NCBI GenBank assembly: GCA_001443495.1
Contig: LDXR01000001.1
Span: 1-64,000 of the forward strand
DNA: 64,000 nucleotides
Direction: 5' to 3'
Source: a candidate division NC10 bacterium CSP1-5
Lineage (GTDB): Bacteria; Methylomirabilota; Methylomirabilia; Methylomirabilales; CSP1-5
Part shown: positions 1-64,000 of the stretch, piece after piece
Position numbering within the stretch: the first letter of the stretch is position 1
Layout of the letters: every line of letters begins with the position of its first letter
Notes under the pieces: model-generated
Database searches by the model: none
Told to the model about the DNA's origin: nothing
What the model saw: only the letters and a program-made list of their open reading frames with translations
Position numbers and translations under genes: made by a program

Positions 1-37
1 CGAAGGCGGGTCGGCCAAAAACAAAGGTGGAACCGAA

Positions 38-70
38 AGCAGAAATCCCAGTCGGACCCCTATTTCTGCT
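38..70. repeat. Imperfect palindrome ahead of the cassette gene
   Basis: The arms AGCAGAAAT (38-46) and ATTTCTGCT (62-70) are perfect reverse complements separated by 15 bases. A further ATTTCTG copy follows at 71-77, just before the start codon at 86. It could be a structured leader or a trace of a short palindromic repeat; no -35/-10 pair is obvious in the 85 bases available. Confidence 0.45.
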
Positions 71-85
71 ATTTCTGACCCCCTC

Positions 86-922
86 ATGCAAATCGATCGT
101 GAGCGTGCGGCTCAATTAGGCCTCGATACCGTTCGCATTCTCCACCAGGGCCGCTATCAGACTGTTCCCGGCTCCACGGTGGACATTCGTGAAGCTCTCA
201 GCAAAGCGGTCAGCGCGACCATCTCCTATCCGCCCGAAGCACTAATTCCGACAGCCCAGCCGAGAGTATCACATACTGATATTCAAGTCAGAAACGAGAC
301 GACACTTGAAGCCGCTCAACGTTTAGTCACTGAGGGGTTTCCCGTAGCCGCACTGAATTTCGCGTCGGCCACTCACCCGGGCGGTGGCTTCCTCAACGGG
401 GCGCGGGCACAAGAAGAGTCCTTGGCGCGCTCCTCGGGTTTGTATGCGTGCCTTGTCAACAGTCCCATGTACGCTTTCCATCGCGCCCGACACGACCCCG
501 TGTACACCGACTACGTCATCTATTCTCCGGATGTGCCCGTCATTCGCACGGACGAGGGGACGTTGCTTAATAGTCCATATCCGTGTTCCTTTCTGACCTC
601 ACCGGCCGTAAACGCGAAAGCCTTACTGGAGCGTAGCCCTGAGCGGCAACCCGAAATCCGACCTGCTATGGAAAGCCGGATTCGCAAGGTTCTGTCGATA
701 GCGGCGTTGCACAAACACGACACGCTGATTCTGGGTGCGTGGGGTTGTGGCGTGTTTGGGAATGACGCGACTGAGATCGCCGAACTTTTCCATGAGGCGC
801 TGACGACTCGCTACAAGGGTGTCTTTGCTCAAATCGTATTCGCTATCACGGATTGGTCAGACAATCATCGGTTTATTGGCCCGTTTGAGCGGGTGTTCGG
901 CTACAATATGCCCGGCACGTGA
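86..922 (+). CDS. TIGR02452-type microbial poly(ADP-ribose) glycohydrolase (macrodomain-like)
   Basis: The 278-residue protein belongs to the bacterial PARG family that removes ADP-ribose chains or units from proteins or nucleic acids. The diagnostic loop is visible: GGG at residues 99-101 followed by QEE at 109-111 (GGG-X7-QEE), preceded by a strand reading AALNFAS, and later the conserved LGAWGCGVFGND segment and an FAITD strand. Length fits the single-domain family. It starts at an ATG with only a CT-rich upstream region and no good Shine-Dalgarno. It is one of very few plus-strand genes here, its third-codon positions are visibly less GC-rich than those of its neighbours, and an attC-like site begins 6 bases after its stop, all consistent with acquisition as an integron cassette. 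Role in defence or ADP-ribosylation repair is inference. Confidence 0.88.
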   Translation: MQIDRERAAQLGLDTVRILHQGRYQTVPGSTVDIREALSKAVSATISYPPEALIPTAQPRVSHTDIQVRNETTLEAAQRLVTEGFPVAALNFASATHPGGGFLNGARAQEESLARSSGLYACLVNSPMYAFHRARHDPVYTDYVIYSPDVPVIRTDEGTLLNSPYPCSFLTSPAVNAKALLERSPERQPEIRPAMESRIRKVLSIAALHKHDTLILGAWGCGVFGNDATEIAELFHEALTTRYKGVFAQIVFAITDWSDNHRFIGPFERVFGYNMPGT

Positions 923-928
923 GCCTGC

Positions 929-1020
929 GGCTAACACTGTAGGAGCCGACGCTTCGCCGCACGCGGCTCTGGCAGTTCACAGTCTCGACGCGGCTCGCGC
1001 GGCTGATGCTGCCGTTAGGC
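929..1020 (+). other. attC recombination site (integron cassette 3' end)
   Basis: The 92-bp element opens with GGCTAAC (929-935; consensus R'' is RYYYAAC, one mismatch) and closes with GTTAGGC (1014-1020; perfect R' GTTRRRY). Next to R'' sits GAGCCGACGCTTCGC, close to the L'' arm of classical attC sites, and next to R' sits GCGCGGCTGATGCTGCC, close to the L' arm. The outer and inner arms are imperfect inverted repeats in the correct order and spacing, and the length is within the known attC range. The site starts 6 bases downstream of the stop codon, as in cassettes. No integrase gene or second attC lies in the window. Bases 1021-1174 hold nothing I recognise. Confidence 0.75.
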
Positions 1021-1174
1021 GTCGATGAAGGAGCGTGCTCGGAGGCTATCGGAACAGGTGATCATGCCGCGGCGTGACTCCCAGCGCGCCGCCTCCAACT
1101 GGGTTGAACCGTGACGTGAGCAGGGGCCGCCTGGGCCGCCGGAGGAACGGGTGATGAGGCGAGGAGCGGGGAGG

Positions 1175-2410
1175 TCAAGTGCGGCGGAGGAGGCGGGTGG
1201 CGATGCGATGGCCGCTCCAGGCCGCCGCCGGGAGACCGCAGCCGAGGGGACTCGCTTGCGAGGTCAAGAACAGGTTTCGCGGTCGGAGCCACCGTGAAGC
1301 GAGGGGGAAGTCCGGCGCCGCTTGCCTGGGTGGAACCGGGCAGGTCTCGGCCCCTGCCCAGCCCGGGAAGGCCTCATCGAGGAGGCTCACCGGATCTCGA
1401 CGCGGGGCCCGGAGAACGCGGATCGCCACCGCCCGTTTTCGGGACGACCGTCCATCGGCATCCCCAACGACTCCCAAGGCAAGCTGCAGGAGACCCGGCG
1501 GAGCCTCACCCGACCCCTCGGCCTCGACTACAAGGACATTCCTCCCCATCTCCCCCGGGATCAACATCTCGTCCACGACAAGATGCAGGACCCGATCCTG
1601 TGGACCCGCATCCGGTTCCCATACCACATATCGAGAAGACACCACTTCCCCATCCGCCGTCGCGACCTCACGGATTGTATTCCATCTGACCGTGATTTCT
1701 CGCACCACCCCATCCCGGATCTCTCCCCCTAGCGCTTGGAAGCGACGGATGGGGCGCTCGATGAACGCCTTGGTTCCTTCCCGAGGGGCGAAGAAACCTT
1801 TCCGGGCGTGACCAAAGGCCATAGCGGCCATGGCCACGGTGGCCTGTGACGGGTCCACACCGAAGCAGGCCGCGGCCACCGCCTCGGCCATATCACAGAA
1901 AGGGGGGGTGATCCCGCGCTCCCGAAGAAAGGTCCGAAGGTGACGTTTGCCGTCGAGGCGGCTGCTACTCCAGCGCGCCATGGTCCAGAGCGGCGTCTCC
2001 ATCCGCGCCCAGATCACCTCGGACAGCTGACAGAGGGCCTCTGAGCAGATGAGAATGTCAGACCAGGAGCTTGAAAATTCCCGTCGAAGCTCCCGCTCCC
2101 AGTCGGGACCCGGGCCGTACAGTCCCACGCGGTGGCACGGCAGAACCACCTGGACCCCCGGTTGAAGCCGGACCACCGGGGGTTGCTCCTCTGTGGCCAG
2201 CAACGGATGGAGGAATCCCCCCTCTTCCAAACCCCAGAGCAGATCCGGGGATCGATCATGCTCGAACCGATCCTGGATCCGGTAGAAGGAGTCCTCGAGC
2301 GCCCCGGGGGTGAGCAGGACGACCCGCCAGCCACGCTGGGCCAGTGCCGTCCCACAGGTCACGCTACCCATTCCCGATCCGACGATGAGGCAGTCAATCT
2401 CCCGGTGCAT
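1175..2410 (-). CDS. FAD-dependent oxidoreductase of the phytoene-desaturase-like fold
   Basis: The 411-residue protein starts with a Rossmann dinucleotide-binding motif, IVGSGMGSVTCG, a few residues from the N-terminus, followed by a hydrophobic strand ending in the usual acidic-site region (VVLLTPG). Downstream it has the layout of carotenoid-desaturase/isomerase-like flavoproteins, including a segment RKGFFAPREGTKAF and a second dinucleotide-domain strand. Substrate is unknown. An upstream in-frame start adds 21 residues, but the ATG at 2410 places the FAD motif at the normal distance from the N-terminus. This start overlaps the end of der by 17 bp, suggesting translational coupling. C-terminus reads HRIATRLLRRT. 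Confidence 0.7.
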   Translation of the reverse strand: MHREIDCLIVGSGMGSVTCGTALAQRGWRVVLLTPGALEDSFYRIQDRFEHDRSPDLLWGLEEGGFLHPLLATEEQPPVVRLQPGVQVVLPCHRVGLYGPGPDWERELRREFSSSWSDILICSEALCQLSEVIWARMETPLWTMARWSSSRLDGKRHLRTFLRERGITPPFCDMAEAVAAACFGVDPSQATVAMAAMAFGHARKGFFAPREGTKAFIERPIRRFQALGGEIRDGVVREITVRWNTIREVATADGEVVSSRYVVWEPDAGPQDRVLHLVVDEMLIPGEMGRNVLVVEAEGSGEAPPGLLQLALGVVGDADGRSSRKRAVAIRVLRAPRRDPVSLLDEAFPGWAGAETCPVPPRQAAPDFPLASRWLRPRNLFLTSQASPLGCGLPAAAWSGHRIATRLLRRT

Positions 2411-3749
2411 GGGGGCTCTTCCGCCGGAAGGGGCGCCCTCTTCGCAAGGTGAGGCGGATCGGGTTGCCCTCAAACCCGTACGCCTTCCGAAGCCGATTCA
2501 CGAGGTACCGCACATACGACGGGGGAATGCCTTTGGGATCGTTGACGAAGAGGCCAAAGGTCGGTGGCCGGGAGGCGAGCTGGGTGGCAGACCAGATCGT
2601 GATCGGCCGCCCCTGCGCTGAGGAGGGAGGATGGGCGGCCACGGCCTCCCCGATGAAGCGATCAAGTTCGTCGGGTGGAATGCGCCGGTCCCGCTCTTTC
2701 AGCACGCGTTCCACCACGGGAAAGATCTTGAAGACCCGCTGCCCCGTCAGCGCCGAGACACAGACGACTGGAGCGTAGTCCAGATGCCCTAGCTCTTCAC
2801 GAATTCGGCGGAGATGCTCGTCAGCCGCCCTTGCCCGTTTTTCCACCAGGTCCCATTTGTTCACCACGAGGATCGAAGCACACCCCGCCTGCGTGGCGAT
2901 CCCGGCGATCCGCGCGTCCTGACGCACCACCCCGGTTACCGCATCGAGCAGGATAAGGGCCACATCAGAGCACTCCACGGCCTTGACGGCCCGGAGGATG
3001 CTGTAATACTCGACCCGATGGCTCATCCGGCTCTTGGAGCGAATCCCCGCCGTGTCCACCAACACATATCGCTGTCCTTGGTACGTAAAGGGAGTATCAA
3101 CGGCGTCTCGCGTCGTTCCGGGATCAGGGCTGACGATGACTCGGGGCTCTCCCAATATCCGGTTGACCAGGGAAGACTTCCCCACGTTGGGCCGTCCGAT
3201 CACGGCGATGGTTACGCCCTCAACGGCCGCAGGCGTCTCCTCCACCGGCGACACAAGGGCAAGCACGCCATCCAGGAGCTCTCCCACGCCCGTCCCGTGC
3301 TCGGCGGAGACCGGGAGGACCTCGGAAAACCCGAGCCGATAAAACTCAGCGGTCTCGGAGGCCCTCACCGCGGTATCCACCTTGTTGGCCACAAGCATGA
3401 CCGGTTTCTCCGCCTTCTTTCTGAGCAGAAGGGCAATCTCTTCATCCACAGGAGTCAGCCCCTCCCTGGCGTCTACCAGAAAGAGGATGAGGTCCGCCTC
3501 CTCCATGGCCAGTTGGGCCTGTTCAGCGACCTGCTGGGCGATGCGGGAAGGGGCCTTGGGTTCGAAGCCGCCGGTATCGACGAGGAGAAAGGATCGCCCC
3601 CGCCACTCGACGGTTCCGTAGTTGCGGTCCCGAGTAACCCCGGGAGTCGCCTCGACGATCGCACGCCGCCCCCCCACCATCCGGTTAAAGAGGGTGGACT
3701 TTCCCACGTTGGGGCGACCCACGATCGCTATGGTGGTCAGCGGTGCCAT
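2394..3749 (-). CDS. der: Ribosome-assembly GTPase Der (EngA)
   Basis: Der is a double GTPase that acts in 50S ribosomal subunit assembly. Two complete G domains are visible in the 451-residue product: P-loops GRPNVGKS at residues 11-18 and again at 185-192, DTGG and DTAG G3 motifs, and NKVD (122-125) and NKWD G4 motifs. The C-terminal KH-like domain ends in a basic tail (RRKSPHAPGD). A longer reading frame begins 42 codons upstream, but those residues lack family similarity and cross a hairpin; the ATG at 3749 gives the normal start MAPLTTIAIVG. It is followed by, and overlaps, the FAD oxidoreductase gene. Confidence 0.95.
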   Translation of the reverse strand: MAPLTTIAIVGRPNVGKSTLFNRMVGGRRAIVEATPGVTRDRNYGTVEWRGRSFLLVDTGGFEPKAPSRIAQQVAEQAQLAMEEADLILFLVDAREGLTPVDEEIALLLRKKAEKPVMLVANKVDTAVRASETAEFYRLGFSEVLPVSAEHGTGVGELLDGVLALVSPVEETPAAVEGVTIAVIGRPNVGKSSLVNRILGEPRVIVSPDPGTTRDAVDTPFTYQGQRYVLVDTAGIRSKSRMSHRVEYYSILRAVKAVECSDVALILLDAVTGVVRQDARIAGIATQAGCASILVVNKWDLVEKRARAADEHLRRIREELGHLDYAPVVCVSALTGQRVFKIFPVVERVLKERDRRIPPDELDRFIGEAVAAHPPSSAQGRPITIWSATQLASRPPTFGLFVNDPKGIPPSYVRYLVNRLRKAYGFEGNPIRLTLRRGRPFRRKSPHAPGD

Positions 3750-3762
3750 GCGCGCCTGCCGT

Positions 3763-3788
3763 GGCCCGTTCCTTCGGTGGAACGGGCC
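3763..3788. other. Perfect 10-bp stem-loop in the der leader
   Basis: GGCCCGTTCC (3763-3772) and GGAACGGGCC (3779-3788) are exact reverse complements around a six-base TTCGGT loop, 14 bases upstream of the der start. There is no T-run on either strand, so it is more likely an RNA structure in the leader than a terminator. The GTTCC/GGAAC core resembles part of the dispersed repeat found 24 bases further upstream. Confidence 0.5.
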
Positions 3789-3811
3789 TGCCCCTCGGTT
3801 CGGGGCGGTGA

Positions 3812-3827
3812 GTTGGAACGGCACTAG
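3812..3827 (-). repeat. Dispersed repeat copy 1 (CTAGTGCCGTTCCAAC)
   Basis: On the minus strand this intergenic site reads CTAGTGCCGTTCCAAC. It is identical to the copies at 17513-17528 and 41811-41826 and shares the 13-base core GTGCCGTTCCAAC with 17482-17497. It lies between pgsA1 and der, immediately downstream of a possible -10 box. Confidence 0.7.
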
Positions 3828-3854
3828 GATACTGCATCGCCACAGCGGACGCAA
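3826..3854 (-). promoter_or_regulatory. Possible sigma-70 promoter for der
   Basis: On the minus strand TTGCGT (3849-3854) is followed after 17 bases by TATCCT (3826-3831). The boxes match consensus only partly. Transcription would start inside the dispersed repeat and include the stem-loop at 3763-3788. Confidence 0.3.
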
Positions 3855-3934
3855 CGCAGCAGAAAGAAGCGTCACGGATTCGGAGGAATCACGGGATGAG
3901 AGTTGAAGGGATCCGGGGAGAGGGCGCGCCTCGA

Positions 3935-4483
3935 CTACGCGGGTGAGGTGTTTTGCAGCCGGGAGATCAGGTCGACGATCCCGCGGTAGATGTAGTCAAG
4001 CCCCGACAGGACCGTGAGGATCACCGCTGCCCAGACGAGCGCATCGAGGGGCGCACCCCCCTCGCTAACCGTCATGGCGGCCAGGACCGTGAGGATCTGC
4101 AGTCCCGTGGTGAGCTTTCCGATCGCTGAGGGCGGGTACCCCAAGCGGCCGCTGGCCGCGTAGAGAATACAGGAGCCCACCATCAAGAGCAGGTCCCTCC
4201 CTATGGCGATCACCGGAAGCCAAAAGGGGAGGCGTTCTACAACGCCCAACGTAAAGAGCGATGCGCCCAACAAAATCTTATCGGCGACGGGATCGAGCAT
4301 CCTCCCGAACTCGGTCCCCCCCCGCAGGGAGCGGGCCAAGAATCCGTCGAGCCCGTCGGTGATCCCGGCGACGAGGAAGACGAGGAACGCCCAGGAGAAA
4401 TCTTCTCGCAGGAGGAGCAGCACGATCACCGGCGTCAACACCAGGCGAAGAATGGTGAGCCCGTTGGGGAGATTGATGATCAC
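3935..4483 (-). CDS. pgsA: CDP-diacylglycerol-glycerol-3-phosphate 3-phosphatidyltransferase, copy 1
   Basis: The 182-residue integral membrane enzyme makes phosphatidylglycerol-phosphate, the first committed step toward phosphatidylglycerol and cardiolipin. The CDP-alcohol phosphotransferase signature is intact: a DG, AR, G, D, D series read as DGFLARS...GRMLDPVADK, with spacing as in D-G-X2-A-R-X8-G-X3-D-X3-D. Several hydrophobic segments follow. It is the last gene of the long operon and overlaps hflX by 4 bp (ATGA). A second gene of the same family and length lies at 12726-13274, so the two may differ in substrate or regulation. Confidence 0.9.
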   Translation of the reverse strand: MIINLPNGLTILRLVLTPVIVLLLLREDFSWAFLVFLVAGITDGLDGFLARSLRGGTEFGRMLDPVADKILLGASLFTLGVVERLPFWLPVIAIGRDLLLMVGSCILYAASGRLGYPPSAIGKLTTGLQILTVLAAMTVSEGGAPLDALVWAAVILTVLSGLDYIYRGIVDLISRLQNTSPA

Positions 4484-5619
4484 GGTCTACGCCTCTCGTC
4501 TCTCGCGACGGCCGTGGCGTCTTCGACGGTCTTCAGGGTCTCGGCCATGGCGTACTTGAGGTCATCGAGCCCCGCACCGGTCCGCGCCGAGACCACGACG
4601 GACCGTGGCCTACGGGCGAGAAAGGCAACCGCCTCTGGATGCGGAAGTTTGTCCACCTTGTTGTACACGTTGATCAGCGGCTTCGCGGCTGCCCCCAGTT
4701 CCCCCAGGACCGCCATCACCGCCTGAGACTGATTCTGCCAGTCTGGATGGGAGATATCGATCACGTGGAGGAGGAAATCCGATGCCCGGACTTCTTCCAA
4801 CGTCGCCTTGAACGCCGCCACCAGCTGATGAGGAAGCTTTCGGATGAATCCCACGGTATCGGACAGGAGGATCACGCGGCCGCCGGGCACAATCACCTTC
4901 CGTACGGTCGGGTCCAGCGTGGCAAAGAACTTATCGGCCACCGGGAGCGCCGCGTGGGTCAACGCATTGAGCAGGGACGACTTCCCCGCATTGGTGTACC
5001 CCACGAACGCTGCGGTCAGGAGGGCCTGTTTCTGCCGACCCCGACGCAAGAGCGCCCGGTGGCGTCGAACCTTCTCCAGCCCCTCTTCGATTTTGACGAT
5101 CCGGCGCCGAATCCGCCGTCGATCCACTTCCAGTTGGGTCTCGCCCGGGCCCCGGGTCCCAATGCCACCTCCCAGCTGGGACAGCTCGACACCATGGCCG
5201 GTGAGGCGCGGGAGCAGATACTTGAGCTGGGCCAGCTCGACCTGGAGCTTCCCTTCACGAGATCGGGCGCGCTGGGCGAAAATATCCAGAATGAGCCCGG
5301 TCCGGTCAACCACCTTTCGCCCGAGGACTCCTTCGAGATTTCGCTGCTGGGACCCGGTCAGGTCATCGTCAAAGATGACGAGGTCCACCCCCTCTTCGCA
5401 GATCGCCCTGACCTCTTCGGCCTTGCCCGGACCGATCAGGGTGCGGGGATTGGGCAGGGACCGCTCCTGGAGGACGCGAAAGGCCGGCGTAGCCCCTGCC
5501 GAGATCGCCAGTTGAGCCAGCTCCTCCAGGGAATCCTCGGCGTCCCACCGAGACTGGTGAGGCCGCCTGAGGCCGATGAGGACCGCCACTTCACGCTGTG
5601 GAGCGAAGACCGCATTCAC
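4480..5619 (-). CDS. hflX: Ribosome-splitting GTPase HflX
   Basis: HflX binds 50S subunits and can dissociate stalled or hibernating ribosomes. In the 379-residue protein the N-terminal HflX domain carries the GPGKAEE segment near residue 63 and the strongly conserved GGxGTRGPGETQLE stretch at about 150-163, followed by a basic coiled linker and a G domain with P-loop GYTNAGKS at 207-214, DTVGF G3 and NKVD G4. It overlaps tyrA by 4 bp upstream and pgsA by 4 bp downstream, so the three are translationally coupled. Confidence 0.95.
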   Translation of the reverse strand: MNAVFAPQREVAVLIGLRRPHQSRWDAEDSLEELAQLAISAGATPAFRVLQERSLPNPRTLIGPGKAEEVRAICEEGVDLVIFDDDLTGSQQRNLEGVLGRKVVDRTGLILDIFAQRARSREGKLQVELAQLKYLLPRLTGHGVELSQLGGGIGTRGPGETQLEVDRRRIRRRIVKIEEGLEKVRRHRALLRRGRQKQALLTAAFVGYTNAGKSSLLNALTHAALPVADKFFATLDPTVRKVIVPGGRVILLSDTVGFIRKLPHQLVAAFKATLEEVRASDFLLHVIDISHPDWQNQSQAVMAVLGELGAAAKPLINVYNKVDKLPHPEAVAFLARRPRSVVVSARTGAGLDDLKYAMAETLKTVEDATAVARDERRRP

Positions 5620-6479
5620 CGAAGTTGCTCGCCCGCCTCCTTGGCCCGCTGAAACTCCTGCACCAAACGCACCGTATCCTGCGTCCGAATCATCTCCGCA
5701 ATCCGCTCCAGCACCTGCCGGAATCGATTAATGGACTCGAGGACCTCACTTCGATTCCGGATCAGGATGTCACGCCACATGATCGGGTGCGACGCCGCAA
5801 TCCGGGTGAAGTCCCGAAGCCCACCGCCGCTGAACTGCAACAGTTCTTCCTCCCCGTCCCCACGGTTCAGCACGGTTCCAATGAGCGCGTAGGCGACGAC
5901 ATGCGGCAGATGGCTGACGAGGGCGAAGATCTGGTCGTGCCGGAAGGGATCCATCAGGACCACGTGGGATCCCACCCCCTCCCACAGGCGCATGACCTTC
6001 TTGAGGGCCTCCTCGGGGGTGCGGGACGACGGTGTGAGCACGCAGAGACTCTCGTGAAAGAGTCCGGCCGCGGCGGCCTCGGGCCCAGAGCGTTCGGTCC
6101 CGGCGATAGGGTGGGCAGGGACGTAGGCTCGGCCAGGAGGGATCTCTCTCTCCACCTCGTCGACGAGATCTCCCTTCACACTTCCCACGTCGGTCACGAT
6201 ACACCCGGGGGCGAGGTGGGGCGCAGTGGCTCGGACCACTTCCACGATGGCCCCGACGGGGACGGCCACCACCACGAGGTCGGCCCCCGCCACCCCGGTC
6301 GGCAGATCGCCAACCTCGTCCACCAGGCCCAGGGCAATCGCCTGATTCAGATGGATCTGATCTCTGTCCAGGCCGACCACGCGCGCGGCGAGCCGCCCCC
6401 GGCAGGCCCCAGCCAGGCTGCCGCCGATGAGCCCCACGCCGATCACCGCGATGCGCTGAAACAACAGTTCACGGTTCAT
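5616..6479 (-). CDS. tyrA: Prephenate dehydrogenase
   Basis: TyrA converts prephenate to 4-hydroxyphenylpyruvate for tyrosine synthesis. The NAD(P)-binding motif IGVGLIGGSLAG is near the N-terminus, and the catalytic-domain segment HPIAGTERSGPEAA is intact. Length (287 residues from the ATG at 6479) is that of a stand-alone dehydrogenase without a C-terminal ACT domain. A GTG five codons upstream is possible, but those codons lie inside a heptamer repeat array, so I prefer the ATG. It sits between aroF and hflX in an aromatic amino acid operon. Confidence 0.92.
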   Translation of the reverse strand: MNRELLFQRIAVIGVGLIGGSLAGACRGRLAARVVGLDRDQIHLNQAIALGLVDEVGDLPTGVAGADLVVVAVPVGAIVEVVRATAPHLAPGCIVTDVGSVKGDLVDEVEREIPPGRAYVPAHPIAGTERSGPEAAAAGLFHESLCVLTPSSRTPEEALKKVMRLWEGVGSHVVLMDPFRHDQIFALVSHLPHVVAYALIGTVLNRGDGEEELLQFSGGGLRDFTRIAASHPIMWRDILIRNRSEVLESINRFRQVLERIAEMIRTQDTVRLVQEFQRAKEAGEQLR

Positions 6480-6480
6480 C

Positions 6481-6508
6481 CAGCCACCAGCCACGAGTTA
6501 CTAGCCAC
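6481..6508 (-). repeat. Heptamer array, four units
   Basis: Four consecutive 7-mers read CAGCCAC, CAGCCAC, GAGTTAC, TAGCCAC on the plus strand, i.e. GTGGCTR-like units on the minus strand. The array fills the gap between the tyrA start and the aroF stop. Related GTGRYTR heptamers occur at 8722-8742, 36076-36104 and 44714-44741. Confidence 0.6.
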
Positions 6509-6510
6509 CC

Positions 6511-7524
6511 TCACAGGGTGCGTCCAACGATGGGCGCCAGGGCCCGCATCTGCTCCATCAGTGCGGCGAACCGGCCAGGGATCAGGGCCTGGGGTCCGTC
6601 GGATAAGGCCACCTCGGGTTGGGGATGGACCTCGACCATGACCCCGTCCGCCCCCACGGCAACGGCCGCCAGCGTCAGCGGGGCCACGAGATCCCATTTT
6701 CCGGCGGCGTGACTCGGATCGACGATGACCGGCAGGTGCGAGAGCTGCTTCAGCGACGGGACCGCCGAAAGGTCCAGCGTATTCCGGGTGTACTCTTCGA
6801 AGGTCCGGATGCCCCGCTCGCAGAGGACAATATTGTAGTTTCCCTCGGACATGATGTACTCGGCCGACATCAGAAGCTCCTTGATCGTCGAGCTCATCCC
6901 CCGCTTGAGGAGGACCGGCTTGCGGTGGATGCCCACCTCCTTGAGGAGACGGAAGTTCTGCATGTTCCTGGCACCGATCTGGACCATGTCGGCATACTTC
7001 ATCACAAGCTCTGCATCCCGAGGGTCCATCAACTCGCTGACGACCGGCAGCCCGGTCACCTCCCGCACCTCGGCCAGGTATCTCAACCCCTCCTCACCAA
7101 GGCCTTGAAACGAATACGGCGAGGTCCTCGGCTTAAAGGCCCCCCCTCGGAGCAGGGTGGCACCCGCCTTCTTGATCTTGGTCGCCGTATCAAGCAGCAT
7201 CTCGCGCCCTTCGACCGAGCATGGGCCGGCAATGACCGCGAGCCGCTCCCCGCCTATCGCTACACCATTGACCTCCACGACGCTTGGCTCGGCCTTGAAG
7301 TCTCGACTGGCGAGTTTGAAGGGCGTCAAAATGGGGAGGACCTTTTCAACGGCGGGCAGGGCCTCAAAAGGCACATTCCGAAGGACCCGCTCATCCCCGA
7401 TGGCCCCGATGATGGTCCGCTCCACCCCTCTGGAGACGTGGGGCTTGAGGCCATGCTGGGTAATTCGCTCCACCACCTGGTCGATGTCCGCCTGGGTGGC
7501 GGTAGAGCGCAAGACGATGATCAT
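6511..7524 (-). CDS. aroF: 3-deoxy-7-phosphoheptulonate (DAHP) synthase, type I-beta with N-terminal regulatory domain
   Basis: DAHP synthase condenses phosphoenolpyruvate and erythrose 4-phosphate, the entry to the shikimate pathway. The 337-residue protein has a ferredoxin-like/ACT-like N-terminal domain (about residues 1-70; [20 protein letters not shown]) and a KDSA-type barrel with [31 protein letters not shown] and [10 protein letters not shown] motifs. This architecture is that of the Thermotoga-type enzyme, which is feedback-inhibited by tyrosine or phenylalanine through the N-terminal domain. It overlaps hisC by 4 bp. Confidence 0.95.
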
Positions 7525-8705
7525 CTCTTGCTCCTCCCTTCAGTGGGACCCGCGGACCTCGCCGCCGCCGCCACCGTGCCGAGCACTTCGGCCAGGGCCT
7601 GGAGAGCCCGGCTATTTTCCTGGGGTGTTCCCACCGTCACGCGGATATACGTGGGCAGACCATACCCCTCCATGGATCGAACGATGACCCCGTTGCGCAG
7701 GAGGGCGTCCGCAACCGCCTTGCCTTCCACCCCGACATTGACCAGGATGAAGTTGGTGACGCTCGGGATGGTGACAAGTCCCGACGCGTCGAGGCGGGAC
7801 CGCATGGTTTTACGTCCGGCCTCGGTGATTCGAAGCGTCTCCTCGAGGTGGGCTGCATCGTCCAGGGCAGCCAACGCCGCTTTCTGGGCCAACGTGTTGA
7901 CGTTGAAGGGCTGCCGCACCCGGTTCAGAAGCTCCACCATTTCCGTGGGGCCGATGCCGTACCCGATCCGCAGTCCCGCGAGACCGTACGCCTTCGAAAA
8001 GGTCCTGAGGGCCAAAAGATAGCGTCCCTCCCGGACATATCGAAGGAAATCCGGCTGAAGATACCGGGGGATATACTCCCGATACGCCTCATCCACCACC
8101 AGGATGACATCGGGTGGAAGCGCCCGCACAAAATCGTCCAGGTCGGTGGGCGAGACGCACGTCCCGGTCGGATTATTGGGGTTGCCGAGAAAGACCAGCT
8201 TGGTTCGGGCGGTCACCGCCTTGAGCATCCCGCGAAGATCGTGCGTGAAATCCTTCAGAGAGACCTCTCGGATTTGGGCCCCCACGGCCTGGCAGACACT
8301 CCGATAGACGACAAAGGCCGGATGGCCCATCACCGCCTCATCCCCCGGTCCCAGGAAGGCTCGGGTGACGAGCTCCAACAGCTCGTTGCTCCCGTTGCCG
8401 AAACAGAGCTCCTCGGGTGTCACCCCGAGGCGCCGACTGAGCCCCTGGCGTAAGGCATAACAGCCGCCATCGGGGTACCGGTGCAGCCCTTGAAGCGCCT
8501 CTCGAATGGCCTGCAGCGCCAGCGGCGAGGGGCCCAGGGGATTCTCGTTGGAGGCGAGCTTGAGCACGTCATCGAGCCCGAGCTCCCGCTCTACCTCCTC
8601 CATCGGCCTTCCCGGGCTGTACGGGACCAGTCCCAGGATGTGAGGCTGCGCCAACTCTTTCAGCGTTTTCATCTGACGGCTCGTCGTCTGCCCTTCACGC
8701 GTCAT
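7521..8705 (-). CDS. hisC: Histidinol-phosphate/aromatic aminotransferase
   Basis: This fold-type I PLP enzyme of 394 residues (or 383 if it starts at the ATG at 8672) has the HisC hallmarks: LASNENPLGPS near residue 50, GNGSNELLELV, NPNNPTGT, DEAYREY, and the lysine in TFSKAYGLAGLRIGYG that binds the cofactor. HisC homologues placed in aromatic operons often transaminate phenylpyruvate and hydroxyphenylpyruvate as well as imidazole-acetol phosphate. Here it lies between pheA and aroF, so the last step of phenylalanine and tyrosine synthesis is a likely function. Confidence 0.9.
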   Translation of the reverse strand: MTREGQTTSRQMKTLKELAQPHILGLVPYSPGRPMEEVERELGLDDVLKLASNENPLGPSPLALQAIREALQGLHRYPDGGCYALRQGLSRRLGVTPEELCFGNGSNELLELVTRAFLGPGDEAVMGHPAFVVYRSVCQAVGAQIREVSLKDFTHDLRGMLKAVTARTKLVFLGNPNNPTGTCVSPTDLDDFVRALPPDVILVVDEAYREYIPRYLQPDFLRYVREGRYLLALRTFSKAYGLAGLRIGYGIGPTEMVELLNRVRQPFNVNTLAQKAALAALDDAAHLEETLRITEAGRKTMRSRLDASGLVTIPSVTNFILVNVGVEGKAVADALLRNGVIVRSMEGYGLPTYIRVTVGTPQENSRALQALAEVLGTVAAAARSAGPTEGRSKR

Positions 8706-8721
8706 CGTCGCCGTTCATGAG

Positions 8722-8756
8722 GTGCTTGGTGGCTAGTGGCCACCATTCACCCCTCA
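8722..8756. repeat. Heptamer array with inverted second half
   Basis: The units read GTGCTTG, GTGGCTA, GTGGCCA, then continue as CCATTCA and CCCCTCA, which look like the reverse-complement orientation. It occupies the short spacer between hisC and pheA. The units match the GTGRYTR family seen at three other intergenic sites. Confidence 0.5.
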
Positions 8757-8758
8757 CC

Positions 8759-9838
8759 CTAGCTCCTGGCCCGGAGCGGTTCCTTGGGGTAAGAGCCTAA
8801 GACCTTCAGAAAGATGCATTCGTCCTGGAGCCCCTCCAGGGCCGCCTTCACCGGTGCATCCTCGGCATGCCCCTCGAAATCCACATAGAAGATGTACTCC
8901 CAGACCCGGTAGCGGGAGGGTCGCGATTCGATCTTGGTCAGGTTGATCTGGTTCTTGGCGAAGGGCTCCAGCATCCGGTACAGCGCCCCCACCCGGTCCC
9001 GAATCGTGAAGAGGATCGAGGTCTTGTCCTGGCCGGTGACGGCGCACGGCGACTGCCCGATGATCAAGAATCGCGTGAAATTATACGGGCTGTCTTCAAT
9101 CCGGGACGCCACGACCTTGAGATCATAGAGCCGGCTCGCCAGCTCGGACGCGATGGCCGCGGCCGTCTCATCCTGGGCGGCAAGCTCGGCGGCCGCCGCC
9201 GTGGAGTGCACCTCGCGAAGCGCGACCCCCACCATGTTCGCCTCGAGCCACTTCCGGGATTGGGCGATGGCGTGAGGATGGGAGTAGATCGTCATGATCC
9301 GCCCCTTCTCTCCGAGCTTCGACAGGAGGTGATGAGCAACCTCCATAAGGATCTCACCGCAGATCTTCAGGTCCGAATCGACGAACATGTCGAGGGTGTG
9401 ACTCACCACGCCTTCGGTCGAGTTCTCGACCGGTACGACCCCGTAGTCCGCCTTCCCCTTCTCCACCTCGGTAAAGACCTCTCCGATACCCCGGAGCGGG
9501 ACGTATTCCGCCAGCAGGCCGAATCGCTTCATGCATGCCATGTGGGTGAAAGTGGCCTGGGGCCCGAGATAGCCCACCTTCAACGGCTGCTCGAGCGAGA
9601 GACAGGCCGAGAGGATTTCCCGGTAGACCGCCTTGATCCCCCTGTCCGGGAAGGGTCCCCGGCTCTCCCGCGTGAGCCGATCGATGATCTCTCCCTCCCG
9701 TTGCGGGGAATGGTAGGCGATGTTTCCCTTGGCCTTCTCCTCTCCCACGCGCACGACGACCTCGGCCCGGCGATTCAGGAGGTCCAGAATCTGGCTGTCG
9801 ATGGCATCAATCTGCCGTCGAAACTCCTCGATTCCCAT
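8759..9838 (-). CDS. pheA: Bifunctional chorismate mutase / prephenate dehydratase (P-protein)
   Basis: The protein (359 residues) carries an AroQ-type chorismate mutase domain at about 1-85 (EEFRRQIDAIDSQILDLLNRR), a prephenate dehydratase domain starting near residue 92 (KVGYLGPQATFTHMA) with the catalytic TRF motif in NFTRFLIIG, and a C-terminal ACT domain with the phenylalanine-binding ESRP motif. Together these make phenylpyruvate from chorismate with phenylalanine feedback. The ATG at 9838 gives the normal N-terminus MGIEEFRRQID; an upstream in-frame start would add 17 unlikely residues. Confidence 0.95.
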   Translation of the reverse strand: MGIEEFRRQIDAIDSQILDLLNRRAEVVVRVGEEKAKGNIAYHSPQREGEIIDRLTRESRGPFPDRGIKAVYREILSACLSLEQPLKVGYLGPQATFTHMACMKRFGLLAEYVPLRGIGEVFTEVEKGKADYGVVPVENSTEGVVSHTLDMFVDSDLKICGEILMEVAHHLLSKLGEKGRIMTIYSHPHAIAQSRKWLEANMVGVALREVHSTAAAAELAAQDETAAAIASELASRLYDLKVVASRIEDSPYNFTRFLIIGQSPCAVTGQDKTSILFTIRDRVGALYRMLEPFAKNQINLTKIESRPSRYRVWEYIFYVDFEGHAEDAPVKAALEGLQDECIFLKVLGSYPKEPLRARS

Positions 9839-9913
9839 CTTTGCTCTCTTCCGTCTCCCCGTCCACATCTCGATCTGAAGCCCGGCCATTATAGGGAGGA
9901 ATCCGAGGCGGCT

Positions 9914-10479
<566 letters not shown>

Positions 10480-10483
<4 letters not shown>

Positions 10484-11187
10484 GCCGCCGCCCCACCGAT
10501 CATAATCTCGCCGAACGGGACCCGTTGTCGGACCCGGACCGCTCCCTGCCGCAAGAGCTCCAGCAGCGCGAGAAAAGTCGCTATCACCAACGAGCGATCG
10601 ACCGTCGGAGGAAACAAAGCCTCAAAGGTCAGGGAGCCCTGGAGCGTCACCTGGTCGAGGATGGCGACCATCCGTTCTGCCGTCGTCACCGGTCGGGGCA
10701 CCAGCGTGAGCGCCCCTTGGTCGTCGACACGCCTCAGGACGTCCCGAAAGGCCGCGAGGAGATCCAAGAGACTGACCTCGAGCGTTCCTCCGCCGGGCGG
10801 GATGTCGAGAGGCATGGAGCGGAAGAAGAAGAGTCGCTGTCCATCCTCCCGGTCCGCCAACGTCTCGGCGGCAGCCCGGAAGCGCTCGTACTCCAGAAGC
10901 ATATCGACCAGGGGGGTCCGAGGATCCTCCTCGCCCGCCTCCCCATCGGCAGAGGGCTCGACCGGCAGCAACATCCTGGACTTGATGTACACCAACGTGG
11001 CCGCCATGACGAGGAACTCTCCGGCCACCTCGAGGTCGAGCTCGTGGAGCAGGGTGAGGACCTGGAAGTATTCATCGGTGATCCGCGCGATGGGAATATC
11101 GTAGATATCGATTTGGTTTCCGCGGATGAGATGCAGGAGTAGGTCTAACGGCCCCTCAAAGACCGGGAGCTTCACCTGGTAGGCCAT
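10480..11187 (-). CDS. scpA: Segregation and condensation protein A (kleisin)
   Basis: ScpA is the kleisin that bridges SMC heads. The 235-residue protein begins [21 protein letters not shown], the characteristic ScpA N-terminus, continues with IDIYDIPIARITDEY and a helix with YIKSRMLLP, and ends in a winged-helix domain. A frame reaching further upstream exists, but the ATG at 11187 is preceded by the strong Shine-Dalgarno GGAGGAGGAG and gives the expected length. It overlaps the ComEA-like gene by 16 bp and scpB by 4 bp. Confidence 0.95.
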
Positions 11188-11495
11188 GTCTCCTCCTCCA
11201 CAGTCAGATAGGGACGGATCTTTCGCAGGTGCGTCGAGCCGATCTCCGGGATGCGCTCGAGGTCCGAGAGCCGCCGAAAGTGACCGTGCTCTTCCCGAAA
11301 CCGGACAATCGCCTCTGCCATGGCAGGGTCCATCCCCGGTACGTTGGCCAGGCGCTCCGCATTGGCCCGGTTGGGATTCACGCGCCCCGACCCCGGGTCC
11401 ATCGGCACGAGATCCCGGACGGCGACGAGGACCAGGACGGATAAGAGGAGCAAGGCGAACGCGGCATCGGCAGGAGCGAAGACCGGCACCCTCAT
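11172..11495 (-). CDS. ComEA-like helix-hairpin-helix membrane protein
   Basis: The 107-residue protein has one N-terminal transmembrane segment ([15 protein letters not shown], about residues 11-25) followed by a double helix-hairpin-helix unit ([19 protein letters not shown] and [18 protein letters not shown]). That architecture matches short ComEA proteins that bind incoming DNA in the periplasm. The ATG at 11495 overlaps the lysC stop by 4 bp (ATGA), and the gene's end overlaps scpA, so it is translationally coupled on both sides. comEC lies elsewhere in the window at 48066-50510. Confidence 0.8.
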
Positions 11496-12724
11496 CGGCC
11501 CCCCGTCGACTGCGCCTCCAGCCGGAAGACACCGTGCAGCGCCCGGACCGCCAGTTCCGTGTACTTTTCCTCGATCACGCATGACACCTTGATCTCTGAT
11601 GTGCTGATCATCATGATGTTAATGTTCTCCGCAGCCAGGGCGGCAAACATCTTGGCAGCGACCCCGGAGTGGGTCCGCATACCGACCCCCACGGTCGAGA
11701 CCTTGGCGATCCGATCGTCCCCCAGGACCTGGTCCGCCCCGATCTCTTTCGCCAGCCCCTTGACGAGTTCCATCGCCTTGTGAAAATCGGTCCTCGGGAC
11801 GGTGAAGGAGATATCGGTGTGCCCGTCCTGGCTCATGTTCTGCACGATCATGTCCACCACGATCCCCGCCTCGGCCACCCTCCCGAAGAGCTTGGCCGCG
11901 ATCCCGGGGCGATCCACCACCCGGGTAATGGTGATCTTTGCCTCCTTCCGGTCATAGGCAATCCCCGAGACCATCACCTTTTCCATATCTGGATCCTCCT
12001 GCACCACCAAGGTCCCTCGGTTTTCGGAAAAGCTCGATCGCACGTGGACAGACACGTTGTAGTTCTTCGCATATTCGACGGCCCGCGCCTGGAGCACCCT
12101 GGTCCCCAGGCTGGCCATCTCGATCATCTCCTCGTACGAGATCTTGGGGAGCTTCCGAGCCGTGGGGACCAGACTGGGATCCGCGGTGTAGACGCCCTCC
12201 ACGTCCGTATAGATCTCGCACACGTCGGCCTTCAGGGCGGCGGCCAGCGCGACGGCGGTGAGGTCCGAGCCACCGCGACCGAGGGTCGTAACTTCCTCCT
12301 CCGCACTGACCCCTTGAAAGCCCGCCACAATGGCGATCTGCCCCTCCCGGAGCGCCTGCCGGATCCGCTCGACGTCGACATTGAGAATCCGGGCCTTCGT
12401 GTGCACGTTGTCGGTGAGAATCCTCACCTGGGTCCCGGTGAAAGAGCGGGCCTTGGCGCCACAGGCCTGAATGGCCAAGGAGAGGAGCCCGATCGCCACC
12501 TGTTCTCCGGTGGCCAGGATGACATCCAGCTCCCGCTCATTCGGGGACTCGGTGATCTCATGGGCGAGCTGGAGGAGCCGATCGGTCTCTCCAGCCATGG
12601 CGGAGACCACGACGACCACGTCATGCCCGGCCCTCTTCGCCTCGACGATCCGCCCGGCGACACGCTGGATTCGCCCCACGTCTCCCACCGAGGTCCCGCC
12701 GTATTTCTGGACGACGAGGGTCAC
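11492..12724 (-). CDS. lysC: Aspartate kinase
   Basis: LysC phosphorylates aspartate, the first step toward lysine, threonine, methionine and diaminopimelate. The 410-residue protein starts [12 protein letters not shown], has the catalytic-domain segments [30 protein letters not shown] and [14 protein letters not shown], and ends with two ACT domains (from about residue 265) that mediate feedback control. It begins at a GTG preceded by GGGGGGAG one base after the stop of pgsA copy 2. Confidence 0.95.
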
Positions 12725-12725
12725 G

Positions 12726-13274
12726 TCACTCCCCCCTGCTCTGGACCGTCACCCCGAGACCGAGCTGCCGCCAGAACCGTGCAAAGTAGTCGATGCCCGA
12801 CACCACGCTCAAGACCACCGCGACCCCGACCGCGAAGCCCCCCAGATCCAGAGGGGGAGGATCGAGGATCAGGAAGATCACAGCAATCACCTCCGCCGCC
12901 ATCTTGTACTTCCCGAGCTGGGACGCGGCGATGATCAGCCCCTGGGAAGCCGCAATGCCCCTGAGCCCGGTAATGGCGATATCCCGCCCGATGATAACCG
13001 TCGCCACCCAGGCCGACACCCTCCCGATCTCCACCAGAGAGATGAGCGCCGCCGCGATCAACAACTTGTCGGCGACGGGATCCAAGAGCTGCCCGAGGGT
13101 GGTGACCTGTTTCCGGCTTCGGGCAATGCGACCGTCCAGCCAGTCGGTGAAGACCGCCGCCAGGAAAATGGCCGCCGCCGGATAATTGCGGGTGTCAGCG
13201 CTCGCAATCAGGAAAATGACCAGAAAGGGAACCAGGAAGATTCGAACGAGGGTCAGCGTGTTCGGCAAATTCAC
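12726..13274 (-). CDS. pgsA: CDP-diacylglycerol-glycerol-3-phosphate 3-phosphatidyltransferase, copy 2
   Basis: This 182-residue membrane protein has the complete CDP-alcohol phosphotransferase signature DGRIARS...[10 protein letters not shown], and begins [17 protein letters not shown] from a GTG with AGGTGG upstream. It is the same length as the product of 3935-4483 but differs at many positions. Having two such genes at either end of one operon suggests an old duplication with possible divergence toward another head group; which one is the true PgsA cannot be told from motifs. Confidence 0.88.
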
Positions 13275-13313
13275 TGAAGGCCACCTGGCATCATGCGACG
13301 GAGAGGACGGAAC

Positions 13314-15008
13314 TCAGCGAGAGGACCCCCGGCTGGCGTCAAGACGGTTTCGTAGGTCCCGAACCCGTACCCGGATGTCCCGAAACTTCGGCATCTCGCT
13401 CTGGATGGCCAGCAGGGTTTCGAGGGCCTTCTTCCCGTTCCCGAGCGCCTCATAGGCCGTCGCGAGATCGTAGAGGATCCCCCACCGCTCTTCGGTGCCT
13501 GCCTCTGTCGCTGCAACGCCCTTGAGCAGCTCCTCGACCGCCCCTTCTGGCTCACCCTTGACCAGATAGCAGAGGCCGAGGAGGCTCGCGCATCGCACCT
13601 GATACGCGGTATCGTTGGCCGCCAGTCGTAATTCTCCGATGGCCCTATCGTAAAGCTCCAGGTCCTTGAAGGCAATTGCGAGATCGTAATGGGTCTCATA
13701 GTCGGCTGCATCGAGTTGATCACGGATCCCCCGCTGGAGATCGTGGAGCAGCTGCTTCACCTCCGGCTCCATATCAGGCGGCAAGGACGCCTCTTCATCT
13801 TCACTCAGCGCCTCGCTCAGCTCCCCGGCAAAATCGACATACTCCCCCTGCGGAGCCTTCGCCTCCACCACCCGAAACACGGACCGCTTCTTGCCAGCCG
13901 CTCTCGGGCGCTCCTCCCGCTTCGGCCTCCCCGCACCCCGCTCGATCTCCGCCAAGTGCTGCTTGGCCACCGGCGCTTCCGACGGCTCTGGCTGGGGGAT
14001 GATCATCTCGGAGCCCTGGAGGGACTCGAGTTCGATCGTGGCTGCCTCGATGGCTTCTTCAGATGGGCCTTCCTCCCCGGCGGCGACATCCACCTCCAGC
14101 ATGTCTGGAGCTACACGCTCCTCCGCCTCTTCGGCGATTTCCTCGACCACCCCTCCTCGCGCTCCATCGAACCATCCGCCAAGCTCGGCGGCCGCGGTGA
14201 GGGATTGAAGCTCTTCCCGCACCTCCAAGGGCCCCGGCAGGATCTGCAGGGAGGGAGCCTCCTCGACGAGAGTCGCCGCTCCGGCTGCCGGCTCCGGGGG
14301 ATTTTCCCCTCCGGGGAAAGCCGCCGCCAGCGCTTCGTCCAGCCTCGCCGCCGCCACGGAGGGGTCGAGGGAGGCAAGCCGCTCAGTCAGAAGGGTCGCC
14401 TCGGCCCCCCGACGTTGCGACCTCAAGAGCGCTCCCGCCTCTTGGTAAATCTGCCGAATGTCGTCGGCGTGCCCCGCCGTGACGAGGCGATCCTCCAGGG
14501 TCTTGAGTTTGGCCAGGGCCTGGTCCAGCCGCCCGGATTTCGCGAGGAGGTTCGCAACCTTGGAGAGGTTCGGACGATGTCCCGGCTCTACCAGGATCAT
14601 CTTCCCGTATATCTCCAAGGCCTTGAATGTGTCCCCGCTCCTGACGGACTGATCGGCCAGGGTCTGGAACTGAAGCTTGGCCTCCGCGGTCAGCCCCTGC
14701 TCGGCATACATCTCGGCACAGGCCAGGGAGGCTTCGGTATGCGAGGGGTCGAGCTTGAGGACCTTCTTATAGACGGCAATCGCCCGGACCTGCAGGCCAT
14801 CAAGCCGGTAGACCTCCCCGAGACGTTTGAAGAAGCCAATGGCCTCGGCTTTGTTCCCGATCCTGACGGAGAGGTCCCCGAGCGCGTTGAGCACGTTGCA
14901 GTTGTTCGGGTCAGTTCTTAAGATCGCCTGGTATTCCGCAACGGCCTGGTCCAGCTTTCCCTGCTGGAGGTAACTCAGGGCGGCCTGAAGCCCCTTTCGC
15001 TTCTCCAT
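13314..15008 (-). CDS. TPR-repeat protein, FrzS/PilF-like scaffold of unknown role
   Basis: The 564-residue protein has an N-terminal block of at least five tetratricopeptide repeats (e.g. ALSYLQQGKLDQAVAEYQAI, AIAVYKKVLKLDPSHTEASL), a long low-complexity acidic and alanine-rich centre (about 220-390), and a second TPR block near the C-terminus (YDRAIGELRLAA, GNGKKALETLLAI). No signal peptide or membrane segment is seen, so it is probably a cytoplasmic scaffold. It is the first gene of the long operon and has a promoter-like sequence upstream. I do not recognise a specific function. Confidence 0.75.
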   Translation of the reverse strand: MEKRKGLQAALSYLQQGKLDQAVAEYQAILRTDPNNCNVLNALGDLSVRIGNKAEAIGFFKRLGEVYRLDGLQVRAIAVYKKVLKLDPSHTEASLACAEMYAEQGLTAEAKLQFQTLADQSVRSGDTFKALEIYGKMILVEPGHRPNLSKVANLLAKSGRLDQALAKLKTLEDRLVTAGHADDIRQIYQEAGALLRSQRRGAEATLLTERLASLDPSVAAARLDEALAAAFPGGENPPEPAAGAATLVEEAPSLQILPGPLEVREELQSLTAAAELGGWFDGARGGVVEEIAEEAEERVAPDMLEVDVAAGEEGPSEEAIEAATIELESLQGSEMIIPQPEPSEAPVAKQHLAEIERGAGRPKREERPRAAGKKRSVFRVVEAKAPQGEYVDFAGELSEALSEDEEASLPPDMEPEVKQLLHDLQRGIRDQLDAADYETHYDLAIAFKDLELYDRAIGELRLAANDTAYQVRCASLLGLCYLVKGEPEGAVEELLKGVAATEAGTEERWGILYDLATAYEALGNGKKALETLLAIQSEMPKFRDIRVRVRDLRNRLDASRGSSR

Positions 15009-15051
15009 GCTGACGTCACTTCTCCAGGAAAGGCTCTAAGCCCAAGAAAAT

Positions 15052-15079
15052 CATATAATTCGCGGCTTCAGCCTATCAA
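15052..15079 (-). promoter_or_regulatory. Sigma-70-type promoter for the TPR-pgsA-lysC operon
   Basis: On the minus strand TTGATA (15074-15079) is followed after 16 bases by TATATG (15052-15057), in the only AT-rich part of the 140-bp gap between this operon and the lipM-like gene. The start codon at 15008 lies about 37 bases beyond the expected start site. Confidence 0.45.
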
Positions 15080-15148
15080 ACACCACCGCGACTGTCAAGG
15101 TGCAACTCACGGGCCATCCGCCCGGAAAAGGGGCGCTTTGACTGCATG

Positions 15149-15964
15149 TTATCGGCGAAGGGTCCACTCGGCGGTTCCGTATCGCTTGACCACCAGTTCC
15201 TGAACGACGCTCTCCTCTTTGGCCGTCAGTCCTCCCGGCTCCAAGGAGACTGCGGCTCCCGCCTCGAATCCCGCCCGAAGAGCCTCAACCAATTCCTCCC
15301 AGCCGGGGGAGCGCCCGAGCAGAAGCCTGAGAGCAGTCGCCCGCGCCTCGAGGTCTCGCCCCTGCGGGAAGAGCGCGCTCCATGCGGCATGCTCTAACTC
15401 GATCAAGAGGGATCCGTGTTGAAGGAGGGCGCTGGTAAACCGTCGCTGCGCCGACCCGATCAGCTTGCGCCCGTTGACGGTCACCTCATACCGGGCCGAG
15501 GAGAGGAAACAGAGTCCCCCGGCTTCTCCCTGGGGGTGATCTCCGCGACTCAAGGTCGCCGCCACCCCCACTCTCCGCAAGGCGAGGAGGAGGCAGTGGC
15601 TGATCCATCGATAGTCGTGGAGGACGCTCCGGCTTCCGCGCAGGATGGGAATGGCCAGGCTATAGGTGAGCTCCCGATGGTGTAGCAGGGCCCGGCCCCC
15701 CGTGGGACGGCGCACCACAGGGATTCGTCGCTCACGGCAGGCGGTGAGGTTCACCTCTCCCTCAATGGATTGGTTGACACCCAGCGAGACCGTGGGGAGG
15801 GCCCAGCGATATGCGCGAAGGGTGGGAGGACTCCACCCCCCGTCGCACCCGAGCGCCAGCGCCTCATCGACCGCCATGTTGGTGGGACCATCCCGGGGCT
15901 CGTCCACCAGCAGACGCCAGCGACTGGACTGAAACCACGTTGGGGTTCCCGCCACTTCACCCAT
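15149..15964 (-). CDS. Lipoate/octanoate protein ligase family, LipM-like octanoyltransferase
   Basis: The 271-residue protein has the biotin/lipoate A/B ligase fold: NMAVDEAL at about 29-36, RRPTGGRALLHH at 85-96, a conserved Lys at 167 (GRKLIGSAQRR) and a Cys at 152 in a GLCF context corresponding to the active-site cysteine of LipM-type octanoyltransferases. The likely reaction is transfer of octanoyl from acyl carrier protein to GcvH or E2 domains, although a lipoate ligase role is possible. The ATG at 15964 is preceded by AAGGAG and leaves 4 bases after rapZ; a longer frame would overlap rapZ. Confidence 0.8.
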   Translation of the reverse strand: MGEVAGTPTWFQSSRWRLLVDEPRDGPTNMAVDEALALGCDGGWSPPTLRAYRWALPTVSLGVNQSIEGEVNLTACRERRIPVVRRPTGGRALLHHRELTYSLAIPILRGSRSVLHDYRWISHCLLLALRRVGVAATLSRGDHPQGEAGGLCFLSSARYEVTVNGRKLIGSAQRRFTSALLQHGSLLIELEHAAWSALFPQGRDLEARATALRLLLGRSPGWEELVEALRAGFEAGAAVSLEPGGLTAKEESVVQELVVKRYGTAEWTLRR

Positions 15965-15968
15965 CGAC

Positions 15969-16826
15969 CTACTCCTTGTCGATGTCGCGATGCCGCACCC
16001 CCACCTCCCGCCCATCCCCCTGAAGCTGCTGGGCCAGAAACTCGGCGGCGCTCACCGACCGGTGCCGACCACCGGTGCAGCCCAAGGCAATCGTGAGATA
16101 GGCCCTCCCTTCACGCAGGTAGTACGGCAGCGCGAAACGGAGAAATGTCAGAAGCTCCTCCAAGTATGATTGGGCCTCGTGGTCATCCAGGAGGAACTTG
16201 GCCACCTTGGGGTCGCGTCCGGTCAGGGGCCGCAGCTCCTCCCGAAAGTGAGGATTGGGCAGACACCGGAGATCGATGACCAGGTCGGCATCAGGCGGAA
16301 GGCCATGCCGGTATCCAAAGGAGACACAGGTGATCGCCGTCTTGCTGCCGGGCCGATCGTCGCGGAAGGCGGCGACTACGAGCCTGCGGAGGTCATGGAT
16401 GGTGAGGCCGCTCGTATCGACCACCATGTCCGCCTCGGCCTTGAGGGAAGCCATCCGCTCCCGCTCTAGGCTGATCCCCCGGAGCACGGAGCCCTGCGGG
16501 GCGAGGGGGTGCGGCCGACGGCTCTCGCTGAACCGTCGGAGCAACACCTGGTCATCCGCCTCCAGGAAGAGGACGCGAATAATGTGGCCATGCTGCCTGA
16601 GGGTGGCCAGGACGTCCTGCAGGGGACCGAGGAACTCTCCCTCCCGAACGTCGACCACGAAGGCGACGCGCTTGACACGCCGTTCCGAATGGGCGCAGAG
16701 ATCCGCCACCGTCGGAATGAGGGTGGCAGGCAGGTTGTCCACACAGAAGACGCCCAGATCCTCCAGGGTCTTGATCGCCTGGCTCTTCCCGGCACCCGAC
16801 ATTCCTGTGACGATGATAAACTCCAT
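15969..16826 (-). CDS. rapZ: RNase adapter protein RapZ / nucleotide-binding YvcJ family
   Basis: RapZ binds nucleotides and, in enterobacteria, guides RNase E to the small RNA GlmZ to control GlmS. The 285-residue protein has Walker A GMSGAGKS at 8-15, CVDNLP, VVDVR, and the C-terminal domain motifs SFGYRHGLPPDADLVIDLRCLPNP and LGCTGGRHRSV. It follows hpf and rpoN in the common rpoN-hpf-ptsN-rapZ arrangement, but no ptsN is present here. Confidence 0.95.
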   Translation of the reverse strand: MEFIIVTGMSGAGKSQAIKTLEDLGVFCVDNLPATLIPTVADLCAHSERRVKRVAFVVDVREGEFLGPLQDVLATLRQHGHIIRVLFLEADDQVLLRRFSESRRPHPLAPQGSVLRGISLERERMASLKAEADMVVDTSGLTIHDLRRLVVAAFRDDRPGSKTAITCVSFGYRHGLPPDADLVIDLRCLPNPHFREELRPLTGRDPKVAKFLLDDHEAQSYLEELLTFLRFALPYYLREGRAYLTIALGCTGGRHRSVSAAEFLAQQLQGDGREVGVRHRDIDKE

Positions 16827-16841
16827 ATCAATTCACTGCCG

Positions 16842-16910
16842 ATCGTTCACAGTGCACAGAGGCGGAGACGTAACGCCGCAAGAAACCGTCAACCGTGAGC
16901 TGTGAACGAT
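16842..16910. repeat. 69-bp inverted repeat between hpf and rapZ
   Basis: ATCGTTCACAG (16842-16852) and CTGTGAACGAT (16900-16910) are perfect 11-bp reverse complements enclosing 47 bases, themselves containing the shorter inverted pair GCGG/CCGC. It fills nearly all of the hpf-rapZ gap and would form a long stem in the shared transcript. There is no T-run. Confidence 0.6.
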
Positions 16911-16912
16911 GT

Positions 16913-17428
16913 CTAGGGCCCGGGCTCGATCAGGCCGTAGTTGCCCTCGTGGCGACGGTACAGCACATTGACCTCGTCGGTCTGGGCATTGCGGAAGACG
17001 AAAAAATCGTGACCCAATAAGTCCATCTGTAGGATGGCCTCATCGAGGGTCATGGGCTTGATGGCAAAGCGCTTGGTCTTCACGACCCGTGGCTCTTCCT
17101 CCCGAGACGAGATGCTGTCTTGCGGTCTCCCGCTCCGACTGGCATGCGCCTGGATCTTCCCCTTGTATTTTTGCACCTGGCGTTCCAGCTTCTCCACGAC
17201 CAAGTCGATCGAGGCATAGAGATCCTCACTACTCTCTTCCCCGCGGATGGTCAGATCCCGCACCCGGAGGGTCACCTCGGCGACCTGGCGATACTTCTCC
17301 ACGGAGAGGATGATATGGGCCGACGTGATCCTTTCGAGGTATCTCTGCAGCCTCCCCACTTTCTCTTCCGCATATCGCCGCAGGGCCTCGGTGACCTCCA
17401 GATTGCGCCCGGTGAGAGAGATCTGCAT
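16913..17428 (-). CDS. hpf: Long-form ribosome hibernation promoting factor
   Basis: Hpf dimerises 70S ribosomes into 100S particles in slow growth. The 171-residue protein has the S30AE N-terminal domain (MQISLTGRNLEVTEALRRYAE to about residue 100) and the C-terminal dimerisation domain that defines the long form (MTLDEAILQMDLLGHDFFVFRN to the end). The ATG at 17428 has GAGGAG upstream and gives the canonical start; a longer frame would add 27 residues encoded by intergenic repeat DNA. It lies directly after rpoN. Confidence 0.95.
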   Translation of the reverse strand: MQISLTGRNLEVTEALRRYAEEKVGRLQRYLERITSAHIILSVEKYRQVAEVTLRVRDLTIRGEESSEDLYASIDLVVEKLERQVQKYKGKIQAHASRSGRPQDSISSREEEPRVVKTKRFAIKPMTLDEAILQMDLLGHDFFVFRNAQTDEVNVLYRRHEGNYGLIEPGP

Positions 17429-17481
17429 GGCTGAAGCTCCTCGGGAAGGGGAACGGAGGGAAAGGTCTTTAGCCCAGAGAA

Positions 17482-17497
17482 GTTGGAACGGCACAAG
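17482..17497 (-). repeat. Dispersed repeat copy 2 (core GTGCCGTTCCAAC)
   Basis: On the minus strand this reads CTTGTGCCGTTCCAAC. It is one of two head-to-tail copies, 31 bp apart, in the rpoN-hpf spacer, upstream of the hpf start. Confidence 0.7.
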
Positions 17498-17512
17498 CAG
17501 GAGGCCCACTAC

Positions 17513-17528
17513 GTTGGAACGGCACTAG
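17513..17528 (-). repeat. Dispersed repeat copy 3 (CTAGTGCCGTTCCAAC)
   Basis: Identical to the copies at 3812-3827 and 41811-41826. Its first bases contain the TAG stop codon of rpoN (17525-17527), so the repeat has been accommodated exactly at the gene's end. Confidence 0.7.
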
Positions 17529-18937
17529 TATCTTCGGCGCCGGCTGGAAGAGGGGATCTTGAGCTGTCCCCGATACTTGGCGACGGTCCGACGCGCGATC
17601 TCGATCCCCTGTTGCCGCAACATCTCGACAATCTTCTGGTCCGAGAGGGGCTTCCCCGTGTCTTCCGCCGTGAGCAGCCGCCGGACCAGCTCTTTGACGG
17701 TGAGCGAAGATACCGCCTCGCCATCGACGGCGTGGACCCCCCGGTGAAAGAAGTACTTGAGCTCAAAGAGACCTTGCGGGGTATGCACGTACTTGTTGGT
17801 GGTGACGCGGCTCACGGTCGACTCGTGCATGCTGATATCTTCCGCCACCTCCTTGAGGGTCAGGGGGCGCATCTCGGTAATCCCCTTGTCCAGGAACTGC
17901 CGTTGAAATTTCACGATCGAGTCAGTCACTTTGAAGAGGGTGCGCTGGCGCTGCTCAATGGAGCGGATCAGCCAGAGGGCGGACCGCATCTTGCCCTCGA
18001 CGTACTCCCGGGTCTCCTTCGAATTTGCCCGCCCCTTGCTCAACAGCCCGCGGTAGTACGAGCTGATCCGAAGGCGGGGAAGGCCATCCTCGTTGAGGAC
18101 AACCACAAAGCGATCGTCGACCTTGAGGATATACACGTCCGCGGTAATGTAGCGGGGCTCCTCGGTGCTGAAGGTGCGCCCTGGCTTCGGCTCAAGGGAA
18201 CAGACCAGGAGGAGGGCATCCTGGACCGCCTTGATGGGGATCTTCAGCTTCTCGGCAATCCTCGTGAGATAGCGCCCCTCCAGGTCCGTCAGGTGGTTAT
18301 CGATCAGCGTCCGCGCCAGAGAGACCTCCGGTCCGCCCTTCAGGCTATCGACTTGCAAGAGAAGGCACTCCCGCAGGTCTCGCGCCGCCACCCCGCTGGG
18401 ATCGAAGGTCTGGACCAACCTGAGCGCCTCCTCCAACACCGAGACGGGCGTGGATGTCTTTCCCCGCAGCTCTTCCAGGCTGAGTTTCAGATATCCGTTT
18501 TCGTCGAGATTGCCGATGATCTCAGTGGCCCAATGAATGCAGACGGGATCGGAGGTGGATAGGTACAGCTGAAAGACGAGGTGGTCCGCCAGGGAGCGAG
18601 GTCGGGTCAGGCGTTCCTCGGGGGACCAATGCTCAACCTCTTCTCGCGGGAATTCACGGCGATAGTCCGAGGCATCCTGCAGGTAGCTCTCCCAGTCGAA
18701 ATCCGAAATGCGGTCGTCGTCCGTTTGCGGCTCTTCATCCTGAGAAGCCTCCGTCGAAACCTGCCCGTCTTCCAATACAAGCTCTTCGTCTAGGACCGGA
18801 TTCTCTTCCAGCTCCTGTCGGACCGCCTGGATCAACTCCATCCGAGAGAGCTGCAGCAGGCCAATGGCCTGTTGCAGCGATTGGGTCATGATCATCCGCT
18901 GGGTTTGACGCAGGCTGAGGCGCAGTTCCATGGCCAT
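17525..18937 (-). CDS. rpoN: RNA polymerase sigma-54 factor
   Basis: RpoN directs polymerase to -24/-12 promoters and needs an AAA+ activator. The 470-residue protein begins with the glutamine/leucine-rich activator-interacting region (LRLSLRQTQRMIMTQSLQQAIGLLQLS), followed by an acidic region, the core-binding domain, and the C-terminal RpoN box ARRTVAKYR at 448-456. It sits between lptB and hpf, the usual position. Two candidate sigma-54 promoters lie at 35062-35080 and 37880-37896. Confidence 0.97.
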   Translation of the reverse strand: MAMELRLSLRQTQRMIMTQSLQQAIGLLQLSRMELIQAVRQELEENPVLDEELVLEDGQVSTEASQDEEPQTDDDRISDFDWESYLQDASDYRREFPREEVEHWSPEERLTRPRSLADHLVFQLYLSTSDPVCIHWATEIIGNLDENGYLKLSLEELRGKTSTPVSVLEEALRLVQTFDPSGVAARDLRECLLLQVDSLKGGPEVSLARTLIDNHLTDLEGRYLTRIAEKLKIPIKAVQDALLLVCSLEPKPGRTFSTEEPRYITADVYILKVDDRFVVVLNEDGLPRLRISSYYRGLLSKGRANSKETREYVEGKMRSALWLIRSIEQRQRTLFKVTDSIVKFQRQFLDKGITEMRPLTLKEVAEDISMHESTVSRVTTNKYVHTPQGLFELKYFFHRGVHAVDGEAVSSLTVKELVRRLLTAEDTGKPLSDQKIVEMLRQQGIEIARRTVAKYRGQLKIPSSSRRRRY

Positions 18938-18953
18938 GGCTGTTCAGCTCACC

Positions 18954-19826
18954 TTACAAGGTGAAACGCTCCCCCAGGTAGATCTCTCGAGCCTTTTGAT
19001 CGGCGGCCAGCTCAGACGCCGTCCCCGACAACAGGACCTCTCCGTGATGGATGATATAGGCGCGGTCGACGGTTTGCAATGTCTCTCGCACATTATGATC
19101 GGTGATGAGGAGACCGATCCCGCGGCGCTTCAGCTGCATCAACAGGCTCTGAAGATCGCAGACAGCGATGGGATCGATCCCGGCAAAGGGCTCATCCAGG
19201 AGGATAAAGGTAGGAGACGTCGCCAGGGCCCGCGCGATCTCGGTCCGCCGCCGCTCCCCCCCCGAGAGGCTATAGGCCGGTGCGTCGGCCAGGTGCGCGA
19301 TGCTCAGTTCGTGGAGCAAATGATCTGCTCGTTCCTTGCGCTCCGCCGCGCTCAGCGGAAGGATCTCGAGGATGGCCATCAGATTCTCCTTGACCGTCAG
19401 CCGGCGGAAGACCGATGCCTCCTGGGGGAGAAACCCTATCCCGCGTCGAGCCCGCTCGTACACGGGCAGGGAGGTGATCTCTTCACCATTCAGCACCACA
19501 CGACCGCGGTCGGGCCGGATCAGGCCAAGGATCATGTAGAAGGTCGTCGTTTTCCCCGCGCCGTTCGGTCCCAGCAGTCCGACCACCTCGCCCGGTTGGA
19601 TGGCAATGCTCACCCCCGAAACGACTCGTCTCTCCTTGAAGGCCTTGACCAAGTCCTCGGCCCGAAGACCATCCGCGGGAGTGTCCCCCCCTAGCCTGAT
19701 GACAGATCCGTGACTCACCACACCGGGCTTCGGAACCGCAGCGACCGGGGGAGCAGCCGCCTTGGCAACCGGCTTGACCCTTTTAGCCTTGGGCCTGCGC
19801 CCCTTGGCATTTTCCCCGAGCTGCAC
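18954..19826 (-). CDS. lptB: LPS export ABC transporter ATP-binding protein LptB, with N-terminal extension
   Basis: LptB powers LPS extraction from the inner membrane with LptF, LptG and LptC. Walker A GPNGAGKT is at 86-93, the Q-loop [13 protein letters not shown], signature LSGGERRR, Walker [13 protein letters not shown] and switch ITDHNVRET follow, all typical of LptB. Unusually the ABC domain is preceded by about 53 residues rich in Lys, Ala, Pro and Val. The GTG at 19826 that gives this extension has a good Shine-Dalgarno (GGGGAGGGG), so the extension is probably translated. lptF and lptG are at 50586-52846. Confidence 0.95.
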
Positions 19827-19905
19827 GCCTACCCCTCCCCGGCCCTTTCCTTTTCTCCTCGAACATCTACTGCTCGCTTCTATCTTTCACCAATCCTTCT
19901 CAGGT

Positions 19906-20328
19906 TCACCTCGCCTGTTCCGGCTGCTGCTTTGGATAGATCACGGCGGTCACGCGTCCCCTCTCCTTCCCTTCCAGCATGAGCCGGTCCTGAAGGACGT
20001 CGTAGGTCGCCTGCTCGGACATCGCCCTGGTCCCATCGCTCCGGGAGATCTGCACGTTGCCGATCGCCACCATCCGCTCGACGGCTTCCATTTTTTCATC
20101 GAACTCGAATTCCATTCGATCGGCGGTGACCGTGAGGTCAGTCGTCGTCGCCACCACATTTCCGGTGTAGACCGCCCGGCGTTCTTTTCTGCTCACCACC
20201 AGACGATCGGCGGTGACGGTGGTGGGCCGTCCTGTCCCTGTGCTCTCGGACGGAATTTCGCCGGCCATCGCAGACGCTGCGAAGAAGAGGAGCAGGGCAC
20301 CGCATGTCCATCCCGCGGAGCGCCTCAT
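19906..20328 (-). CDS. lptA: Periplasmic LPS transport protein LptA (OstA family)
   Basis: LptA bridges the periplasm as a beta-jellyroll oligomer carrying LPS to the outer membrane. The 140-residue protein has a signal peptide (GALLLFFAASAMAG, cleavage about residue 22) and the OstA-like repeat pattern TVTADRLVVSRKERRAVYTGNVVA and LTVTADRMEFEF. It overlaps lptC by 4 bp. Confidence 0.9.
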   Translation of the reverse strand: MRRSAGWTCGALLLFFAASAMAGEIPSESTGTGRPTTVTADRLVVSRKERRAVYTGNVVATTTDLTVTADRMEFEFDEKMEAVERMVAIGNVQISRSDGTRAMSEQATYDVLQDRLMLEGKERGRVTAVIYPKQQPEQAR

Positions 20329-20909
20329 CGCCGTTGCTCCGCGCTTCCAGAGAGGGTGACCTGGGAGGTGATCCGTTCACGGATGATCATCCGCTCCAAG
20401 ACGGTGTCGGCCTCCATCCCCTTTCCCCGAATCTGGACTCCCGCCTTCTCGATGACGACCGGGGCGTCGGTCGTGATCCGCCGGTTCCCCGCGGACCACT
20501 TCAGGGACTCGGACAAGATCCGTGGCCCCTGGCTCGATTCACAGCGGACGCGGCCGGTGAGCTGGACGTCCTTGGTCTTCAGGTCCACGACGGCCTTGTC
20601 GGCGAAGCAGATCACCCGTTCCTCGCCCCGGTAGATGGTGATCTGCACGGGATGGACCACCCGGGTGAGGACGGCTATCCCTCGCCCCTCAAATACCTCC
20701 GCCCTGTCCGCCTCGACGTCCCACAGCCGTTTCCCTTTCAGTGTCTCTGTGATCCGAAAACGCTCGATCGCCGCACCGGGCCCCGAGCCAGAGGGAGCCT
20801 CGGTGGAAGGCCTCGCCTGCCCTGTTGCCACCTGCACATCGCCGGAGGCGAGAAAATTCAGCCCCGTGAGAACGATTGCCAGCCCTAGAAAACGCAACGG
20901 GAGCCTCAC
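20325..20909 (-). CDS. lptC: LPS export protein LptC
   Basis: LptC is the bitopic inner membrane protein that passes LPS from LptFGB to LptA. The 194-residue protein has an N-terminal membrane anchor (LGLAIVLTGLNFLASG) and a jellyroll domain with the alternating pattern LWDVEADRAEVF, ITIYRGEERVICFADKAVVDLKTKDVQLTG. Sequence conservation in this family is low; the identification relies on fold pattern, size and position directly before lptA and lptB. Confidence 0.85.
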   Translation of the reverse strand: MRLPLRFLGLAIVLTGLNFLASGDVQVATGQARPSTEAPSGSGPGAAIERFRITETLKGKRLWDVEADRAEVFEGRGIAVLTRVVHPVQITIYRGEERVICFADKAVVDLKTKDVQLTGRVRCESSQGPRILSESLKWSAGNRRITTDAPVVIEKAGVQIRGKGMEADTVLERMIIRERITSQVTLSGSAEQRR

Positions 20910-20996
20910 AGTGCATTTTCCATACCATAGCGGTCGGGGGGAAGTAAAGGGGAAAGCCGGGACCGCGCATTGCGTCAGGACCCACAGAGGGATGGA

Positions 20997-22166
20997 TCAG
21001 GCGAAGGCGCTCAGGCCCGTGATGTCCCGGCCTAAGATGAGGGTATGGATTTCGTGTGTCCCCTCATAGGTGTAGAGCGTCTCCAGATTCAGCATGTGAC
21101 GAATCACCGGGTACTCATCCACGATACCGGCAGCCCCTAGAATCTCCCGGGCCAGCCGGGCGATCTCTCTTGCCTTCTCCACGTTGTTCATCTTGGCCAG
21201 AGAGATATGGGTATGGTGGACGCGACCCGCCCCTTTCAGTTGGCCGAGTCGGAGGCAGAGAAGCTGAGCCTTGGTGATTTCGGTGAGCATCCTGACCAGC
21301 TTCTGTTGCACCAATTGAAATCCGGCGATGGGCCGGCCAAACTGGACCCGGGCCTTGGCATACTTGAGGGCCGCGTCGTAGCAGGCCGTGGCCGCGCCCA
21401 CGGCTCCCCAAGCGATGCCGTACCGCGCCTGATCGAGGCACATGAAGGCCGCCTTCAGGCCTTGCTCGCTCCCGGGGAGGAGACTCGCGCTGGGAATGCG
21501 ACAATCCTGGAAGATGAGCTCGGAAGTGATCGAGGCACGGAGCGAGAATTTCCCGTGGATCTCACGTGCGCTGAATCCCGGGGTCCCCTTCTCGACCAAG
21601 AAGCCGCGAATCCCTTCCTCGGTCCGGGCCCACACCACGGCGACATCGGCGATGGTCCCATTGGTGATCCACAGCTTGCTCCCATTCAGCACGTAGTGGT
21701 CGCCCCGTCGGACGGCCTTGGTGACCATGCCCGCCGGATCCGAGCCGTGGTCCGACTCGGTGAGCCCGAAACACGCCACCTTTTCGCCCCTCGCGAGGCG
21801 CGGAAGCCAGTCCATCTTCTGCGTCTCGGTCCCGAAGGCGTAGATCGGGTACATGGCCAAGGCCCCCTGGACCGAGGCGAAACTCCTGAGGCCGCTGTCC
21901 CCTCGCTCGAGCTCCTGCATGATGAGCCCGTAGGCGACCTCACTGATCCCGGCACACCCGTAGCCGTGAAGATTGGCCCCCAACACCCCCAGTTCCCCCA
22001 GGCGTGGGATGAGCTCCACCGGGAATGTCCCCCGCCGGTGGTGCGCTTCGATGAGTGGGAGGACCTCGGCGTCGACGAAGGTGCGGACCGTCTCTCGGAC
22101 CAGGCGTTCTTCGTCCGAATACAGTTCATCCACGCGATAGTAATCAAGGCCAGTGAATGGCTCCAT
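20997..22166 (-). CDS. gcdH: Acyl-CoA dehydrogenase of the glutaryl-CoA dehydrogenase type
   Basis: The enzyme oxidatively decarboxylates glutaryl-CoA to crotonyl-CoA in lysine/aromatic degradation, passing electrons to ETF. The 389-residue protein has the three acyl-CoA dehydrogenase domains; the segment GLRSFASVQGALAMYPIYAF, the FGLTESDHGSDP substrate/FAD loop and FGRPIAGFQLVQQKLVRM are close to glutaryl-CoA dehydrogenases, and the catalytic Glu is in LYTYEGTHEIHTL. The ATG at 22166 gives the family start; a frame 23 codons longer runs through leader hairpins. It has a TATAAT-type promoter and a leader of about 200 bases. Confidence 0.85.
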   Translation of the reverse strand: MEPFTGLDYYRVDELYSDEERLVRETVRTFVDAEVLPLIEAHHRRGTFPVELIPRLGELGVLGANLHGYGCAGISEVAYGLIMQELERGDSGLRSFASVQGALAMYPIYAFGTETQKMDWLPRLARGEKVACFGLTESDHGSDPAGMVTKAVRRGDHYVLNGSKLWITNGTIADVAVVWARTEEGIRGFLVEKGTPGFSAREIHGKFSLRASITSELIFQDCRIPSASLLPGSEQGLKAAFMCLDQARYGIAWGAVGAATACYDAALKYAKARVQFGRPIAGFQLVQQKLVRMLTEITKAQLLCLRLGQLKGAGRVHHTHISLAKMNNVEKAREIARLAREILGAAGIVDEYPVIRHMLNLETLYTYEGTHEIHTLILGRDITGLSAFA

Positions 22167-22371
22167 GGTGATCTCTACGAGAGAATGGGAGATGACTTGC
22201 GAGAGCACGATATCACGACCGCTCAGGGAAGACAACCCTCGGTCCTGTCCCTGAGGGAGGGGAGGAATACCCTGATGCGATGTTCTCAGGGTGCGAAGGC
22301 CACTGTCACTCTCATCCGCTGCTTGTGGTGTGACACGCCTCGATGCCGCGACCTCCTTCGACTCCGATGAT
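22167..22371 (-). promoter_or_regulatory. Long structured 5' leader of gcdH
   Basis: If transcription starts about 7 bases after the TATAAT at 22379-22384, the leader is about 205 nt. It contains two clear stem-loops: ACCCTGA/TCAGGGT (22269-22275 with 22286-22292) and CTCAGGGA/TCCCTGAG (22222-22229 with 22248-22255). The arms of the two hairpins share CCCTGA/TCAGGG, so they could pair alternatively with each other. I do not recognise a known riboswitch class. Confidence 0.4.
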
Positions 22372-22378
22372 TCTTCTT

Positions 22379-22384
22379 ATTATA
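22379..22384 (-). promoter_or_regulatory. TATAAT -10 box for gcdH
   Basis: A perfect TATAAT on the minus strand lies directly downstream of the GC hairpin at 22392-22410. No convincing -35 box is present at the right distance, since that position is taken by the hairpin, so an activator or extended -10 contact may be needed. Confidence 0.4.
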
Positions 22385-22391
22385 AGTACGG

Positions 22392-22410
22392 CTGGGGGGA
22401 ATCCCCCCAG
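22392..22410 (-). terminator. All-GC hairpin after the lysine-rich micro-ORFs
   Basis: CTGGGGGG and CCCCCCAG pair perfectly over 8 bp around a three-base loop, 13 bases after the stop of the second micro-ORF. The trailing sequence is only weakly T-rich, so it may be a factor-assisted terminator or a boundary element before the gcdH promoter. Confidence 0.5.
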
Positions 22411-22423
22411 CGAGGCACCATCC

Positions 22424-22468
22424 CTATTTCTTTTTCTTGGAGCCTCCCTTTTTCTTTTTCTTCGCCAT
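22424..22468 (-). CDS. Lysine-rich microprotein, 14 residues
   Basis: The frame from the ATG at 22466-22468 encodes MAKKKKKGGSKKKK and ends in TAG. Ten of 14 residues are lysine. It is preceded by AAGGGGGTGA six bases before the ATG, a near-perfect complement to the 16S rRNA 3' end. Upstream bases from AAGGAAAGGGGGTGA to the ATG are almost identical to those before the sister ORF at 22540-22581. Length is below any annotation threshold. Possible roles are nucleic-acid or ribosome binding, membrane interaction, or a leader peptide that senses lysine charging; none is shown. Confidence 0.5.
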   Translation of the reverse strand: MAKKKKKGGSKKKK

Positions 22469-22539
22469 CCAGTCTCACCCCCTTTCCTTGCAGGGTATCC
22501 CCGCATCTGCGCAAATCACCACTTCGATGTTCTGTCTTC

Positions 22540-22581
22540 TTATCTCTTCTTCTTGCCAGCTGCCTTCTTCTTCTTTGCCAT
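22540..22581 (-). CDS. Lysine-rich microprotein, 13 residues
   Basis: The frame from the ATG at 22579-22581 encodes MAKKKKAAGKKKR and ends in TAA. It has the same MAKKKK start and the same leader (GGAAAGGGGGTGAAACTGA before the ATG) as the downstream ORF, while the intervening DNA is unlike, as expected for a duplicated and maintained coding unit. It is the first ORF after the TATAAT at 22640-22645. Codons AAG predominate. Function unknown. Confidence 0.5.
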   Translation of the reverse strand: MAKKKKAAGKKKR

Positions 22582-22639
22582 TCAGTTTCACCCCCTTTCC
22601 TCGCATCCCCCGCGACTCTGTCCGGGGGACGGGTTGTAC

Positions 22640-22645
22640 ATTATA
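22640..22645 (-). promoter_or_regulatory. TATAAT -10 box for the micro-ORF unit
   Basis: A perfect TATAAT on the minus strand overlaps the TAA stop codon of the HEPN gene. The hexamer about 17 bases upstream is a poor -35. It lies about 60 bases before the first micro-ORF. Confidence 0.4.
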
Positions 22646-23090
22646 AGAGGCGCGCCTGAGGGTCTTTCGCATAGACGCGCTTGGCTACGACCCCCACCCA
22701 TTGTTCGGCGATGTTCAGCGTCGCCTCGAGCTCATACAAGGAAATCGGGCGATCCGCCCACTCCAAGAAATGCTGCCCCTTCTTCCGGACCTGCTCGAGG
22801 TCGTCGAGCGTGGAGCCCTCGCCCTCACCGACAAGGGAGCCGGCGATCTGGAGGAGCGTTCGCGTCTGATCCCGTCCCCTGGGACGGAAGCCTTCCGCCA
22901 GCATGAGGGCGCGAGCTGCTCGGAGAACGGCGTGTACGGCAACGACATAAGCCCATTCTGCATCGGTCCCCACTACGGCCTGTGCGGTTTTGAGGTCCTT
23001 CTGCGCCCTGGCCATGAGACGATTCGCACCGGGCAGGTCCGGATCAACCGCCTCCACCAAGCCTTTGGCCTTGAGTTGCTCAAAGATCAT
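22641..23090 (-). CDS. HEPN-domain protein
   Basis: The 149-residue all-helical protein has the HEPN pattern: AQKDLKTAQAVVG in the first helix, AYVVAVHAVLRAARALMLAEGFRPRG in the central hairpin, and an R-X4-H motif (RKKGQH) in the region where catalytic HEPN RNases carry it, although the second usual histidine position is replaced by arginine. It overlaps the upstream nucleotidyltransferase-like gene by 11 bp. HEPN/MNT pairs are typically toxin-antitoxin modules in which the nucleotidyltransferase silences a HEPN RNase, often by AMP addition. Confidence 0.75.
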   Translation of the reverse strand: MIFEQLKAKGLVEAVDPDLPGANRLMARAQKDLKTAQAVVGTDAEWAYVVAVHAVLRAARALMLAEGFRPRGRDQTRTLLQIAGSLVGEGEGSTLDDLEQVRKKGQHFLEWADRPISLYELEATLNIAEQWVGVVAKRVYAKDPQARLL

Positions 23091-23640
23091 GGATTGACCC
23101 GATCAGAGGAATCGTCCTCCCCTGCAGAACCTCCCGCAGGAAAGGGTCCCCCTCCGCCTTTCGTCGCTGGAGCTCCCGCTCGTCAAAGACCAGATAATTG
23201 ATGCTCCGGCCGATGCGCAGCTCCAGGGCCGCCACCACCCGATTCAATTGCGCCATGTGAGGCCGCCCCATCACCAACACGTCAATGGCCTCACCCTCCG
23301 GGACCTCGGGTTTGCCGAAGAGTAGGGCCACCCGGATTCCGGCCACACCCCGAAGCGCTTCGCCGATCGCCTGGGGAACCCCTCGTGTCTTATCGATGAT
23401 GGCCTTGAGTTCCGGATAGAGAGGGAAGGTCTTGTTGACGATGTAATAGCGGAGATTGCCAACCTTGCTGCTCGTGAGGAGGCCTGCCTTCTCCAAATTG
23501 TCCAGCTCCCGCTTGATCCCCGAGATATCGCGCTTGAGCTCTCTCGCAATTTCCCTCACGTAGTATCGTTGGTCTTGACGGCTCAAAAACAGTTCGAGCA
23601 ATTGCACCCGGGTTTCAGACGAAAAGAGCTTATCCAGCAT
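23080..23640 (-). CDS. Winged-helix plus degenerate nucleotidyltransferase protein, HEPN partner
   Basis: The 186-residue protein has an N-terminal winged helix (RVQLLELFLSRQDQRYYVREIARELKRD, then the wing) and a C-terminal MNT-like fold. The usual GS-X10-DxD nucleotidyltransferase signature is reduced to FGKPEVPEGEAIDVLVMG, keeping one acidic residue, so catalysis is doubtful. Such fusions are known as partners of HEPN proteins and could autoregulate the operon through the winged helix. In-frame ATGs up to 23673 lie upstream of the inferred -10 box, so the ATG at 23640 is the better start. Confidence 0.7.
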   Translation of the reverse strand: MLDKLFSSETRVQLLELFLSRQDQRYYVREIARELKRDISGIKRELDNLEKAGLLTSSKVGNLRYYIVNKTFPLYPELKAIIDKTRGVPQAIGEALRGVAGIRVALLFGKPEVPEGEAIDVLVMGRPHMAQLNRVVAALELRIGRSINYLVFDERELQRRKAEGDPFLREVLQGRTIPLIGSIHDL

Positions 23641-23661
23641 CCGAGTTTGCCCCTGATGAAG

Positions 23662-23691
23662 TGAATACATCATAAGTTACTTTTTTGTCAA
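23662..23691 (-). promoter_or_regulatory. Sigma-70 promoter of the HEPN/MNT operon
   Basis: A perfect TTGACA (23686-23691, minus strand) is followed after 18 bases by TATTCA (23662-23667) in a clearly AT-rich stretch with an upstream A/T tract. This fixes the likely start of transcription near 23655 and excludes the upstream ATG codons. Confidence 0.6.
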
Positions 23692-23973
23692 CAGTTTTTT
23701 TCACCTTCTCCGAAAAACCTTCTCGAAGGTGCAAGATACCTGTTTTCGGTTCAGGGTTGTTCTTGAGAGCGGCGGGAAGTCCCCGGCAAGGCTGGGGTCT
23801 CTTCGACGGGCGTGACATACTCGAACCATTGCCACGATCTTCGACGAAATCCGAAAGGAATAGACCACGGCTTAACTAAGGGAATCGAGGCTATTCCCAC
23901 GTCAAGACCGCCCATGTGTGCAGAACCAGGCTGCTCCAGTCTCTTCGAAGCTTAGAATGAGCGGATCGTTGAC
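23692..23973. other. 282-bp non-coding gap
   Basis: Between the HEPN/MNT promoter and the end of the OB-HD gene I see no supported gene, tRNA or clear repeat. The part up to about 23760 and that near 23860-23970 are AT-richer than the surroundings. Two GATCTTCGACG-like words occur but do not form an array. Confidence 0.5.
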
Positions 23974-23990
23974 GAATTGTCTCACAATTC
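23974..23990. terminator. Hairpin spanning the stop codon of the OB-HD gene
   Basis: GAATTGT and ACAATTC pair perfectly over 7 bp around a three-base loop, and the TGA stop of the gene (23982-23984) falls in the loop and stem. No T-run follows, so it is termination-like only in shape. Confidence 0.4.
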
Positions 23991-24986
23991 CTCCCGCCCT
24001 TCTCCCAGCGTCTCCCCGGGCGCCTCGGGTTCCCCAAAGAAGAGCGGGCGCTCGAAGCTTCGATGAAAAACGGTCCACCCCTCCCGATACGGGTCGGGGT
24101 GAAGTCTGGCCAGCTTCAAAAAGAGGTTGATCTTCCCATCCAGGTTCTCCACCGCATGCAGAATCATGGCCTCCACCGTCTTCGGCCGCCGTGGCGATCC
24201 CCATGCGTACTCCCCATGATGGCTCAGGATGTTGTGGAGTAGCTCCAGCCGAAGTCCCGGCGGGAAGTCGGGGATCTTTTCGATCTGTTCTTCAACAAAG
24301 AGCACGCCCTGGGTGATGTGGCCCAACAGCCGCCCTGCATCCGAGTAATCGAACCCGCGTTCCCATGTGAGTTCATGGATCTTGCCCACATCATGGAGGA
24401 TCGCGCTCGCGAGAAGCAGCTCCCGATCAACGGCCCCTCCGTAATGGGCGGCGATGGTCTCGCACAGCCTCACCACCGATACGGTGTGCTCCAACAGCCC
24501 TCCGAGGTACGCATGGTGAAGCTCCTTGGCCGCCGGGGCGGCGGCAAAGGCTTCGCCGAAGCCTTCCGCCTCGAAGATGCTCGTGAAGAGACGCTTGAGC
24601 GGCTCGTTCGTGAAGGCGCGGATCGTCTGGGTAAGAGAGGCGAGCATCGAGGGCACATCCGCGCTGGTCGAGGGAAGAAAATCACGGAGGGCGGCCTCGC
24701 CCTCCCGCGCCAGGCGGAGCCGCTGAATGGTGAGTTGCAATCCTCCCTGGTAACTCCCCACGACGCCCTGCACCTTCACCAGATCACCCTCTCGGATCTG
24801 TTCCCCGATACCGTCCGCGTCTTCCCACATCACCGCGGGAAGCTCCCCTGTCCCATCGCCGAGCACAAGCGTCACAAACGGTTCGCCTGTCTTGCGGAGG
24901 CGGCGCTGGGGATTTCGCACCTGGAAAAAGGAGGTCACGGGTTCGTTGAGCTTCAGATCTTTGACGGCCACCCGCTCCACCGTCAT
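23982..24986 (-). CDS. OB-fold/HD-domain 3'-5' exoribonuclease of the YhaM type
   Basis: The 334-residue protein has an N-terminal OB-fold nucleic-acid-binding domain (about 1-95; LVLGDGTGELPAVMWED, GDLVKVQGVVGSYQGGLQLTI) and an HD domain with GLLEHTVSVVRLC, the metal-binding HDVGKIHE and LLHNILSHHGEYAWGSPRRP segments. This arrangement is that of YhaM-like exonucleases. The ATG at 24986 has GAGGGA upstream; a longer frame overlaps the acyl-CoA synthetase gene and lacks similarity. Confidence 0.88.
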   Translation of the reverse strand: MTVERVAVKDLKLNEPVTSFFQVRNPQRRLRKTGEPFVTLVLGDGTGELPAVMWEDADGIGEQIREGDLVKVQGVVGSYQGGLQLTIQRLRLAREGEAALRDFLPSTSADVPSMLASLTQTIRAFTNEPLKRLFTSIFEAEGFGEAFAAAPAAKELHHAYLGGLLEHTVSVVRLCETIAAHYGGAVDRELLLASAILHDVGKIHELTWERGFDYSDAGRLLGHITQGVLFVEEQIEKIPDFPPGLRLELLHNILSHHGEYAWGSPRRPKTVEAMILHAVENLDGKINLFLKLARLHPDPYREGWTVFHRSFERPLFFGEPEAPGETLGEGREEL

Positions 24987-25005
24987 GGTGTTCCCTCGAC
25001 GGTCA

Positions 25006-26517
25006 TCACAACTGGCCAGGGGCTCCCAGCTGCTGGCGCAGGATCTTCCCGGAGACCGTCCTCGGTAAGGCCTCACAAAATTCAAGATCGCGAGGGATCT
25101 TGAAGGGAGCCAGACGCTCTCGGGCAAACCGCAAGAGCTCATGCCGCGCACAGGAGGCCCCGGGTCTCAAGACGACATAGGCCTTTGGGGCCTCCCCACG
25201 CGTCGCATCGGGAACGCCAATCACCACCGCTTCGGCCACGGCAGGATGGGCCGCCAGCACCTCCTCGACCTCTCGAGGATACACGTTGAGACCGCCAACG
25301 ATGATCAGATCCTTCTTCCGGTCGACAATGTAGAAGTATCCATCGTCATCGCGGCGGCCGAGATCTCCGGTGCGGAGCCATCCGTCCTTCAAGACCTCCC
25401 CGGTGGCGTCAGGCCGGTTGAGATACCCCAGCATGATGTTCGAACCCCGGGCGATGATCTCTCCCACCGCTCCATCGGGGACCTCTCGCCCCTCCTCATC
25501 GACCACCTTGAGCTCGATGCCAGGAAGAGCTTTTCCCACTGACCCGACCTTCCGCGGCCCCAAGAGAGGATTTTCGGTCAAGACGGGAGCGGCTTCGGTG
25601 AGTCCGTATCCTTCGTAGATGAGGATCCCGTAGCGCTCCTCAAATCGGCGGAGGGTCTCGAGGGGGAGCGGGGCGCCTCCTGAAATGGCGAAACGCACGC
25701 GTGAGAGATCCACGGACAGCGGGGGAAGTTGCGCCCAGAGGGCATACATCGACGGGACCGCCGCAAAGACCGTGACCCGTTGCTCGGCCATCACCCGCAT
25801 GGTCTGGTCGGGGACAAAGCGAGGCTCGAGCACGATTGCCGCCCCGATGTCCAGCGGAAAAAGCATGAGGACGGTGGCACCATAGGAGTGAAAGAGGGGA
25901 AGGACACAGAGGAACACGTCCCGCTCATCACACGGAGCGATCTGTCGGAACGCGCTCATGTTGCTTAACAAGTTCTCATGGGAGAGGAGCGCTCCCTTGG
26001 GCCGCCCAGTGGTTCCGGAGGTGTAGAGGCACACCGCGACTTCGTGCGGCTCAGGAGCCGTGACTTCCCCCGTCTCTCGGAGGAGGTCCGGACCGCCGAT
26101 GATCCCGGAATTCCCTCCGCCACTCTCACCGTCCAGAACGACCACCTGTATGGGTCGACTAAGCCTCTCGCGGGCTGCCTCTATGACCGGCAGGAACATC
26201 CGGCTGGTGACGATCCAGCGGGTCGCGGCATCCTCCAGGATGTATCGAACCTCCTCACCCTTATAGAGCACATTCAGCGGCACCACGGTTCCCCGGGCCG
26301 CCAGGATGCCGAAATAGACCTGGACGAACTCGGGGACGTTCGGCAGCATGAGGCCAACCCGCTCCCCTGGCTCGACCCCGAGCCGACGAAAGCCGGCTCC
26401 CAGGCGCCTCACGACCTCCCAGAGCTCTCCGTAGGTGAGCGACCGGTCGCCGCTGATGAGCGCCGTTCTCGTGGCAAACTTTTCCGTCGATCTCTGCAGG
26501 AGGTCGAGCAAGTTCAC
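25006..26517 (-). CDS. AMP-forming acyl-CoA synthetase (fatty-acid-CoA ligase family)
   Basis: The 503-residue enzyme activates a carboxylic acid to its CoA thioester through an acyl-adenylate. All adenylate-forming motifs are present: YTSGTTGRPKGALLSHENL, the YEGYGLTEAAPV segment, GWLRTGDLGRRDDDGYFYI, and the C-terminal lysine in SGKILRQQL. Chain-length specificity cannot be read. The GTG at 26517 has GAGGTG six bases upstream and is a better start than the GTG three codons before it. It lies 19 bases before the OB-HD gene. Confidence 0.9.
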   Translation of the reverse strand: MNLLDLLQRSTEKFATRTALISGDRSLTYGELWEVVRRLGAGFRRLGVEPGERVGLMLPNVPEFVQVYFGILAARGTVVPLNVLYKGEEVRYILEDAATRWIVTSRMFLPVIEAARERLSRPIQVVVLDGESGGGNSGIIGGPDLLRETGEVTAPEPHEVAVCLYTSGTTGRPKGALLSHENLLSNMSAFRQIAPCDERDVFLCVLPLFHSYGATVLMLFPLDIGAAIVLEPRFVPDQTMRVMAEQRVTVFAAVPSMYALWAQLPPLSVDLSRVRFAISGGAPLPLETLRRFEERYGILIYEGYGLTEAAPVLTENPLLGPRKVGSVGKALPGIELKVVDEEGREVPDGAVGEIIARGSNIMLGYLNRPDATGEVLKDGWLRTGDLGRRDDDGYFYIVDRKKDLIIVGGLNVYPREVEEVLAAHPAVAEAVVIGVPDATRGEAPKAYVVLRPGASCARHELLRFARERLAPFKIPRDLEFCEALPRTVSGKILRQQLGAPGQL

Positions 26518-26547
26518 GATGAGCACCTCAGCCGCGAACTGCCCGGG

Positions 26548-26576
26548 ATGCTACCAGAGGCCCCAAGACAAGTCAA
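26548..26576 (-). promoter_or_regulatory. Sigma-70 promoter for the acyl-CoA synthetase
   Basis: TTGACT (26571-26576, minus strand) and TAGCAT (26548-26553) are 17 bases apart. Transcription would start about 24 bases before the GTG start codon. The rest of the 149-bp gap to the CorC-type gene shows nothing else. Confidence 0.5.
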
Positions 26577-26675
26577 CGAACCGCTGAAGCTCACAGGGTC
26601 GCTCCCCTCCCTGTCGAGATGGATGGCGATACGGCCGCTCGATTTTATCGCATTCCCGTGATAGTAGACGCAAGG

Positions 26676-28031
26676 TTAGGCACCATTCGTCGGATCAGGG
26701 GAAGTGGTCGGAGCAGGCGTCACCAGCACCTTATCGACCCGGTGTCCGTCCATATCGACGATCTCGAATTGCAGTCCACCCCACTCAAAGCGATCGCCGG
26801 TTGATGGTATACGCCCCAGATGGGCCATCACGAAACCGCCCAACGTATGATAGGTGCCCTCTTCTTCTCGTGGCGATCCCGCGATGGCGAGGACCTCTTT
26901 GAACTCGTCGACAGGCAACATCCCGTCCAACAGCCACGAACCATCGGCCCGTCGCACGACCTGAGGATCGGGTGACTCATCGACCGAGGGAATCTCGCCC
27001 ACGATCGCCTCGAGCACGTCCTTCAGGGTGATCAGTCCCTGGATGCCACCGTATTCGTCGGTCACCATTGCGATGTCGGTCCCGGACTGCTTAAACAATT
27101 CGAGGACCTTCAAGGCGCGCACGCTTTCAGGAACAAATAATGGGTCTCGCACCGATGACTTGAGGTCCAACGGTTCACCGGTCAAGCTGCGAGCCAATAA
27201 GTCTTTGGCGAGGACCACACCAAGGACGTTGTCCAGGCCGCCCTGGCACACCGGGAAACGAGAGCGACCGCTTTCGGTCATCTTTCGCCGGTTCTCGTCG
27301 GGCGGGTCGTCAAGGTCGATCCAGATGATCTCCGTTCGTGGTGTCATCAACGCCCCCACCCGCCGGTCGCGCAAACCAAGGACCTCCTCCACCATATCTT
27401 CCTCTGCCTCGCTCAGGAGTCCGGCCTGGCGGCTGGCCGCCACCACGAACTTCAGCTCTTCGGGAGAGTGTATGAACGCTTCGCCTCCGGCCGGTTGAAG
27501 ACCCAAGAGGCGCAGAAGCAGGTTGCCCAGGTTGTTGAGAGCATAGATAGCGGGGCGGAAGAGTCTGAGGTACCATTCGAGCGGCGAGACCACAGCCAGG
27601 GCCGTCCACTCTGTCCGCTGCAGCGCCAGACTCTTGGGCGCCAGTTCACCCAGGACAATGTGAAGGGTGGTAATGATGGTGAAGGCGATAGTCACCGCGA
27701 GGGTGTGGGCGCCGATCACCGCCCAGTCTTTCGGGAGGAAGTCGAAGGCCGGCTCGATAAGCGCAGCCAGGAAGGGTTCGCCGATCCAGCCCAGCCCAAT
27801 GGAGGACATGGTGATGCCAAGTTGGGTTGCCGCCAGGTAGGCATCCAGGTTCTTCACCGCGCGCTCCAGAATTCTCGCGAGGCGGTGCCCCTCGGCGATA
27901 AGCTGCTCCACCCGGCTGCGGCGCAGGGCCACCAATGAGAACTCGGCCGCAACGAAGAAACCATTAGCCAGCACGAGTGCGATCACGGCCAGCAGCTTTC
28001 CGCCTGTCATCCAACTAAAGAGATCATCCAT
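26676..28031 (-). CDS. CNNM/CorC (HlyC) family membrane transporter-like protein
   Basis: The 451-residue protein has an N-terminal CNNM (DUF21) domain with four hydrophobic segments (KLLAVIALVLANGFFVAAEFSLVAL and later), a pair of CBS domains (GALMTPRTEIIWIDLDD; ALKVLELFKQSGTDIAMVTDEYGGIQGLITLKDVLEAIVGEI) and the C-terminal CorC_HlyC domain (DGSWLLDGMLPVDEF). Members are implicated in magnesium or other cation export; annotation as hemolysin is historical. Confidence 0.92.
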   Translation of the reverse strand: MDDLFSWMTGGKLLAVIALVLANGFFVAAEFSLVALRRSRVEQLIAEGHRLARILERAVKNLDAYLAATQLGITMSSIGLGWIGEPFLAALIEPAFDFLPKDWAVIGAHTLAVTIAFTIITTLHIVLGELAPKSLALQRTEWTALAVVSPLEWYLRLFRPAIYALNNLGNLLLRLLGLQPAGGEAFIHSPEELKFVVAASRQAGLLSEAEEDMVEEVLGLRDRRVGALMTPRTEIIWIDLDDPPDENRRKMTESGRSRFPVCQGGLDNVLGVVLAKDLLARSLTGEPLDLKSSVRDPLFVPESVRALKVLELFKQSGTDIAMVTDEYGGIQGLITLKDVLEAIVGEIPSVDESPDPQVVRRADGSWLLDGMLPVDEFKEVLAIAGSPREEEGTYHTLGGFVMAHLGRIPSTGDRFEWGGLQFEIVDMDGHRVDKVLVTPAPTTSPDPTNGA

Positions 28032-28084
28032 GGGAAGGTGTTTCCAGCCTCCTCTCCAGCGACGGCATTTCTTGCATCTAACAC

Positions 28085-28112
28085 ATTATCGAGCGACACG
28101 CAGGTCTAGCAA
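28085..28112 (-). promoter_or_regulatory. Promoter for the CNNM/CorC gene
   Basis: TTGCTA (28107-28112, minus strand) and GATAAT (28085-28090) are separated by 16 bases. The remaining part of the 234-bp gap up to rmuC (28113-28265) shows no gene or clear structure. Confidence 0.4.
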
Positions 28113-28265
28113 TTTTCGATGATGCCATCAAGGGTCGCGCCGGCCGTCTTCTGGGACCCGAGACACTCTGGCCTCACCATCGCCATAACCCCGAGCTCAC
28201 ACACAAATGTAACAGGGGCCGATCAGAGTCTGGGGGACCGTGCGTAAGAACAGTGCGGTGGAACA

Positions 28266-29357
28266 CTACAGGGTGCCCGGGAGGGTGGGCTGCTCGCCCC
28301 GCCCCTCGACCGTATCCAGCTTTGCCTCAAAACGGGCCAACGCGCCCGCCGCCTCGTCGAACCGATTCTTGGCATCCGTGAGGTGTCTGCCGGCCAGTTC
28401 GAAGCGGTCCCGGAACTTCTTGAGATCGACCTGGAGTCGTCCGAGGAGCTCCATGATCTCCCGGGCGTTCTGCTCGATGCGCAGTCCCTTCAGCCCGAGG
28501 AGGATGGTCTGGAGGTAGGCGTAGAAGCTGTTGGGAGAGACGGGGATCACCCGCCGCTCATAGGTGTACGCCCGGACGGAGTCCTCCGCTTCGTCCTTCA
28601 CCATCACCTCGTAGTAGACGTTTTCCGCCGGGATGTACATGAGGGCAAAGTCGAACGTGCCTTCGTCGGGCAGGATGTACTTGTTGGCGATTTCATTCAC
28701 CCGCTGTTGCACATCCTTGAGAAAGGCCTTCCGGGCCGCCCGCCGCCGCTCCTCGTCTCCCCCCCCATTTGCCTCCAGCATCTTCCGGAAGTTCTCCAGG
28801 GGAAACTTGGCGTCTACCGGGATCAGGCGACTCCCCAATCGGATGATGGCATCGACCCGCTCTCCGCTCCGGAAGGTGTACTGGAGCTCGAAGGCGTCGC
28901 CCGGGAGGATCTGGCTCAAGAGTTGCTCCAGGAGGGTTTCGCCGAAGCCGCCCCGGACTTGGGGGGGCCTGAGGATCTGCTGAAGACTCGCGATGTCCTG
29001 GCCCACCTCCAGCATGCGCCGCGTCGACTCGTCCAGTTTGCCGAGACTCCCCCGGACCTCGCCGACGACGGCGGCGGCACGATCCAGCCGCTCTCCAATG
29101 GATTGATGGGCCTGTTGGATCAACACGGCGCTTTCCTGGAGCCGCTGATTCACCTGGGTGCCCATCTGGTGAAGCCCTTGGCTCACTGCGGTGCTGAACT
29201 GGGCGATGTCTTGCTGGAGCAGGAGGATCGAGGGATCTTGCTCCGTGCGCGCTTCTCGGAGACCCGTGAGAATCCGGGCCATCAGCACGAGGCTGACCGC
29301 CAGGACGAGGAGAAGAGCGATACCCACGACGAGGAGAATGACCGCCCAGTCCGACAC
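28266..29357 (-). CDS. rmuC: RmuC family protein
   Basis: RmuC proteins limit recombination at short inverted repeats and contain a PD-(D/E)XK-like nuclease fold. The 363-residue protein has an N-terminal membrane segment (VILLVVGIALLLVLAVSLVLMA), a coiled-coil region, and the conserved core GGFGETLLEQLLSQILP, FELQYTFRSGERVDAIIRLG, LIPVDAKFPLENF and FALMYIPAENVYYEV. It is the last gene of a run with the sigma factor and degP. Confidence 0.92.
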   Translation of the reverse strand: MSDWAVILLVVGIALLLVLAVSLVLMARILTGLREARTEQDPSILLLQQDIAQFSTAVSQGLHQMGTQVNQRLQESAVLIQQAHQSIGERLDRAAAVVGEVRGSLGKLDESTRRMLEVGQDIASLQQILRPPQVRGGFGETLLEQLLSQILPGDAFELQYTFRSGERVDAIIRLGSRLIPVDAKFPLENFRKMLEANGGGDEERRRAARKAFLKDVQQRVNEIANKYILPDEGTFDFALMYIPAENVYYEVMVKDEAEDSVRAYTYERRVIPVSPNSFYAYLQTILLGLKGLRIEQNAREIMELLGRLQVDLKKFRDRFELAGRHLTDAKNRFDEAAGALARFEAKLDTVEGRGEQPTLPGTL

Positions 29358-29367
29358 GTCGTTGTCC

Positions 29368-30234
29368 TCAGTTCAGAAAGTCCTGCAGATGCCGGATCTT
29401 CGCCAATGCGAGAAGCTTTTTCTTCGCCCGCTCCTCCACCTGCCGGATCCGCTCCCGCGAGAGCCTGAATCGCTTTCCCACCTCCTCGAGCGTCATGGGC
29501 TCTCCCCCCCGGAGACCGTACCGTAGCTCGATGATCATCTGTTCCCGGGAACTGAGCCCCTTCAGCAGCCGCTCCACCTCCTCCTCAAAGGCCTTGCGCA
29601 CCAACTCATCATCGGCGGGTGAGACGCGCTCTCTGCCAGAGAGGAGCCCCCGCCCCTCCTCCCGATTCTGAATCTCCTCGAGCGAGGCCTGCGGCCTGTT
29701 GGTCTGCAACAACTCGTCCACCTCCGCCCGCGTCAGGTTTAGCTCTTTGGCCAGTTCCTCCTCCGTCGGCTCCACGCCCTCCTGCTGCAGCTTCTCTGCC
29801 CGCAGGCTCCGCAGTTTGCTGGCCAGGCGGATCTTGCGCGCCGGAAAGCGCAAGGCCCCGCTGGCCCGGCCCAGGGCCTGCATGATCGCCTGGCGGATCC
29901 ACCACACGGCGTACGTGATGAATTTGACGTTGTAGTCGGGGGAGAAGCGGCGGGCGGCTTCCAGCAGTCCCAGGTTTCCCTCGTTGATCAGATCCAGGAG
30001 GGAGACGCCATACCCCCGGTACTGCAGCGCCACCTTCACCACGAATCGCAGGTTGGCCTCGACGAGCTTCTTGGGGGCCTTCTCATCCCGCCCCTGGATC
30101 TGCTTGGCGAGGCGGAGTTCTTCGGCCTTGGTCAGGAGCGGGATATTGACGATCCGGCGGAGATAGGCAGAGAGGGCCTCGTCGCTGATCTCCTCGTAGA
30201 ACTCGGGTGTGCGTCGTGCCATGGGCTTTGGCAC
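29368..30234 (-). CDS. Group-2 sigma-70 family RNA polymerase sigma factor
   Basis: The 288-residue protein has region 1.2 (LSAYLRRIVNIPLLTKAEE), region 2 (NLRFVVKVALQYRGYGVSLLDLINEGNLGLLEAARRF and FITYAVWWIRQAIMQAL), region 3 and region 4 with the helix-turn-helix MTLEEVGKRFRLSRERIRQVEERAKKKL. It lacks the long N-terminus of RpoD and resembles RpoS/SigB-like alternative factors. Start may be the GTG at 30234 or the ATG four codons in. It lies 14 bases after degP, so a periplasmic protease and a sigma factor share a transcript, suggesting a link to envelope or general stress. Confidence 0.93.
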   Translation of the reverse strand: MPKPMARRTPEFYEEISDEALSAYLRRIVNIPLLTKAEELRLAKQIQGRDEKAPKKLVEANLRFVVKVALQYRGYGVSLLDLINEGNLGLLEAARRFSPDYNVKFITYAVWWIRQAIMQALGRASGALRFPARKIRLASKLRSLRAEKLQQEGVEPTEEELAKELNLTRAEVDELLQTNRPQASLEEIQNREEGRGLLSGRERVSPADDELVRKAFEEEVERLLKGLSSREQMIIELRYGLRGGEPMTLEEVGKRFRLSRERIRQVEERAKKKLLALAKIRHLQDFLN

Positions 30235-30248
30235 CCGTCATGGAGGGC

Positions 30249-31694
30249 TTAACTTTTCGTCGGGGGGATGACGATGAAGCGACTACTCTTCCCGCGCTGC
30301 ACCAGCAGCAGCAGCTCCGTCTCGGGCCGGGACGCCTCGAGCATCGCGAGGAGGTCCTGACGGCTCTTGACCGGCTGGCGGTCAACCTCCAGGATCACGT
30401 CTCCCGGCCGGAGCCCCCGGCGGAACGCGGGACTCCCCGGCTCGACCGACGAGACCAACACCCCGCCCTCTTTCACCTGGAGTTTTTCCCGGAGTTCGGG
30501 GGTGAGATCCTGAACCGCAAACCCATGCCGCTCGAAGGACTGCGGAGTAACGACCGCCGCCTCTTCGGTCGGCATCTGCCCCACGGTCGCGTTCAGGGTC
30601 ACCTCCTTGCCCTTGCGATTGACCTTGACCGCTACCTGTGTTCCTGGCCGAATCGCAGCGACCAGGCGTTGAAGCCCGCGGACGTCGGTGACGAGTTTTC
30701 CCCCAACCGCCTGGATCACGTCCCCCGTCGTGAGCCCGGCCTTCTCAGCGGGTCCCCCTTCAAGGACATCGCCAACCACGACGCCCTCTCCCGCCTTGAC
30801 CCCGAACTGCCGGGCCAGCTCCGGGGTCAAGGGCTGAATGAGCACCCCGAGCCACCCGCGGGTGATCCGGCCCTCCTTGATCAGTTGCTCCATGATCTCC
30901 CTGGCGGGGGTGATGGGAATGGCAAAGCCGATGCCCTGGCCGCTCGCCACAATAGCGGTGTTGATCCCGATGACCTGCCCGTCGATGTTCAACAGGGGAC
31001 CGCCGCTATTCCCCGGATTGATGGAGGCGTCGGTCTGAACGAAATCCTCATAGGCCGTGACCCCCACGCCGGTGCGCCCGGTGGCGCTGATGACGCCGAC
31101 CGTGACCGTGTGGCTCAGTCCAAAGGGATTGCCAATGGCGATCACAAAGTCACCGGTCCGGATCTTCGCCGAGTTCCCCAGGGGCGCCGGCTTGAGATCC
31201 TTGGCCCCCTCGATCCGGATCACGGCGAGATCGGTCTTGGGATCGGTCCCGATCACCTTGGCCTGAAAGGTCCGCTCGTCCACCAGCGTCACCTGGATCT
31301 CGTCGGCCTGCTCCACCACATGGTTATTCGTCAGGATGGTGCCCTTGGCATCCACGATGACCCCGGACCCCAGACTCCGTCGCTCGAACTCCCGGGAGAA
31401 GAATCGCTCGAAGAACTCCTCGCCGAAGAACTCGCGGAACGGGCCCCGGAAGAAGGGTTCGGTCTGACGGCGACTGGGCTGGACCCTTTGCGTCGTGCTG
31501 ATGTTCACCACCGAAGGCTTCAGCCGCTCTGCCACCTCCACGAAGACCTGCTGCATACGCTCCACCAGGGCACGATCCCTCGGGTCGGCGGCGCTGGCAG
31601 AGGGGGGGGAAGCCATCACGACACACAGAGCGAAGGAAGCCTGCATCAGAGGCCAGAGCCCTCGCGGAGAAATCTTCTTGATCTTCGTCCCCAT
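30249..31694 (-). CDS. degP: Periplasmic serine protease DegP/HtrA
   Basis: DegP is a trimeric periplasmic protease and chaperone. In the 481-residue product a signal peptide ([20 protein letters not shown]) is followed by a Phe/Arg-rich linker, the trypsin-like domain with His125 (LTNNHVV), Asp155 (KTDLAVI) and Ser230 (NPGNSGGPL), and two PDZ domains. The ATG at 31694 has GGGGAGG upstream and gives a proper signal peptide. A good promoter overlaps the end of the preceding gene. Confidence 0.96.
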
Positions 31695-31734
31695 GGAGCA
31701 GGCCTCCCCTCTGATCCACTCGCGAAACTGTTTC

Positions 31735-31763
31735 ACGCTAGCACAGGGCATCCGGACTGTCAA
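31735..31763 (-). promoter_or_regulatory. Sigma-70 promoter for degP and the sigma factor
   Basis: A perfect TTGACA (31758-31763, minus strand) overlaps the stop codon of the DUF4388 gene and is followed after 17 bases by TAGCGT (31735-31740). Transcription would start about 35 bases before degP. Confidence 0.6.
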
Positions 31764-32905
31764 TCGGGGGGCCAGGCGGGAGAGATCTGCAGGTCGTCAG
31801 CGGTCCCGATCCGACCGTCGAGCCCCGGACTCGTCAACCGGTACGTCGGCTGGCGACGCTCATAGATCCAGGGGCGCCCCCAGGGATCCTGCAGGTCCCC
31901 GGCGTACAGTCCCTCGGTCTGCAATTCGGTCAGGCTATTGGGGTACCCGAGCCGCAGCAGCAGATACTCGTCGAGGGCGCGGGGAAGCTCTCGTCCGGCC
32001 AAAGTGAGCCTGCGAGTCTGGACTTCGGCCTCTGCCGCCAGCCGAGAGGAGGGGAACACGCGCAGGGGATCATCGCTCGCGCGGAACAGAAGCACGAGAA
32101 AGGCGAGCACGACGGCTCCGGTCGCGCCCGGGGCGACCCACGAGGGAAGGCGTCTGGGGGCCCGCACGGGCCGGAGCTCTCTCGCCCCGGCCTCGGCCTG
32201 CTGCTCAAGCTGCAGGGCTCCTGCCGCCAGCAGATCGGCGATCCCCTTGTAGGCGTCGAACTCTCCGAGGTCGCACAGCTCGGCAATGTCTCGGGCACTC
32301 CGTCGGCCATCGACCAGTTCGAGGACGGTGAGGGCCTCGGGAGGAGCCTGATCGCGATAGGCCGGCCGGTTACTTCGTCGGACGACCAGATCCAGCGAGG
32401 GGATCCGTCGTTCGATCATCGGCCACTCATCCATCTGACGAACAGCCTCCAGGAGGACGGTCTCCGTCCCCACCGGCGGGATCTGACCTCGACTCAGGTC
32501 CACCTGCGTTTCAGCGGCAAATGTATACTTCCCATCCCGCCAACGGAGGGCCTGGTAGAGGGTTTCGCGCACCAGGCGCTGCACCACCTTTTCGATATCG
32601 CGAGGGGAGACCAACTGCCCCTCCAGGAGGAAGGGGACCAGGCGCTGTCCCTTGCGGGCCCGCATCTGCTGCACCTCTTCCCACCGCTCCCGCGTGGTGA
32701 GTTCACGGCGAGTCAGAACCCGGCCCAGGTTCGCCTCGAAAACCTCGTCGGGGGGGGCCGCCCAAACCACCATGCCGTCCTGTACGACAACGTTGAGGGT
32801 TTCGTCTTTCCTCGTCAGGGTGAGGACGCCGGTCTTTCGCTGCATGCCGATCAGCTGGAGGATATCGACCAGGGCAAAGTCTTGGAGTGTCCCCTCTAGC
32901 GCCAT
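31760..32905 (-). CDS. DUF4388 (PATAN-like) protein with membrane anchor and GspG-like C-terminus
   Basis: The 381-residue protein begins with a DUF4388 domain ([29 protein letters not shown]), usual in two-component and gliding-related proteins, continues with a winged-helix-like region ([24 protein letters not shown]), has one membrane segment ([16 protein letters not shown]) near residue 265, and ends with a domain resembling the C-terminus of type II secretion pseudopilin Gsp[36 protein letters not shown]. It would therefore display the GspG-like part in the periplasm. The ATG at 32905 overlaps the preceding gene by 10 bp. Confidence 0.8.
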
Positions 32906-35028
32906 CGCCCACCCCCCCACCTTGAGCGACCGCGGCTGAACGTGAACGCGCTGACGAGGTAGACGGAGAGGAGCACGAGGATGCTCAGAGATCCGTGGTA
33001 CGGGAGCGATATGCCGGGAAGATACGTCGCCGGGGCGAGGAGTTGTCCGAGGAGCGGGGAGACAGCCAAGACCGTGGCGGTGAGCAACACAAAACCCTTG
33101 AAGGTCCGCCCCCGGTAGAGCCCCTCAACCCCCGGGATGAGCGCAAGGGCAACCTCGAGCAACTTCGACGGCCGCTTCATCTCTTCGAAGGGAAGACTCT
33201 TGATCATGCGAGGCATCTCCCCTGCCCGCGACCGCTGAATAATCGCACAGCGGGTGCAGAACCGGACCTCGCCCAGCAGCCGCTGGCACCGGGGGCAGAA
33301 GACCCTGCCGCATTCCTGACACGCCCGGGCAAACCTCCGCCGCTTCCGCAACCACAGAATCCCCACGAAGGTCACGAGATACCCCCCCACCGCCCAGGGA
33401 AGTTGGGACAGGGAGACCCTCAGAAATCTTCCGCCCCACAACATCTCCACCATCTCCGGGGATGGCGCATCGAAGACGAGAATCCGGTGCCAGAGGTCTG
33501 TCACCGGAAGCGGTGCGTCGAGGATGACCCGCTTTCTCCCCTCCGCTCCCGCCCGTCGAATACGAGATTGCAGGGATGGCAGCGTGAGGATTGCCCGCGC
33601 ATACTCCTGTTCCGCCTGGTCCAAGAGGAGCCGCTCCGTGAACAACTGGCTCAGATTGAAGTGCGGATAGGCCAGGTCTGGACTCAAGGCAATGGCCTTT
33701 TCGTAGGCGGCCTCTGCCTGGGCCAGGTCCCCCGCGAGGAAGGCCAGGTTTCCCCGGTTGGTCCAGCTCGCCGCCTGAAGCGCCCCACCACCCTTTACCT
33801 GGGAGTACCGCTCGATCCCGCGCGCAAACTCACCCCGAAGCCGATACATCCGGCCGAGAGAAAACCGCGGCACGGGGTCCTGGGGGGCCTCGTCCGCCCA
33901 GCGGAGCAGCGTGGCCTCTGTGGCGGCTTCAAGATCCCCCTCCTCGAGCGTGAGCAACGCGACAAATTGGGGGGAGGTCGTGCCGGTGATCAGGCTGGCG
34001 AGGAGACGATGTCCCCCCGGAAGGAGCAGGAGGGAGAGGACCAAGACGATCCAGAGTGCGCGTTCTCGACCCTTGAGGTAGATCCCGAGGGGCACGAGAG
34101 TCACCATGACGGCGGGGAGCAGACCGAACCCGAGGATGACGGGAAGCAGGTACAGCATCATGAGGAAGAGCACCTGAGTCGCAGGGGACAGTCGTCGTCG
34201 CCCCCACTCGGCGACGTCATGTTGAAAGAGGGGTGACACCCGCAGGACGAGTAAGACCCCTACCAGCAAGAGAGCGACGGGGAGTGCCAGCAGGAGAGAG
34301 GCTAGGATATTCGCCCAGTGGCTCGGCCCATACAAGGGCGAGGTCAGGCTGAGCCACCAGCCCCGCATCAGAGCCAGAAGCCCCCCCGGATTGCCGCGGC
34401 CCAGCAGGACCCGGGCCCGGGCGAAGAAGACCTCGGGGAGGGCTGGGTCAAACTCTTCCGCCAAGTCCAACGCCCTCTCCGCCCCGGGTAGATCGTTCCG
34501 TGCGGAGAGCACCCCGGCCGAGTGCACCAGGTGCCAGCCCAGATAGGCAATGCGATCGAGACCCAACCGGTCCCGAACCTCCCGAATCTGTCGCAGCTCG
34601 TGATCTGCCGCCCGGTCCTCGCCCAGGCGGAGAAACGCTCGATAGAGCAGCCACCGAACAGCCACGCGGTTCCCCGCCCGTTGAGAGGCCTCGGCGAGAG
34701 CAGCTGAGACGCCTCCCCCCTTGGTCAGAATGGACAGGGCTCCCCTGGCGAGGGGCAAAAAAGGATTCGAGGCCTCTTGCCGGCCCACGTCCTGCAGGTT
34801 CGCCGTGAGCAGCGCGATGGTCGAGGCGTCCGGTGGCTTGCCCCCCTGAATGAACTGTTCGAGGGCCGGCACTCTTCCAAACACTCGCTGCCAGAGCGCG
34901 ACGGCCTCTCGCACCTCGGTGAAGCCCGCCGTCTCCCCCGAGGGTGGGATCGCCACGATGAGCAACAACAGCAGCCCGATTGTCCTGAAGTCTCTGAGGA
35001 CCCTCGTACTCAACATGCCACCCGACAT
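32896..35028 (-). CDS. Membrane TPR protein with zinc ribbon, unknown function
   Basis: The 710-residue protein has an N-terminal signal/anchor (TIGLLLLLIVAIPPSGETAG), a TPR-rich region, a cluster of hydrophobic segments (ANILASLLLALPVALLLVGV, VLFLMMLYLLPVILGFGLL, ALWIVLVLSLLLL), a second TPR block (AQAEAAYEKAIALSPDLAYPHF), another membrane segment, and a zinc ribbon with cysteines in CQECGRVFCPRCQRLL and CTRC before two final hydrophobic segments. The ATG at 35028 has AAGGCGG six bases upstream. It is coupled to the DUF4388 gene. A candidate sigma-54 promoter precedes it. I do not recognise the family. Confidence 0.72.
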   Translation of the reverse strand: MSGGMLSTRVLRDFRTIGLLLLLIVAIPPSGETAGFTEVREAVALWQRVFGRVPALEQFIQGGKPPDASTIALLTANLQDVGRQEASNPFLPLARGALSILTKGGGVSAALAEASQRAGNRVAVRWLLYRAFLRLGEDRAADHELRQIREVRDRLGLDRIAYLGWHLVHSAGVLSARNDLPGAERALDLAEEFDPALPEVFFARARVLLGRGNPGGLLALMRGWWLSLTSPLYGPSHWANILASLLLALPVALLLVGVLLVLRVSPLFQHDVAEWGRRRLSPATQVLFLMMLYLLPVILGFGLLPAVMVTLVPLGIYLKGRERALWIVLVLSLLLLPGGHRLLASLITGTTSPQFVALLTLEEGDLEAATEATLLRWADEAPQDPVPRFSLGRMYRLRGEFARGIERYSQVKGGGALQAASWTNRGNLAFLAGDLAQAEAAYEKAIALSPDLAYPHFNLSQLFTERLLLDQAEQEYARAILTLPSLQSRIRRAGAEGRKRVILDAPLPVTDLWHRILVFDAPSPEMVEMLWGGRFLRVSLSQLPWAVGGYLVTFVGILWLRKRRRFARACQECGRVFCPRCQRLLGEVRFCTRCAIIQRSRAGEMPRMIKSLPFEEMKRPSKLLEVALALIPGVEGLYRGRTFKGFVLLTATVLAVSPLLGQLLAPATYLPGISLPYHGSLSILVLLSVYLVSAFTFSRGRSRWGGGRWR

Positions 35029-35061
35029 CGATTGCCGCCTTATTCCATGAAATTGCCTATA

Positions 35062-35080
35062 TTTGCACGAACTATGCCAA
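35062..35080 (-). promoter_or_regulatory. Candidate sigma-54 promoter for the TPR/zinc-ribbon gene
   Basis: On the minus strand TTGGCATAGTTCGTGCAAA keeps the essential GG-N10-GC spacing with TTGGCA at the -24 side and TGCA at the -12 side (consensus TGGCACG-N4-TTGCW). The start codon at 35028 lies about 25 bases beyond the expected start site. Confidence 0.45.
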
Positions 35081-35093
35081 GATGGCACGGGCG

Positions 35094-35121
35094 TTGACCC
35101 GTTACACCCCTCTGATATAAT
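35094..35121 (+). promoter_or_regulatory. Strong sigma-70 promoter for the CPBP protease gene
   Basis: TTGACC (35094-35099) and a perfect TATAAT (35116-35121) are separated by 16 bases. Upstream and overlapping, TGGCACGGGCGTTGAC (35083-35098) resembles a sigma-54 site except that the -12 GC is GA. The promoter is divergent from the one at 35062-35080. Confidence 0.65.
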
Positions 35122-35152
35122 GCGCCCCCATGAGGCCCAGGGAGGGACCGCT

Positions 35153-36061
35153 GTGCGATTTCCCGGTTGGCTCGCCTGCCTGTTGATGGGGGTCATCGGC
35201 CTGAGTGTGCTCACTGCTCCCCTCATCAAGGGAGCGGTCGAGTGGTTCCTGCAGGCCTTCCCCTCCTCAGCACTCTTCGGTTTTGACACCACGGGCGGCT
35301 CCTACGACTTTGGGCGAATCTACCGCCGTCTCCTTCTGCTGCTTACCCTGTTCTTGGGCGCCCTCGGACGGAAGTGGCTGGGGCCGATTTCCTTGAGAGG
35401 CATCGGGGCCGGGAGCCGTCCCGCGCGCCAGCTCGGAAGCGGCTTCATGCTCGGGTGCTTTTCCTTCGCCCTCTTCCTTGCAATCTTCATCCTGCTGGGC
35501 GAACGTTCGCTCGCGCCAGCCGTTCCGGCAGACTGGTCCTGGCGCGCCGGCCGCGCCCTCACCAGCGCCCTCGTCGTGGGAGTCGTGGAAGAAACGATTT
35601 TCCGTGGGTACCTGCTGGGGGGATTCCTGCGTGATGGGTCAAGGTTCGGTGCGGTGGTGTGGGGCAGTGCCCTTTTCTCCGCCGTTCACTTTCTCCGCGC
35701 CCCCGTCCCGGTCACCCCCGGCCTTCACCTGGGCGTGGGCCTCCAGGCCCTGGGGGCGCACTTCCGTCCGCTCGGGCGACCGGAGGTCTTCTTCCCCTTC
35801 ATCGGCCTGTTGCTGCTCGGTATGCTCCTTGCCTATGCCTATCTCTGGACCGATTCGCTCCCCTTCGCCATCGGGCTGCACGCCGGCTGGGTCTTTCTCG
35901 TGAAGACCGCCGGTCTCCTGCTGCGGGAACCGACGGGAATCGAGTGGTTGTATGGCGAGCAGGGAGTTCTGGCCGGAGCGGTAGGATGGACCCTCCTGCT
36001 GCTGATGATCCCCTTGCTCCGCCTCTGGATTGTCTGGACTTCGACAACGGCTCGCCGGTGA
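35153..36061 (+). CDS. CPBP family intramembrane metalloprotease
   Basis: The 302-residue polytopic membrane protein has the CPBP/Rce1-like motifs EETIFR (Glu146, Glu147, Arg151), FSAVHF with His179, and a later GLHAGWVF. Such proteins are glutamic-type intramembrane proteases found near bacteriocin, polysaccharide or secretion genes. Because the TATAAT lies at 35116-35121, the in-frame ATG at 35120 cannot be the start; the GTG at 35153 has GGGAGGG six bases upstream and is preferred. It is the only plus-strand gene between the cassette and the small ORF at 37932. Confidence 0.85.
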   Translation: MRFPGWLACLLMGVIGLSVLTAPLIKGAVEWFLQAFPSSALFGFDTTGGSYDFGRIYRRLLLLLTLFLGALGRKWLGPISLRGIGAGSRPARQLGSGFMLGCFSFALFLAIFILLGERSLAPAVPADWSWRAGRALTSALVVGVVEETIFRGYLLGGFLRDGSRFGAVVWGSALFSAVHFLRAPVPVTPGLHLGVGLQALGAHFRPLGRPEVFFPFIGLLLLGMLLAYAYLWTDSLPFAIGLHAGWVFLVKTAGLLLREPTGIEWLYGEQGVLAGAVGWTLLLLMIPLLRLWIVWTSTTARR

Positions 36062-36075
36062 CGGACTGTGACAAG

Positions 36076-36104
36076 GTGACTAGTGGTGAGTGGCCTAGTG
36101 GCCC
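36076..36104 (+). repeat. Heptamer array in the convergent spacer
   Basis: Units read GTGACTA, GTGGTGA, GTGGCCTA (8 bases) and GTGGCCC, between the convergent CPBP and SAM-hydrolase genes. They fit the GTGRYTR heptamers found at three other intergenic sites. Confidence 0.5.
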
Positions 36105-36126
36105 AAGACCTGACACCCGAGACCGC

Positions 36127-36933
36127 TCAGCCGCGCTTGTGCCGCCTTCCACCCTCCACCCGGACCGCCACCCCCCGCCCCGCCTTCAGGAGACGCGCTG
36201 CGCTCCGCTGGTTCGCGAAGATTTCCAGATAGCCGGCACTCCCGAGGATGGTTCCCGTCTCGCCTGGCTTGAGGCGGTCATAGCTCTGCTCCAGGCCATG
36301 CATCGTCCGGCCTTTGATCGAGACCGTGATCCCCCTCTCCGGGTGCAGGGCCGAGATCTCGCGGCCTGAGATGTTCGTAATGAGATTCCCAAACCGATCC
36401 ACATGGAGGATAGAGCCCACAAGGACCCGAGCACTTTTTTTCGTCGAGACCGGCAGGCGGAGGCGCACAGGGCGCCTCGTGGCCTGTCCAAAGCGATCAA
36501 TGCCGCTCCGACGCGACAGATGTCCTGCCACCGGAGCAAAGACGTCCCGCCCGTGAAAGGTCTGGCTCACCGGATGGAGAAGATACGCTTCCGCAGTGAT
36601 CTCCACGACCCGGCGGATCTCACCCGAGGCGAACAGATAGCTCAAGACCCCGTTGTCGGGCGCAACGTAGTACCCATGCCTGCCCTCGGCCACGAGACCC
36701 TTGCGCATGCCTCCCACGCCGGGGTCAACCACCACCAGATGAATGGTCCCCTTGGGAAAGTACCGGTATGAACATTTGAGGAGAAACGCCGCCTCGAGCA
36801 CATCCTGGGGTGAGACCCCGTGACACAGATCGACGATCTGCACCCGGGGGTTGATGCCCAGGATCACCCCCTTCATGATCCCGACGAAGGGATCGGCGTG
36901 TCCAAAATCGGTGAGCAGGGTGATGATCCTCAA
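36127..36933 (-). CDS. SAM hydroxide adenosyltransferase (DUF62 family)
   Basis: DUF62 proteins hydrolyse S-adenosylmethionine to adenosine and methionine and are related to fluorinases. The 268-residue protein has the family motifs TDFG at 8-11 with GHADPFVGIMKG, VDPGVGG, the APDNG loop, FHGRDVFAPVA, and the C-terminal beta-barrel with VDRFGNLITNI. The tail is strongly basic (GGRRHKRG). It overlaps the thioesterase gene by 4 bp. Its physiological purpose in bacteria is not established. Confidence 0.9.
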   Translation of the reverse strand: MRIITLLTDFGHADPFVGIMKGVILGINPRVQIVDLCHGVSPQDVLEAAFLLKCSYRYFPKGTIHLVVVDPGVGGMRKGLVAEGRHGYYVAPDNGVLSYLFASGEIRRVVEITAEAYLLHPVSQTFHGRDVFAPVAGHLSRRSGIDRFGQATRRPVRLRLPVSTKKSARVLVGSILHVDRFGNLITNISGREISALHPERGITVSIKGRTMHGLEQSYDRLKPGETGTILGSAGYLEIFANQRSAARLLKAGRGVAVRVEGGRRHKRG

Positions 36934-37328
36934 GATTCCACCTTCACCAGCACTCCCCGGGCTTCAGCCACGACCACACCCTCGGCCGTGGCTGCCTGAC
37001 TCTCCACCTCGACTGTTCTCCGCCCATCTCGGAGAATTCTCCCGGCAAAGTGAAGACGCTCGCCCACCCTGGCGGGCCGCCTGAGCCGGACCTCCAACTT
37101 GCCGGTCACGACCCTCACGCCGCGGAGCCAACACCCATTCACCATCACCTCGTCGAGGATGGTAGCGATGATGCCTCCGTGGACGATGTCCCGGAAGCCC
37201 TGGAACGCCGGTGTTGGGAGAAAGCTCGTGCGTACCTGCGTCTGGCCAACGAGCTCGAAGTCGAGATGGAGCCCGGCAGGATTCTTCTTCCCGCACACAA
37301 AACACATCTGATCATCCACGAGTTCCAT
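36930..37328 (-). CDS. PaaI-type hotdog-fold thioesterase
   Basis: The 132-residue protein has the hotdog thioesterase pattern with HGGIIATILDEVMVNG carrying the catalytic Asp/Glu region, preceded by CFVCGKKNPAGLHLDF, a cysteine pair typical of a subgroup of these enzymes. The likely reaction is hydrolysis of an acyl-CoA. The ATG at 37328 is chosen because the longer frame reaches into the tRNA gene. It overlaps the SAM hydrolase start by 4 bp. Confidence 0.85.
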   Translation of the reverse strand: MELVDDQMCFVCGKKNPAGLHLDFELVGQTQVRTSFLPTPAFQGFRDIVHGGIIATILDEVMVNGCWLRGVRVVTGKLEVRLRRPARVGERLHFAGRILRDGRRTVEVESQAATAEGVVVAEARGVLVKVES

Positions 37329-37496
37329 CGCCTCCCCCTGCCCTCTTGGGCAACCCCAGCCCCCACTTTGCGTCTTGTATTCGTCCAGCCCTGGCTGATA
37401 ACTGCACAGTCTCCATTGGGGGCGCCGGGCAGGAGGCACAGTGTTCCGCCAGCGAAGGCCCACTCCCCGAGCCCTTTGGGACAGCCAACTTTCCCG

Positions 37497-37525
37497 TTGA
37501 CTTTTTCCGCTCCCCTCTTTAGAGA
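37497..37525 (+). promoter_or_regulatory. Promoter for tRNA-Leu
   Basis: TTGACT (37497-37502) and TAGAGA (37520-37525) are 17 bases apart; transcription would start about 13 bases before the mature tRNA. Confidence 0.5.
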
Positions 37526-37544
37526 TAGGGAGATACCACGTGTT

Positions 37545-37631
37545 GCCGAAGTGGCGGAATTGGTAGACGCGCATGATTCAGGGTCATGTGGGCGTAAGCC
37601 TGTGGGGGTTCGAGTCCCCCCTTCGGCACCA
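37545..37631 (+). tRNA. tRNA-Leu (anticodon CAG)
   Basis: The 7-bp acceptor stem GCCGAAG/CTTCGGC closes a type II tRNA with D-arm, anticodon stem CATGA/TCATG and loop TTCAGGG (anticodon CAG), an extended variable arm (GGGC/GCCT around GTAA) and T-arm GGGGGTTCGAGTCCCCC. Discriminator A and an encoded CCA end are present. The long variable arm and A73 support leucine. Confidence 0.97.
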
Positions 37632-37702
37632 CTCTCGTCGCTTCAGCCGCCGCCAGTCCGCTTGATCTCACGCACCCCCCCGGTGCCCCCTCGGCGGCCG
37701 TT

Positions 37703-37719
37703 CTCGTGCCGTTCCAGCT
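37703..37719 (+). repeat. Dispersed repeat copy 4, left end of an inverted-repeat element
   Basis: CTCGTGCCGTTCCAGCT differs from the exact copies by a few bases. Together with the inverted copy at 37794-37810 (13 of 17 positions complementary) it bounds a 108-bp element between tRNA-Leu and the small ORF. Confidence 0.55.
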
Positions 37720-37793
37720 TACTGAGCTGAATCTGAACAGCCTGCCTTGCTAGAACGGCTGCGCATGTCGGCGGCAAAGAGCTGGAAATACAT

Positions 37794-37810
37794 AGTTGGA
37801 ACGGTACTAA
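37794..37810 (-). repeat. Dispersed repeat copy 5, right end of an inverted-repeat element
   Basis: On the minus strand this reads TTAGTACCGTTCCAACT, inverted relative to copy 4. No flanking target duplication is obvious and the 74 bases between the ends encode nothing recognisable. Confidence 0.55.
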
Positions 37811-37879
37811 CCCATCCCTCCCCTGAATTCAAGTGCCTTGCACTCCTTTCCCCAAGCCAGGGGTGGCTTCGATCCCTTC

Positions 37880-37896
37880 TTGGCACATACCCTGCA
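37880..37896 (+). promoter_or_regulatory. Candidate sigma-54 promoter for the 86-residue ORF
   Basis: TTGGCACATACCCTGCA has an exact TTGGCAC -24 half, correct GG-N10-GC spacing (82-83 and 94-95 of 378xx) and TGCA at the -12 half. Expected start of transcription is near 37907, followed by AAGGAGG at 37917-37923 and ATG at 37932. Confidence 0.6.
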
Positions 37897-37931
37897 GTGT
37901 CTCTCAGTGTCACCACAAGGAGGGTCGGGCG

Positions 37932-38192
37932 ATGGACCTCGATTTCCCAGGCGAAACCTCAGGAGTCAGCCCTTATTTCGCGCCCGGGTTTGCCCTCGGG
38001 TATGCCGCAGCACTGGCCCATCTCCGGGGACCAGAAGAGGCGGAGGGTGTCGTCCGATTCTTCGCGGCCCACGACTTCTCTGACACCTTTGCATACGGCA
38101 TCTCCCCCGACCACTCGTACCCCTGGACTCGGGCAATCATCTTCGGACGCGACCCACGGACCCAAGCCTGGAGAGCCTCCTGGAGTAATTGA
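37932..38192 (+). CDS. Small hypothetical protein, 86 residues
   Basis: I do not recognise this protein. It begins MDLDFPGETSGVSPYFAPG, has a short alanine-rich helix (FALGYAAALAHLRGPEEAEG), a phenylalanine-rich stretch, and ends with HSYPWTRAIIFGRDP and a Trp-rich tail. No signal peptide or membrane segment is evident. Support comes from its control region: a near-consensus sigma-54 promoter, then a perfect AAGGAGG eight bases before the ATG. An overlapping minus-strand frame of similar length lacks such signals. It could also be the remnant of a larger gene in this gene-poor region beside tRNA-Leu. Confidence 0.45.
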   Translation: MDLDFPGETSGVSPYFAPGFALGYAAALAHLRGPEEAEGVVRFFAAHDFSDTFAYGISPDHSYPWTRAIIFGRDPRTQAWRASWSN

Positions 38193-38305
38193 TTTTCTCG
38201 CCCTATCGCCCGGTCAACTCGTTCCCCCAAGACCCTCGCAATCTCGTCGCGCGGTGAGAGTATCGGTCGGTCATTTCGATGACCGCCGCTTCCCACCGTG
38301 CTCCC
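38193..38305. other. Short non-coding gap
   Basis: The bases between the small ORF and the end of the convergent site-2 protease gene show no clear terminator or repeat. The stretch 37632-37702 after the tRNA also holds no feature I can support. Confidence 0.4.
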
Positions 38306-39385
38306 TTAAAACTCCGGGGACATAAAGGGAGAAGGGGTGATCAGACAGAGGAGGAGGATCAGGGCGCCGAGGGCCAAGAGGCGCCGCGTGGGGTCGAGGG
38401 GGGTCACGTCGTTCATGGGCTGGGGATGCTTGAAACCAAGCATGAACCCCAGGAAGGCCCAGAAGAGCCAGCCGAGCCAGAAGGTCAGCCCGAGAAGGGC
38501 CAACACAACGGCGGTGACGAATGCCAGCTTTTCCGACTGCCGGCCCACCAGGGCATACGCAATATGCCCCCCGTCGAGCTGTCCGAGGGGGAGGAGGTTC
38601 AGTGCGGTGACAAAGAGGCCGATCCACCCGGCGAAGGCCACCGGGTGCAGCAAGACATCCATCCCCTCCGGGATTGTCCCCAAGACCATCTGCTGCACTA
38701 ACATAAATAGGAGGGGTGATCCCAGCGAGATACCCATCCTCCCCCCGCTGGGAACGATCTCGGAGAGGCGGAGCCCGATCATCAAGACGGGTATAGCGAG
38801 AGCAAGGCCGGCCAATGGGCCCGCGATCCCGATATCGAACAGGCTGCGCCGGTCAATGACCGGAGATTTCATCTTGATGAAGGCCCCGAAGGTGCCGAGA
38901 CCGACGGGCGCGGGAATGAAATACGGAAGAGTCACCTGGACGCCGTACCGCCTTGCCGTCAAATAGTGGCCCATCTCGTGAACGCCCAGGATCGAGAGGA
39001 GGCTTACGGAAAACGGCAGGCCCACCAGGAGACTGGTCGGATCACTGAAAGGATCAGCCCCCTGCCCCAGGGCGCCGACGAAAAGGGTGGTGAAGATGGT
39101 GATGACGAAGAGGAGGATCTGGGGCCAGGGCTTCTCGGTCACTCCACGCTGTACCCCTGCAGGCATGGGGAGGATGAGGATCTCGCGTGGGCTGGAGAGG
39201 AGCGGGAGAAATCCGACCGGCTCGAGTCGCTGCCGCAGGATCGTCAGGGCGGTTTCAGGTTGGGCCAGCAGATTGCCCCGAAACCGAACGGCCGCACCCT
39301 GGACCTGCCACTCTTCGACCTCGAAGACGCCAAAGAGTTGCCGGCCGAGAAAATACCCGATGCCTTCCGATTCCCGCTCGTGCAT
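38306..39385 (-). CDS. Site-2 protease family (M50) intramembrane zinc metalloprotease
   Basis: The 359-residue polytopic protein has the zinc-binding HEMGH at 136-140 in a transmembrane helix and the second motif NLLPLGQLDGGH with the third ligand Asp. The N-terminal soluble part of about 85 residues and the domain order resemble EGY/Rip-like members rather than RseP with PDZ domains. Substrates are unknown. The ATG at 39385 has AAGGCGGGCGG upstream. Confidence 0.9.
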   Translation of the reverse strand: MHERESEGIGYFLGRQLFGVFEVEEWQVQGAAVRFRGNLLAQPETALTILRQRLEPVGFLPLLSSPREILILPMPAGVQRGVTEKPWPQILLFVITIFTTLFVGALGQGADPFSDPTSLLVGLPFSVSLLSILGVHEMGHYLTARRYGVQVTLPYFIPAPVGLGTFGAFIKMKSPVIDRRSLFDIGIAGPLAGLALAIPVLMIGLRLSEIVPSGGRMGISLGSPLLFMLVQQMVLGTIPEGMDVLLHPVAFAGWIGLFVTALNLLPLGQLDGGHIAYALVGRQSEKLAFVTAVVLALLGLTFWLGWLFWAFLGFMLGFKHPQPMNDVTPLDPTRRLLALGALILLLCLITPSPFMSPEF

Positions 39386-39422
39386 AATCCGCCCGCCTTA
39401 TACCACTGCCTGAGCGGCTGAG

Positions 39423-41801
39423 TCAAAGTCTTTCCCGGCTGCTCGGGGTGAGCTCCAAGACCTCGAAGACGGATGCCGCCTCCGGCATCATGGGGTGGTA
39501 CCTTCCGTGCCGCCAGTCGGGTAGCTGATCGGCGTAATGGCGAGAGAGAGGATCCCCCGAGCTTCCACCCGGAATAACCCAGAGGGACTGGTCGGGGCTT
39601 CCGAGGTCCACGATCTGTCGGTAGGCGGGTCCCACACCGGGCTCAAAGGGATGGGAAAGGAGATAGGCGGCCACATTGACCGTCATCCCATCCCCCGGAT
39701 GAGGAAAGGGGCCGCGGTTGAATCGCAAAATCCGGTTCAGGAGGCGACTTCTCCAATCTCGACCGGCGCCCAGCGGGTGTCGCAGGGTCAAGGCATGAAG
39801 GGCACCCCAGGCCCATCGCTCTTCAGCTCCGAGCTCCCCCTCGAGAAACGCCACCGCCTCCTCGAGCGCCCGCCCCACGACAACCGCCCGCCCTCCGGGC
39901 ATCCACTCAGGACCACCCTCCTCCAGGATCCGAGCCACGGGATTGACCGGCAGATGCAGCAGCGAGAAGTAGCCCCGATAGAGCTCTGGAGCGACCTGGT
40001 TGAGCCGATCGGCGAAGACCAAGAAGCGCAGGCGCTCGTAAAAGACTTGGTAGAGTGCCGCCTCTCCACTCTCCGCCGCCATTCGACAATCCCACTGCAG
40101 GAGTCGATCCGCACCCTGTCTCGCCTTGCCCGTGAGCTCCCCGGCCACCGGGGCAAGTACCTGTCTGACCACCGCCCTGGCCTGGAGTGACACCACATCC
40201 CCTTGGATCGCCGCCATGTCCGCCACGTCGAGCCCCCCCCGCTCGAGCAGCTCGATGATCCGTCGGGCCCGATATCCGGGCTCCCACAGATACGTCAGTT
40301 GATGCGGATACGTCTCATCCACGATCCGGTGATTGGCGGTCGCGATCAGGCCGGAGGGGGGGTTGATCAGGGAGGGAAGTTCGTCGAAAGGGATGTCCCC
40401 CTGCCACTCTGAGGCCCCGGAGGACCCGTCGACGGGAAAGGGGCCGTCTCCCTTTCGGCGCCTCGGAAAACGCCCGGCACAGAAGTAGGCGTAGTTTCCC
40501 CTCTGGTCGGCATAGAGAAAATTCTGGGCGGGCAGGGCGAAGTCCCGGAGCGCGTCCCGAAACTCCTCCAGGTCTTTCGCCCGGGAGATTTTGAGCACGG
40601 CATCCATGTCTCGCGAGGGCTCGAGCCCCGTCCAGCGGAGGGAGAGCGGCGTATCGAGCGGGAGGATATCGCTGAGCAGGGGGCAGTCGGCACCGCCATG
40701 CGGGATGTACCGTATGGCGATGCGGCGCGCCGGACCGTTACGCACCCGGATTTCCTCCACCTCCGCCTTCAGGCGGCGCCACTCCCCCTGGAAAGCGTAC
40801 AAGTGCGGATCTGACGGGTGAAGGGTCTCCCGGTATACGTCGGCATCGTCGGGCATGGCCGAGGTGACGCCCCAGGCTACCTTCGCATTCGCCCCGATGA
40901 TGATGGTTGGAATGCCGGGAACAGTTGCTCCCCCCACATGGTATCCCGCCCCTCTGAGGGAAACCTGGCAGAAGAGGCAGGGCAGGCCCATCGGCAGGTG
41001 CGGATCATTACAGAGCAGGGGATGGCCGCTCTGTGTCCGGCCGGGCCCGACCACCCAACTGTTGCTGCCGCCGATACCGCCACCCAAAAAGCCTTCCCCC
41101 GCCACGATTACCGGCTCCCCCTCCGGGGTCATCGGCAAGAGGGGAAAGAGATCCGGTCGTGTGGCGAACGCCCCCAGCACGAGCTCCGCCCTGGCAGCGA
41201 AACACAGCATCCAAGCGATGAAACGGCCCACCGCCAGACTGTCTTGGGGTCTCCAGGGCTCGGGTTCGTACCCGAGCAGATAAAACTCCGGAGGAAGGCA
41301 TCGTGCTTCCTGCATCAAGGCCACGACGGCGTTGACACCAGCGGCATACCGCTCGAGGACCGAGCGTGCCTCGGGAGAAATGATCCCGTAAGACGCGTGC
41401 GCCACGCGAACAAAGCCCAAGGCGCGGTGCAGGGAGTCCAGCTGAACGACGGAAGCAGGCTGGAGGCGAGCGCCGGGTCTCACGCCAAGCGGCCGATCCC
41501 CCAGGATCTCCGCGAGCTGGCCTCGAGCCAGCCGTCGATAAAGATCCATCTGCCACAGCCGGTCCTGGGCCATGGCGTAACCAAAGCCGAAAAAGAGGTC
41601 GGAGGCGGCCCGGGCGTGGATGGTGGGGATCCCGAGGCGGTCGCGCGAGATCGCGACGGGCCCGTCGAGACCGACGACCGTCTGTCGCCCGCTCCGCTGC
41701 AAGGTCAGGCGGGATGGCAGAGGTGGGAAGAGGGGCGTGAGGAGACGTGCGGCAAGGAGGGTCAGGAGGCGAAGAGTCCGATCGATTGGCGTGATCGCCA
41801 T
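39423..41801 (-). CDS. Penicillin acylase family N-terminal-nucleophile hydrolase
   Basis: The 792-residue precursor would self-cleave into alpha and beta subunits before Ser246 in GGGIGGSNSWVVGPG, the catalytic N-terminal serine motif. The preceding alpha chain has the usual GIPTIHARAASDLFFGFGYAMAQDRLWQMDLYRR start, and the beta chain has ANHRIVDETYPH and a C-terminal HPFEPGVGPAYRQIVDLG. Family members hydrolyse amides such as acyl-homoserine lactones or penicillins. An N-terminal hydrophobic stretch (LLTLLAARLLTPLFPPL) may direct export or anchoring. Confidence 0.92.
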   Translation of the reverse strand: MAITPIDRTLRLLTLLAARLLTPLFPPLPSRLTLQRSGRQTVVGLDGPVAISRDRLGIPTIHARAASDLFFGFGYAMAQDRLWQMDLYRRLARGQLAEILGDRPLGVRPGARLQPASVVQLDSLHRALGFVRVAHASYGIISPEARSVLERYAAGVNAVVALMQEARCLPPEFYLLGYEPEPWRPQDSLAVGRFIAWMLCFAARAELVLGAFATRPDLFPLLPMTPEGEPVIVAGEGFLGGGIGGSNSWVVGPGRTQSGHPLLCNDPHLPMGLPCLFCQVSLRGAGYHVGGATVPGIPTIIIGANAKVAWGVTSAMPDDADVYRETLHPSDPHLYAFQGEWRRLKAEVEEIRVRNGPARRIAIRYIPHGGADCPLLSDILPLDTPLSLRWTGLEPSRDMDAVLKISRAKDLEEFRDALRDFALPAQNFLYADQRGNYAYFCAGRFPRRRKGDGPFPVDGSSGASEWQGDIPFDELPSLINPPSGLIATANHRIVDETYPHQLTYLWEPGYRARRIIELLERGGLDVADMAAIQGDVVSLQARAVVRQVLAPVAGELTGKARQGADRLLQWDCRMAAESGEAALYQVFYERLRFLVFADRLNQVAPELYRGYFSLLHLPVNPVARILEEGGPEWMPGGRAVVVGRALEEAVAFLEGELGAEERWAWGALHALTLRHPLGAGRDWRSRLLNRILRFNRGPFPHPGDGMTVNVAAYLLSHPFEPGVGPAYRQIVDLGSPDQSLWVIPGGSSGDPLSRHYADQLPDWRHGRYHPMMPEAASVFEVLELTPSSRERL

Positions 41802-41810
41802 CGGCCCGGT

Positions 41811-41826
41811 CTAGTGCCGTTCCAAC
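41811..41826 (+). repeat. Dispersed repeat copy 6 (CTAGTGCCGTTCCAAC)
   Basis: An exact copy on the plus strand, ten bases upstream of the penicillin acylase start codon and facing away from that gene. Confidence 0.7.
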
Positions 41827-41932
41827 GTGCTGTGCCTATTACCCAACAGGAATCCAGCGAGTCGTCTCTTCAAGAATCTCCTTCCTTTACCGGTCTTGAG
41901 GAAGCGCTTGCGACATGGGGGACTGCCTCAGA

Positions 41933-42004
41933 GCAATAGAACATTGGACCGCAATGGAGCATTTCCCCCAAAATCACTCTATTGTTCCACTGCTCCATTG
42001 CTCC
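41933..42004. repeat. Inverted array of degenerate octamers
   Basis: Right arm units in strict 8-base phase read ATTGTTCC, ACTGCTCC, ATTGCTCC (41981-42004); the left arm has units such as AATAGAAC, ATTGGACC and AATGGAGC in the opposite sense. The centre forms a perfect 11-bp stem, GCAATGGAGCA (41951-41961) with TGCTCCATTGC (41991-42001). It lies between tonB and the acylase gene, next to the tonB terminator hairpin. Confidence 0.6.
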
Positions 42005-42033
42005 AAAGCAAACGCACTCTGTGCGTTTGCTTT
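42005..42033 (-). terminator. Perfect 13-bp hairpin at the end of tonB
   Basis: AAAGCAAACGCAC (42005-42017) and GTGCGTTTGCTTT (42021-42033) pair completely around a three-base loop. The TAA stop of tonB (42032-42034) forms the base of the stem. Flanking A and T bases give a short U-tract on either strand, so it may work as a bidirectional terminator. Confidence 0.65.
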
Positions 42034-42949
42034 AGTGAGACGGTCTCATCGGTCTGCCCAGGTCAACGTAGCGAAAATTTCCAACAATGGTGAGACGCTG
42101 AAAGGTGAACTTGGACGGAAAGGGGCCATAGGGCGCCGCGGCCCGTACGGCCTCGACCGCCGCGTCATCCAGGACGGACGTCCCGGAGCTTTCGGTGATC
42201 TTGACCTGGGCCAGACCTCCTTCCGGGGTGATGCTAAAGACCAGGACGAGGTTTCCAGTGAGACCAGTTTGTCTCGCGTACAGCGGAATCTGCCAATGTC
42301 GCTCGATCCGACGCTTGACGTCGGCAAGGTAGGGGGCAAACTCCGAACTCTTGGTCTCCAGTGAAACGATGCGTTCGCCGGTTCCGGTATCCCCCCCCTG
42401 TCCGGCGTCCACGCCTTGCCCTTCCACGGAAGCTCCCCGCCTCCCCAACTTTGCGATCTCTTCTCGGAGGGAGGGACGATGAGCGGTGGGCGGGCTCGTG
42501 GACGAATCCGGCCGCGCCAGGGATTGCGATTCTCCGGCGGGCTCGGATGTGGGAGCCGGCGGCGGGGCGGATTGCCGGGGGACGGGAGGCGAGGCGGGCG
42601 GTTCTGCAACCCTTCCAGCCTCGGGAGAAGGCGAAGCACGTCCGGGCTTCGGAATCCCTGAGCTTTCGGGGGTGGTCGCCGGGCCCGGAACCCTTCCGGG
42701 ACCCCGGGCCTCACTCGCGACCTGGGAGATATCCTTGCTCTTCACCGGCCCGGCTGCCTCTGGAGCCTCCGGTTGATCGATGAACCGGGGGATCTCACTC
42801 GGAGGAAGCAGACGGACCATCAAGGGAGAGGGGGCCGGGAGATAGGGGGTCGGGATCTGGGTCTTCCAGAGGAAGACCGCAGAGAGCAGGTGCAAGACGA
42901 GGGAAGCTCCGAGCGATCGGTAAAGAAGAACACGCTCCTCCCCCGTCAT
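42032..42949 (-). CDS. TonB/TolA-type energy transducer
   Basis: The 305-residue protein has one N-terminal membrane segment (LGASLVLHLLSAVFLW), a long proline-rich periplasmic spacer (about 70-170; VPRQSAPPPAPTSEPAGE) and a TonB C-terminal domain (YLADVKRRIERHWQIPLYARQTGLTGNLVLVFSITPEGGLAQVKI...ESSGTSVLDDAAVEAVRAAAPYGPFP). It transmits proton-motive force to outer membrane receptors or, if TolA-like, to the Tol system; no exbB/exbD are nearby. The ATG at 42949 has GGGGGCAG upstream. It follows recN by 22 bases. Confidence 0.88.
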   Translation of the reverse strand: MTGEERVLLYRSLGASLVLHLLSAVFLWKTQIPTPYLPAPSPLMVRLLPPSEIPRFIDQPEAPEAAGPVKSKDISQVASEARGPGRVPGPATTPESSGIPKPGRASPSPEAGRVAEPPASPPVPRQSAPPPAPTSEPAGESQSLARPDSSTSPPTAHRPSLREEIAKLGRRGASVEGQGVDAGQGGDTGTGERIVSLETKSSEFAPYLADVKRRIERHWQIPLYARQTGLTGNLVLVFSITPEGGLAQVKITESSGTSVLDDAAVEAVRAAAPYGPFPSKFTFQRLTIVGNFRYVDLGRPMRPSH

Positions 42950-42971
42950 CTGCTGCCCCCGATGCGGCCCG

Positions 42972-44720
42972 TCATCCTGCACCCTTCCGCTGCTGTTGCT
43001 TCCAGCTCGCTGCAGCCCGCAACAACTCGCGGGCGTGCTTGAAGGGGGTCGTGGATTTTTCCGACCCCCCGAGCATACGACCCAGCTCTTCCACCCGCTC
43101 CTCTTCGGCAAGGGGGAGCACCCGGGCCTCGGTCCGCCCTCGCTCCACCTTTTTCTCGACCCGGAGGTGCACATCGGCAAAGGCCGCGATCTGGGGGAGA
43201 TGGGTAATGCAGATGACCTGGCGCTCTCGACTGACCCTCCAGAGCTTCTTGCCGACCACCTCCGCCATGCTCCCGCCGATCCCCGCATCCACCTCATCGA
43301 AGAGCAGGGTGGGGGTTTGGTCCACGGAGGCCAAAATGTTTTTGAGGGCCAGCATGGTCCGGCTGAGCTCACCCCCCGAGGCGATCTTTCCGAGCGGTCT
43401 GAAGCCCTCGCCGGGATTCGGCGCAAAGAGGAACTCTGCCTCTTCTAGGCCGGTCGGCCGGAGCGACCCTCGCCGATCCTCTCCCGCAACCCGCTTGAGC
43501 TCCACGCGGAAATCGGCCCGCGCCATCCCCAGCTGCTTGAGTTCACCCACCACCGCCTGGGCGAGCCGCTTCGCCGCCTCTGCTCTCCCGCTCGAGAGGC
43601 GCTCCCCCCGTTCCCAGAGCGCTTCTTCCGCACCCCGGATCTCCCCGTCGAGACTCACCAGTCGCTCCTCCGCTCCCTCCAACCGCTTGAGTTCGAGGGC
43701 GGCCCGTTCTCCATACGCGAGAATTTCGCCGGCAGTAACTCCATATTTTTTCTTCAGACGACTGAGGATGTGGAGGCGCTCCTCAATGGCCTCGAGCCGA
43801 CGAGGATCGAAGTCGAGCCGGTCCCGGTAGTCCCGAAGGGCGAGAACCACCTCCTTCAGCAGGGTCTTCGCCTCGTCGGCCATCGCCCCCACCGGGGAAA
43901 GGCGTGCGTCAATCCGTCCGGCCTCCCGGAGGCGGGCCTCAACAGCGAAGAGTGTCGAAAGCATCCCTCGCTCGTCCCCCTCAAGACGCCCATAGGCCTC
44001 CTCCACCGCCAGGAGGAGCTTCTCGTGATGGGTGAGGATGGCGCGCTCGGCCTGCACCGCCTCCTCCTCTCCCTCGGTGAGATGTGCGGCATCGATCTCC
44101 CGGATCTGGTGTTCCAGCAGATCCTTGCGCTGGGCCTTTTCCCGTTCGCCCTGCTGGAGTGCGTCCCGCTCTGCGTTGAGCGCCTGCCATCGGCGATAGA
44201 GGGCCTGATAGTCCTGGACCTCTTCCGTGAGAACCCCAAAGGCATCCAGCAGCTCCAAATGGCGCCGGGGATTCTGCAAGAGCACGCTCTCGTGCTGGCC
44301 AAGGATATCGACCAGATGCTCCCCCAGCGCCTTGACCATGGCCACTCCTGTCATCGTCCCGTTCACGTAGGCGCGGCTCCTCCCCTCCCGGGCCAGGTGG
44401 CGCCGCACGACAAGGTCGTCCTCCTCCGGCATGGGGATTCCCTGTGCAGCGAGGAGATCCTGCACGGGGCCGGCATCGGGAATCGCAAAGGCGGCCTCGA
44501 CCACTGCCTCTCCCTCTCCAGATCGGATCAGCTCGGTATCCCCTCGCGCCCCCAGGGCCAGGCTCAGGGCACTGATGACAATCGACTTGCCGGCCCCCGT
44601 CTCGCCCGTCAGCACATTCAGGCCGAAGCCGAAATTCGCCCGCACCTGATCAACGACGGTAAAGTGTCGGATGGCGATTTCGCGCAACACCGTGGAAACC
44701 CCTGGTGATGAGTGAATCAC
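42972..44720 (-). CDS. recN: DNA repair ATPase RecN
   Basis: RecN is an SMC-like protein used in double-strand break repair. P-loop GETGAGKS is at 39-46 of the 582-residue reading, long coiled-coil arms flank the middle, and the C-terminal ATPase half has IASGGELSRTMLALKNIL, TLLFDEVDAGIGG and the switch ICITHLPQIAAFADVHL. The true start may be the GTG ten codons in (44690), since the first codons overlap a heptamer array. It is followed by tonB and preceded by nadK. Confidence 0.95.
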   Translation of the reverse strand: MIHSSPGVSTVLREIAIRHFTVVDQVRANFGFGLNVLTGETGAGKSIVISALSLALGARGDTELIRSGEGEAVVEAAFAIPDAGPVQDLLAAQGIPMPEEDDLVVRRHLAREGRSRAYVNGTMTGVAMVKALGEHLVDILGQHESVLLQNPRRHLELLDAFGVLTEEVQDYQALYRRWQALNAERDALQQGEREKAQRKDLLEHQIREIDAAHLTEGEEEAVQAERAILTHHEKLLLAVEEAYGRLEGDERGMLSTLFAVEARLREAGRIDARLSPVGAMADEAKTLLKEVVLALRDYRDRLDFDPRRLEAIEERLHILSRLKKKYGVTAGEILAYGERAALELKRLEGAEERLVSLDGEIRGAEEALWERGERLSSGRAEAAKRLAQAVVGELKQLGMARADFRVELKRVAGEDRRGSLRPTGLEEAEFLFAPNPGEGFRPLGKIASGGELSRTMLALKNILASVDQTPTLLFDEVDAGIGGSMAEVVGKKLWRVSRERQVICITHLPQIAAFADVHLRVEKKVERGRTEARVLPLAEEERVEELGRMLGGSEKSTTPFKHARELLRAAASWKQQQRKGAG

Positions 44721-44741
44721 TAATCACTAACCACCAATCAC
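44714..44741 (-). repeat. Heptamer array, four units
   Basis: Consecutive units GAATCAC, TAATCAC, TAACCAC and CAATCAC (plus strand; GTGRTTR on the minus strand) fill the nadK-recN gap and run into the recN 5' end. A partly inverted GGTGATGAGTGA precedes them. Confidence 0.6.
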
Positions 44742-44751
44742 TGTCGTTCGG

Positions 44752-45624
44752 TTATCTTTCGCCCCACTTGAGCTTTGACCGAAGGATCTCGTAATAGCTC
44801 TTCTTCGGGGAAACGATCAGGGTGATCTCCCGGTCCGCCCGCCGAATCTCGATCAGATCCCGATACCGAAGAGGGAAACCCACCTGCCCGTCCAGGGTGA
44901 GATACACATCTTCACCCTGGGATTCGAGGGCCACCCGCACCCCCACCTCTTCCGGAACCACCAGTGGACGGTTTGTCAGGCCGTGAGGACAGATCGGGAC
45001 CAGGATGAGCGCACGCATAGTGGGAAAAACGATCGGCCCGCCGGCGGAGAGGCCGTAGGCGGTGGAGCCGGTCGGCGTACACACGATGAGACCATCAGCG
45101 CGATACGTGGTCACGTATTCCTGTTCTATGTAGATCTCGAGCTCGACGATACGGGAGAGTGCCCCCTTCGTGATCACCGCATCGTTCAAGACGACATATT
45201 CAGCAACCCTCTTTTCCTGACGCTCCACCGTCACCTGGAGGAGCATCCGGCGACTTCCCCGATACTTCCCCTCCAGGACCGCCCCCAGGACCGGGTAGAG
45301 CTCATCCAGCGTCATCGCCGTCAGGAAACCCAATCCCCCGAGGTTGACCCCAAGGATCGGGATCTCCTCCGACTCCACCAACCTGGCCACCGAGAGTAAC
45401 GTCCCATCCCCGCCGAGCACCACGACGAGGTCTGCCATTCTCGGGACATCGGTCTTGGGTACCACGGTCGCCTCTGCCCCGACAAGCGCCGCCGTGTCCG
45501 CATCCAGGACGACCTCGCGGTCTTTCGCTCTGAGCCAGCTGATCAGGTGCTCGACCACTTCCCGGGCCTCCGGCCGGTGTGGTTTTGCCACGATGCCCAC
45601 GCGTTTGAAGACTTTCGTTGCCAT
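44752..45624 (-). CDS. nadK: NAD kinase
   Basis: NadK phosphorylates NAD to NADP. The 290-residue protein has the catalytic GGDGT at 71-75, LGVNLGGLGFLT, the VLNDAVITKG region and TPTGSTAYGLSAGGPI. The ATG at 45624 has GAGGTCTGGG directly upstream and yields the family-length protein; the longer frame overlaps tlyA. Confidence 0.95.
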   Translation of the reverse strand: MATKVFKRVGIVAKPHRPEAREVVEHLISWLRAKDREVVLDADTAALVGAEATVVPKTDVPRMADLVVVLGGDGTLLSVARLVESEEIPILGVNLGGLGFLTAMTLDELYPVLGAVLEGKYRGSRRMLLQVTVERQEKRVAEYVVLNDAVITKGALSRIVELEIYIEQEYVTTYRADGLIVCTPTGSTAYGLSAGGPIVFPTMRALILVPICPHGLTNRPLVVPEEVGVRVALESQGEDVYLTLDGQVGFPLRYRDLIEIRRADREITLIVSPKKSYYEILRSKLKWGER

Positions 45625-45632
45625 CCCAGACC

Positions 45633-46493
45633 TCAACGAGCCTTCTGTTCGAGGACCTCCCCGCTGGCCGAGCCAACCATCTCTTCGATCAAGCGTTCGA
45701 CATCGCCGATGCCCCCCGGCCTCGCGCTGCTCTTCGCCAGGTAGAGGAAGAACTCGCGATTCCCCTTGGCCCCGAGGATCGGGGATGGACAGAGGCCCCT
45801 GACCACCATACCGAGCCCGTGCGCGCACCGGGCCACCTTGCGGATCACACGTCCATGCTGGCGCGGATCGCGGACGACCCCCCCCTTTCCCACCTCTCCT
45901 TTTCCCACTTCAAATTGCGGCTTGATCAAGGCAACGATGTCGCCGTCGGGAAGGAGCAGGTCCGCGACCACTGGAATCACGAGTGTGAGGGAGATGAAGG
46001 CAACGTCGATCACCGCCAGATGAGGTCGCACAGGCAGGTGGCGGCTGGTCAGATGCCGGACATTGACCCGTTCGAGAAAAATCACCCGGGGATCGTGCCG
46101 GAGACGCGGGTGCAGGTGGCCGTGGCCCACATCCACGGCGATAACGTTCGCCGCCCCAGCCTGAAGGAGACAATCGGTAAAACCGCCGGTCCCCGCCCCG
46201 ACGTCGAGACAGACCTTTTCGCTGACGTCGACGCCGAAGGCATCGAGCGCGGCCCGAAGCTTGACGCCCCCCCGACCGACGAAGGGGTGCTCCGGGCCGG
46301 CAATGGTCACTGCCGCTTCTGATCCAATCAGGGTGCCCGGCTTATCGACCCGTCGGCCATCCACTCGCACCTGGCCGGCGAGGATCAGTCCTCGTGCGCG
46401 CTCTCGGCTCTCGACCAGCCCCTCGTCTACCAGCCGCTGATCCAACCGCTTTCGTGGGTTCTTTGGGTTGATGGGGTGTATTGGGTCAGCCAC
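45633..46493 (-). CDS. tlyA: TlyA family rRNA 2'-O-methyltransferase
   Basis: TlyA enzymes methylate 16S and/or 23S rRNA cytidines. The 286-residue protein has an N-terminal S4 RNA-binding domain (KRLDQRLVDEGLVESRERARGLILAGQVRVDGRRVDKPG) and an FtsJ-like methyltransferase domain with DVGAGTGGFTDCLLQAGA and IKPQFEVGKGEVGKGG. A GTG at 46493 is the likely start, since earlier in-frame starts lie inside xseB. The first codons encode an Asn/Pro/Lys stretch from G-rich semi-repetitive DNA. Confidence 0.92.
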   Translation of the reverse strand: MADPIHPINPKNPRKRLDQRLVDEGLVESRERARGLILAGQVRVDGRRVDKPGTLIGSEAAVTIAGPEHPFVGRGGVKLRAALDAFGVDVSEKVCLDVGAGTGGFTDCLLQAGAANVIAVDVGHGHLHPRLRHDPRVIFLERVNVRHLTSRHLPVRPHLAVIDVAFISLTLVIPVVADLLLPDGDIVALIKPQFEVGKGEVGKGGVVRDPRQHGRVIRKVARCAHGLGMVVRGLCPSPILGAKGNREFFLYLAKSSARPGGIGDVERLIEEMVGSASGEVLEQKAR

Positions 46494-46503
46494 CTGGCTT
46501 CCA

Positions 46504-46743
46504 CTACTCCTGCCCTTCTTTAAAGGGCGCCTCCGCGATCTCGCCTCGCTCATTCTTCAGGAGGATCGTAACCCTCCGCTCGGCCTCCTCTAGGCGATGC
46601 GTGCAGACCTTGGTGAGATGCACTCCTTCCTCGAAGAGACGGAGTGACTCCTCCAGGGGCAACTCGCCCGACTCCAGACGATTCACGACCGCCTCAAGTC
46701 TCGTCAGGGCCTCCTCGAATTGTATCTCTTTCTCGTCCGCCAT
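46504..46743 (-). CDS. xseB: Exodeoxyribonuclease VII small subunit
   Basis: The 79-residue protein has the full XseB pattern: FEEALTRLEAVVNRLESGELPLEESLRLFEEGVHLTKVCTHRLEEAERRV. It acts with XseA, encoded directly upstream, to degrade single-stranded DNA. Confidence 0.95.
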   Translation of the reverse strand: MADEKEIQFEEALTRLEAVVNRLESGELPLEESLRLFEEGVHLTKVCTHRLEEAERRVTILLKNERGEIAEAPFKEGQE

Positions 46744-46794
46744 CCCGTTCCCCGTGCCATCGCGTGTCGATCACCGAAAGAGGCCTGTGCACCC

Positions 46795-48003
46795 CTATTG
46801 CCGCTGTTCCTCGACCCGACAGATCAGTCCCCCCTGGTGGAGCAGCACCTCCACGCGCTCCCCCTCCGCGATGGAGGCGGCACGCGTCAGGATGCTGAGA
46901 TCGGGAAGTCGCCGGCAGACGCTGTATCCGCGGGCCAGGATGGCCAAGGGGCTGAGCGAATCGAGCCGCGCCGCCGCGGTCCTGAGCTCCCCCCGCCACA
47001 GCGCGAGGCGATGGCTCATCGAGGATTGAAGCGCCAGCGCCCCGTCTCTGAGCCGCTCCCGCTGCCCCTTCACCCGCTCGAGGGGGCTGAGCAGCCTGAG
47101 GTGCCGCTCGAGACTTCGCAGTCGCTCTCCACTCCTTTCGGCCCGGTACCGCATATGACTCACCAGTCGGCTGAAGAGATCGTCTACCCGCTGGCTGAGT
47201 TCTGCCTTTCGCGAGATGACGAGCTCGGCGGCCGCCGAGGGGGTCGGGGCACGGACATCGGCCACGAAGTCGGCAATGGTGAAGTCGGTCTCATGGCCCA
47301 CCGCGGAGATCACCGGCGTCTGGGAGGCGTAGATAGCGCGGGCGACCACCTCTTCGTTAAAGGCCCAGAGGTCCTCGATGGATCCTCCGCCCCGCGCCAC
47401 GATGAGAACATCCAGATCCCCCCGTTTGTTCAGGAACTCGACTCCTTCCACGATTTCGGCCGCGGCCCCCTCCCCCTGAACCCTGACGGGGAAGATGAGG
47501 ACCTGGACGTTGGCAAACCGTCGGTGGATGATCTGGAGGATGTCCCGGATCGCCGCACCACTCGGGGACGTGACGACGCCGATCTTCTTGGGAAGGAGTG
47601 GGATGGGTCGCTTCCGCGCGGGGTCAAAGAGCCCCTCGGCCTCCAGCCGGGTCTTCAGCTGCTCAAAGGCGAGCTGCAGCGCGCCGAGCCCCTTGGGCTC
47701 CATGCATTCTACATAGACCTGGTACTCCCCTCGGGGCTCGTAGATGGTCACATTGCCAAAGACGATAACCGCCAAACCATCCTCGGGCCGAAACTGGAGC
47801 CCCCGGTTGCTCCCCCGGAACATGACCGCGCGGAGCTGCCCCCGCTCGTCCTTGAGGGTAAAGTACATATGGCCCGAGGTGTGGTGCTTGAAGTTGGAGA
47901 TCTCCCCCTCGACCCAGACCCCGGTGAATGTGTTTTCGAGGAGGGCCTTGAGCTCGGCGGTCAGCTCACTGACGCTGTAGATGCGCGGCGTTCGTAACTC
48001 CAC
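46795..48003 (-). CDS. xseA: Exodeoxyribonuclease VII large subunit
   Basis: The 402-residue protein has an N-terminal OB fold (VWVEGEISNFKHHTSGHMYFTLKDERGQLRAVMF), the catalytic domain with VVTSPSGAAIRDILQI, VARGGGSIEDLWAFNEE and the GHETDFTIADFVADVRAPTPSAAAEL segment, and a C-terminal coiled coil. It forms exonuclease VII with XseB. Confidence 0.96.
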   Translation of the reverse strand: MELRTPRIYSVSELTAELKALLENTFTGVWVEGEISNFKHHTSGHMYFTLKDERGQLRAVMFRGSNRGLQFRPEDGLAVIVFGNVTIYEPRGEYQVYVECMEPKGLGALQLAFEQLKTRLEAEGLFDPARKRPIPLLPKKIGVVTSPSGAAIRDILQIIHRRFANVQVLIFPVRVQGEGAAAEIVEGVEFLNKRGDLDVLIVARGGGSIEDLWAFNEEVVARAIYASQTPVISAVGHETDFTIADFVADVRAPTPSAAAELVISRKAELSQRVDDLFSRLVSHMRYRAERSGERLRSLERHLRLLSPLERVKGQRERLRDGALALQSSMSHRLALWRGELRTAAARLDSLSPLAILARGYSVCRRLPDLSILTRAASIAEGERVEVLLHQGGLICRVEEQRQ

Positions 48004-48065
48004 AGCCTCCTCTTAACATAGCCCCTCTCCCTTGTCAAACCTCTCGCCTGCCAGCGAAGTCGGAT

Positions 48066-50510
48066 TCACTCCCCCGCCCAGACGCCCAGTTCCTGCCGAT
48101 AGGTCCTGGACGTCACCGCACCATCCCGCAACGCAAAGGTGACTGCCCCATCCCGATCGGTCCGAAAGACCTGAACCCCCTGTGCCTCGTACCGAGCGAG
48201 GGTTTCGTGGTGCGGATGCCCAAAGGGATTCCGGTCCCCTGCCTGAATGACCGCCCACCGGGGCCTCACCCCGCGGAGAAACGCGGCGGAACTCGACCCC
48301 CGGCTTCCGTGATGAGGGACCTTGAGCAGATCGGCGTCGAGCGTGAGGCCGCCATCAAGGAGCGACGCCTCGCCCTCCCCCTCGATATCGCCGGTGAGGA
48401 GCAGGCGAAGCTGCCGGTGATCGATGCGGAGAACGAGGGAGTTGTTATTGGCCATGGTTCTGGCGCGTCCCTTCCGGGGGATGAAGAAGGGCCGGGGCGG
48501 ATGGAGCGCCGTCACCACGACGCCGGGTCCAAGGGCAATGCGCTCCCCGCGGGTGATCCGTCGTAAACGGATCTGCCTTTCCCGGACAAAGTCCTGGAGC
48601 CACAGGTACGTCGAATCGTAAGAGGGATAGCCGCTTTCCCACACCTCCCCCACGGGGAAATTCTCCAGGACCGCCTTGAGGCCTGCCAGATGGTCAAATT
48701 GAGGATGGGTCAGCACCACCACGTCGACCCGACGGATCCAGCGATACCAGAGGTAGGGCGCAACGACCTGTTCTCCAATATCGAAGCGGTCATCAAAGGT
48801 CCCGCCCCCGTCCACCAAGATCGATTTCCCATCGGCGAGCTCCAAGAAGATTGCATCTCCTTGGCCCACATCCAGGAAGGTCGCCTGAAACTCCCCTCCG
48901 CGGTCCAGGCATTTCCATCCGATCTGTCCGAGGAGGAACACAAAACAAAGGGCTATTGCAAGGCCCCTGCGCCGGAAGACCGGGACGAGCAACAGGACTA
49001 ACGTGGCGAAGTATGTGACCACCATGAGGGGGGTCGGGGTGTAGAGTCGGACAGAGGCGAGGGGGAGAGCGGCAAAGGCCTGCGCCGCCTGGATTGCTGT
49101 CTTGGTCAGGGCGAGGACGACAATTTGGACGGGGAGAAATCCCTCTCGGACGAGCAGGAGGAGCAGACTATAACCCATGCCCAACGCGGTCACGAGGCCG
49201 CCGAGGGGCACGATGACCAGATTCGCCAGGATGCCGGTCACGGAGGCTCGATTGAAATGGAAGGCAAGGATGGGGAGCACCCCCAGAGATGCCGCAGCCG
49301 AGGCGACGAGAGACGTGAGGAGCCACCGCCACGGCCTGGCGATGTGGCTCAGATCCCACCGCTCGACCGCGACCAGGATGGCCCCGGTGGCTGCAAAGGT
49401 CAGCTGGAAGCCTGCGTCGAAGAGGGAGAGAGGATTCCACAAGAGGAGGATGAACCCGGCCAAGGCGAGCGTGTTATAGAGGTCTCGCCCACGGCCAGCG
49501 ATGACCGCCAAGAGGTACAGGCCGGTCATGAGGGCTGCCCGAACGATCGGTGGGCTTCCCCCCGCCACGAGGGTATAGAGGACGACGCCAACGACGGTGA
49601 TCAGGCTCCCCGCCAGTGGTGGAAGCTTCAGGAGACGGGCGAAGAAGAAGAGGACCCCGGCAAAGAACCCGACCTGAAACCCGGAGATCACCAGGATGTG
49701 GTAGGTGCCCGACAGGAGAAAGACCTTGCGGATTTCCTCCGAGAGTCCGGATTGGTCGCCGAGGACCATCGCCTTGAGGACTCCCCCCTCCTCGGGTGGG
49801 AGATCGGCCCCGATTCTCTTGAGCATCGTCTCGCGAAGATCCGCAACGACCCGGAGCATCTCATTTCCTCCATCCCGGCCCAGCAGATGGAGTTCCTCTC
49901 CTTCCCGCCCCCACCCCTCGAGCTGAAATCCCCTGGTCAGGGCATAGCGGCGATAGTTAAACGCTCCGGGGTTCCAGTATCCTCGCGGGTGGCGCAGTCG
50001 AAAGTTCCCCCGGATCCGCTCCCCGTATCGATACTCGTGGACCGGATCAAGGATGCTGACCCGAGCACCACCACTCGTCTGGTATCGATCCCCTCCCAGG
50101 GTAATCTCCTCCACTCGGACCAGGAAGCGGATCCGTCTTTCCCGCCGCCACCCCTTTCCGGGCGGGATGTCCTCCGGCGGCGAAATGATCACTCCCTCAA
50201 GCCCCACCCTCCCCGTGAGCATCGCCTCGGGGACCTTCGAGAGGTGAAAACGTCCCTGGGGATGGATCGCCTGCAGGTATCGAAGACATCCGAAGAGGAA
50301 AATCGCCACAAGGATCGACAGAGTCGCGCTCACCGGACGCGAAGCCCACAGCGCCAAGGCCCCCGCCCCCAGCACCAGCACGGTGACCAAGAGGAGGTAC
50401 ATGGGTGGGAAGGGAAGCGACGGTCCGGTGAACAGACCGATACTGTAGGCCAGCACCAACGGGATGAGGGGTCGCCGAAACGGAGTGATGATCGGCGGGT
50501 GGGTGTTCAT
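48066..50510 (-). CDS. comEC: DNA uptake channel ComEC/Rec2
   Basis: ComEC moves single-stranded DNA across the inner membrane in natural transformation. The 814-residue protein has N-terminal hydrophobic segments and an OB-like DUF4131 region (GRVGLEGVIISPPEDIPPGKGW), the multi-pass Competence domain (KAMVLGDQSGLSEEIRKVFLLSGTYHILVISGFQVG), and a C-terminal metallo-beta-lactamase-like domain: LDVGQGDAIFLEL, THPQFDHLAG (one His of the zinc site is Gln), LLLTGDIE and LKVPHHGSRGS. It pairs functionally with the ComEA-like protein at 11172-11495. Confidence 0.93.
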   Translation of the reverse strand: MNTHPPIITPFRRPLIPLVLAYSIGLFTGPSLPFPPMYLLLVTVLVLGAGALALWASRPVSATLSILVAIFLFGCLRYLQAIHPQGRFHLSKVPEAMLTGRVGLEGVIISPPEDIPPGKGWRRERRIRFLVRVEEITLGGDRYQTSGGARVSILDPVHEYRYGERIRGNFRLRHPRGYWNPGAFNYRRYALTRGFQLEGWGREGEELHLLGRDGGNEMLRVVADLRETMLKRIGADLPPEEGGVLKAMVLGDQSGLSEEIRKVFLLSGTYHILVISGFQVGFFAGVLFFFARLLKLPPLAGSLITVVGVVLYTLVAGGSPPIVRAALMTGLYLLAVIAGRGRDLYNTLALAGFILLLWNPLSLFDAGFQLTFAATGAILVAVERWDLSHIARPWRWLLTSLVASAAASLGVLPILAFHFNRASVTGILANLVIVPLGGLVTALGMGYSLLLLLVREGFLPVQIVVLALTKTAIQAAQAFAALPLASVRLYTPTPLMVVTYFATLVLLLVPVFRRRGLAIALCFVFLLGQIGWKCLDRGGEFQATFLDVGQGDAIFLELADGKSILVDGGGTFDDRFDIGEQVVAPYLWYRWIRRVDVVVLTHPQFDHLAGLKAVLENFPVGEVWESGYPSYDSTYLWLQDFVRERQIRLRRITRGERIALGPGVVVTALHPPRPFFIPRKGRARTMANNNSLVLRIDHRQLRLLLTGDIEGEGEASLLDGGLTLDADLLKVPHHGSRGSSSAAFLRGVRPRWAVIQAGDRNPFGHPHHETLARYEAQGVQVFRTDRDGAVTFALRDGAVTSRTYRQELGVWAGE

Positions 50511-50547
50511 CAGAGAGGCCGGGAAGAAGGACGGAGAACAGAGATCC

Positions 50548-50576
50548 TTTACTTTCGAGGATCGAGCGGTTAGGAT
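50548..50576 (+). promoter_or_regulatory. Possible promoter for lptF-lptG
   Basis: TTTACT (50548-50553) and TAGGAT (50571-50576) are 17 bases apart in the 75-bp divergent gap with comEC. Transcription would start within a few bases of the ATG at 50586, so the message would be nearly leaderless; no clear Shine-Dalgarno is visible. Confidence 0.35.
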
Positions 50577-50585
50577 ACCTAGATC

Positions 50586-51758
50586 ATGAAAGCGGGCCTG
50601 AAGGTCATCGATCGATACATCGGCCGCGAGCTCTGTACGTCAATGGGCCTCGGACTCGGATTCTTCACCTTTGTCCTCCTGACCAAGAAGCTCCTGAAAC
50701 TCATCGAGCTTGTCCTCACCAAGCACGTCCCCCTCGGGAGCGTCGGTTGGCTCTTCCTGTATATCTTCCCCCCCCTGCTGGTCTGGACCACTCCTATGGC
50801 CCTTCTCCTCGCGATCATCGCCACGTACGGCCGTCTGGCCTCCGACCAGGAGCTCACCGCGCTCAAGGCGGCAGGATGCAGGCTGTACCGTCTGTCCCTG
50901 CCCGCCTTTGGCGTCGGCATCGTGGCCATGGCCATCACCGCTACCAGCAGCATCTATGGCGTCCCCTGGGCCGCACAGGCCTTTCGAGACCTGGTGTTTG
51001 TCCTCACACGGACCCAGGCAACGATAGGCATCCAGGAACGGGTCTTCAACGACGACTTTCATGGCTTGATTCTGTACGCCAACCGCCTGGACGACGCCAA
51101 CGGAATCATGGAGGGGGTCTTTGTGGTCGACACCAGAGATGAGCAAAACCCGCGCACGATCACGGCCCGCCGGGGTCGCATCGCTCTCGATGACCGGCAG
51201 ACCACCGTAGTGCTCGAGCTCCAGGAGGGCTCCGCCCACGTGATCCCCGAGAGGAAGGCGGGCCATTACCAGGTCTCCGGGTTTCAGACCTTGAAGTTGC
51301 CCCTCTCCGTGAGTGATCCCCGCAGCGCCGGCCTAAAAGACAGGATTCCGGACGAGCTGACGATCGCTGAATTGCTCGCCGCCATTCAGGACCCCGGCGC
51401 CTCCGGACGGAAGACGACAGACCTGCTGGTCAGCCTCCATCATCGATTCGCCGCTCCCGTCGCCTGCCTCGTCTTCATCATCCTCGGCACACCGCTGGCG
51501 ATCCGTATCCGGCGGTCGGGTCGGGGGATCAGCCTCGGGGTCACCATTGCGCTGGCCTTCATCTACTACGCCCTGATGGTCTTCGGTCACGGGATGGGGA
51601 AAAATGGCATCATCCCGCCCTTCTGGGGTGTCTGGCTCCCGAATCTCCTCCTCGGCGGCATCGGTCTGCTCCTCTTCATCGGCGGGGACAGCGAGGCGTG
51701 GATCCCCACATCCCTTCGAGGGGCGTGGGCCACAGCCCGGGGGCTGAAAGGACCATGA
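50586..51758 (+). CDS. lptF: LPS export permease LptF
   Basis: LptF and LptG form the membrane part of the LptB2FG exporter. The 390-residue YjgP/YjgQ family protein starts VIDRYIGRELCTSMGLGLGFFTFVLL, has three N-terminal membrane segments, a periplasmic jellyroll domain (about 130-260) and three C-terminal segments (PVACLVFIILGTPLAIRIRRSGRGISLGVTIALAFIYY). Its stop overlaps the lptG start (ATGA). lptA, lptB and lptC are at 18954-20909. Confidence 0.93.
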   Translation: MKAGLKVIDRYIGRELCTSMGLGLGFFTFVLLTKKLLKLIELVLTKHVPLGSVGWLFLYIFPPLLVWTTPMALLLAIIATYGRLASDQELTALKAAGCRLYRLSLPAFGVGIVAMAITATSSIYGVPWAAQAFRDLVFVLTRTQATIGIQERVFNDDFHGLILYANRLDDANGIMEGVFVVDTRDEQNPRTITARRGRIALDDRQTTVVLELQEGSAHVIPERKAGHYQVSGFQTLKLPLSVSDPRSAGLKDRIPDELTIAELLAAIQDPGASGRKTTDLLVSLHHRFAAPVACLVFIILGTPLAIRIRRSGRGISLGVTIALAFIYYALMVFGHGMGKNGIIPPFWGVWLPNLLLGGIGLLLFIGGDSEAWIPTSLRGAWATARGLKGP

Positions 51759-52846
51759 TCCGCATTCTTGATCGGTACATCGGGCGGGAATTCTTGAAAC
51801 TGTTCGCCCTCGCCCTCGCGATCTTGGTGGCCACCTCTCTCCTCGTCCACCTCTTCGAGAGGCTTCACCGGTACGTGGCCTGGGGAGCCTCGGTGTCCGA
51901 TGTCCTGAGCTACTACTTCTACGCGCTCCCGCGGGAGACCCTCCGCGTCGCCCCCTTTGCCCTGTTGATTGCCTCCTTTCTCAGCGTTGGCAAATTCAAC
52001 CGGAACCATGAGCTTCTCGCCATGCAGATGGCGCGCCTGCACCCTCTGCGGGCGGTTCTCCCCATCGTCCTCCTTGCCCTGGCGATCACTGCCATGCTCT
52101 CTGTGGTCCAGGAAGCGATTGCCCCCGGCGCAAATGAGATTGCCTTGCGGATCCGACAACAACAGATGCAAAAGGATGCCGCCTTTCGTCGGACTCGGAG
52201 CCAGGACATCTGGTATCTGGCGGGGCCAGACCGCATCCTGCACGTCGGCCTCCTGGACGCCAGGAAGGGCGACATGCTGGATGTCTCTCTTTTCCGGTTT
52301 TCCCCAGAGTTCGTGCCGATCGAGCGGATCGAGGCGGCCAGGGGGCGGTGGATGGATGGGCGCTGGATTCTCTCGAACGTCCGGATTCACCGATTCTCGG
52401 AAGGGGGGATTGAGATGAGCATCGCCGAGGTCCGGGAGATGCCCGTCCAGTTAGACGCGACCCCTGAGGACCTGGCGGTCGTCGAGAAGGATGTGGAGGA
52501 GATGGGCTATGTGGAACTCAAGCGGTATATCCAGCGACTGACCCGCGGTGGGGTGGACGCCCGACGCTACGCGGCGGATCTCGCGGCCAAGCCTGCCACG
52601 CTCGCCGTCAATTTTGTTATGGCGCTCCTGGGGATTGTCATTGCGTTCCGGATCGGACGCCAGGGATTCTTCGTCCACATGGGCACGTGCATCACCGCGG
52701 CATTCCTGTACTGGTTCCTTTCCTCCGTGAGCCTCCAGCTGGCTCGCAATGAGGTCCTCCCCCCGCTCCTCCTCGTCTGGCTTCCGAACCTGATCTTTGG
52801 GGGCCTCGCCTTCTTCGGCCTGCTCCGTGCTCAGCCCCCCATCTAA
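51755..52846 (+). CDS. lptG: LPS export permease LptG
   Basis: The 363-residue partner of LptF begins MIRILDRYIGREFLKLFALALAIL, with N-terminal membrane segments, a periplasmic domain (RTRSQDIWYLAGPDRILHVGLLDA) and C-terminal segments ending SLQLARNEVLPPLLLVWLPNLIFGGLAFFGLL. The ATG at 51755 overlaps lptF by 4 bp and is preferred over an upstream in-frame start inside lptF. Confidence 0.93.
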   Translation: MIRILDRYIGREFLKLFALALAILVATSLLVHLFERLHRYVAWGASVSDVLSYYFYALPRETLRVAPFALLIASFLSVGKFNRNHELLAMQMARLHPLRAVLPIVLLALAITAMLSVVQEAIAPGANEIALRIRQQQMQKDAAFRRTRSQDIWYLAGPDRILHVGLLDARKGDMLDVSLFRFSPEFVPIERIEAARGRWMDGRWILSNVRIHRFSEGGIEMSIAEVREMPVQLDATPEDLAVVEKDVEEMGYVELKRYIQRLTRGGVDARRYAADLAAKPATLAVNFVMALLGIVIAFRIGRQGFFVHMGTCITAAFLYWFLSSVSLQLARNEVLPPLLLVWLPNLIFGGLAFFGLLRAQPPI

Positions 52847-52851
52847 CCCAC

Positions 52852-52907
52852 GCTAGAATGCTAGGAAGCTGGTATGCTGGGATGCTCTAGCCTTCTAGCG
52901 TCCTAAG
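52852..52907. repeat. Octamer array downstream of ahcY
   Basis: Seven octamers in strict phase: GCTAGAAT, GCTAGGAA, GCTGGTAT, GCTGGGAT, GCTCTAGC, CTTCTAGC, GTCCTAAG. The first four share GCTRGNAN; the last units read as its reverse complement. It fills the convergent gap between lptG and ahcY. Confidence 0.65.
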
Positions 52908-52914
52908 GTGTGCC

Positions 52915-54171
52915 TCAGGTCCCGGACTCCCAGGACCGGAGATAGCGCTGCTGCTCCGCGGTCAAGCTATCGACCTTGACCCCCATCGAGGCGAGCTTAA
53001 GGCGCGCCACTTGAGCGTCCACCGCTTTCGGCACCGGGTACACGCGATTGGCGAGTCGCTGGGCGTGTTGGACCGCATACTGCACCGACAGGGCCTGGTT
53101 GGCAAAGCTCATGTCCATCACCGAAGCTGGATGACCCTCCGCAGCCGCAAGATTGACCAACCTCCCCTCGGCCAACAGATACAGTCGCCGCCCATTCCGC
53201 AGTGTGAACTCTTCCACGTGTTCCCGAACCATGCGCCGCTTCTTTGCCAAGGATCGAAGCCCCTTGATGTCGATCTCCACATTAAAGTGGCCCGCATTGC
53301 ACAGGATGGCACCATCCCGCATCCGCTGGAGGTGCTCCCGGCGTACCACCTGGGTGTTGCCCGTGGCGGTGATGAAGACCTCTCCCACGCGGACCGCCTC
53401 GCGCATCGGCATGACGCGGAACCCGTCCATCACCGCCTCCAGCGCCCGCACGGGATCTATCTCGGTGACAATGACGTGCGAGCCCATCCCCTGAGCCCGG
53501 GTCGCCACGCCGCGGCCACACCAGCCGTATCCTGACACCACCACGTGCCTGCCGGCCAGCAAAACATTGGTCGCACGGAGTAAGCCATCCAGGGTGCTCT
53601 GCCCGGTCCCATACCGGTTGTCAAAGAGGTGTTTCGTATCGGCATCGTTGACGGCGATGATCGGGTACCGGAGAACCCCCTTCTCCTCCATGCGGCGCAG
53701 ACGCACAACCCCCGTGGTGGTCTCCTCAGTCCCGGCGATAACCCCGGGGAGCAGATCGGTCCGCTCGCCATGGAGGACCGAGATCGTATCGGCCCCGTCG
53801 TCCATGGTGATATGGGGGCGAATCTCCAAGACGCTCTGGATATGCTTGTAATAGGTCCGCCGATCCTCTCCCCTGCGGGCAAAGACTGGAACGCGCAGGT
53901 GTTTGACGAGCGAGGCAGCGACATCGTCCTGCGTGCTCAACGGGTTGCTGGCGCACAGGGCCACCTGCGCCCCGCCCGCCTTGAGCGCCCGAAGGAGATT
54001 GGCCGTCTCGGTCGTCACATGGAGACAGGCCGAGACCCGGATCCCCCGCAGGGGCCTCTCCTTGCTGAATCGCGCCTCGATATGCGCGAGGACCGGCATG
54101 AACCGCCCGGCCCATTCGATCCGTTTACGCCCTTTGTCGGCGAGGCGGAGATCTGCGACGTCGTATTCCAC
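52915..54171 (-). CDS. ahcY: Adenosylhomocysteinase
   Basis: AhcY hydrolyses S-adenosylhomocysteine to adenosine and homocysteine, relieving product inhibition of methyltransferases. The 418-residue protein has the NAD-binding [27 protein letters not shown], and the catalytic-domain segments [36 protein letters not shown] and DDGAD. It is the shorter form lacking the eukaryotic insertion. It starts at a GTG with GGAGGGGAG directly upstream. Octamer arrays flank it on both sides. metK lies upstream on the same strand. Confidence 0.96.
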
Positions 54172-54181
54172 ACTCCCCTCC

Positions 54182-54325
54182 GCTAGAAGGCTAGGACGCT
54201 AGGACGCTGGCACGCTAGAAAGCCAATGGGCTGGAACACCAGAACACTTCAAGACTGGGACGAAAGAAAGTGGCAGGGTGGAAGGACCCTCCGAGCCTCC
54301 TAGCTTTCGAGCGTTCCAGCCTGCT
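54182..54325. repeat. 144-bp inverted octamer array between ahcY and metK
   Basis: Eighteen octamers stay in register. The left arm reads GCTAGAAG, GCTAGGAC, GCTAGGAC, GCTGGCAC, GCTAGAAA, GCCAATGG, GCTGGAAC; the centre is degenerate; the right arm reads AGCCTCCT, AGCTTTCG, AGCGTTCC, AGCCTGCT, which is the reverse-complement orientation. The consensus GCTRGNAN is shared with the array at 52852-52907 on the other side of ahcY. Confidence 0.7.
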
Positions 54326-54328
54326 CGC

Positions 54329-54347
54329 AGGTCGCCTTCGGCGACCT
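54329..54347 (-). terminator. Hairpin at the end of metK
   Basis: AGGTCGCC (54329-54336) and GGCGACCT (54340-54347) pair perfectly around a three-base loop; the base of the stem overlaps the metK TAA. No U-run follows, and the octamer array starts four bases further on. Confidence 0.5.
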
Positions 54348-55507
54348 TAGGAGCCGAACCGCCCCGCCTCTTGCGCCAAATGCTCGGCGCGGTCGGTCCG
54401 CTCCCACGTGAAGTCCGGCTCGGTGCGGCCGAAGTGGCCATAGACCGCCGTCTGTCTGTAGATAGGCCGACGCAGGTCCAACGCCTTCAGGATCGCTGCG
54501 GGGGTGAGTTCAAAGTGCTTGCGGACCAGGGAACAGAGAATCTCATCCGGGATTTTCCCCGTCCCCTTGGTGTCGACCATGACCGAGACCGGCTCAGGGA
54601 TGCCGATGGCGTAGGCCAACTGCACCTCGCATCTGTCTGCGAGTTGGGCCGCAACGATATTCTTGGCGATATAGCGGGCCATATAGGAGGCGGACCGGTC
54701 GACTTTGGTCGGATCCTTTCCCGAATAGGCACCACCCCCATGGCTTCCGACCCCTCCATACGTATCGACAATCACCTTCCTCCCAGTCAGTCCCGTGTCG
54801 CCCTTGGGTCCACCAATGACGAACCGACCTGTTGGATTGATGTGAAAGACGACCTGCTCCGAATCCAAGAGCCCGGGGGGGACGACCGGCAAGATCACTT
54901 GCTCGACGATGTCTTCCCGCAATTGTTGGAGCGTCACATCGGGGCTGTGCTGCGCGGCAACCACGATGGTGGTGACCCGGGTGGGCTTCCTGTCCACATA
55001 CTCCACGGTGACTTGAGATTTTCCGTCCGGGCGGAGGTAATTCAGGATATTCTTCTTCCGTGCCTCAGCCAGTCTGCGGCAGAGCTTATGGGCCAGCATG
55101 ATCGGCATGGGCATCAACTCGGGGGTCTCGCGCGTGGCATAACCGAACATCAGTCCCTGGTCGCCGGCCCCCTGAATATCCACCCCCATCGCGATGTCCG
55201 GAGATTGCTCCTGAATGGCTGTGATCACCGCGCAAGTTTCATAGTCGAAACCGTACTTGGCCCGCGTGTACCCGGCATCGCGGATGGTTTCCCGCACGAT
55301 CCTGGGGATGTCGACGTAACATCTGGTAGTAATCTCGCCGGCCACGAAGGCCATGCCGGTTGTGACCATGGTCTCGCAGGCCACCCGGCCGTACGGATCC
55401 TGGGCGAAGATCGCGTCCAAAACGGCATCGGAGATCTGATCCGCGATCTTGTCGGGATGGCCCTCGGTGACCGATTCTGATGTAAACAGATACCGTCCCG
55501 GCGGCAT
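54347..55507 (-). CDS. metK: S-adenosylmethionine synthase
   Basis: MetK makes SAM from methionine and ATP. The 386-residue protein has [49 protein letters not shown] and [17 protein letters not shown], all family signatures. The ATG at 55507 has GAGGAGGG eight bases upstream, which decides against the GTG six codons earlier. It is the last gene before a hairpin and follows kdsC by 14 bases. Confidence 0.97.
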
Positions 55508-55521
55508 GGGTGTTTCCCTCC

Positions 55522-56082
55522 TCACGAGTTCCGGTTACTCTGAAAATCCGCGCACACTCGATCCCAAACGCCCTGGGATTTGAGCAGCCACTCCACCGCC
55601 TCCCGGACCGCCCCCCTCCCTCCAGGCAGGGAGGTCACCAGGTGGGCGACGCGCCGTACCTCTACCGGCGCATCGGCAACCGTAATGGCCAGGCCGGCGC
55701 GCTGGAGTAGAGGAAGGTCTGGAAGGTCGTCGCCCATGTAGGCGACCTCAGGATCGCCCAGACGGTACCGTGCCAACAACTGGCGGTAGACGCCACCCTT
55801 GTCTTCGACGCCGGTATGGACCTCGACCAGGCGCAGTTCCTCGGCTCGACGGGCGAGGGCTTCCGACTTCCGGCCGCTGAGAAGCCCCACCGTGATTCCC
55901 GCTGCCTGCGCACTTTTCAGGGCAAGGCCGTCCCGCACATGGAAGGCCAGCACTTCCAATCCGGCGCTCCCGTAGATGATCCGCCCGTCGGTCAGGACGC
56001 CATCCACGTCCAGGAGCAGCAGCCGGATCCGCCGCGCCCGCTCCCGCAGGTCCCGTCGGCTGCGAACCGTCTTCCGTGCCAT
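55522..56082 (-). CDS. kdsC: 3-deoxy-D-manno-octulosonate 8-phosphate phosphatase (KdsC), HAD family
   Basis: KdsC releases KDO for lipopolysaccharide inner core. The 186-residue HAD subfamily III protein has [13 protein letters not shown] with the nucleophile Asp, [30 protein letters not shown], and [11 protein letters not shown], typical of KdsC-like tetramers. The ATG at 56082 is the first that gives the usual length. Position beside LPS genes supports the assignment. Confidence 0.9.
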
Positions 56083-56211
56083 CGGAACGATCCACCCTCG
56101 GGAAGGAATTGTGTCCGGGGTTCTGCGCAACATCACTGGTTCCGGACGCCCGCCATACCGTAGGAGTTCGAAGAAGAAAAGTCAATAGAAAAGCACGCCT
56201 ACATTCGCTCA

Positions 56212-57444
56212 TCAAGGCTGTGCCGCTTCGCTGGAGGCCAGCATCAGGGCTGTCATCGACGAGAAGGCGATGGCCCCTTCCGCATGGAGTGTCGTGTTGA
56301 CCATCCCGGCGACCACGATGGTGATGAAGCTCCCCATGGCGGCATGCCACAGCGCCTGACTCAGGGCATCCTTGGGAGGCCGGCGCCTGATGCATTCGTA
56401 CACATAGCAGACAAGAAAGCCGATGAGCGACAGGAACCCGAGGAGCCCCCTTTCCGCCAGCACCGTCAAGAATAGGTTGTGCGCGTCCGTCCATCTCCGG
56501 CCGTACACGTCCGTTCTCTGAAAGCCATACCTCTCATGGTCCAGGTTCCTGAAGTTTCTGGGTCCGATTCCCAGCACGGGACGGTCCTTGACGCTGAGAA
56601 CGGCTCCCCGCCACATCTTGACCCGTTCGATGAGGTTCACATCCTCGTCGAGGCGGCCCAGCATCTCGAAATGTCTGGTCCACAGCCTTCCCATCCCGCT
56701 CAGGCCGACGACAATGGCCATCGTCAAGAATACCACCACCACAATTGGCTCCCACCGCTTCAGCGAGACCGCAAGGAAGAGGAGGACGGCCAAACAGGCG
56801 ATCCACCCTCCCCGCGAATAGGTTAGGAAGATGGCCAGATACGCTGCACCCGTGACGACCCCGACGGCTATCTTTGCCCAGATAGGCCAGTCCATGAGGA
56901 AGAGCAGGCTCATGCAGAGGGCGAGCATGATGATGAGATAGGTCGCAACATGGACAGGATTCCCCAGGGTTTTGATCCCGATCCGCATGTCGGTGCCTGT
57001 GAAGTAATCGAAGAGCCCCCGGGTCACGCCCATTGCGGTCGAGGCGATGAAGAGCGAGACGCAGAAGAGGATTTTCGGCTTGCTATCGACATCGTTGACC
57101 ATCATCAGGAAGAGTGAGAGATATCGGAACACATCCCAGGCTCCCCGGAACCCTTCCCATCGATCGAAGGCGAAGGCGGCGCTCAGCAGGGATGCGAGGA
57201 GGTACATGGACAGAAAGATCCCGATGGGGGTAAAGGTGATCCTGAAGTCGCGGCGCGCCGCCCGCTTCAGGACCCACCCCCCTAACGCCACGAAGTACCC
57301 GATGTTCTTGAGGGCCTCTGAGATGGGCAGCGTCAGGATCATGAGGGCCAGACCACCCATGAAGGCGGCGTCGGCATAACGGACCGCCCAGCCTCCTTGG
57401 CCCCCACGGCTTACGCCGACCTTGGCGAACATCACGTCGGCCAT
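56212..57444 (-). CDS. O-antigen ligase/polymerase family membrane protein
   Basis: The 410-residue polytopic protein has about ten hydrophobic segments and the Wzy_C/WaaL hallmark: a large periplasmic loop after LTYSRGGWIACLAVLLFL containing MWRGAVLSVKDRPVLGIGPRNF and RRWTDAHNLFLTVLAERGLLGFL with the conserved His. It would ligate or polymerise O-antigen on lipid A-core, or act on another surface glycan. Start is taken at the ATG at 57444. Confidence 0.88.
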   Translation of the reverse strand: MADVMFAKVGVSRGGQGGWAVRYADAAFMGGLALMILTLPISEALKNIGYFVALGGWVLKRAARRDFRITFTPIGIFLSMYLLASLLSAAFAFDRWEGFRGAWDVFRYLSLFLMMVNDVDSKPKILFCVSLFIASTAMGVTRGLFDYFTGTDMRIGIKTLGNPVHVATYLIIMLALCMSLLFLMDWPIWAKIAVGVVTGAAYLAIFLTYSRGGWIACLAVLLFLAVSLKRWEPIVVVVFLTMAIVVGLSGMGRLWTRHFEMLGRLDEDVNLIERVKMWRGAVLSVKDRPVLGIGPRNFRNLDHERYGFQRTDVYGRRWTDAHNLFLTVLAERGLLGFLSLIGFLVCYVYECIRRRPPKDALSQALWHAAMGSFITIVVAGMVNTTLHAEGAIAFSSMTALMLASSEAAQP

Positions 57445-57514
57445 CTCTCTTCTACGACCCCTCCCGTGCAGCAGGCCCAAGCCGGGTCAACGACTGCCAC
57501 CGCTTCTCGCGTGG

Positions 57515-58126
57515 TCATCCCGCTTCCGCTTTCTTGTATGCCAGTGCCACGTACCCATGAGGGCAACCCGGATTGGGGCGCGCAAGTCCGGGGACCAGGC
57601 GGAGCAGGTAGTTGGAGTACTTGAGCGCGGAAGGTCGGGCCGAGATCAAATCCCAGATCGCGGTCCAGCGGTTCCCCAGGGGCCAGATAACCACCCGGGC
57701 AAAGTCCCTCAAGAGGTGTCGTAATCCCTGCGCCGTAAACCGCCAGTAGTCATGGGGGTCGCCGTGAATGACATAGATGAACGGAACCGAACAGACAAAG
57801 CGTCCCCCGGGGCGCAACACGCGGTGCACCTCGGCCACCACCTCGACCGGGGTGTGACAGTGCTCCAGCAGTTGCGTCGCCAGGACCAGGTCGTAGGTCC
57901 CGTTTCGGAAAGGGAGCCGGTGGGCGTCCCCCACCACCGCCGGATGCCGAGTCGACGAAAGGTCCAGCAGGTCATAGCGCCGTGCAGCTACGAGAAGTCG
58001 GTATGGAGCGTCCTTGCCGCCCAGGTCCAATGCGCGATCCACGGCCACGCCCGACAGTACCTCACGAAGCTTCGCGTCGAGCGTCGCGCGGCTGTAGGTG
58101 CGGCCCTTCCGGACTTTCGGCAGCAT
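57515..58126 (-). CDS. Class I SAM-dependent methyltransferase 1 of the glycan cluster
   Basis: The 203-residue protein has a degenerate motif I (ALDLGGKDAPYRLL), motif II-like DLLDLSS, then GDAHRLPFRNGTYDLVLATQLLEHCHTPVEVVAEVHRVLRPGGRF, the standard layout of Methyltransf_11 proteins. Substrate unknown; context suggests a sugar or lipid-linked glycan. It starts 5 bases after the GT4 stop. Confidence 0.8.
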   Translation of the reverse strand: MLPKVRKGRTYSRATLDAKLREVLSGVAVDRALDLGGKDAPYRLLVAARRYDLLDLSSTRHPAVVGDAHRLPFRNGTYDLVLATQLLEHCHTPVEVVAEVHRVLRPGGRFVCSVPFIYVIHGDPHDYWRFTAQGLRHLLRDFARVVIWPLGNRWTAIWDLISARPSALKYSNYLLRLVPGLARPNPGCPHGYVALAYKKAEAG

Positions 58127-58131
58127 GCTTA

Positions 58132-59298
58132 CTACCCCTGCGCCCGGCTCCTCCGCTCGTCGCGAGCGCGCTCGCACACCAGGGCCGTTTCCTCCGCCAT
58201 CCGCGCGTGCGAGAGGCTGCCCGCGACGGCCCGCCCGGCCTCCCCCCGTGTCCGCCGCAGGTTGGCATCCAACAAGGGGATGAGGCGGTCCGCAAGTCCC
58301 ACCGCATCGAGCGGATCGGGCAGGATCGCGTCCGCCGCAGTACCCTCCACGAGTTCCGCCGCGCCGTTGGTCGCCGATGTCACCACGGGAAGCCCAGCCC
58401 CCATAGCCTCCAGGCACACGTTGGCGCACGGATCGTACAGGGAAGGCAGCACAAACACGTCACCCGCATGGTACACCATCACCACGTCCGAGACCGGGCC
58501 CAGGAAGCGAACCGCGTCCGGGGGAAGTCCGTTCTCCCGGGCCAGTCGGAGATACGGCCTCGGCCGTCCCCGACCGACGACGAGGACGCGCACCCGGGTG
58601 CCAGGCGCCCGCGCGTGCATGATCCCCGCTGCCCGCACGAGAGATGCCACCCCCTTTCGGACGAAACCGCTGCCCACCAAGAGAAGGACGACGTCCCCGG
58701 TCGCGACGTTGAGGGCGTTTCGAGCGGATGTCCGCTGGGCCGCTGTCGGAGGCCGGAAGTGGTCCGAATCAACGCCGTTGTAAATGACCGTGATGCGTTC
58801 CGCCGGGACGCGATAATACCGGAGCAGGTCACCCCGGACCATGCGCGAATTCGCAATCACCCAGGGCGGATCATCTGCCTCAAGCAGGCGACGCTCCAAC
58901 CAAAGAATGGCGCGGTGAAGCGGGTTCACAATCTCCCGCAACCGTGCCTGGAGACCCAGGGCGCGCGCCCGAGCCGCGAGCCACGCCTGGTGACAACCGT
59001 CTCCCGCTCGGAACACATCGGCCCCAGGGGTGCGATCGAGGGTCAGGACCACCTCGGCGGTCAGGCCGCGAGCCTCACGCACCGCTCGCAGGCCGAAGAT
59101 GAGCATCCGAAGAGCCTCTGGACCCGGGAGGGAGGGAATCACATGCCGGCTCACTCCCACCGGCAACTGCGCCGCCCATCGCTCGGCCACAACGGTCACC
59201 GCGTGACCTCGCGCCACGAACTCGCCGGCCAGCCGCGCCACCGTCTGCTCGGCGCCACCAGCAAGCGCATGCCGGCGACGGATCAGGCCGATGCGCAT
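58132..59298 (-). CDS. GT4 glycosyltransferase, WaaG-like
   Basis: The 388-residue protein has the GT-B fold: N-terminal GGAEQTVARLAGEFVARGH, NSRMVRGDLLRYYRVPAERITVIYNGVD linking the domains, and the donor-binding segment PSLYDPCANVCLEAMGAGLPVVTSATNGAAELV. That last motif (DPCANV..LEAM) is close to LPS core glucosyltransferase WaaG. The ATG at 59298 overlaps the upstream methyltransferase stop by one base (TAATG). Confidence 0.87.
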   Translation of the reverse strand: MRIGLIRRRHALAGGAEQTVARLAGEFVARGHAVTVVAERWAAQLPVGVSRHVIPSLPGPEALRMLIFGLRAVREARGLTAEVVLTLDRTPGADVFRAGDGCHQAWLAARARALGLQARLREIVNPLHRAILWLERRLLEADDPPWVIANSRMVRGDLLRYYRVPAERITVIYNGVDSDHFRPPTAAQRTSARNALNVATGDVVLLLVGSGFVRKGVASLVRAAGIMHARAPGTRVRVLVVGRGRPRPYLRLARENGLPPDAVRFLGPVSDVVMVYHAGDVFVLPSLYDPCANVCLEAMGAGLPVVTSATNGAAELVEGTAADAILPDPLDAVGLADRLIPLLDANLRRTRGEAGRAVAGSLSHARMAEETALVCERARDERRSRAQG

Positions 59299-60047
59299 TA
59301 CGGTCCCTTGCGGAGGAGAGCGTGATATTCGTAGCTGAGGGCCGGCCAGCGAGCCCCGACCTGATCCAGCCAGGGCTTGAGCGCCGGCCACCGGCGAACC
59401 CACCGCTCGTGCGTACGGAACGGAAATCCAAACGCTGCGACACGGATGGGAAGCAGGCCGGTCCCCCTGATCAAGCGCCGGAACTTCCAGTAGTCCAGCC
59501 GGTTGAAGTGCGCGTTGGGATCGATCGTCGGCTCGTTGACCCGGATGCGTCTCTTGAATAGCTTGAACCGGTTGTCCAGGGCCACCAGCACATGGCCGGC
59601 CGACCGCACGACGCGGGCCAGTTCACGCATCCCGGCAAAAGGATCGGGTAGATGGTCTAATGTCGTTGAGCAAATGGCCAGATCGAAAGCCCCGTCCCGA
59701 AATGGCAACACCCCCCCGTCCCCCGCCACGCCTCGGAGCGCTGGGATCCGGACCAGCGCCGTAGCTACCCGCCCCACCGCAAGGTCGAGCACAACCATGT
59801 CGAGGTCTGGGGACAGCACTGCCTCGACGTGCCCCTCGGCGCAGCCGACGTCGAGCACCCGGGCAGGAGGTCTGACACACTCCCGAACGAGGCAGGCCAG
59901 AAGGTCCAGCCGTTGCTGCTTCAGGGTACGGGTCACCGGATCGGAAGACTCATAATAGTGGGCCGCATAATTGACCGCGTCCCGCTCGAAAAAGGATCGG
60001 GCCTCTCCGGGTGTCCGCCCTTCCCCTCGCCGACTCAGACCGCTCAT
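59298..60047 (-). CDS. Class I SAM-dependent methyltransferase 2 of the glycan cluster
   Basis: The 249-residue protein has motif I VLDVGCAEGHVEAVL, an acidic motif II, AGDGGVLPFRDGAFDLAICSTTLDHLPDPFAGMRELARVVRSAGHVLVAL, and a basic C-terminal half. The N-terminus FFERDAVNYAAHYYESSDPVTR is common in methyltransferases of surface polysaccharide clusters. Target not known. Confidence 0.82.
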   Translation of the reverse strand: MSGLSRRGEGRTPGEARSFFERDAVNYAAHYYESSDPVTRTLKQQRLDLLACLVRECVRPPARVLDVGCAEGHVEAVLSPDLDMVVLDLAVGRVATALVRIPALRGVAGDGGVLPFRDGAFDLAICSTTLDHLPDPFAGMRELARVVRSAGHVLVALDNRFKLFKRRIRVNEPTIDPNAHFNRLDYWKFRRLIRGTGLLPIRVAAFGFPFRTHERWVRRWPALKPWLDQVGARWPALSYEYHALLRKGP

Positions 60048-60060
60048 GCGCTGCTGCCCC

Positions 60061-61209
60061 TCACGATCCCGGAGGGGAGGAGGGGACCACTGACCGGGAA
60101 TTCGCCCTGTTGCGTGTCAACATCTCGGCGTACAAGACCTCCAGCCGATCGAGCATCGTCTCCACGGCAAACTCCTTTTCGACCAGCCGCCGCCCGGCGT
60201 TTCCCAGGCTCGCCCCTCGATCCGGATCAGAGAGAAGCGAAGTAATCGCAGCAGCCAGGGCCACCGGATCCCCGTGGGACACCAGCAGCCCAGTCTCCTC
60301 GTGCCTGATCGCTTCTGGAATCCCGCCCACCTGCGTGGCGACGACGGGCCGCCTCATGGCCAGGGCCTGGAGCAGGGCCTGAGGAACGCCCTCCGCAGCG
60401 GTGGAGGCGGAGACAACCACATCAAGGGCCGCGAGGACCTCCGGGATATCCTCTCGATGGCCGGCCATCATGACTATCTCCTTGAGGCCCATCTGCTCGA
60501 TCCACTGACCAATAGTCCGCCGCAGCGGACCATCGCCAACGATGAGGAAACGAGCCGACGGGACCTTCCTGACAATCAAGGGAACGGCCTCAAGGAAGAA
60601 CCGATGTCCTTTCCAGCTCCGAAGCACCGCGACGATGCCGATCAATGGGGTCGTTGCCTGTACGCCGAGTTCATGCCTCACCTGCTTTCCGTCCACCGTA
60701 TGAGGATCGAGCTGGCGTAAATCTACTCCCGTCGGAATGGAGATGACCTTCGATGGATTAAGGCGGAGCTTTGCAAGCAAATGCCGACGGATGGCCTCGC
60801 CCGTCGTCACGATTCTGTCGCAGAGGGTCCAGTACACCAGTCGAGAGAAGGGGTCCCTCTTGAGAGGAACAGAGAGATGACGAGTCCGGACCACGGGAAC
60901 CCGGGCACTCCGGGCCGCGAGGGAAACCACCCAGCTATCGACAGAGCTGTGGGTGTTCACCAGCTCCACCCGTTCCTGCGTCAGGAGGCGGTGCATCTGC
61001 CAGGTCAGTCTGGGATCGATGGGTCTCCGAAACGAAAGGCACCACACCTCGAGTCCGGCCCTCTCCGCCCGCTTCGCGAGCTCGCTTTCGGGGTGGCAGG
61101 CCAGCAGCATCCGATGGCCCCGCTCACGCAGACCGATCAGCTCCAGGTGCACCCGCATCTCCTGCCCGCCCCAGCCCGGCGAGGACTCTGTATGGAGGAT
61201 AGTGGTCAT
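60061..61209 (-). CDS. GT4 glycosyltransferase
   Basis: The 382-residue GT-B enzyme starts TILHTESSPGWGGQEMRVHLELIGLRERGH, a typical acceptor-domain glycine loop, and has ISIPTGVDL, GIVAVLRSWKGHRFFLEAVPLI and the donor-site STAAEGVPQALLQALAMRRPVVATQVGGIPEAI with the EX7E pattern. It overlaps the next upstream methyltransferase by 4 bp. Confidence 0.87.
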   Translation of the reverse strand: MTTILHTESSPGWGGQEMRVHLELIGLRERGHRMLLACHPESELAKRAERAGLEVWCLSFRRPIDPRLTWQMHRLLTQERVELVNTHSSVDSWVVSLAARSARVPVVRTRHLSVPLKRDPFSRLVYWTLCDRIVTTGEAIRRHLLAKLRLNPSKVISIPTGVDLRQLDPHTVDGKQVRHELGVQATTPLIGIVAVLRSWKGHRFFLEAVPLIVRKVPSARFLIVGDGPLRRTIGQWIEQMGLKEIVMMAGHREDIPEVLAALDVVVSASTAAEGVPQALLQALAMRRPVVATQVGGIPEAIRHEETGLLVSHGDPVALAAAITSLLSDPDRGASLGNAGRRLVEKEFAVETMLDRLEVLYAEMLTRNRANSRSVVPSSPPGS

Positions 61210-61772
61210 CCTTTTACGGCCTCGAGCTCCCACACGATGGAGCCAGCCGGGAAGATGAAGGCAAAGTGCCTCTCATACAACCGGCTGAAGCGATTGGCCA
61301 AGAACTCGAATCCGATCAATTTGAAGAAATCGTTGAAATAGATCCTCCGCCTCACAATCCGCAGCTTGGCCTTGTAATTGTCGTTCGCCGGATGGAAATA
61401 ATCCAGGGAGCCCCCCGCGAAGAAATGAATGTGCCCGGGATGCCTGTAGGCCTCGGCCCAGGTAAAATGCGGAACCTCGACGACGATCGTCCCGCCTGCC
61501 TTCGTGATCCGGTACAGTTCATCGATGATTTCCACGACATCTTTCAAGTGCTCCAGCACATGTCTCATCACCACCAGATCAAACGACCCGTCCTCGAACG
61601 GCCATGGCACCGCATTGAGATCGTGGCGGATGTCGGCCGATGGGTGGGGCCGGACGTCGATCCCAATCGCTCCAGGGAATTTCTGCGTTCCACACCCGAC
61701 GTCCAGGATCCTGCCCCCGTTAAACCGCTCCGCCAACCGCCCGTAATAGTGCTTCGGCCTCTCAAACCACAT
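61206..61772 (-). CDS. Class I SAM-dependent methyltransferase 3 of the glycan cluster
   Basis: The 188-residue protein has RILDVGCGTQKFPGAIGIDVRP, HDLNAVPWPFEDGSFDLVVMRHVLEHLKDVVEIIDELYRITKAGG and a tail in which PHFTWAEAYRHPGHIHFF is typical of small methyltransferases in glycan loci. A GTG at 61820 could add 16 basic residues. It overlaps the GT4 gene by 4 bp. Confidence 0.8.
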   Translation of the reverse strand: MWFERPKHYYGRLAERFNGGRILDVGCGTQKFPGAIGIDVRPHPSADIRHDLNAVPWPFEDGSFDLVVMRHVLEHLKDVVEIIDELYRITKAGGTIVVEVPHFTWAEAYRHPGHIHFFAGGSLDYFHPANDNYKAKLRIVRRRIYFNDFFKLIGFEFLANRFSRLYERHFAFIFPAGSIVWELEAVKG

Positions 61773-61823
61773 GCCCCACCACCACCCTTTTCGTCCCCGC
61801 AGCCTTGCCTTCTTCGTCACTCC

Positions 61824-62501
61824 CTATTGCTTTCGCAACGAGACCACAATCCCATCGTTCAACAGTACATTCAACGTGACAAGACGTTCCATGACTCTCC
61901 TGCTCTCATGATCCTTGAAAAGCAGCTTGACCAAGGTGTAGAGCTTCAACATCCAGCAATGGATGATGAATCGGTACATTTTGACCGTGATCCGGACGCG
62001 GTGTATCCGATCAAGCACGAAGCCGTACCTTTCCGCAAATGAAATGAGGAACGACAGATTGATGGGGGAGATGTGAAGGTGTTCTCCCGCTGCAGGCATG
62101 CGCACCAGATGGGGAAACCCGTAAAATGTTCCGAACAGGAGAAAGCGCAGTCTGCTCTTGATGTTCAAAGGGTTCGGCGTCGAGATAAGGAGTATACCGT
62201 CCTTCTTCAGGATGCGATAAAACTCTCGAAGGGCATGATGGGTGTTCTCGATGTGTTCCAGACCTTCCAGGCATGCTACATAATCGAAGACGTCATCGTC
62301 ATAGGCAAGTGGTTCATTCAGATCCGCTCGCTGGAAGTTTCGAATCGAGGCATTCGTGAAAAGGTCTGCGGAGAAATACTCCCATGCACCGGACGTCAGT
62401 TCATGGAAAAGCCAACAGTTCCCCGATGGGATGTCTAGTATCTTTCCGGGTTTGGCGTCTGTAAAGTACCCGACAATCGCCTGTCTGACTTCCGGCTGCA
62501 T
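61824..62501 (-). CDS. Class I SAM-dependent methyltransferase 4, AT-rich
   Basis: The 225-residue protein has a variant motif I (KILDIPSGNCWLFHEL), then FDYVACLEGLEHIENTHHALREFYRILKKDGILLISTPNPLNIKSRLRFLLFG, as in methyltransferases acting on O-antigen or lipid-linked sugars. The gene is visibly poorer in GC than all its neighbours and uses many A/T-ending codons, suggesting recent transfer into the cluster. It is 6 bases from the heptosyltransferase gene. Confidence 0.8.
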   Translation of the reverse strand: MQPEVRQAIVGYFTDAKPGKILDIPSGNCWLFHELTSGAWEYFSADLFTNASIRNFQRADLNEPLAYDDDVFDYVACLEGLEHIENTHHALREFYRILKKDGILLISTPNPLNIKSRLRFLLFGTFYGFPHLVRMPAAGEHLHISPINLSFLISFAERYGFVLDRIHRVRITVKMYRFIIHCWMLKLYTLVKLLFKDHESRRVMERLVTLNVLLNDGIVVSLRKQ

Positions 62502-62507
62502 CTCATC

Positions 62508-63620
62508 CTAACTCTTCGGCCCTCGTGATGACAGATCCGCCGTCATCGACCGCGACCCAGGACGACGACGGCCGCGGCTCTTCGCCAGCTGATCGTCGAC
62601 CGCGGTAATGACCTCCTCGATCTTCAGGGTTTCCAGGCACTCACAGCGCTTTGTCACCTCACATCGCTTCGCCTGAAGTTGGCTGCAGAAAGGATCCCTC
62701 TTGAGGATGAGGTGTCCTTCGCCCCAGGGCCGCCAGTTCTGCTCCCTGGAAGGGCCAAAGAGGGCGACCACCGGGGTCTTGACCGCCGCGGCCATGTGCA
62801 TGGGGGCGGAATCCACACCGATGAAGAGACGGGAGCGGGCGATCAGGGCGGCCGCTTGCTTGAGGGTCAGCCGTCCGCTCAGGTCGATGACGGGGCGCCG
62901 GGCGCGGCCAATGATCCGCTGTGCCTTTTGGACCTCACGCTCGGCCGGCCCGCTGGTGATACAGACCGTCATCCCCTGCTCGGAAAGGTAATCGGCCACC
63001 TGAGCGAACCCTTCGTCAGTCCAACACTTGAACATCCACTTGGCGGTGGGGTGGATGGTCACTACCCCATCGTCCCCCTCCATACCCATGTCTCGAAGGA
63101 GCGTGTTGACAGCGGCCTCGGCCTGCGGATCGACGAAGAGCCGAAGATCCCTCGCATCAGGCTCGACGCCCAAGGCCTGTACCAGGTCCAGGTTGCTCTC
63201 CACCACATGCTTTTCCCAGTCCTGGCGCACGATGTGAGTGAGAAGAAGGCGCCGCCCCAGAAACCCAGAACGACCCGGATCGTAACCGACCCGGATCCGG
63301 GCCCCCGAGAGAACGCCGAGGATCGCCTCCCGGTCTCCATTGCCCATCTCTACCGCCAGATCCGGCCGAATCTTCCGGAGCTGACTGACGAGCCGCCCCT
63401 CGTTTCTGATCCGCCCTACACCGCTCCCCCTCTCAAACGCGAGGACCTCCTCCAGATCCGGGTTCCCCGTGAGCATGTCATCGGTCCCCGCGTAGACCAA
63501 GGCACAGATCCGGCTCATCGGGAAGGCTTTCCGCAGGGCATGTATGGCGGGGGTGGCGAGGAGGACATCCCCGATATGCTTTAGCTTGATGACGAGGATC
63601 CGCTCAATCCCCGAGATCAC
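62508..63620 (-). CDS. GT9 ADP-heptose:LPS heptosyltransferase
   Basis: The 370-residue protein has the GT9 start RILVIKLKHIGDVLLATPAIHALRKAFP, VTIHPTAKWMFKCWTDEGFAQVADYL, and the donor-binding IARSRLFIGVDSAPMHMAAAVKTPVVALFGPSREQNWRPWG. These resemble heptosyltransferase III/WaaQ-like enzymes. The C-terminal part carries five cysteines in FCSQLQAKRCEVTKRCECLE and a basic, poorly conserved tail. It acts at the cytoplasmic face on the LPS inner core. Confidence 0.9.
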   Translation of the reverse strand: MISGIERILVIKLKHIGDVLLATPAIHALRKAFPMSRICALVYAGTDDMLTGNPDLEEVLAFERGSGVGRIRNEGRLVSQLRKIRPDLAVEMGNGDREAILGVLSGARIRVGYDPGRSGFLGRRLLLTHIVRQDWEKHVVESNLDLVQALGVEPDARDLRLFVDPQAEAAVNTLLRDMGMEGDDGVVTIHPTAKWMFKCWTDEGFAQVADYLSEQGMTVCITSGPAEREVQKAQRIIGRARRPVIDLSGRLTLKQAAALIARSRLFIGVDSAPMHMAAAVKTPVVALFGPSREQNWRPWGEGHLILKRDPFCSQLQAKRCEVTKRCECLETLKIEEVITAVDDQLAKSRGRRRPGSRSMTADLSSRGPKS

Positions 63621-63628
63621 GCCTCACC

Positions 63629-64000
63629 TCACCCGCGATTCGACCGTTGGGCCTCGTAGAGCGCGGCGTACCGGAAAAAGGTCTGCAGCGCCTCGAGCCC
63701 GTGCCAGTACAGCCCGTATCGTCCATCGAGAAAGCCCAGCCGAAAGACATAGCGGTACACGAACTTCAGGGGAATCCCGAGGAAGCGCCACAGAGAGATC
63801 GGATTGTCCCGGCGCATCTCGACGTAGAGCATCGCATACCGCCCGGCTTTCTCCCAGTACTGCCGCAGGTCTCGGTAGCTATAGTGGAGCAAATCGCCCC
63901 GCAAACGACCCACCGACCCTGTGACGCGGATGCCTTCATGCAGGAGGCGATCTTCAAATGTCCCCCGATCACGCCGGAAGAGCCGCAGGTAATGCTGGGG
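63629..64000 (-). CDS. GT2 LPS core glycosyltransferase, C-terminal part (runs off the window)
   Basis: The reading frame continues without a stop to the window edge, so the gene's start lies beyond 64000. The visible part begins QHYLRLFRRDRGTFEDRLLHEGIRVTGSVG and continues LRGDLLHYSYRDLRQYWEKAGRYA, then a hydrophobic amphipathic helix and FLDGRYGLYWHGLEALQTFFRYAALYEAQR. This is the C-terminal half of WaaE/KdtX-like family 2 glycosyltransferases that add glucose to the LPS inner core. An internal GTG at 63913 is not a real start. Confidence 0.8.
   Translation of the reverse strand, partial: PQHYLRLFRRDRGTFEDRLLHEGIRVTGSVGRLRGDLLHYSYRDLRQYWEKAGRYAMLYVEMRRDNPISLWRFLGIPLKFVYRYVFRLGFLDGRYGLYWHGLEALQTFFRYAALYEAQRSNRG

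Follow-up and report, generated by a model that had tools for sequence, protein, structure and literature searches.

The window analysed here is a stretch of 64,000 nucleotides from the candidate division NC10 bacterium CSP1-5 (assembly GCA_001443495.1, contig LDXR01000001.1, positions 1 to 64,000), and its base 1 is also the first base of the contig (C1; 70,001 bases). The source genome (G000) comprises 2.77 Mb in 40 contigs and is 99.7% complete. Close to the contig edge lies a gene for a bacterial-type PARG, followed directly by an attC site and then by conserved chromosomal genes of the opposite strand (Table 1). Assignment of the protein to its family is secure: it matches PF10021 with E 7e-49 (166 bits, against a curated cut-off of 23.5) and the microbial PARG family TIGR02452 with E 7e-81. 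The eukaryotic-type PARG family, PF05028, is the wrong family for this gene, and a search with it is silent. The nearest solved structures are the bacterial PARGs of Thermomonospora curvata (3sig; E 4e-64) and Deinococcus radiodurans (5zda; E 2e-57), which are homologous to the window protein over its whole length and have the GGG-X7-QEE motif in common with it; this homology leaves no doubt about its fold. That motif is intact (GGGFLNGARAQEE) and fits the GGG-X6-8-QEE signature with its catalytic Glu; at the site at which chain 3sij has Ala, the window protein has Glu. By homology it would be an ADP-ribose hydrolase, and it differs from its two structural relatives in that its activity is a prediction and in its location at a probable cassette locus. 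The GC content of the gene is 56.4% (the mean of the 47 long ORFs in the window is 63.1%), the second lowest among them.

Table 1. Features at the contig edge, in window coordinates
Feature	Position	Strand	Evidence
5' flank to contig edge; no R' box, repeat-like sequence	1..85	+	sequence search
PARG gene, bacterial type (PF10021 / TIGR02452)	86..922	+	278 aa; GGG at residue 99, QEE at 109
attC site, 92 bp, weak	929..1020	+	19.2 bits / 23.9 bits; chance maximum over about 1 Mb is ~18 bits
R'' box GGCTAAC, one mismatch to R'	929..935	+	sequence
inner L'' arm AGCCG-A-CGC, extrahelical A	944..952	+	arm pairing, covariance model alignment
inner L' arm GCG-CGGCT	997..1004	+	arm pairing, covariance model alignment
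R' box GTTAGGC	1014..1020	+	sequence
conserved chromosomal flank: FAD-type oxidoreductase gene, then der	1160..2473	-	88-91% identical to G005

The arrangement is that of a single ORF with an attC in the same orientation, 6 bases separating the stop codon from R''. The R' box conforms perfectly to GTTRRRY, and a cassette would presumably be cut there as G^TT (box at 1014-1020). R'' deviates from RYYYAAC at position 2, so that 6 of 7 positions of R'' and R' pair. The inner L arm is in canonical register with its extrahelical A; the outer L arm lacks two bases and is mispaired, and this, together with the incomplete pairing of the R boxes, marks the site as weak or decayed. The predicted mean pairing probability of the R boxes on the bottom strand (0.35) ranks 17 from the bottom among 92 genuine sites, that is, in the lowest fifth. 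The site is likely to be decayed or inefficient. The first-pass annotation of this DNA had placed the ORF, the 6-base gap, both R boxes and the 92-bp site exactly where they are; its observation of a lower GC content and its naming of the PARG family were also correct, and its description of L arms like those of classical attC sites holds for the inner arm and fails for the outer. On the 5' side of the gene no cassette boundary can be seen: bases 1-85 contain neither a GTT nor an R' box or attI, and the contig starts at base 1; the boundary would lie outside the assembly.

The attC call was evaluated with covariance models built for this purpose from bacteria of the same class, rather than with a published attC model, so that their E-values are rough. 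Sites were found by arm pairing in DNA beside TIGR02249 integron integrases. (A strict R-box pattern, applied to seven genomes, is too narrow to find attC sites.) The first model, R1, consists of 28 aligned attC sites, excluding the window site and those of G005, another genome of the genus; covariation of its arms is strong (0.405, compared with 0.115 for shuffles; 92% of cells paired). The second, R2, consists of 110 matches, again without the window site. The site is the top match of the whole window with either model, at 19.2 bits (E 0.015) with R1 and 23.9 bits (E 0.0046) with R2, so that the covariance test suggested in the earlier annotation does not reject it. In unrelated DNA from the surroundings of PARG homologs (approximately 1 Mb in all), the maxima are 18.3 bits (R1) and 17.9 bits (R2). 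Referred to the whole genome, the R1 E-value becomes 0.52, which makes the call borderline on sequence alone. The chance of a match directly behind a stop codon and on the right strand is ~0.002 over the ORFs of the window, so a chance match at this place is unlikely. Free folding of the bottom strand is no better than that of shuffles (z 0.32), but attC sites are better judged by covariance model than by free folding. An Rfam search of window positions 1-12000 gave no match.

Comparison with genomes of the same genus supplies the context. G005 aligns with the window from base 1160 on, at 88-91% identity, and has nothing homologous before that base. The flank at 1160..2473 is thus outside the cassette and marks the edge of a variable region. 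At the same chromosomal spot G005 holds an array composed of an antibiotic-biosynthesis-monooxygenase-like gene, an attC (393-491), a pyridine nucleotide-disulphide oxidoreductase gene and another attC (1713-1772), followed by two small genes, a truncated attC and repeat-like sequence. Neither of the two complete sites contributed to R1; they reach 49.5 and 43.3 bits. (The last attC of G005, at L110 2905-3240, retains only its left half (GCCTAACGAGGCGGTGCACCTGACC), behind which comes repeat-like inverted sequence (GGGGTCAAATCTTGACAATTAACATTTT ... AAAATGTTAATTGTTAAGACGCGACCCC).) In G002, also of this genus, the flank aligns from window position 1275 on, with other genes beyond. Gene and cassette content at this one spot thus varies from species to species, and this variation is the strongest support for reading the window locus as a cassette.

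These observations also bear on the alternative that the attC is a chance palindrome with accidental arms, and that the PARG gene arrived by some other route, for example with the repeat-like sequence that precedes it. The genome-wide E-value, the unremarkable free folding, the mispaired outer arm and the lack of an upstream R' box are all compatible with such an accident. It is nevertheless quite improbable: the site tops the window and exceeds every chance match in ~1 Mb, stands directly behind a stop codon in the right orientation, and occupies a spot that carries cassettes in G005. The observation of an attC is confirmed, with covariance scores that are above background but borderline by sequence, and with genomic context deciding the matter.

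Five further attC sites, scoring 27-41 bits, are found elsewhere in the source genome, on contigs C13 (at both ends), C8, C2 and C4. Four of the five are near contig ends, as would follow from assembly breaks at arrays. One cassette, consisting of a DUF188 gene and its attC (C13 96208-97072, that is, 96.2-97.1 kb; L254 4208-5072), is 97.1% identical over 865 bases to a segment of contig C73 in G003, while the chromosome that flanks it is 83-87% alike to relatives. The disparity between cassette and flanks implies that cassettes move within the genus or have recently been exchanged between species. Just short of its end, behind a cupin gene, C13 also bears an R''-like CCCTAAC (97763-97769, at the end of L254), and the contig stops within a few bases after it, which suggests that the array continues into the assembly gap. 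That the array might lead across the gap to C1 or C2 is a guess.

The PARG gene itself is a stranger to its lineage. It is absent from all 98 relatives searched, which rules out a fixed chromosomal gene of the lineage, one of the outcomes that the first-pass annotation had set against its proposal. In a tree of 57 homologs the window PARG groups with a set of six, mostly Planctomycetota (support 98/88), and its nearest homologs are 62-63% identical. The gene has been acquired laterally. The earlier annotation advised a look for the same ORF and attC in other genomes; of 87 other homologous loci, none has an attC beside the PARG gene.

No integron integrase is seen in the source assembly, 99.7% complete as it is: the TIGR02249 profile gives no match above the XerC/XerD level, and the two tyrosine recombinases that are found, of 298 and 314 residues, have the XerC/XerD layout. 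Of 99 genomes in the class, 32 carry an integron integrase that exceeds the curated TIGR02249 cut-off, and G002 and G003, both of this genus, contain intI fragments. The window locus is for now best called a cassette locus without visible integrase, comparable to a CALIN (a cluster of attC sites without integrase). It may instead be the end of a complete integron, with the integrase and first cassettes in the unassembled gap. The contig ends of the genome that lie in or beside attC sites, the termination of C13 in CCCTAAC and the intI fragments of G002 and G003 would all fit such an arrangement, but with a genome this nearly complete and free of any integrase-grade match it is the less probable one. 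intI may have been lost, or it may lie unassembled. Designation of the locus as a chromosomal integron in the first-pass annotation is therefore apt for the cassette locus and not for the integrase, which is represented by fragments in the genus and by whole genes in the class.

In 25 intI-linked arrays of genomes of this class (L180-L215), all 76 attC sites counted are 3' of intI and in its orientation, with none on the 5' side. Treponema-type integrons likewise have intI in the same direction as their cassettes (PMC3607928), and the layout seen at 76/76 attC sites near intI here is the one they have in common; the differences are that this is another class of bacteria and that the window's own genome is without visible intI. 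A whole class with array layout of the Treponema type may merit a study.

Taken together, window positions 86-1020 are probably an integron gene cassette, composed of a bacterial PARG gene and its attC, on the margin of a chromosomal cassette locus beside the der genes. The reading, which supports the earlier annotation in part, is carried by the attC scores relative to background, the G005 array at the same spot, the other attC sites of the genome and the near-identity of the DUF188 cassette in two species; the absence of PARG from relatives, its low GC content, its Planctomycetota kinship, its intact motif and the presence of intI in a third of the class (32/99) add to this. Against it stand the weak site, the genome-wide E-value, the 85 upstream bases devoid of R' or attI, the missing intI and the lack of an attC at homologous PARG loci. 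The locus resembles the cassettes of sedentary chromosomal integrons and CALINs in having an attC immediately behind a gene and on its strand, an R' of the form GTTRRRY, an inner L arm with an extrahelical base, and cassettes that differ between sister species. It departs from them in the weak outer arm of its attC, in a 5' boundary and an integrase that are not seen, and in its cargo. Insertion of the cassette would have been the work of an integron integrase, recombining the folded bottom strand of the attC with another att site; the attC may by now have become weak or decayed.

What the cassette does for its host is a separate matter. The enzyme would hydrolyse ADP-ribose links on protein or nucleic acid, perhaps in an accessory stress or detoxification function, and the best reading is of an accessory ADP-ribose hydrolase that came in as a cassette. 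The first-pass annotation had proposed, as a possibility, an ADP-ribose-based immunity or counter-toxin gene; in such a reading PARG would strip off ADP-ribose that phage factors or toxins had added. Defence and toxin-antitoxin genes abound in cassettes from metagenomes (PMC7370490), PARG relatives are present in giant phages, and in a Gemmataceae genome (L024 3134-6482) an adenylosuccinate synthetase-like gene, an ADP-ribosylglycohydrolase gene and then a near relative of the window PARG follow one another in one direction, a trio that is possibly an ADP-ribose operon. But most near relatives look free-standing, no DarT is found in the source genome or in six genomes of the genus, PADLOC and PHROG searches give no match, and no partner or toxin gene adjoins it on the assembled side (the upstream DNA being missing). 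(A PARP search is uninformative, because its control is silent.) The proposal finds no support here, and a role in immunity or against toxins is rather unlikely. The more ambitious version, a mobile integron-borne ADP-ribose eraser that shields its host from toxins with ADP-ribosylating activity or from phage factors, and with it a place for counter-ADP-ribosylation genes among the integrons of an environmental lineage, is a long shot.

The PARG cassette is ordinary in kind and new as an example: no cassette with a PARG or macrodomain-type ADP-ribose hydrolase was found in a search covering part of the literature. With it, the cargo of cassettes comes to include a macrodomain-type ADP-ribose hydrolase and, if the enzyme is active, there is a case in which the spread of ADP-ribose erasure by cassettes can be tested. 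The work also exposes cassette arrays with intI orientation of the Treponema type throughout one environmental class.

Minor observations concern sequence at and away from the contig edge. The first 30 bases of the window recur, 90% identical, at positions 7769-7798 of contig C31 in the same genome. Derivation of the 85-base flank from the end of a REP-associated Y1 transposase gene is not confirmed, since the sole transposase of this kind found in the genome does not share it. On contig C17, an ADP-ribosylglycohydrolase gene (PF03747, E 3e-36; L109 2351-3154) adjoins that transposase gene.

Follow-up and report, generated by a model that had tools for sequence, protein, structure and literature searches.

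Two tandem micro-ORFs in the CSP1-5 contig encode, as judged from comparative sequence analysis, real and conserved lysine-rich microproteins. They close an operon in which a wHTH-MNT gene is followed by a HEPN gene, the two micro-ORFs and a GC hairpin (Table 1). On balance, we favor a reading in which the microproteins act as polycations and are encoded by the 3' genes of an operon that is autoregulated and stems from a HEPN-MNT (PDC-M05) toxin-antitoxin-like module with lost enzyme motifs. Operon order, co-inheritance in one clade, motif loss, selection on the reading frame and exceptional Shine-Dalgarno pairing are the parts of this reading that sequence comparison supports directly. If it is correct, the micro-ORFs would rank among the shortest conserved bacterial protein-coding genes, and they have been missed by annotation.

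Table 1. Operon features in the window, which is the whole 64,000-nt stretch of contig LDXR01000001.1 that was analyzed
Feature	Positions	Strand	Remarks
TTGACA, -35 element of the operon	23686..23691	minus	perfect in every locus of the order inspected
Candidate operator, inverted repeat TGATG-N9-CATCA spanning the expected -10	23654..23672	minus	most genus relatives
wHTH plus degenerate minimal nucleotidyltransferase (PDC-M05A), 186 aa	23080..23640	minus	
HEPN-domain protein (PDC-M05B), 149 aa, catalytic His replaced	22641..23090	minus	
Shine-Dalgarno leader of micro-ORF 1, GGAAAGGGGGTGA	22588..22600	minus	12-nt pairing to 16S 3' end
Micro-ORF 1, MAKKKKAAGKKKR plus stop, 13 aa	22540..22581	minus	orthologs found
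Shine-Dalgarno leader of micro-ORF 2, GGAAAGGGGGTGA	22475..22487	minus	12-nt pairing to 16S 3' end
Micro-ORF 2, MAKKKKKGGSKKKK plus stop, 14 aa	22424..22468	minus	orthologs found
GC hairpin CTGGGGGGATTCCCCCCAG, 3' of the micro-ORFs, probable end of operon transcription	22392..22410	minus	

Operon organization and signals

The first-pass annotation of this DNA described a miniature transcription unit with its own TATAAT box. The elements that it listed are all present (two ORFs, two 13-nt leaders, 6-nt spacing, all-GC hairpin), but the micro-ORFs form the 3' end of the wHTH-MNT/HEPN operon, which has its own TTGACA promoter at 23691. The supposed box (22645-22640) actually consists of the final HEPN codons, TTA (Leu) and the TAA stop, plus a T. 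It is not conserved, reading TATAG in two of the closest relatives, and a search for a sigma-70-like promoter at this site near 22645 found none. Stand-alone micro-ORF units do exist in Rokubacteria.

An inverted repeat also covers the expected -10 element in most loci of the order inspected, and in other families of the order a repeat of the type CGTTGT-N9/10-ACAACG occupies the same promoter position. The repeat overlaps the promoter, and its combination with TTGACA suggests autorepression. The 197-aa ORF call for the wHTH gene (start 23673, minus strand) begins inside its own promoter and operator; the conserved start is at 23640. The first gene product matches PDC-M05A (PADLOC PDLC04368; E = 1.6e-39, residues 9-197) and the second matches PDC-M05B (PADLOC PDLC04374; E = 5.9e-7, or 3.7e-13 for a homolog). 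PDC-M05 is an unvalidated candidate defense pair that resembles HEPN-MNT toxin-antitoxin modules (PMC12988326).

The leaders can pair over 12 nt, one G.U included, because the 16S 3' end of the source genome is the standard TGGATCACCTCCTTTC; an altered anti-Shine-Dalgarno sequence is thus ruled out. In comparison, the 48 large ORFs of the window reach at most 10 nt of such pairing, and most have 4-7 nt. The pattern of leader plus ATGGC has exact matches in the whole 2.77-Mb genome only at micro-ORFs 1 and 2. The GC hairpin occurs once in the window (0.01 expected by chance), and its fold (-24.2 kcal/mol, z = -2.6) is a single stable hairpin 3' of the ORFs. Since a counterpart lies downstream of the micro-ORFs in 28 of 30 loci of the order and some Nitrospirota loci add a T tail to the corresponding hairpin, it is probably the operon terminator.

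Conservation of the reading frames in Methylomirabilota

Five of the six relatives in the genus have micro-ORFs at the corresponding position. Four of these have the tandem pair, and in the fifth the contig ends after the first ORF. One genus relative uses GTG start codons. Indels within the ORFs come in multiples of three nucleotides, whereas the stretch between them has an 8-nt indel. The earlier proposal that translation of both ORFs is under selection is borne out, since frame, start, stop and leader are kept and changes fall mainly at third positions. Loss of frame or leader in relatives, which the same annotation named as evidence to the contrary, was checked for; the tandem pair recurs with its frame preserved.

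A search through the class detected the HEPN gene in 31 of 95 genomes, every one from the source's own order, and tandem K/A-rich micro-ORFs lie 3' of it in all 30 loci of the order obtained. This set holds 60 micro-ORFs of 12-32 aa; one locus (L026) is truncated at a contig end, and one ORF (in L040) was called from an in-frame start further upstream. After the start residue, their composition is 51% K and 29% A, with acidic and aromatic residues nearly absent. Most are preceded by a near-perfect GAAAGG(A/G)GGTGA, and differences in the pooled ORFs are 0.11, 0.10 and 0.29 at codon positions 1, 2 and 3. In the Methylomirabilis-like family, which presumably includes Ca. Methylomirabilis oxyfera, the first peptide terminates in GRGC or GKGC (for example, MAAAKKPAAKKAAPKKAAPKAGKKTGRGC). 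This end (L039, L043-L047, L049-L052) holds the only cysteine and is a possible disulfide or modification site.

A search of relatives for micro-ORFs behind the leader, as the first-pass annotation had suggested, extends the family through the phylum. When searched with a strict pattern (GGTGA, start, A-K-K, at most 30 nt, K-K-K-stop), 54 of 95 genomes match, representing 25 of 33 genera; the reversed pattern, used as a control, has no match among the 95. When the strict matches are pooled with those of a variant pattern and with the HEPN loci, approximately 82 of the 95 genomes have at least one micro-ORF, with one to three different microprotein copies per genome.

In Rokubacteria, a different order within the phylum, versions of 12-13 codons occur in two settings. 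In the first, tandem copies lie between a gene for an AbiEi_2-domain protein (Pfam 1e-5) and recG (L060, L061, L063-L065, L075, L077-L079, L082). AbiEi is an antitoxin and type IV toxin-antitoxin regulator, but these loci differ from AbiEi systems in that no AbiEii is adjacent and the micro-ORFs occupy its place. The AbiEi-like gene is a second regulator of toxin-antitoxin type that accompanies microproteins of this kind. In the second setting, a lone copy sits between nrdR and a radical-SAM gene (these two genes and recG were named by eye), with conserved TTGACA and TAGCAT promoter elements, a strong Shine-Dalgarno sequence and a terminator-like hairpin. Ten Rokubacterial 12-codon genes, mostly stand-alone with one (L070) from the AbiEi setting, have mean pairwise differences of 0.03, 0.00 and 0.25 at codon positions 1, 2 and 3, compared with 0.72 in the region from -40 to -21, and they start with GTG, TTG or ATG. 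This codon-position pattern is the signature of a protein-coding gene. Positions 1 and 2 are nearly invariant while position 3 varies; the microproteins are therefore translated and selected.

One clade of the HEPN-MNT module

The best PDC-M05A loci were sampled from Nitrospirota, the phylum of a deltaproteobacterial MAG and an archaeal phylum (30 each). Loci were picked by wHTH-MNT similarity, or by HEPN similarity in the source's own order, and not by their micro-ORFs. Micro-ORFs accompany 26 of the 30 Nitrospirota homologs. They are found at 0 of 30 loci in the deltaproteobacterial phylum and 0 of 30 in the archaeal phylum, so linkage to PDC-M05 in general is rejected (0/60). As for the four Nitrospirota loci without micro-ORFs, a contig end cuts one, and three lie outside the micro-ORF clade. 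HEPN is likewise rejected as a necessary partner, because eight Nitrospirota loci without it keep micro-ORFs 32-69 nt 3' of the wHTH-MNT gene.

A maximum-likelihood tree of 119 wHTH-MNT proteins groups all 55 micro-ORF bearers in one clade (support 100/96), which also takes in the contig-cut Nitrospirota locus. The micro-ORF label requires the minimum number of changes on this tree, a value matched by 0 of 500 shuffles. The MNT motif GS..DxD, which is needed for adenylylation in MntA (PMC7641770), is intact at its alignment column in 0 of 55 proteins within the clade versus 62 of 63 outside; a looser regular-expression search without alignment finds it in 1/55 and 61/63, respectively. The HEPN histidine is present in 7 of 48 proteins within the clade versus 40 of 43 outside, and the source protein has RPRGRDQT, which does not match the RX4-6H RNase motif, at the corresponding position. 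By these alignments, the micro-ORF clade has lost its enzyme motifs, and motif loss is no proof of activity loss.

The operon resembles PDC-M05 (PMC12988326) in the sequence and order of both genes. It differs in its lost catalytic motifs and added polylysine micro-ORFs, in the absence of HEPN from some Nitrospirota, and in near-universal vertical inheritance within the source order, unlike a scattered defense gene. Adjacent MNT and HEPN genes are also found in the HepT/MntA (type VII) toxin-antitoxin system (PMC7641770), whereas the source clade lacks GSX10DXD, mostly lacks the RX4-6H histidine, and has an extra wHTH domain and the micro-ORFs. Defense predictors call the micro-ORF clade PDC-M05, although it is probably different in function. 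The combination of dead enzyme motifs and tandem polylysine genes in one clade of a candidate defense or toxin-antitoxin module marks a clean evolutionary event, and exaptation of such modules is therefore directly testable.

Functional readings and occurrence in other phyla

In the reading that we favor, the wHTH-MNT protein, with HEPN where present, would bind the inverted repeat over the promoter and set expression, a toxin-antitoxin module having been exapted into a regulator. The microproteins would be genetically encoded polycations, comparable to histone-H1/HU tails standing on their own, with electrostatic binding to DNA, RNA or ribosomes. Histone H1-like and HU C-terminal tails consist of K, A and P repeats, and the Methylomirabilis-like peptides have comparable repeats of the AAPKKAAPKK type, except that here the tail is the entire protein, with its own start and stop and a length of 12-32 aa. 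Nucleic-acid or ribosome binding appears the most likely role. A bulk charge-based role fits better than a single fixed binding site, since charge persists as the sequence drifts, and neither length nor copy number is constant. Quick degradation of peptides of 12-16 aa may count against this explanation.

In an unlikely alternative, the microproteins would themselves serve as the module's effector, as cationic growth inhibitors that replace the lost HEPN toxin and are held in check by an antitoxin-type wHTH regulator. Cationic peptides can damage cells, the toxin motif is lost, and cassette loci always include a toxin-antitoxin-type wHTH gene (wHTH-MNT in two phyla and, in Rokubacteria, an AbiEi-like regulator that lacks an adjacent AbiEii). 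However, stand-alone copies with a strong promoter and no nearby regulator occur in Rokubacteria and elsewhere; the peptides lack a hydrophobic face for membrane insertion; and inheritance is vertical across families rather than scattered.

We give still less credence to a new tiny ribosomal or ribosome-associated protein that fills one rRNA pocket, like bS22, bL37 or eL41. These proteins are also very small, strongly basic and missed by annotation, and Borrelia bS22, which is 61% K/R and was unannotated before cryo-EM (PMC10618245), is similar in size and charge. A strong promoter and Shine-Dalgarno sequence would suit such a protein. In contrast to the fixed helical sequences of bS22, bL37 and eL41, the microproteins hold only their composition. 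They are too variable for one pocket, ranging from MAKKKAAKKKK to PAPKKAAPKKSGRGC over 12-32 aa and differing between the copies in a genome, and searches found nothing meaningful in the PDB for a 31-aa relative and no NCBIfam match for two relatives.

It is very improbable that the sequences are a purine-rich RNA or DNA element that merely resembles an ORF. The AAG repeats are of low complexity and a strong Shine-Dalgarno sequence could serve as a ribosome-binding decoy, but third-position changes include pyrimidines, ATG, GTG and TTG starts and TAA and TAG stops are exchanged, and indels occur in threes inside the ORFs and not between them. No Rfam family reaches the gathering level near the micro-ORFs at 13 loci; a match to Clostridiales-2 (22.7 bits) is far under its threshold of 58.6 and was rejected as a known RNA.

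The first-pass annotation also raised a lysine-sensing leader for gcdH. The general form of this idea, attenuators or leader peptides acting through lysine sensing or ribosome slowing to control the downstream gene, is hardly tenable: lysine runs, tandem layout and nearby hairpins would fit it, but it fails because the downstream acyl-CoA dehydrogenase gene is conserved within the genus only, with other genes in its place in other families and no close same-strand gene in some relatives, while the hairpin separates the micro-ORFs from the downstream gene and follows them even where no same-strand gene comes next, the composition of the whole peptide is conserved, and the conserved partners precede the micro-ORFs instead of following them.

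The recurrence of such genes in this phylum and a second one, linked to one branch of a toxin-antitoxin-like pair that is now motif-less, points to a previously overlooked group of tiny proteins that would coat nucleic acids. As a tentative extension, which we consider possible without favoring it, ultra-short (12-32 aa) polylysine proteins would form an unrecognized, widespread class of genetically encoded bacterial polycations. They would be near-universal in Methylomirabilota; in Nitrospirota, their carrier would be a dead HEPN-MNT module exapted from toxin-antitoxin to nucleoid or ribosome charge regulator. Literature searches, incomplete in coverage, returned no description of such microproteins. 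The carrier phyla include nitrite-dependent methane oxidizers and nitrifiers.

Other phyla were covered by a wide scan of 85,000 genomes. Among the matches listed are in-frame, Shine-Dalgarno-led polylysine micro-ORFs in Nitrospirota, Planctomycetota, Omnitrophota, Eisenbacteria, Levybacteria and others; many matches in AT-rich Firmicutes and Methanobrevibacter were discarded as out of frame. Outside Methylomirabilota, few genomes match the strict pattern (1/148 and 3/117), partly because Nitrospirota variants escape it. Instances in different phyla may be homologous or convergent, either being compatible with such low-complexity sequence. Some are syntenic within their own clade, in a serS/secA interval or before smc (identities read by eye from ORF starts). 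In Levybacteria, a MAKKKKKKKK-type micro-ORF lies between apparent serS and secA genes (L121, L133, L146, L089); the L089 copy is labeled Nanoarchaeota, and its contig is probably misbinned. In Brocadiales (Planctomycetota; L099, L126), a MAKKKAAKKKK-type micro-ORF immediately precedes an smc-like gene (chromosome structure). An Omnitrophota locus (L104, 5394-5451) has the almost pure-lysine MAKKKKKKKKKKKK, and a 55-aa K/T/A version with KKKTTA repeats in Nitrospirota (L255) suggests that the peptides can grow through repeat expansion.
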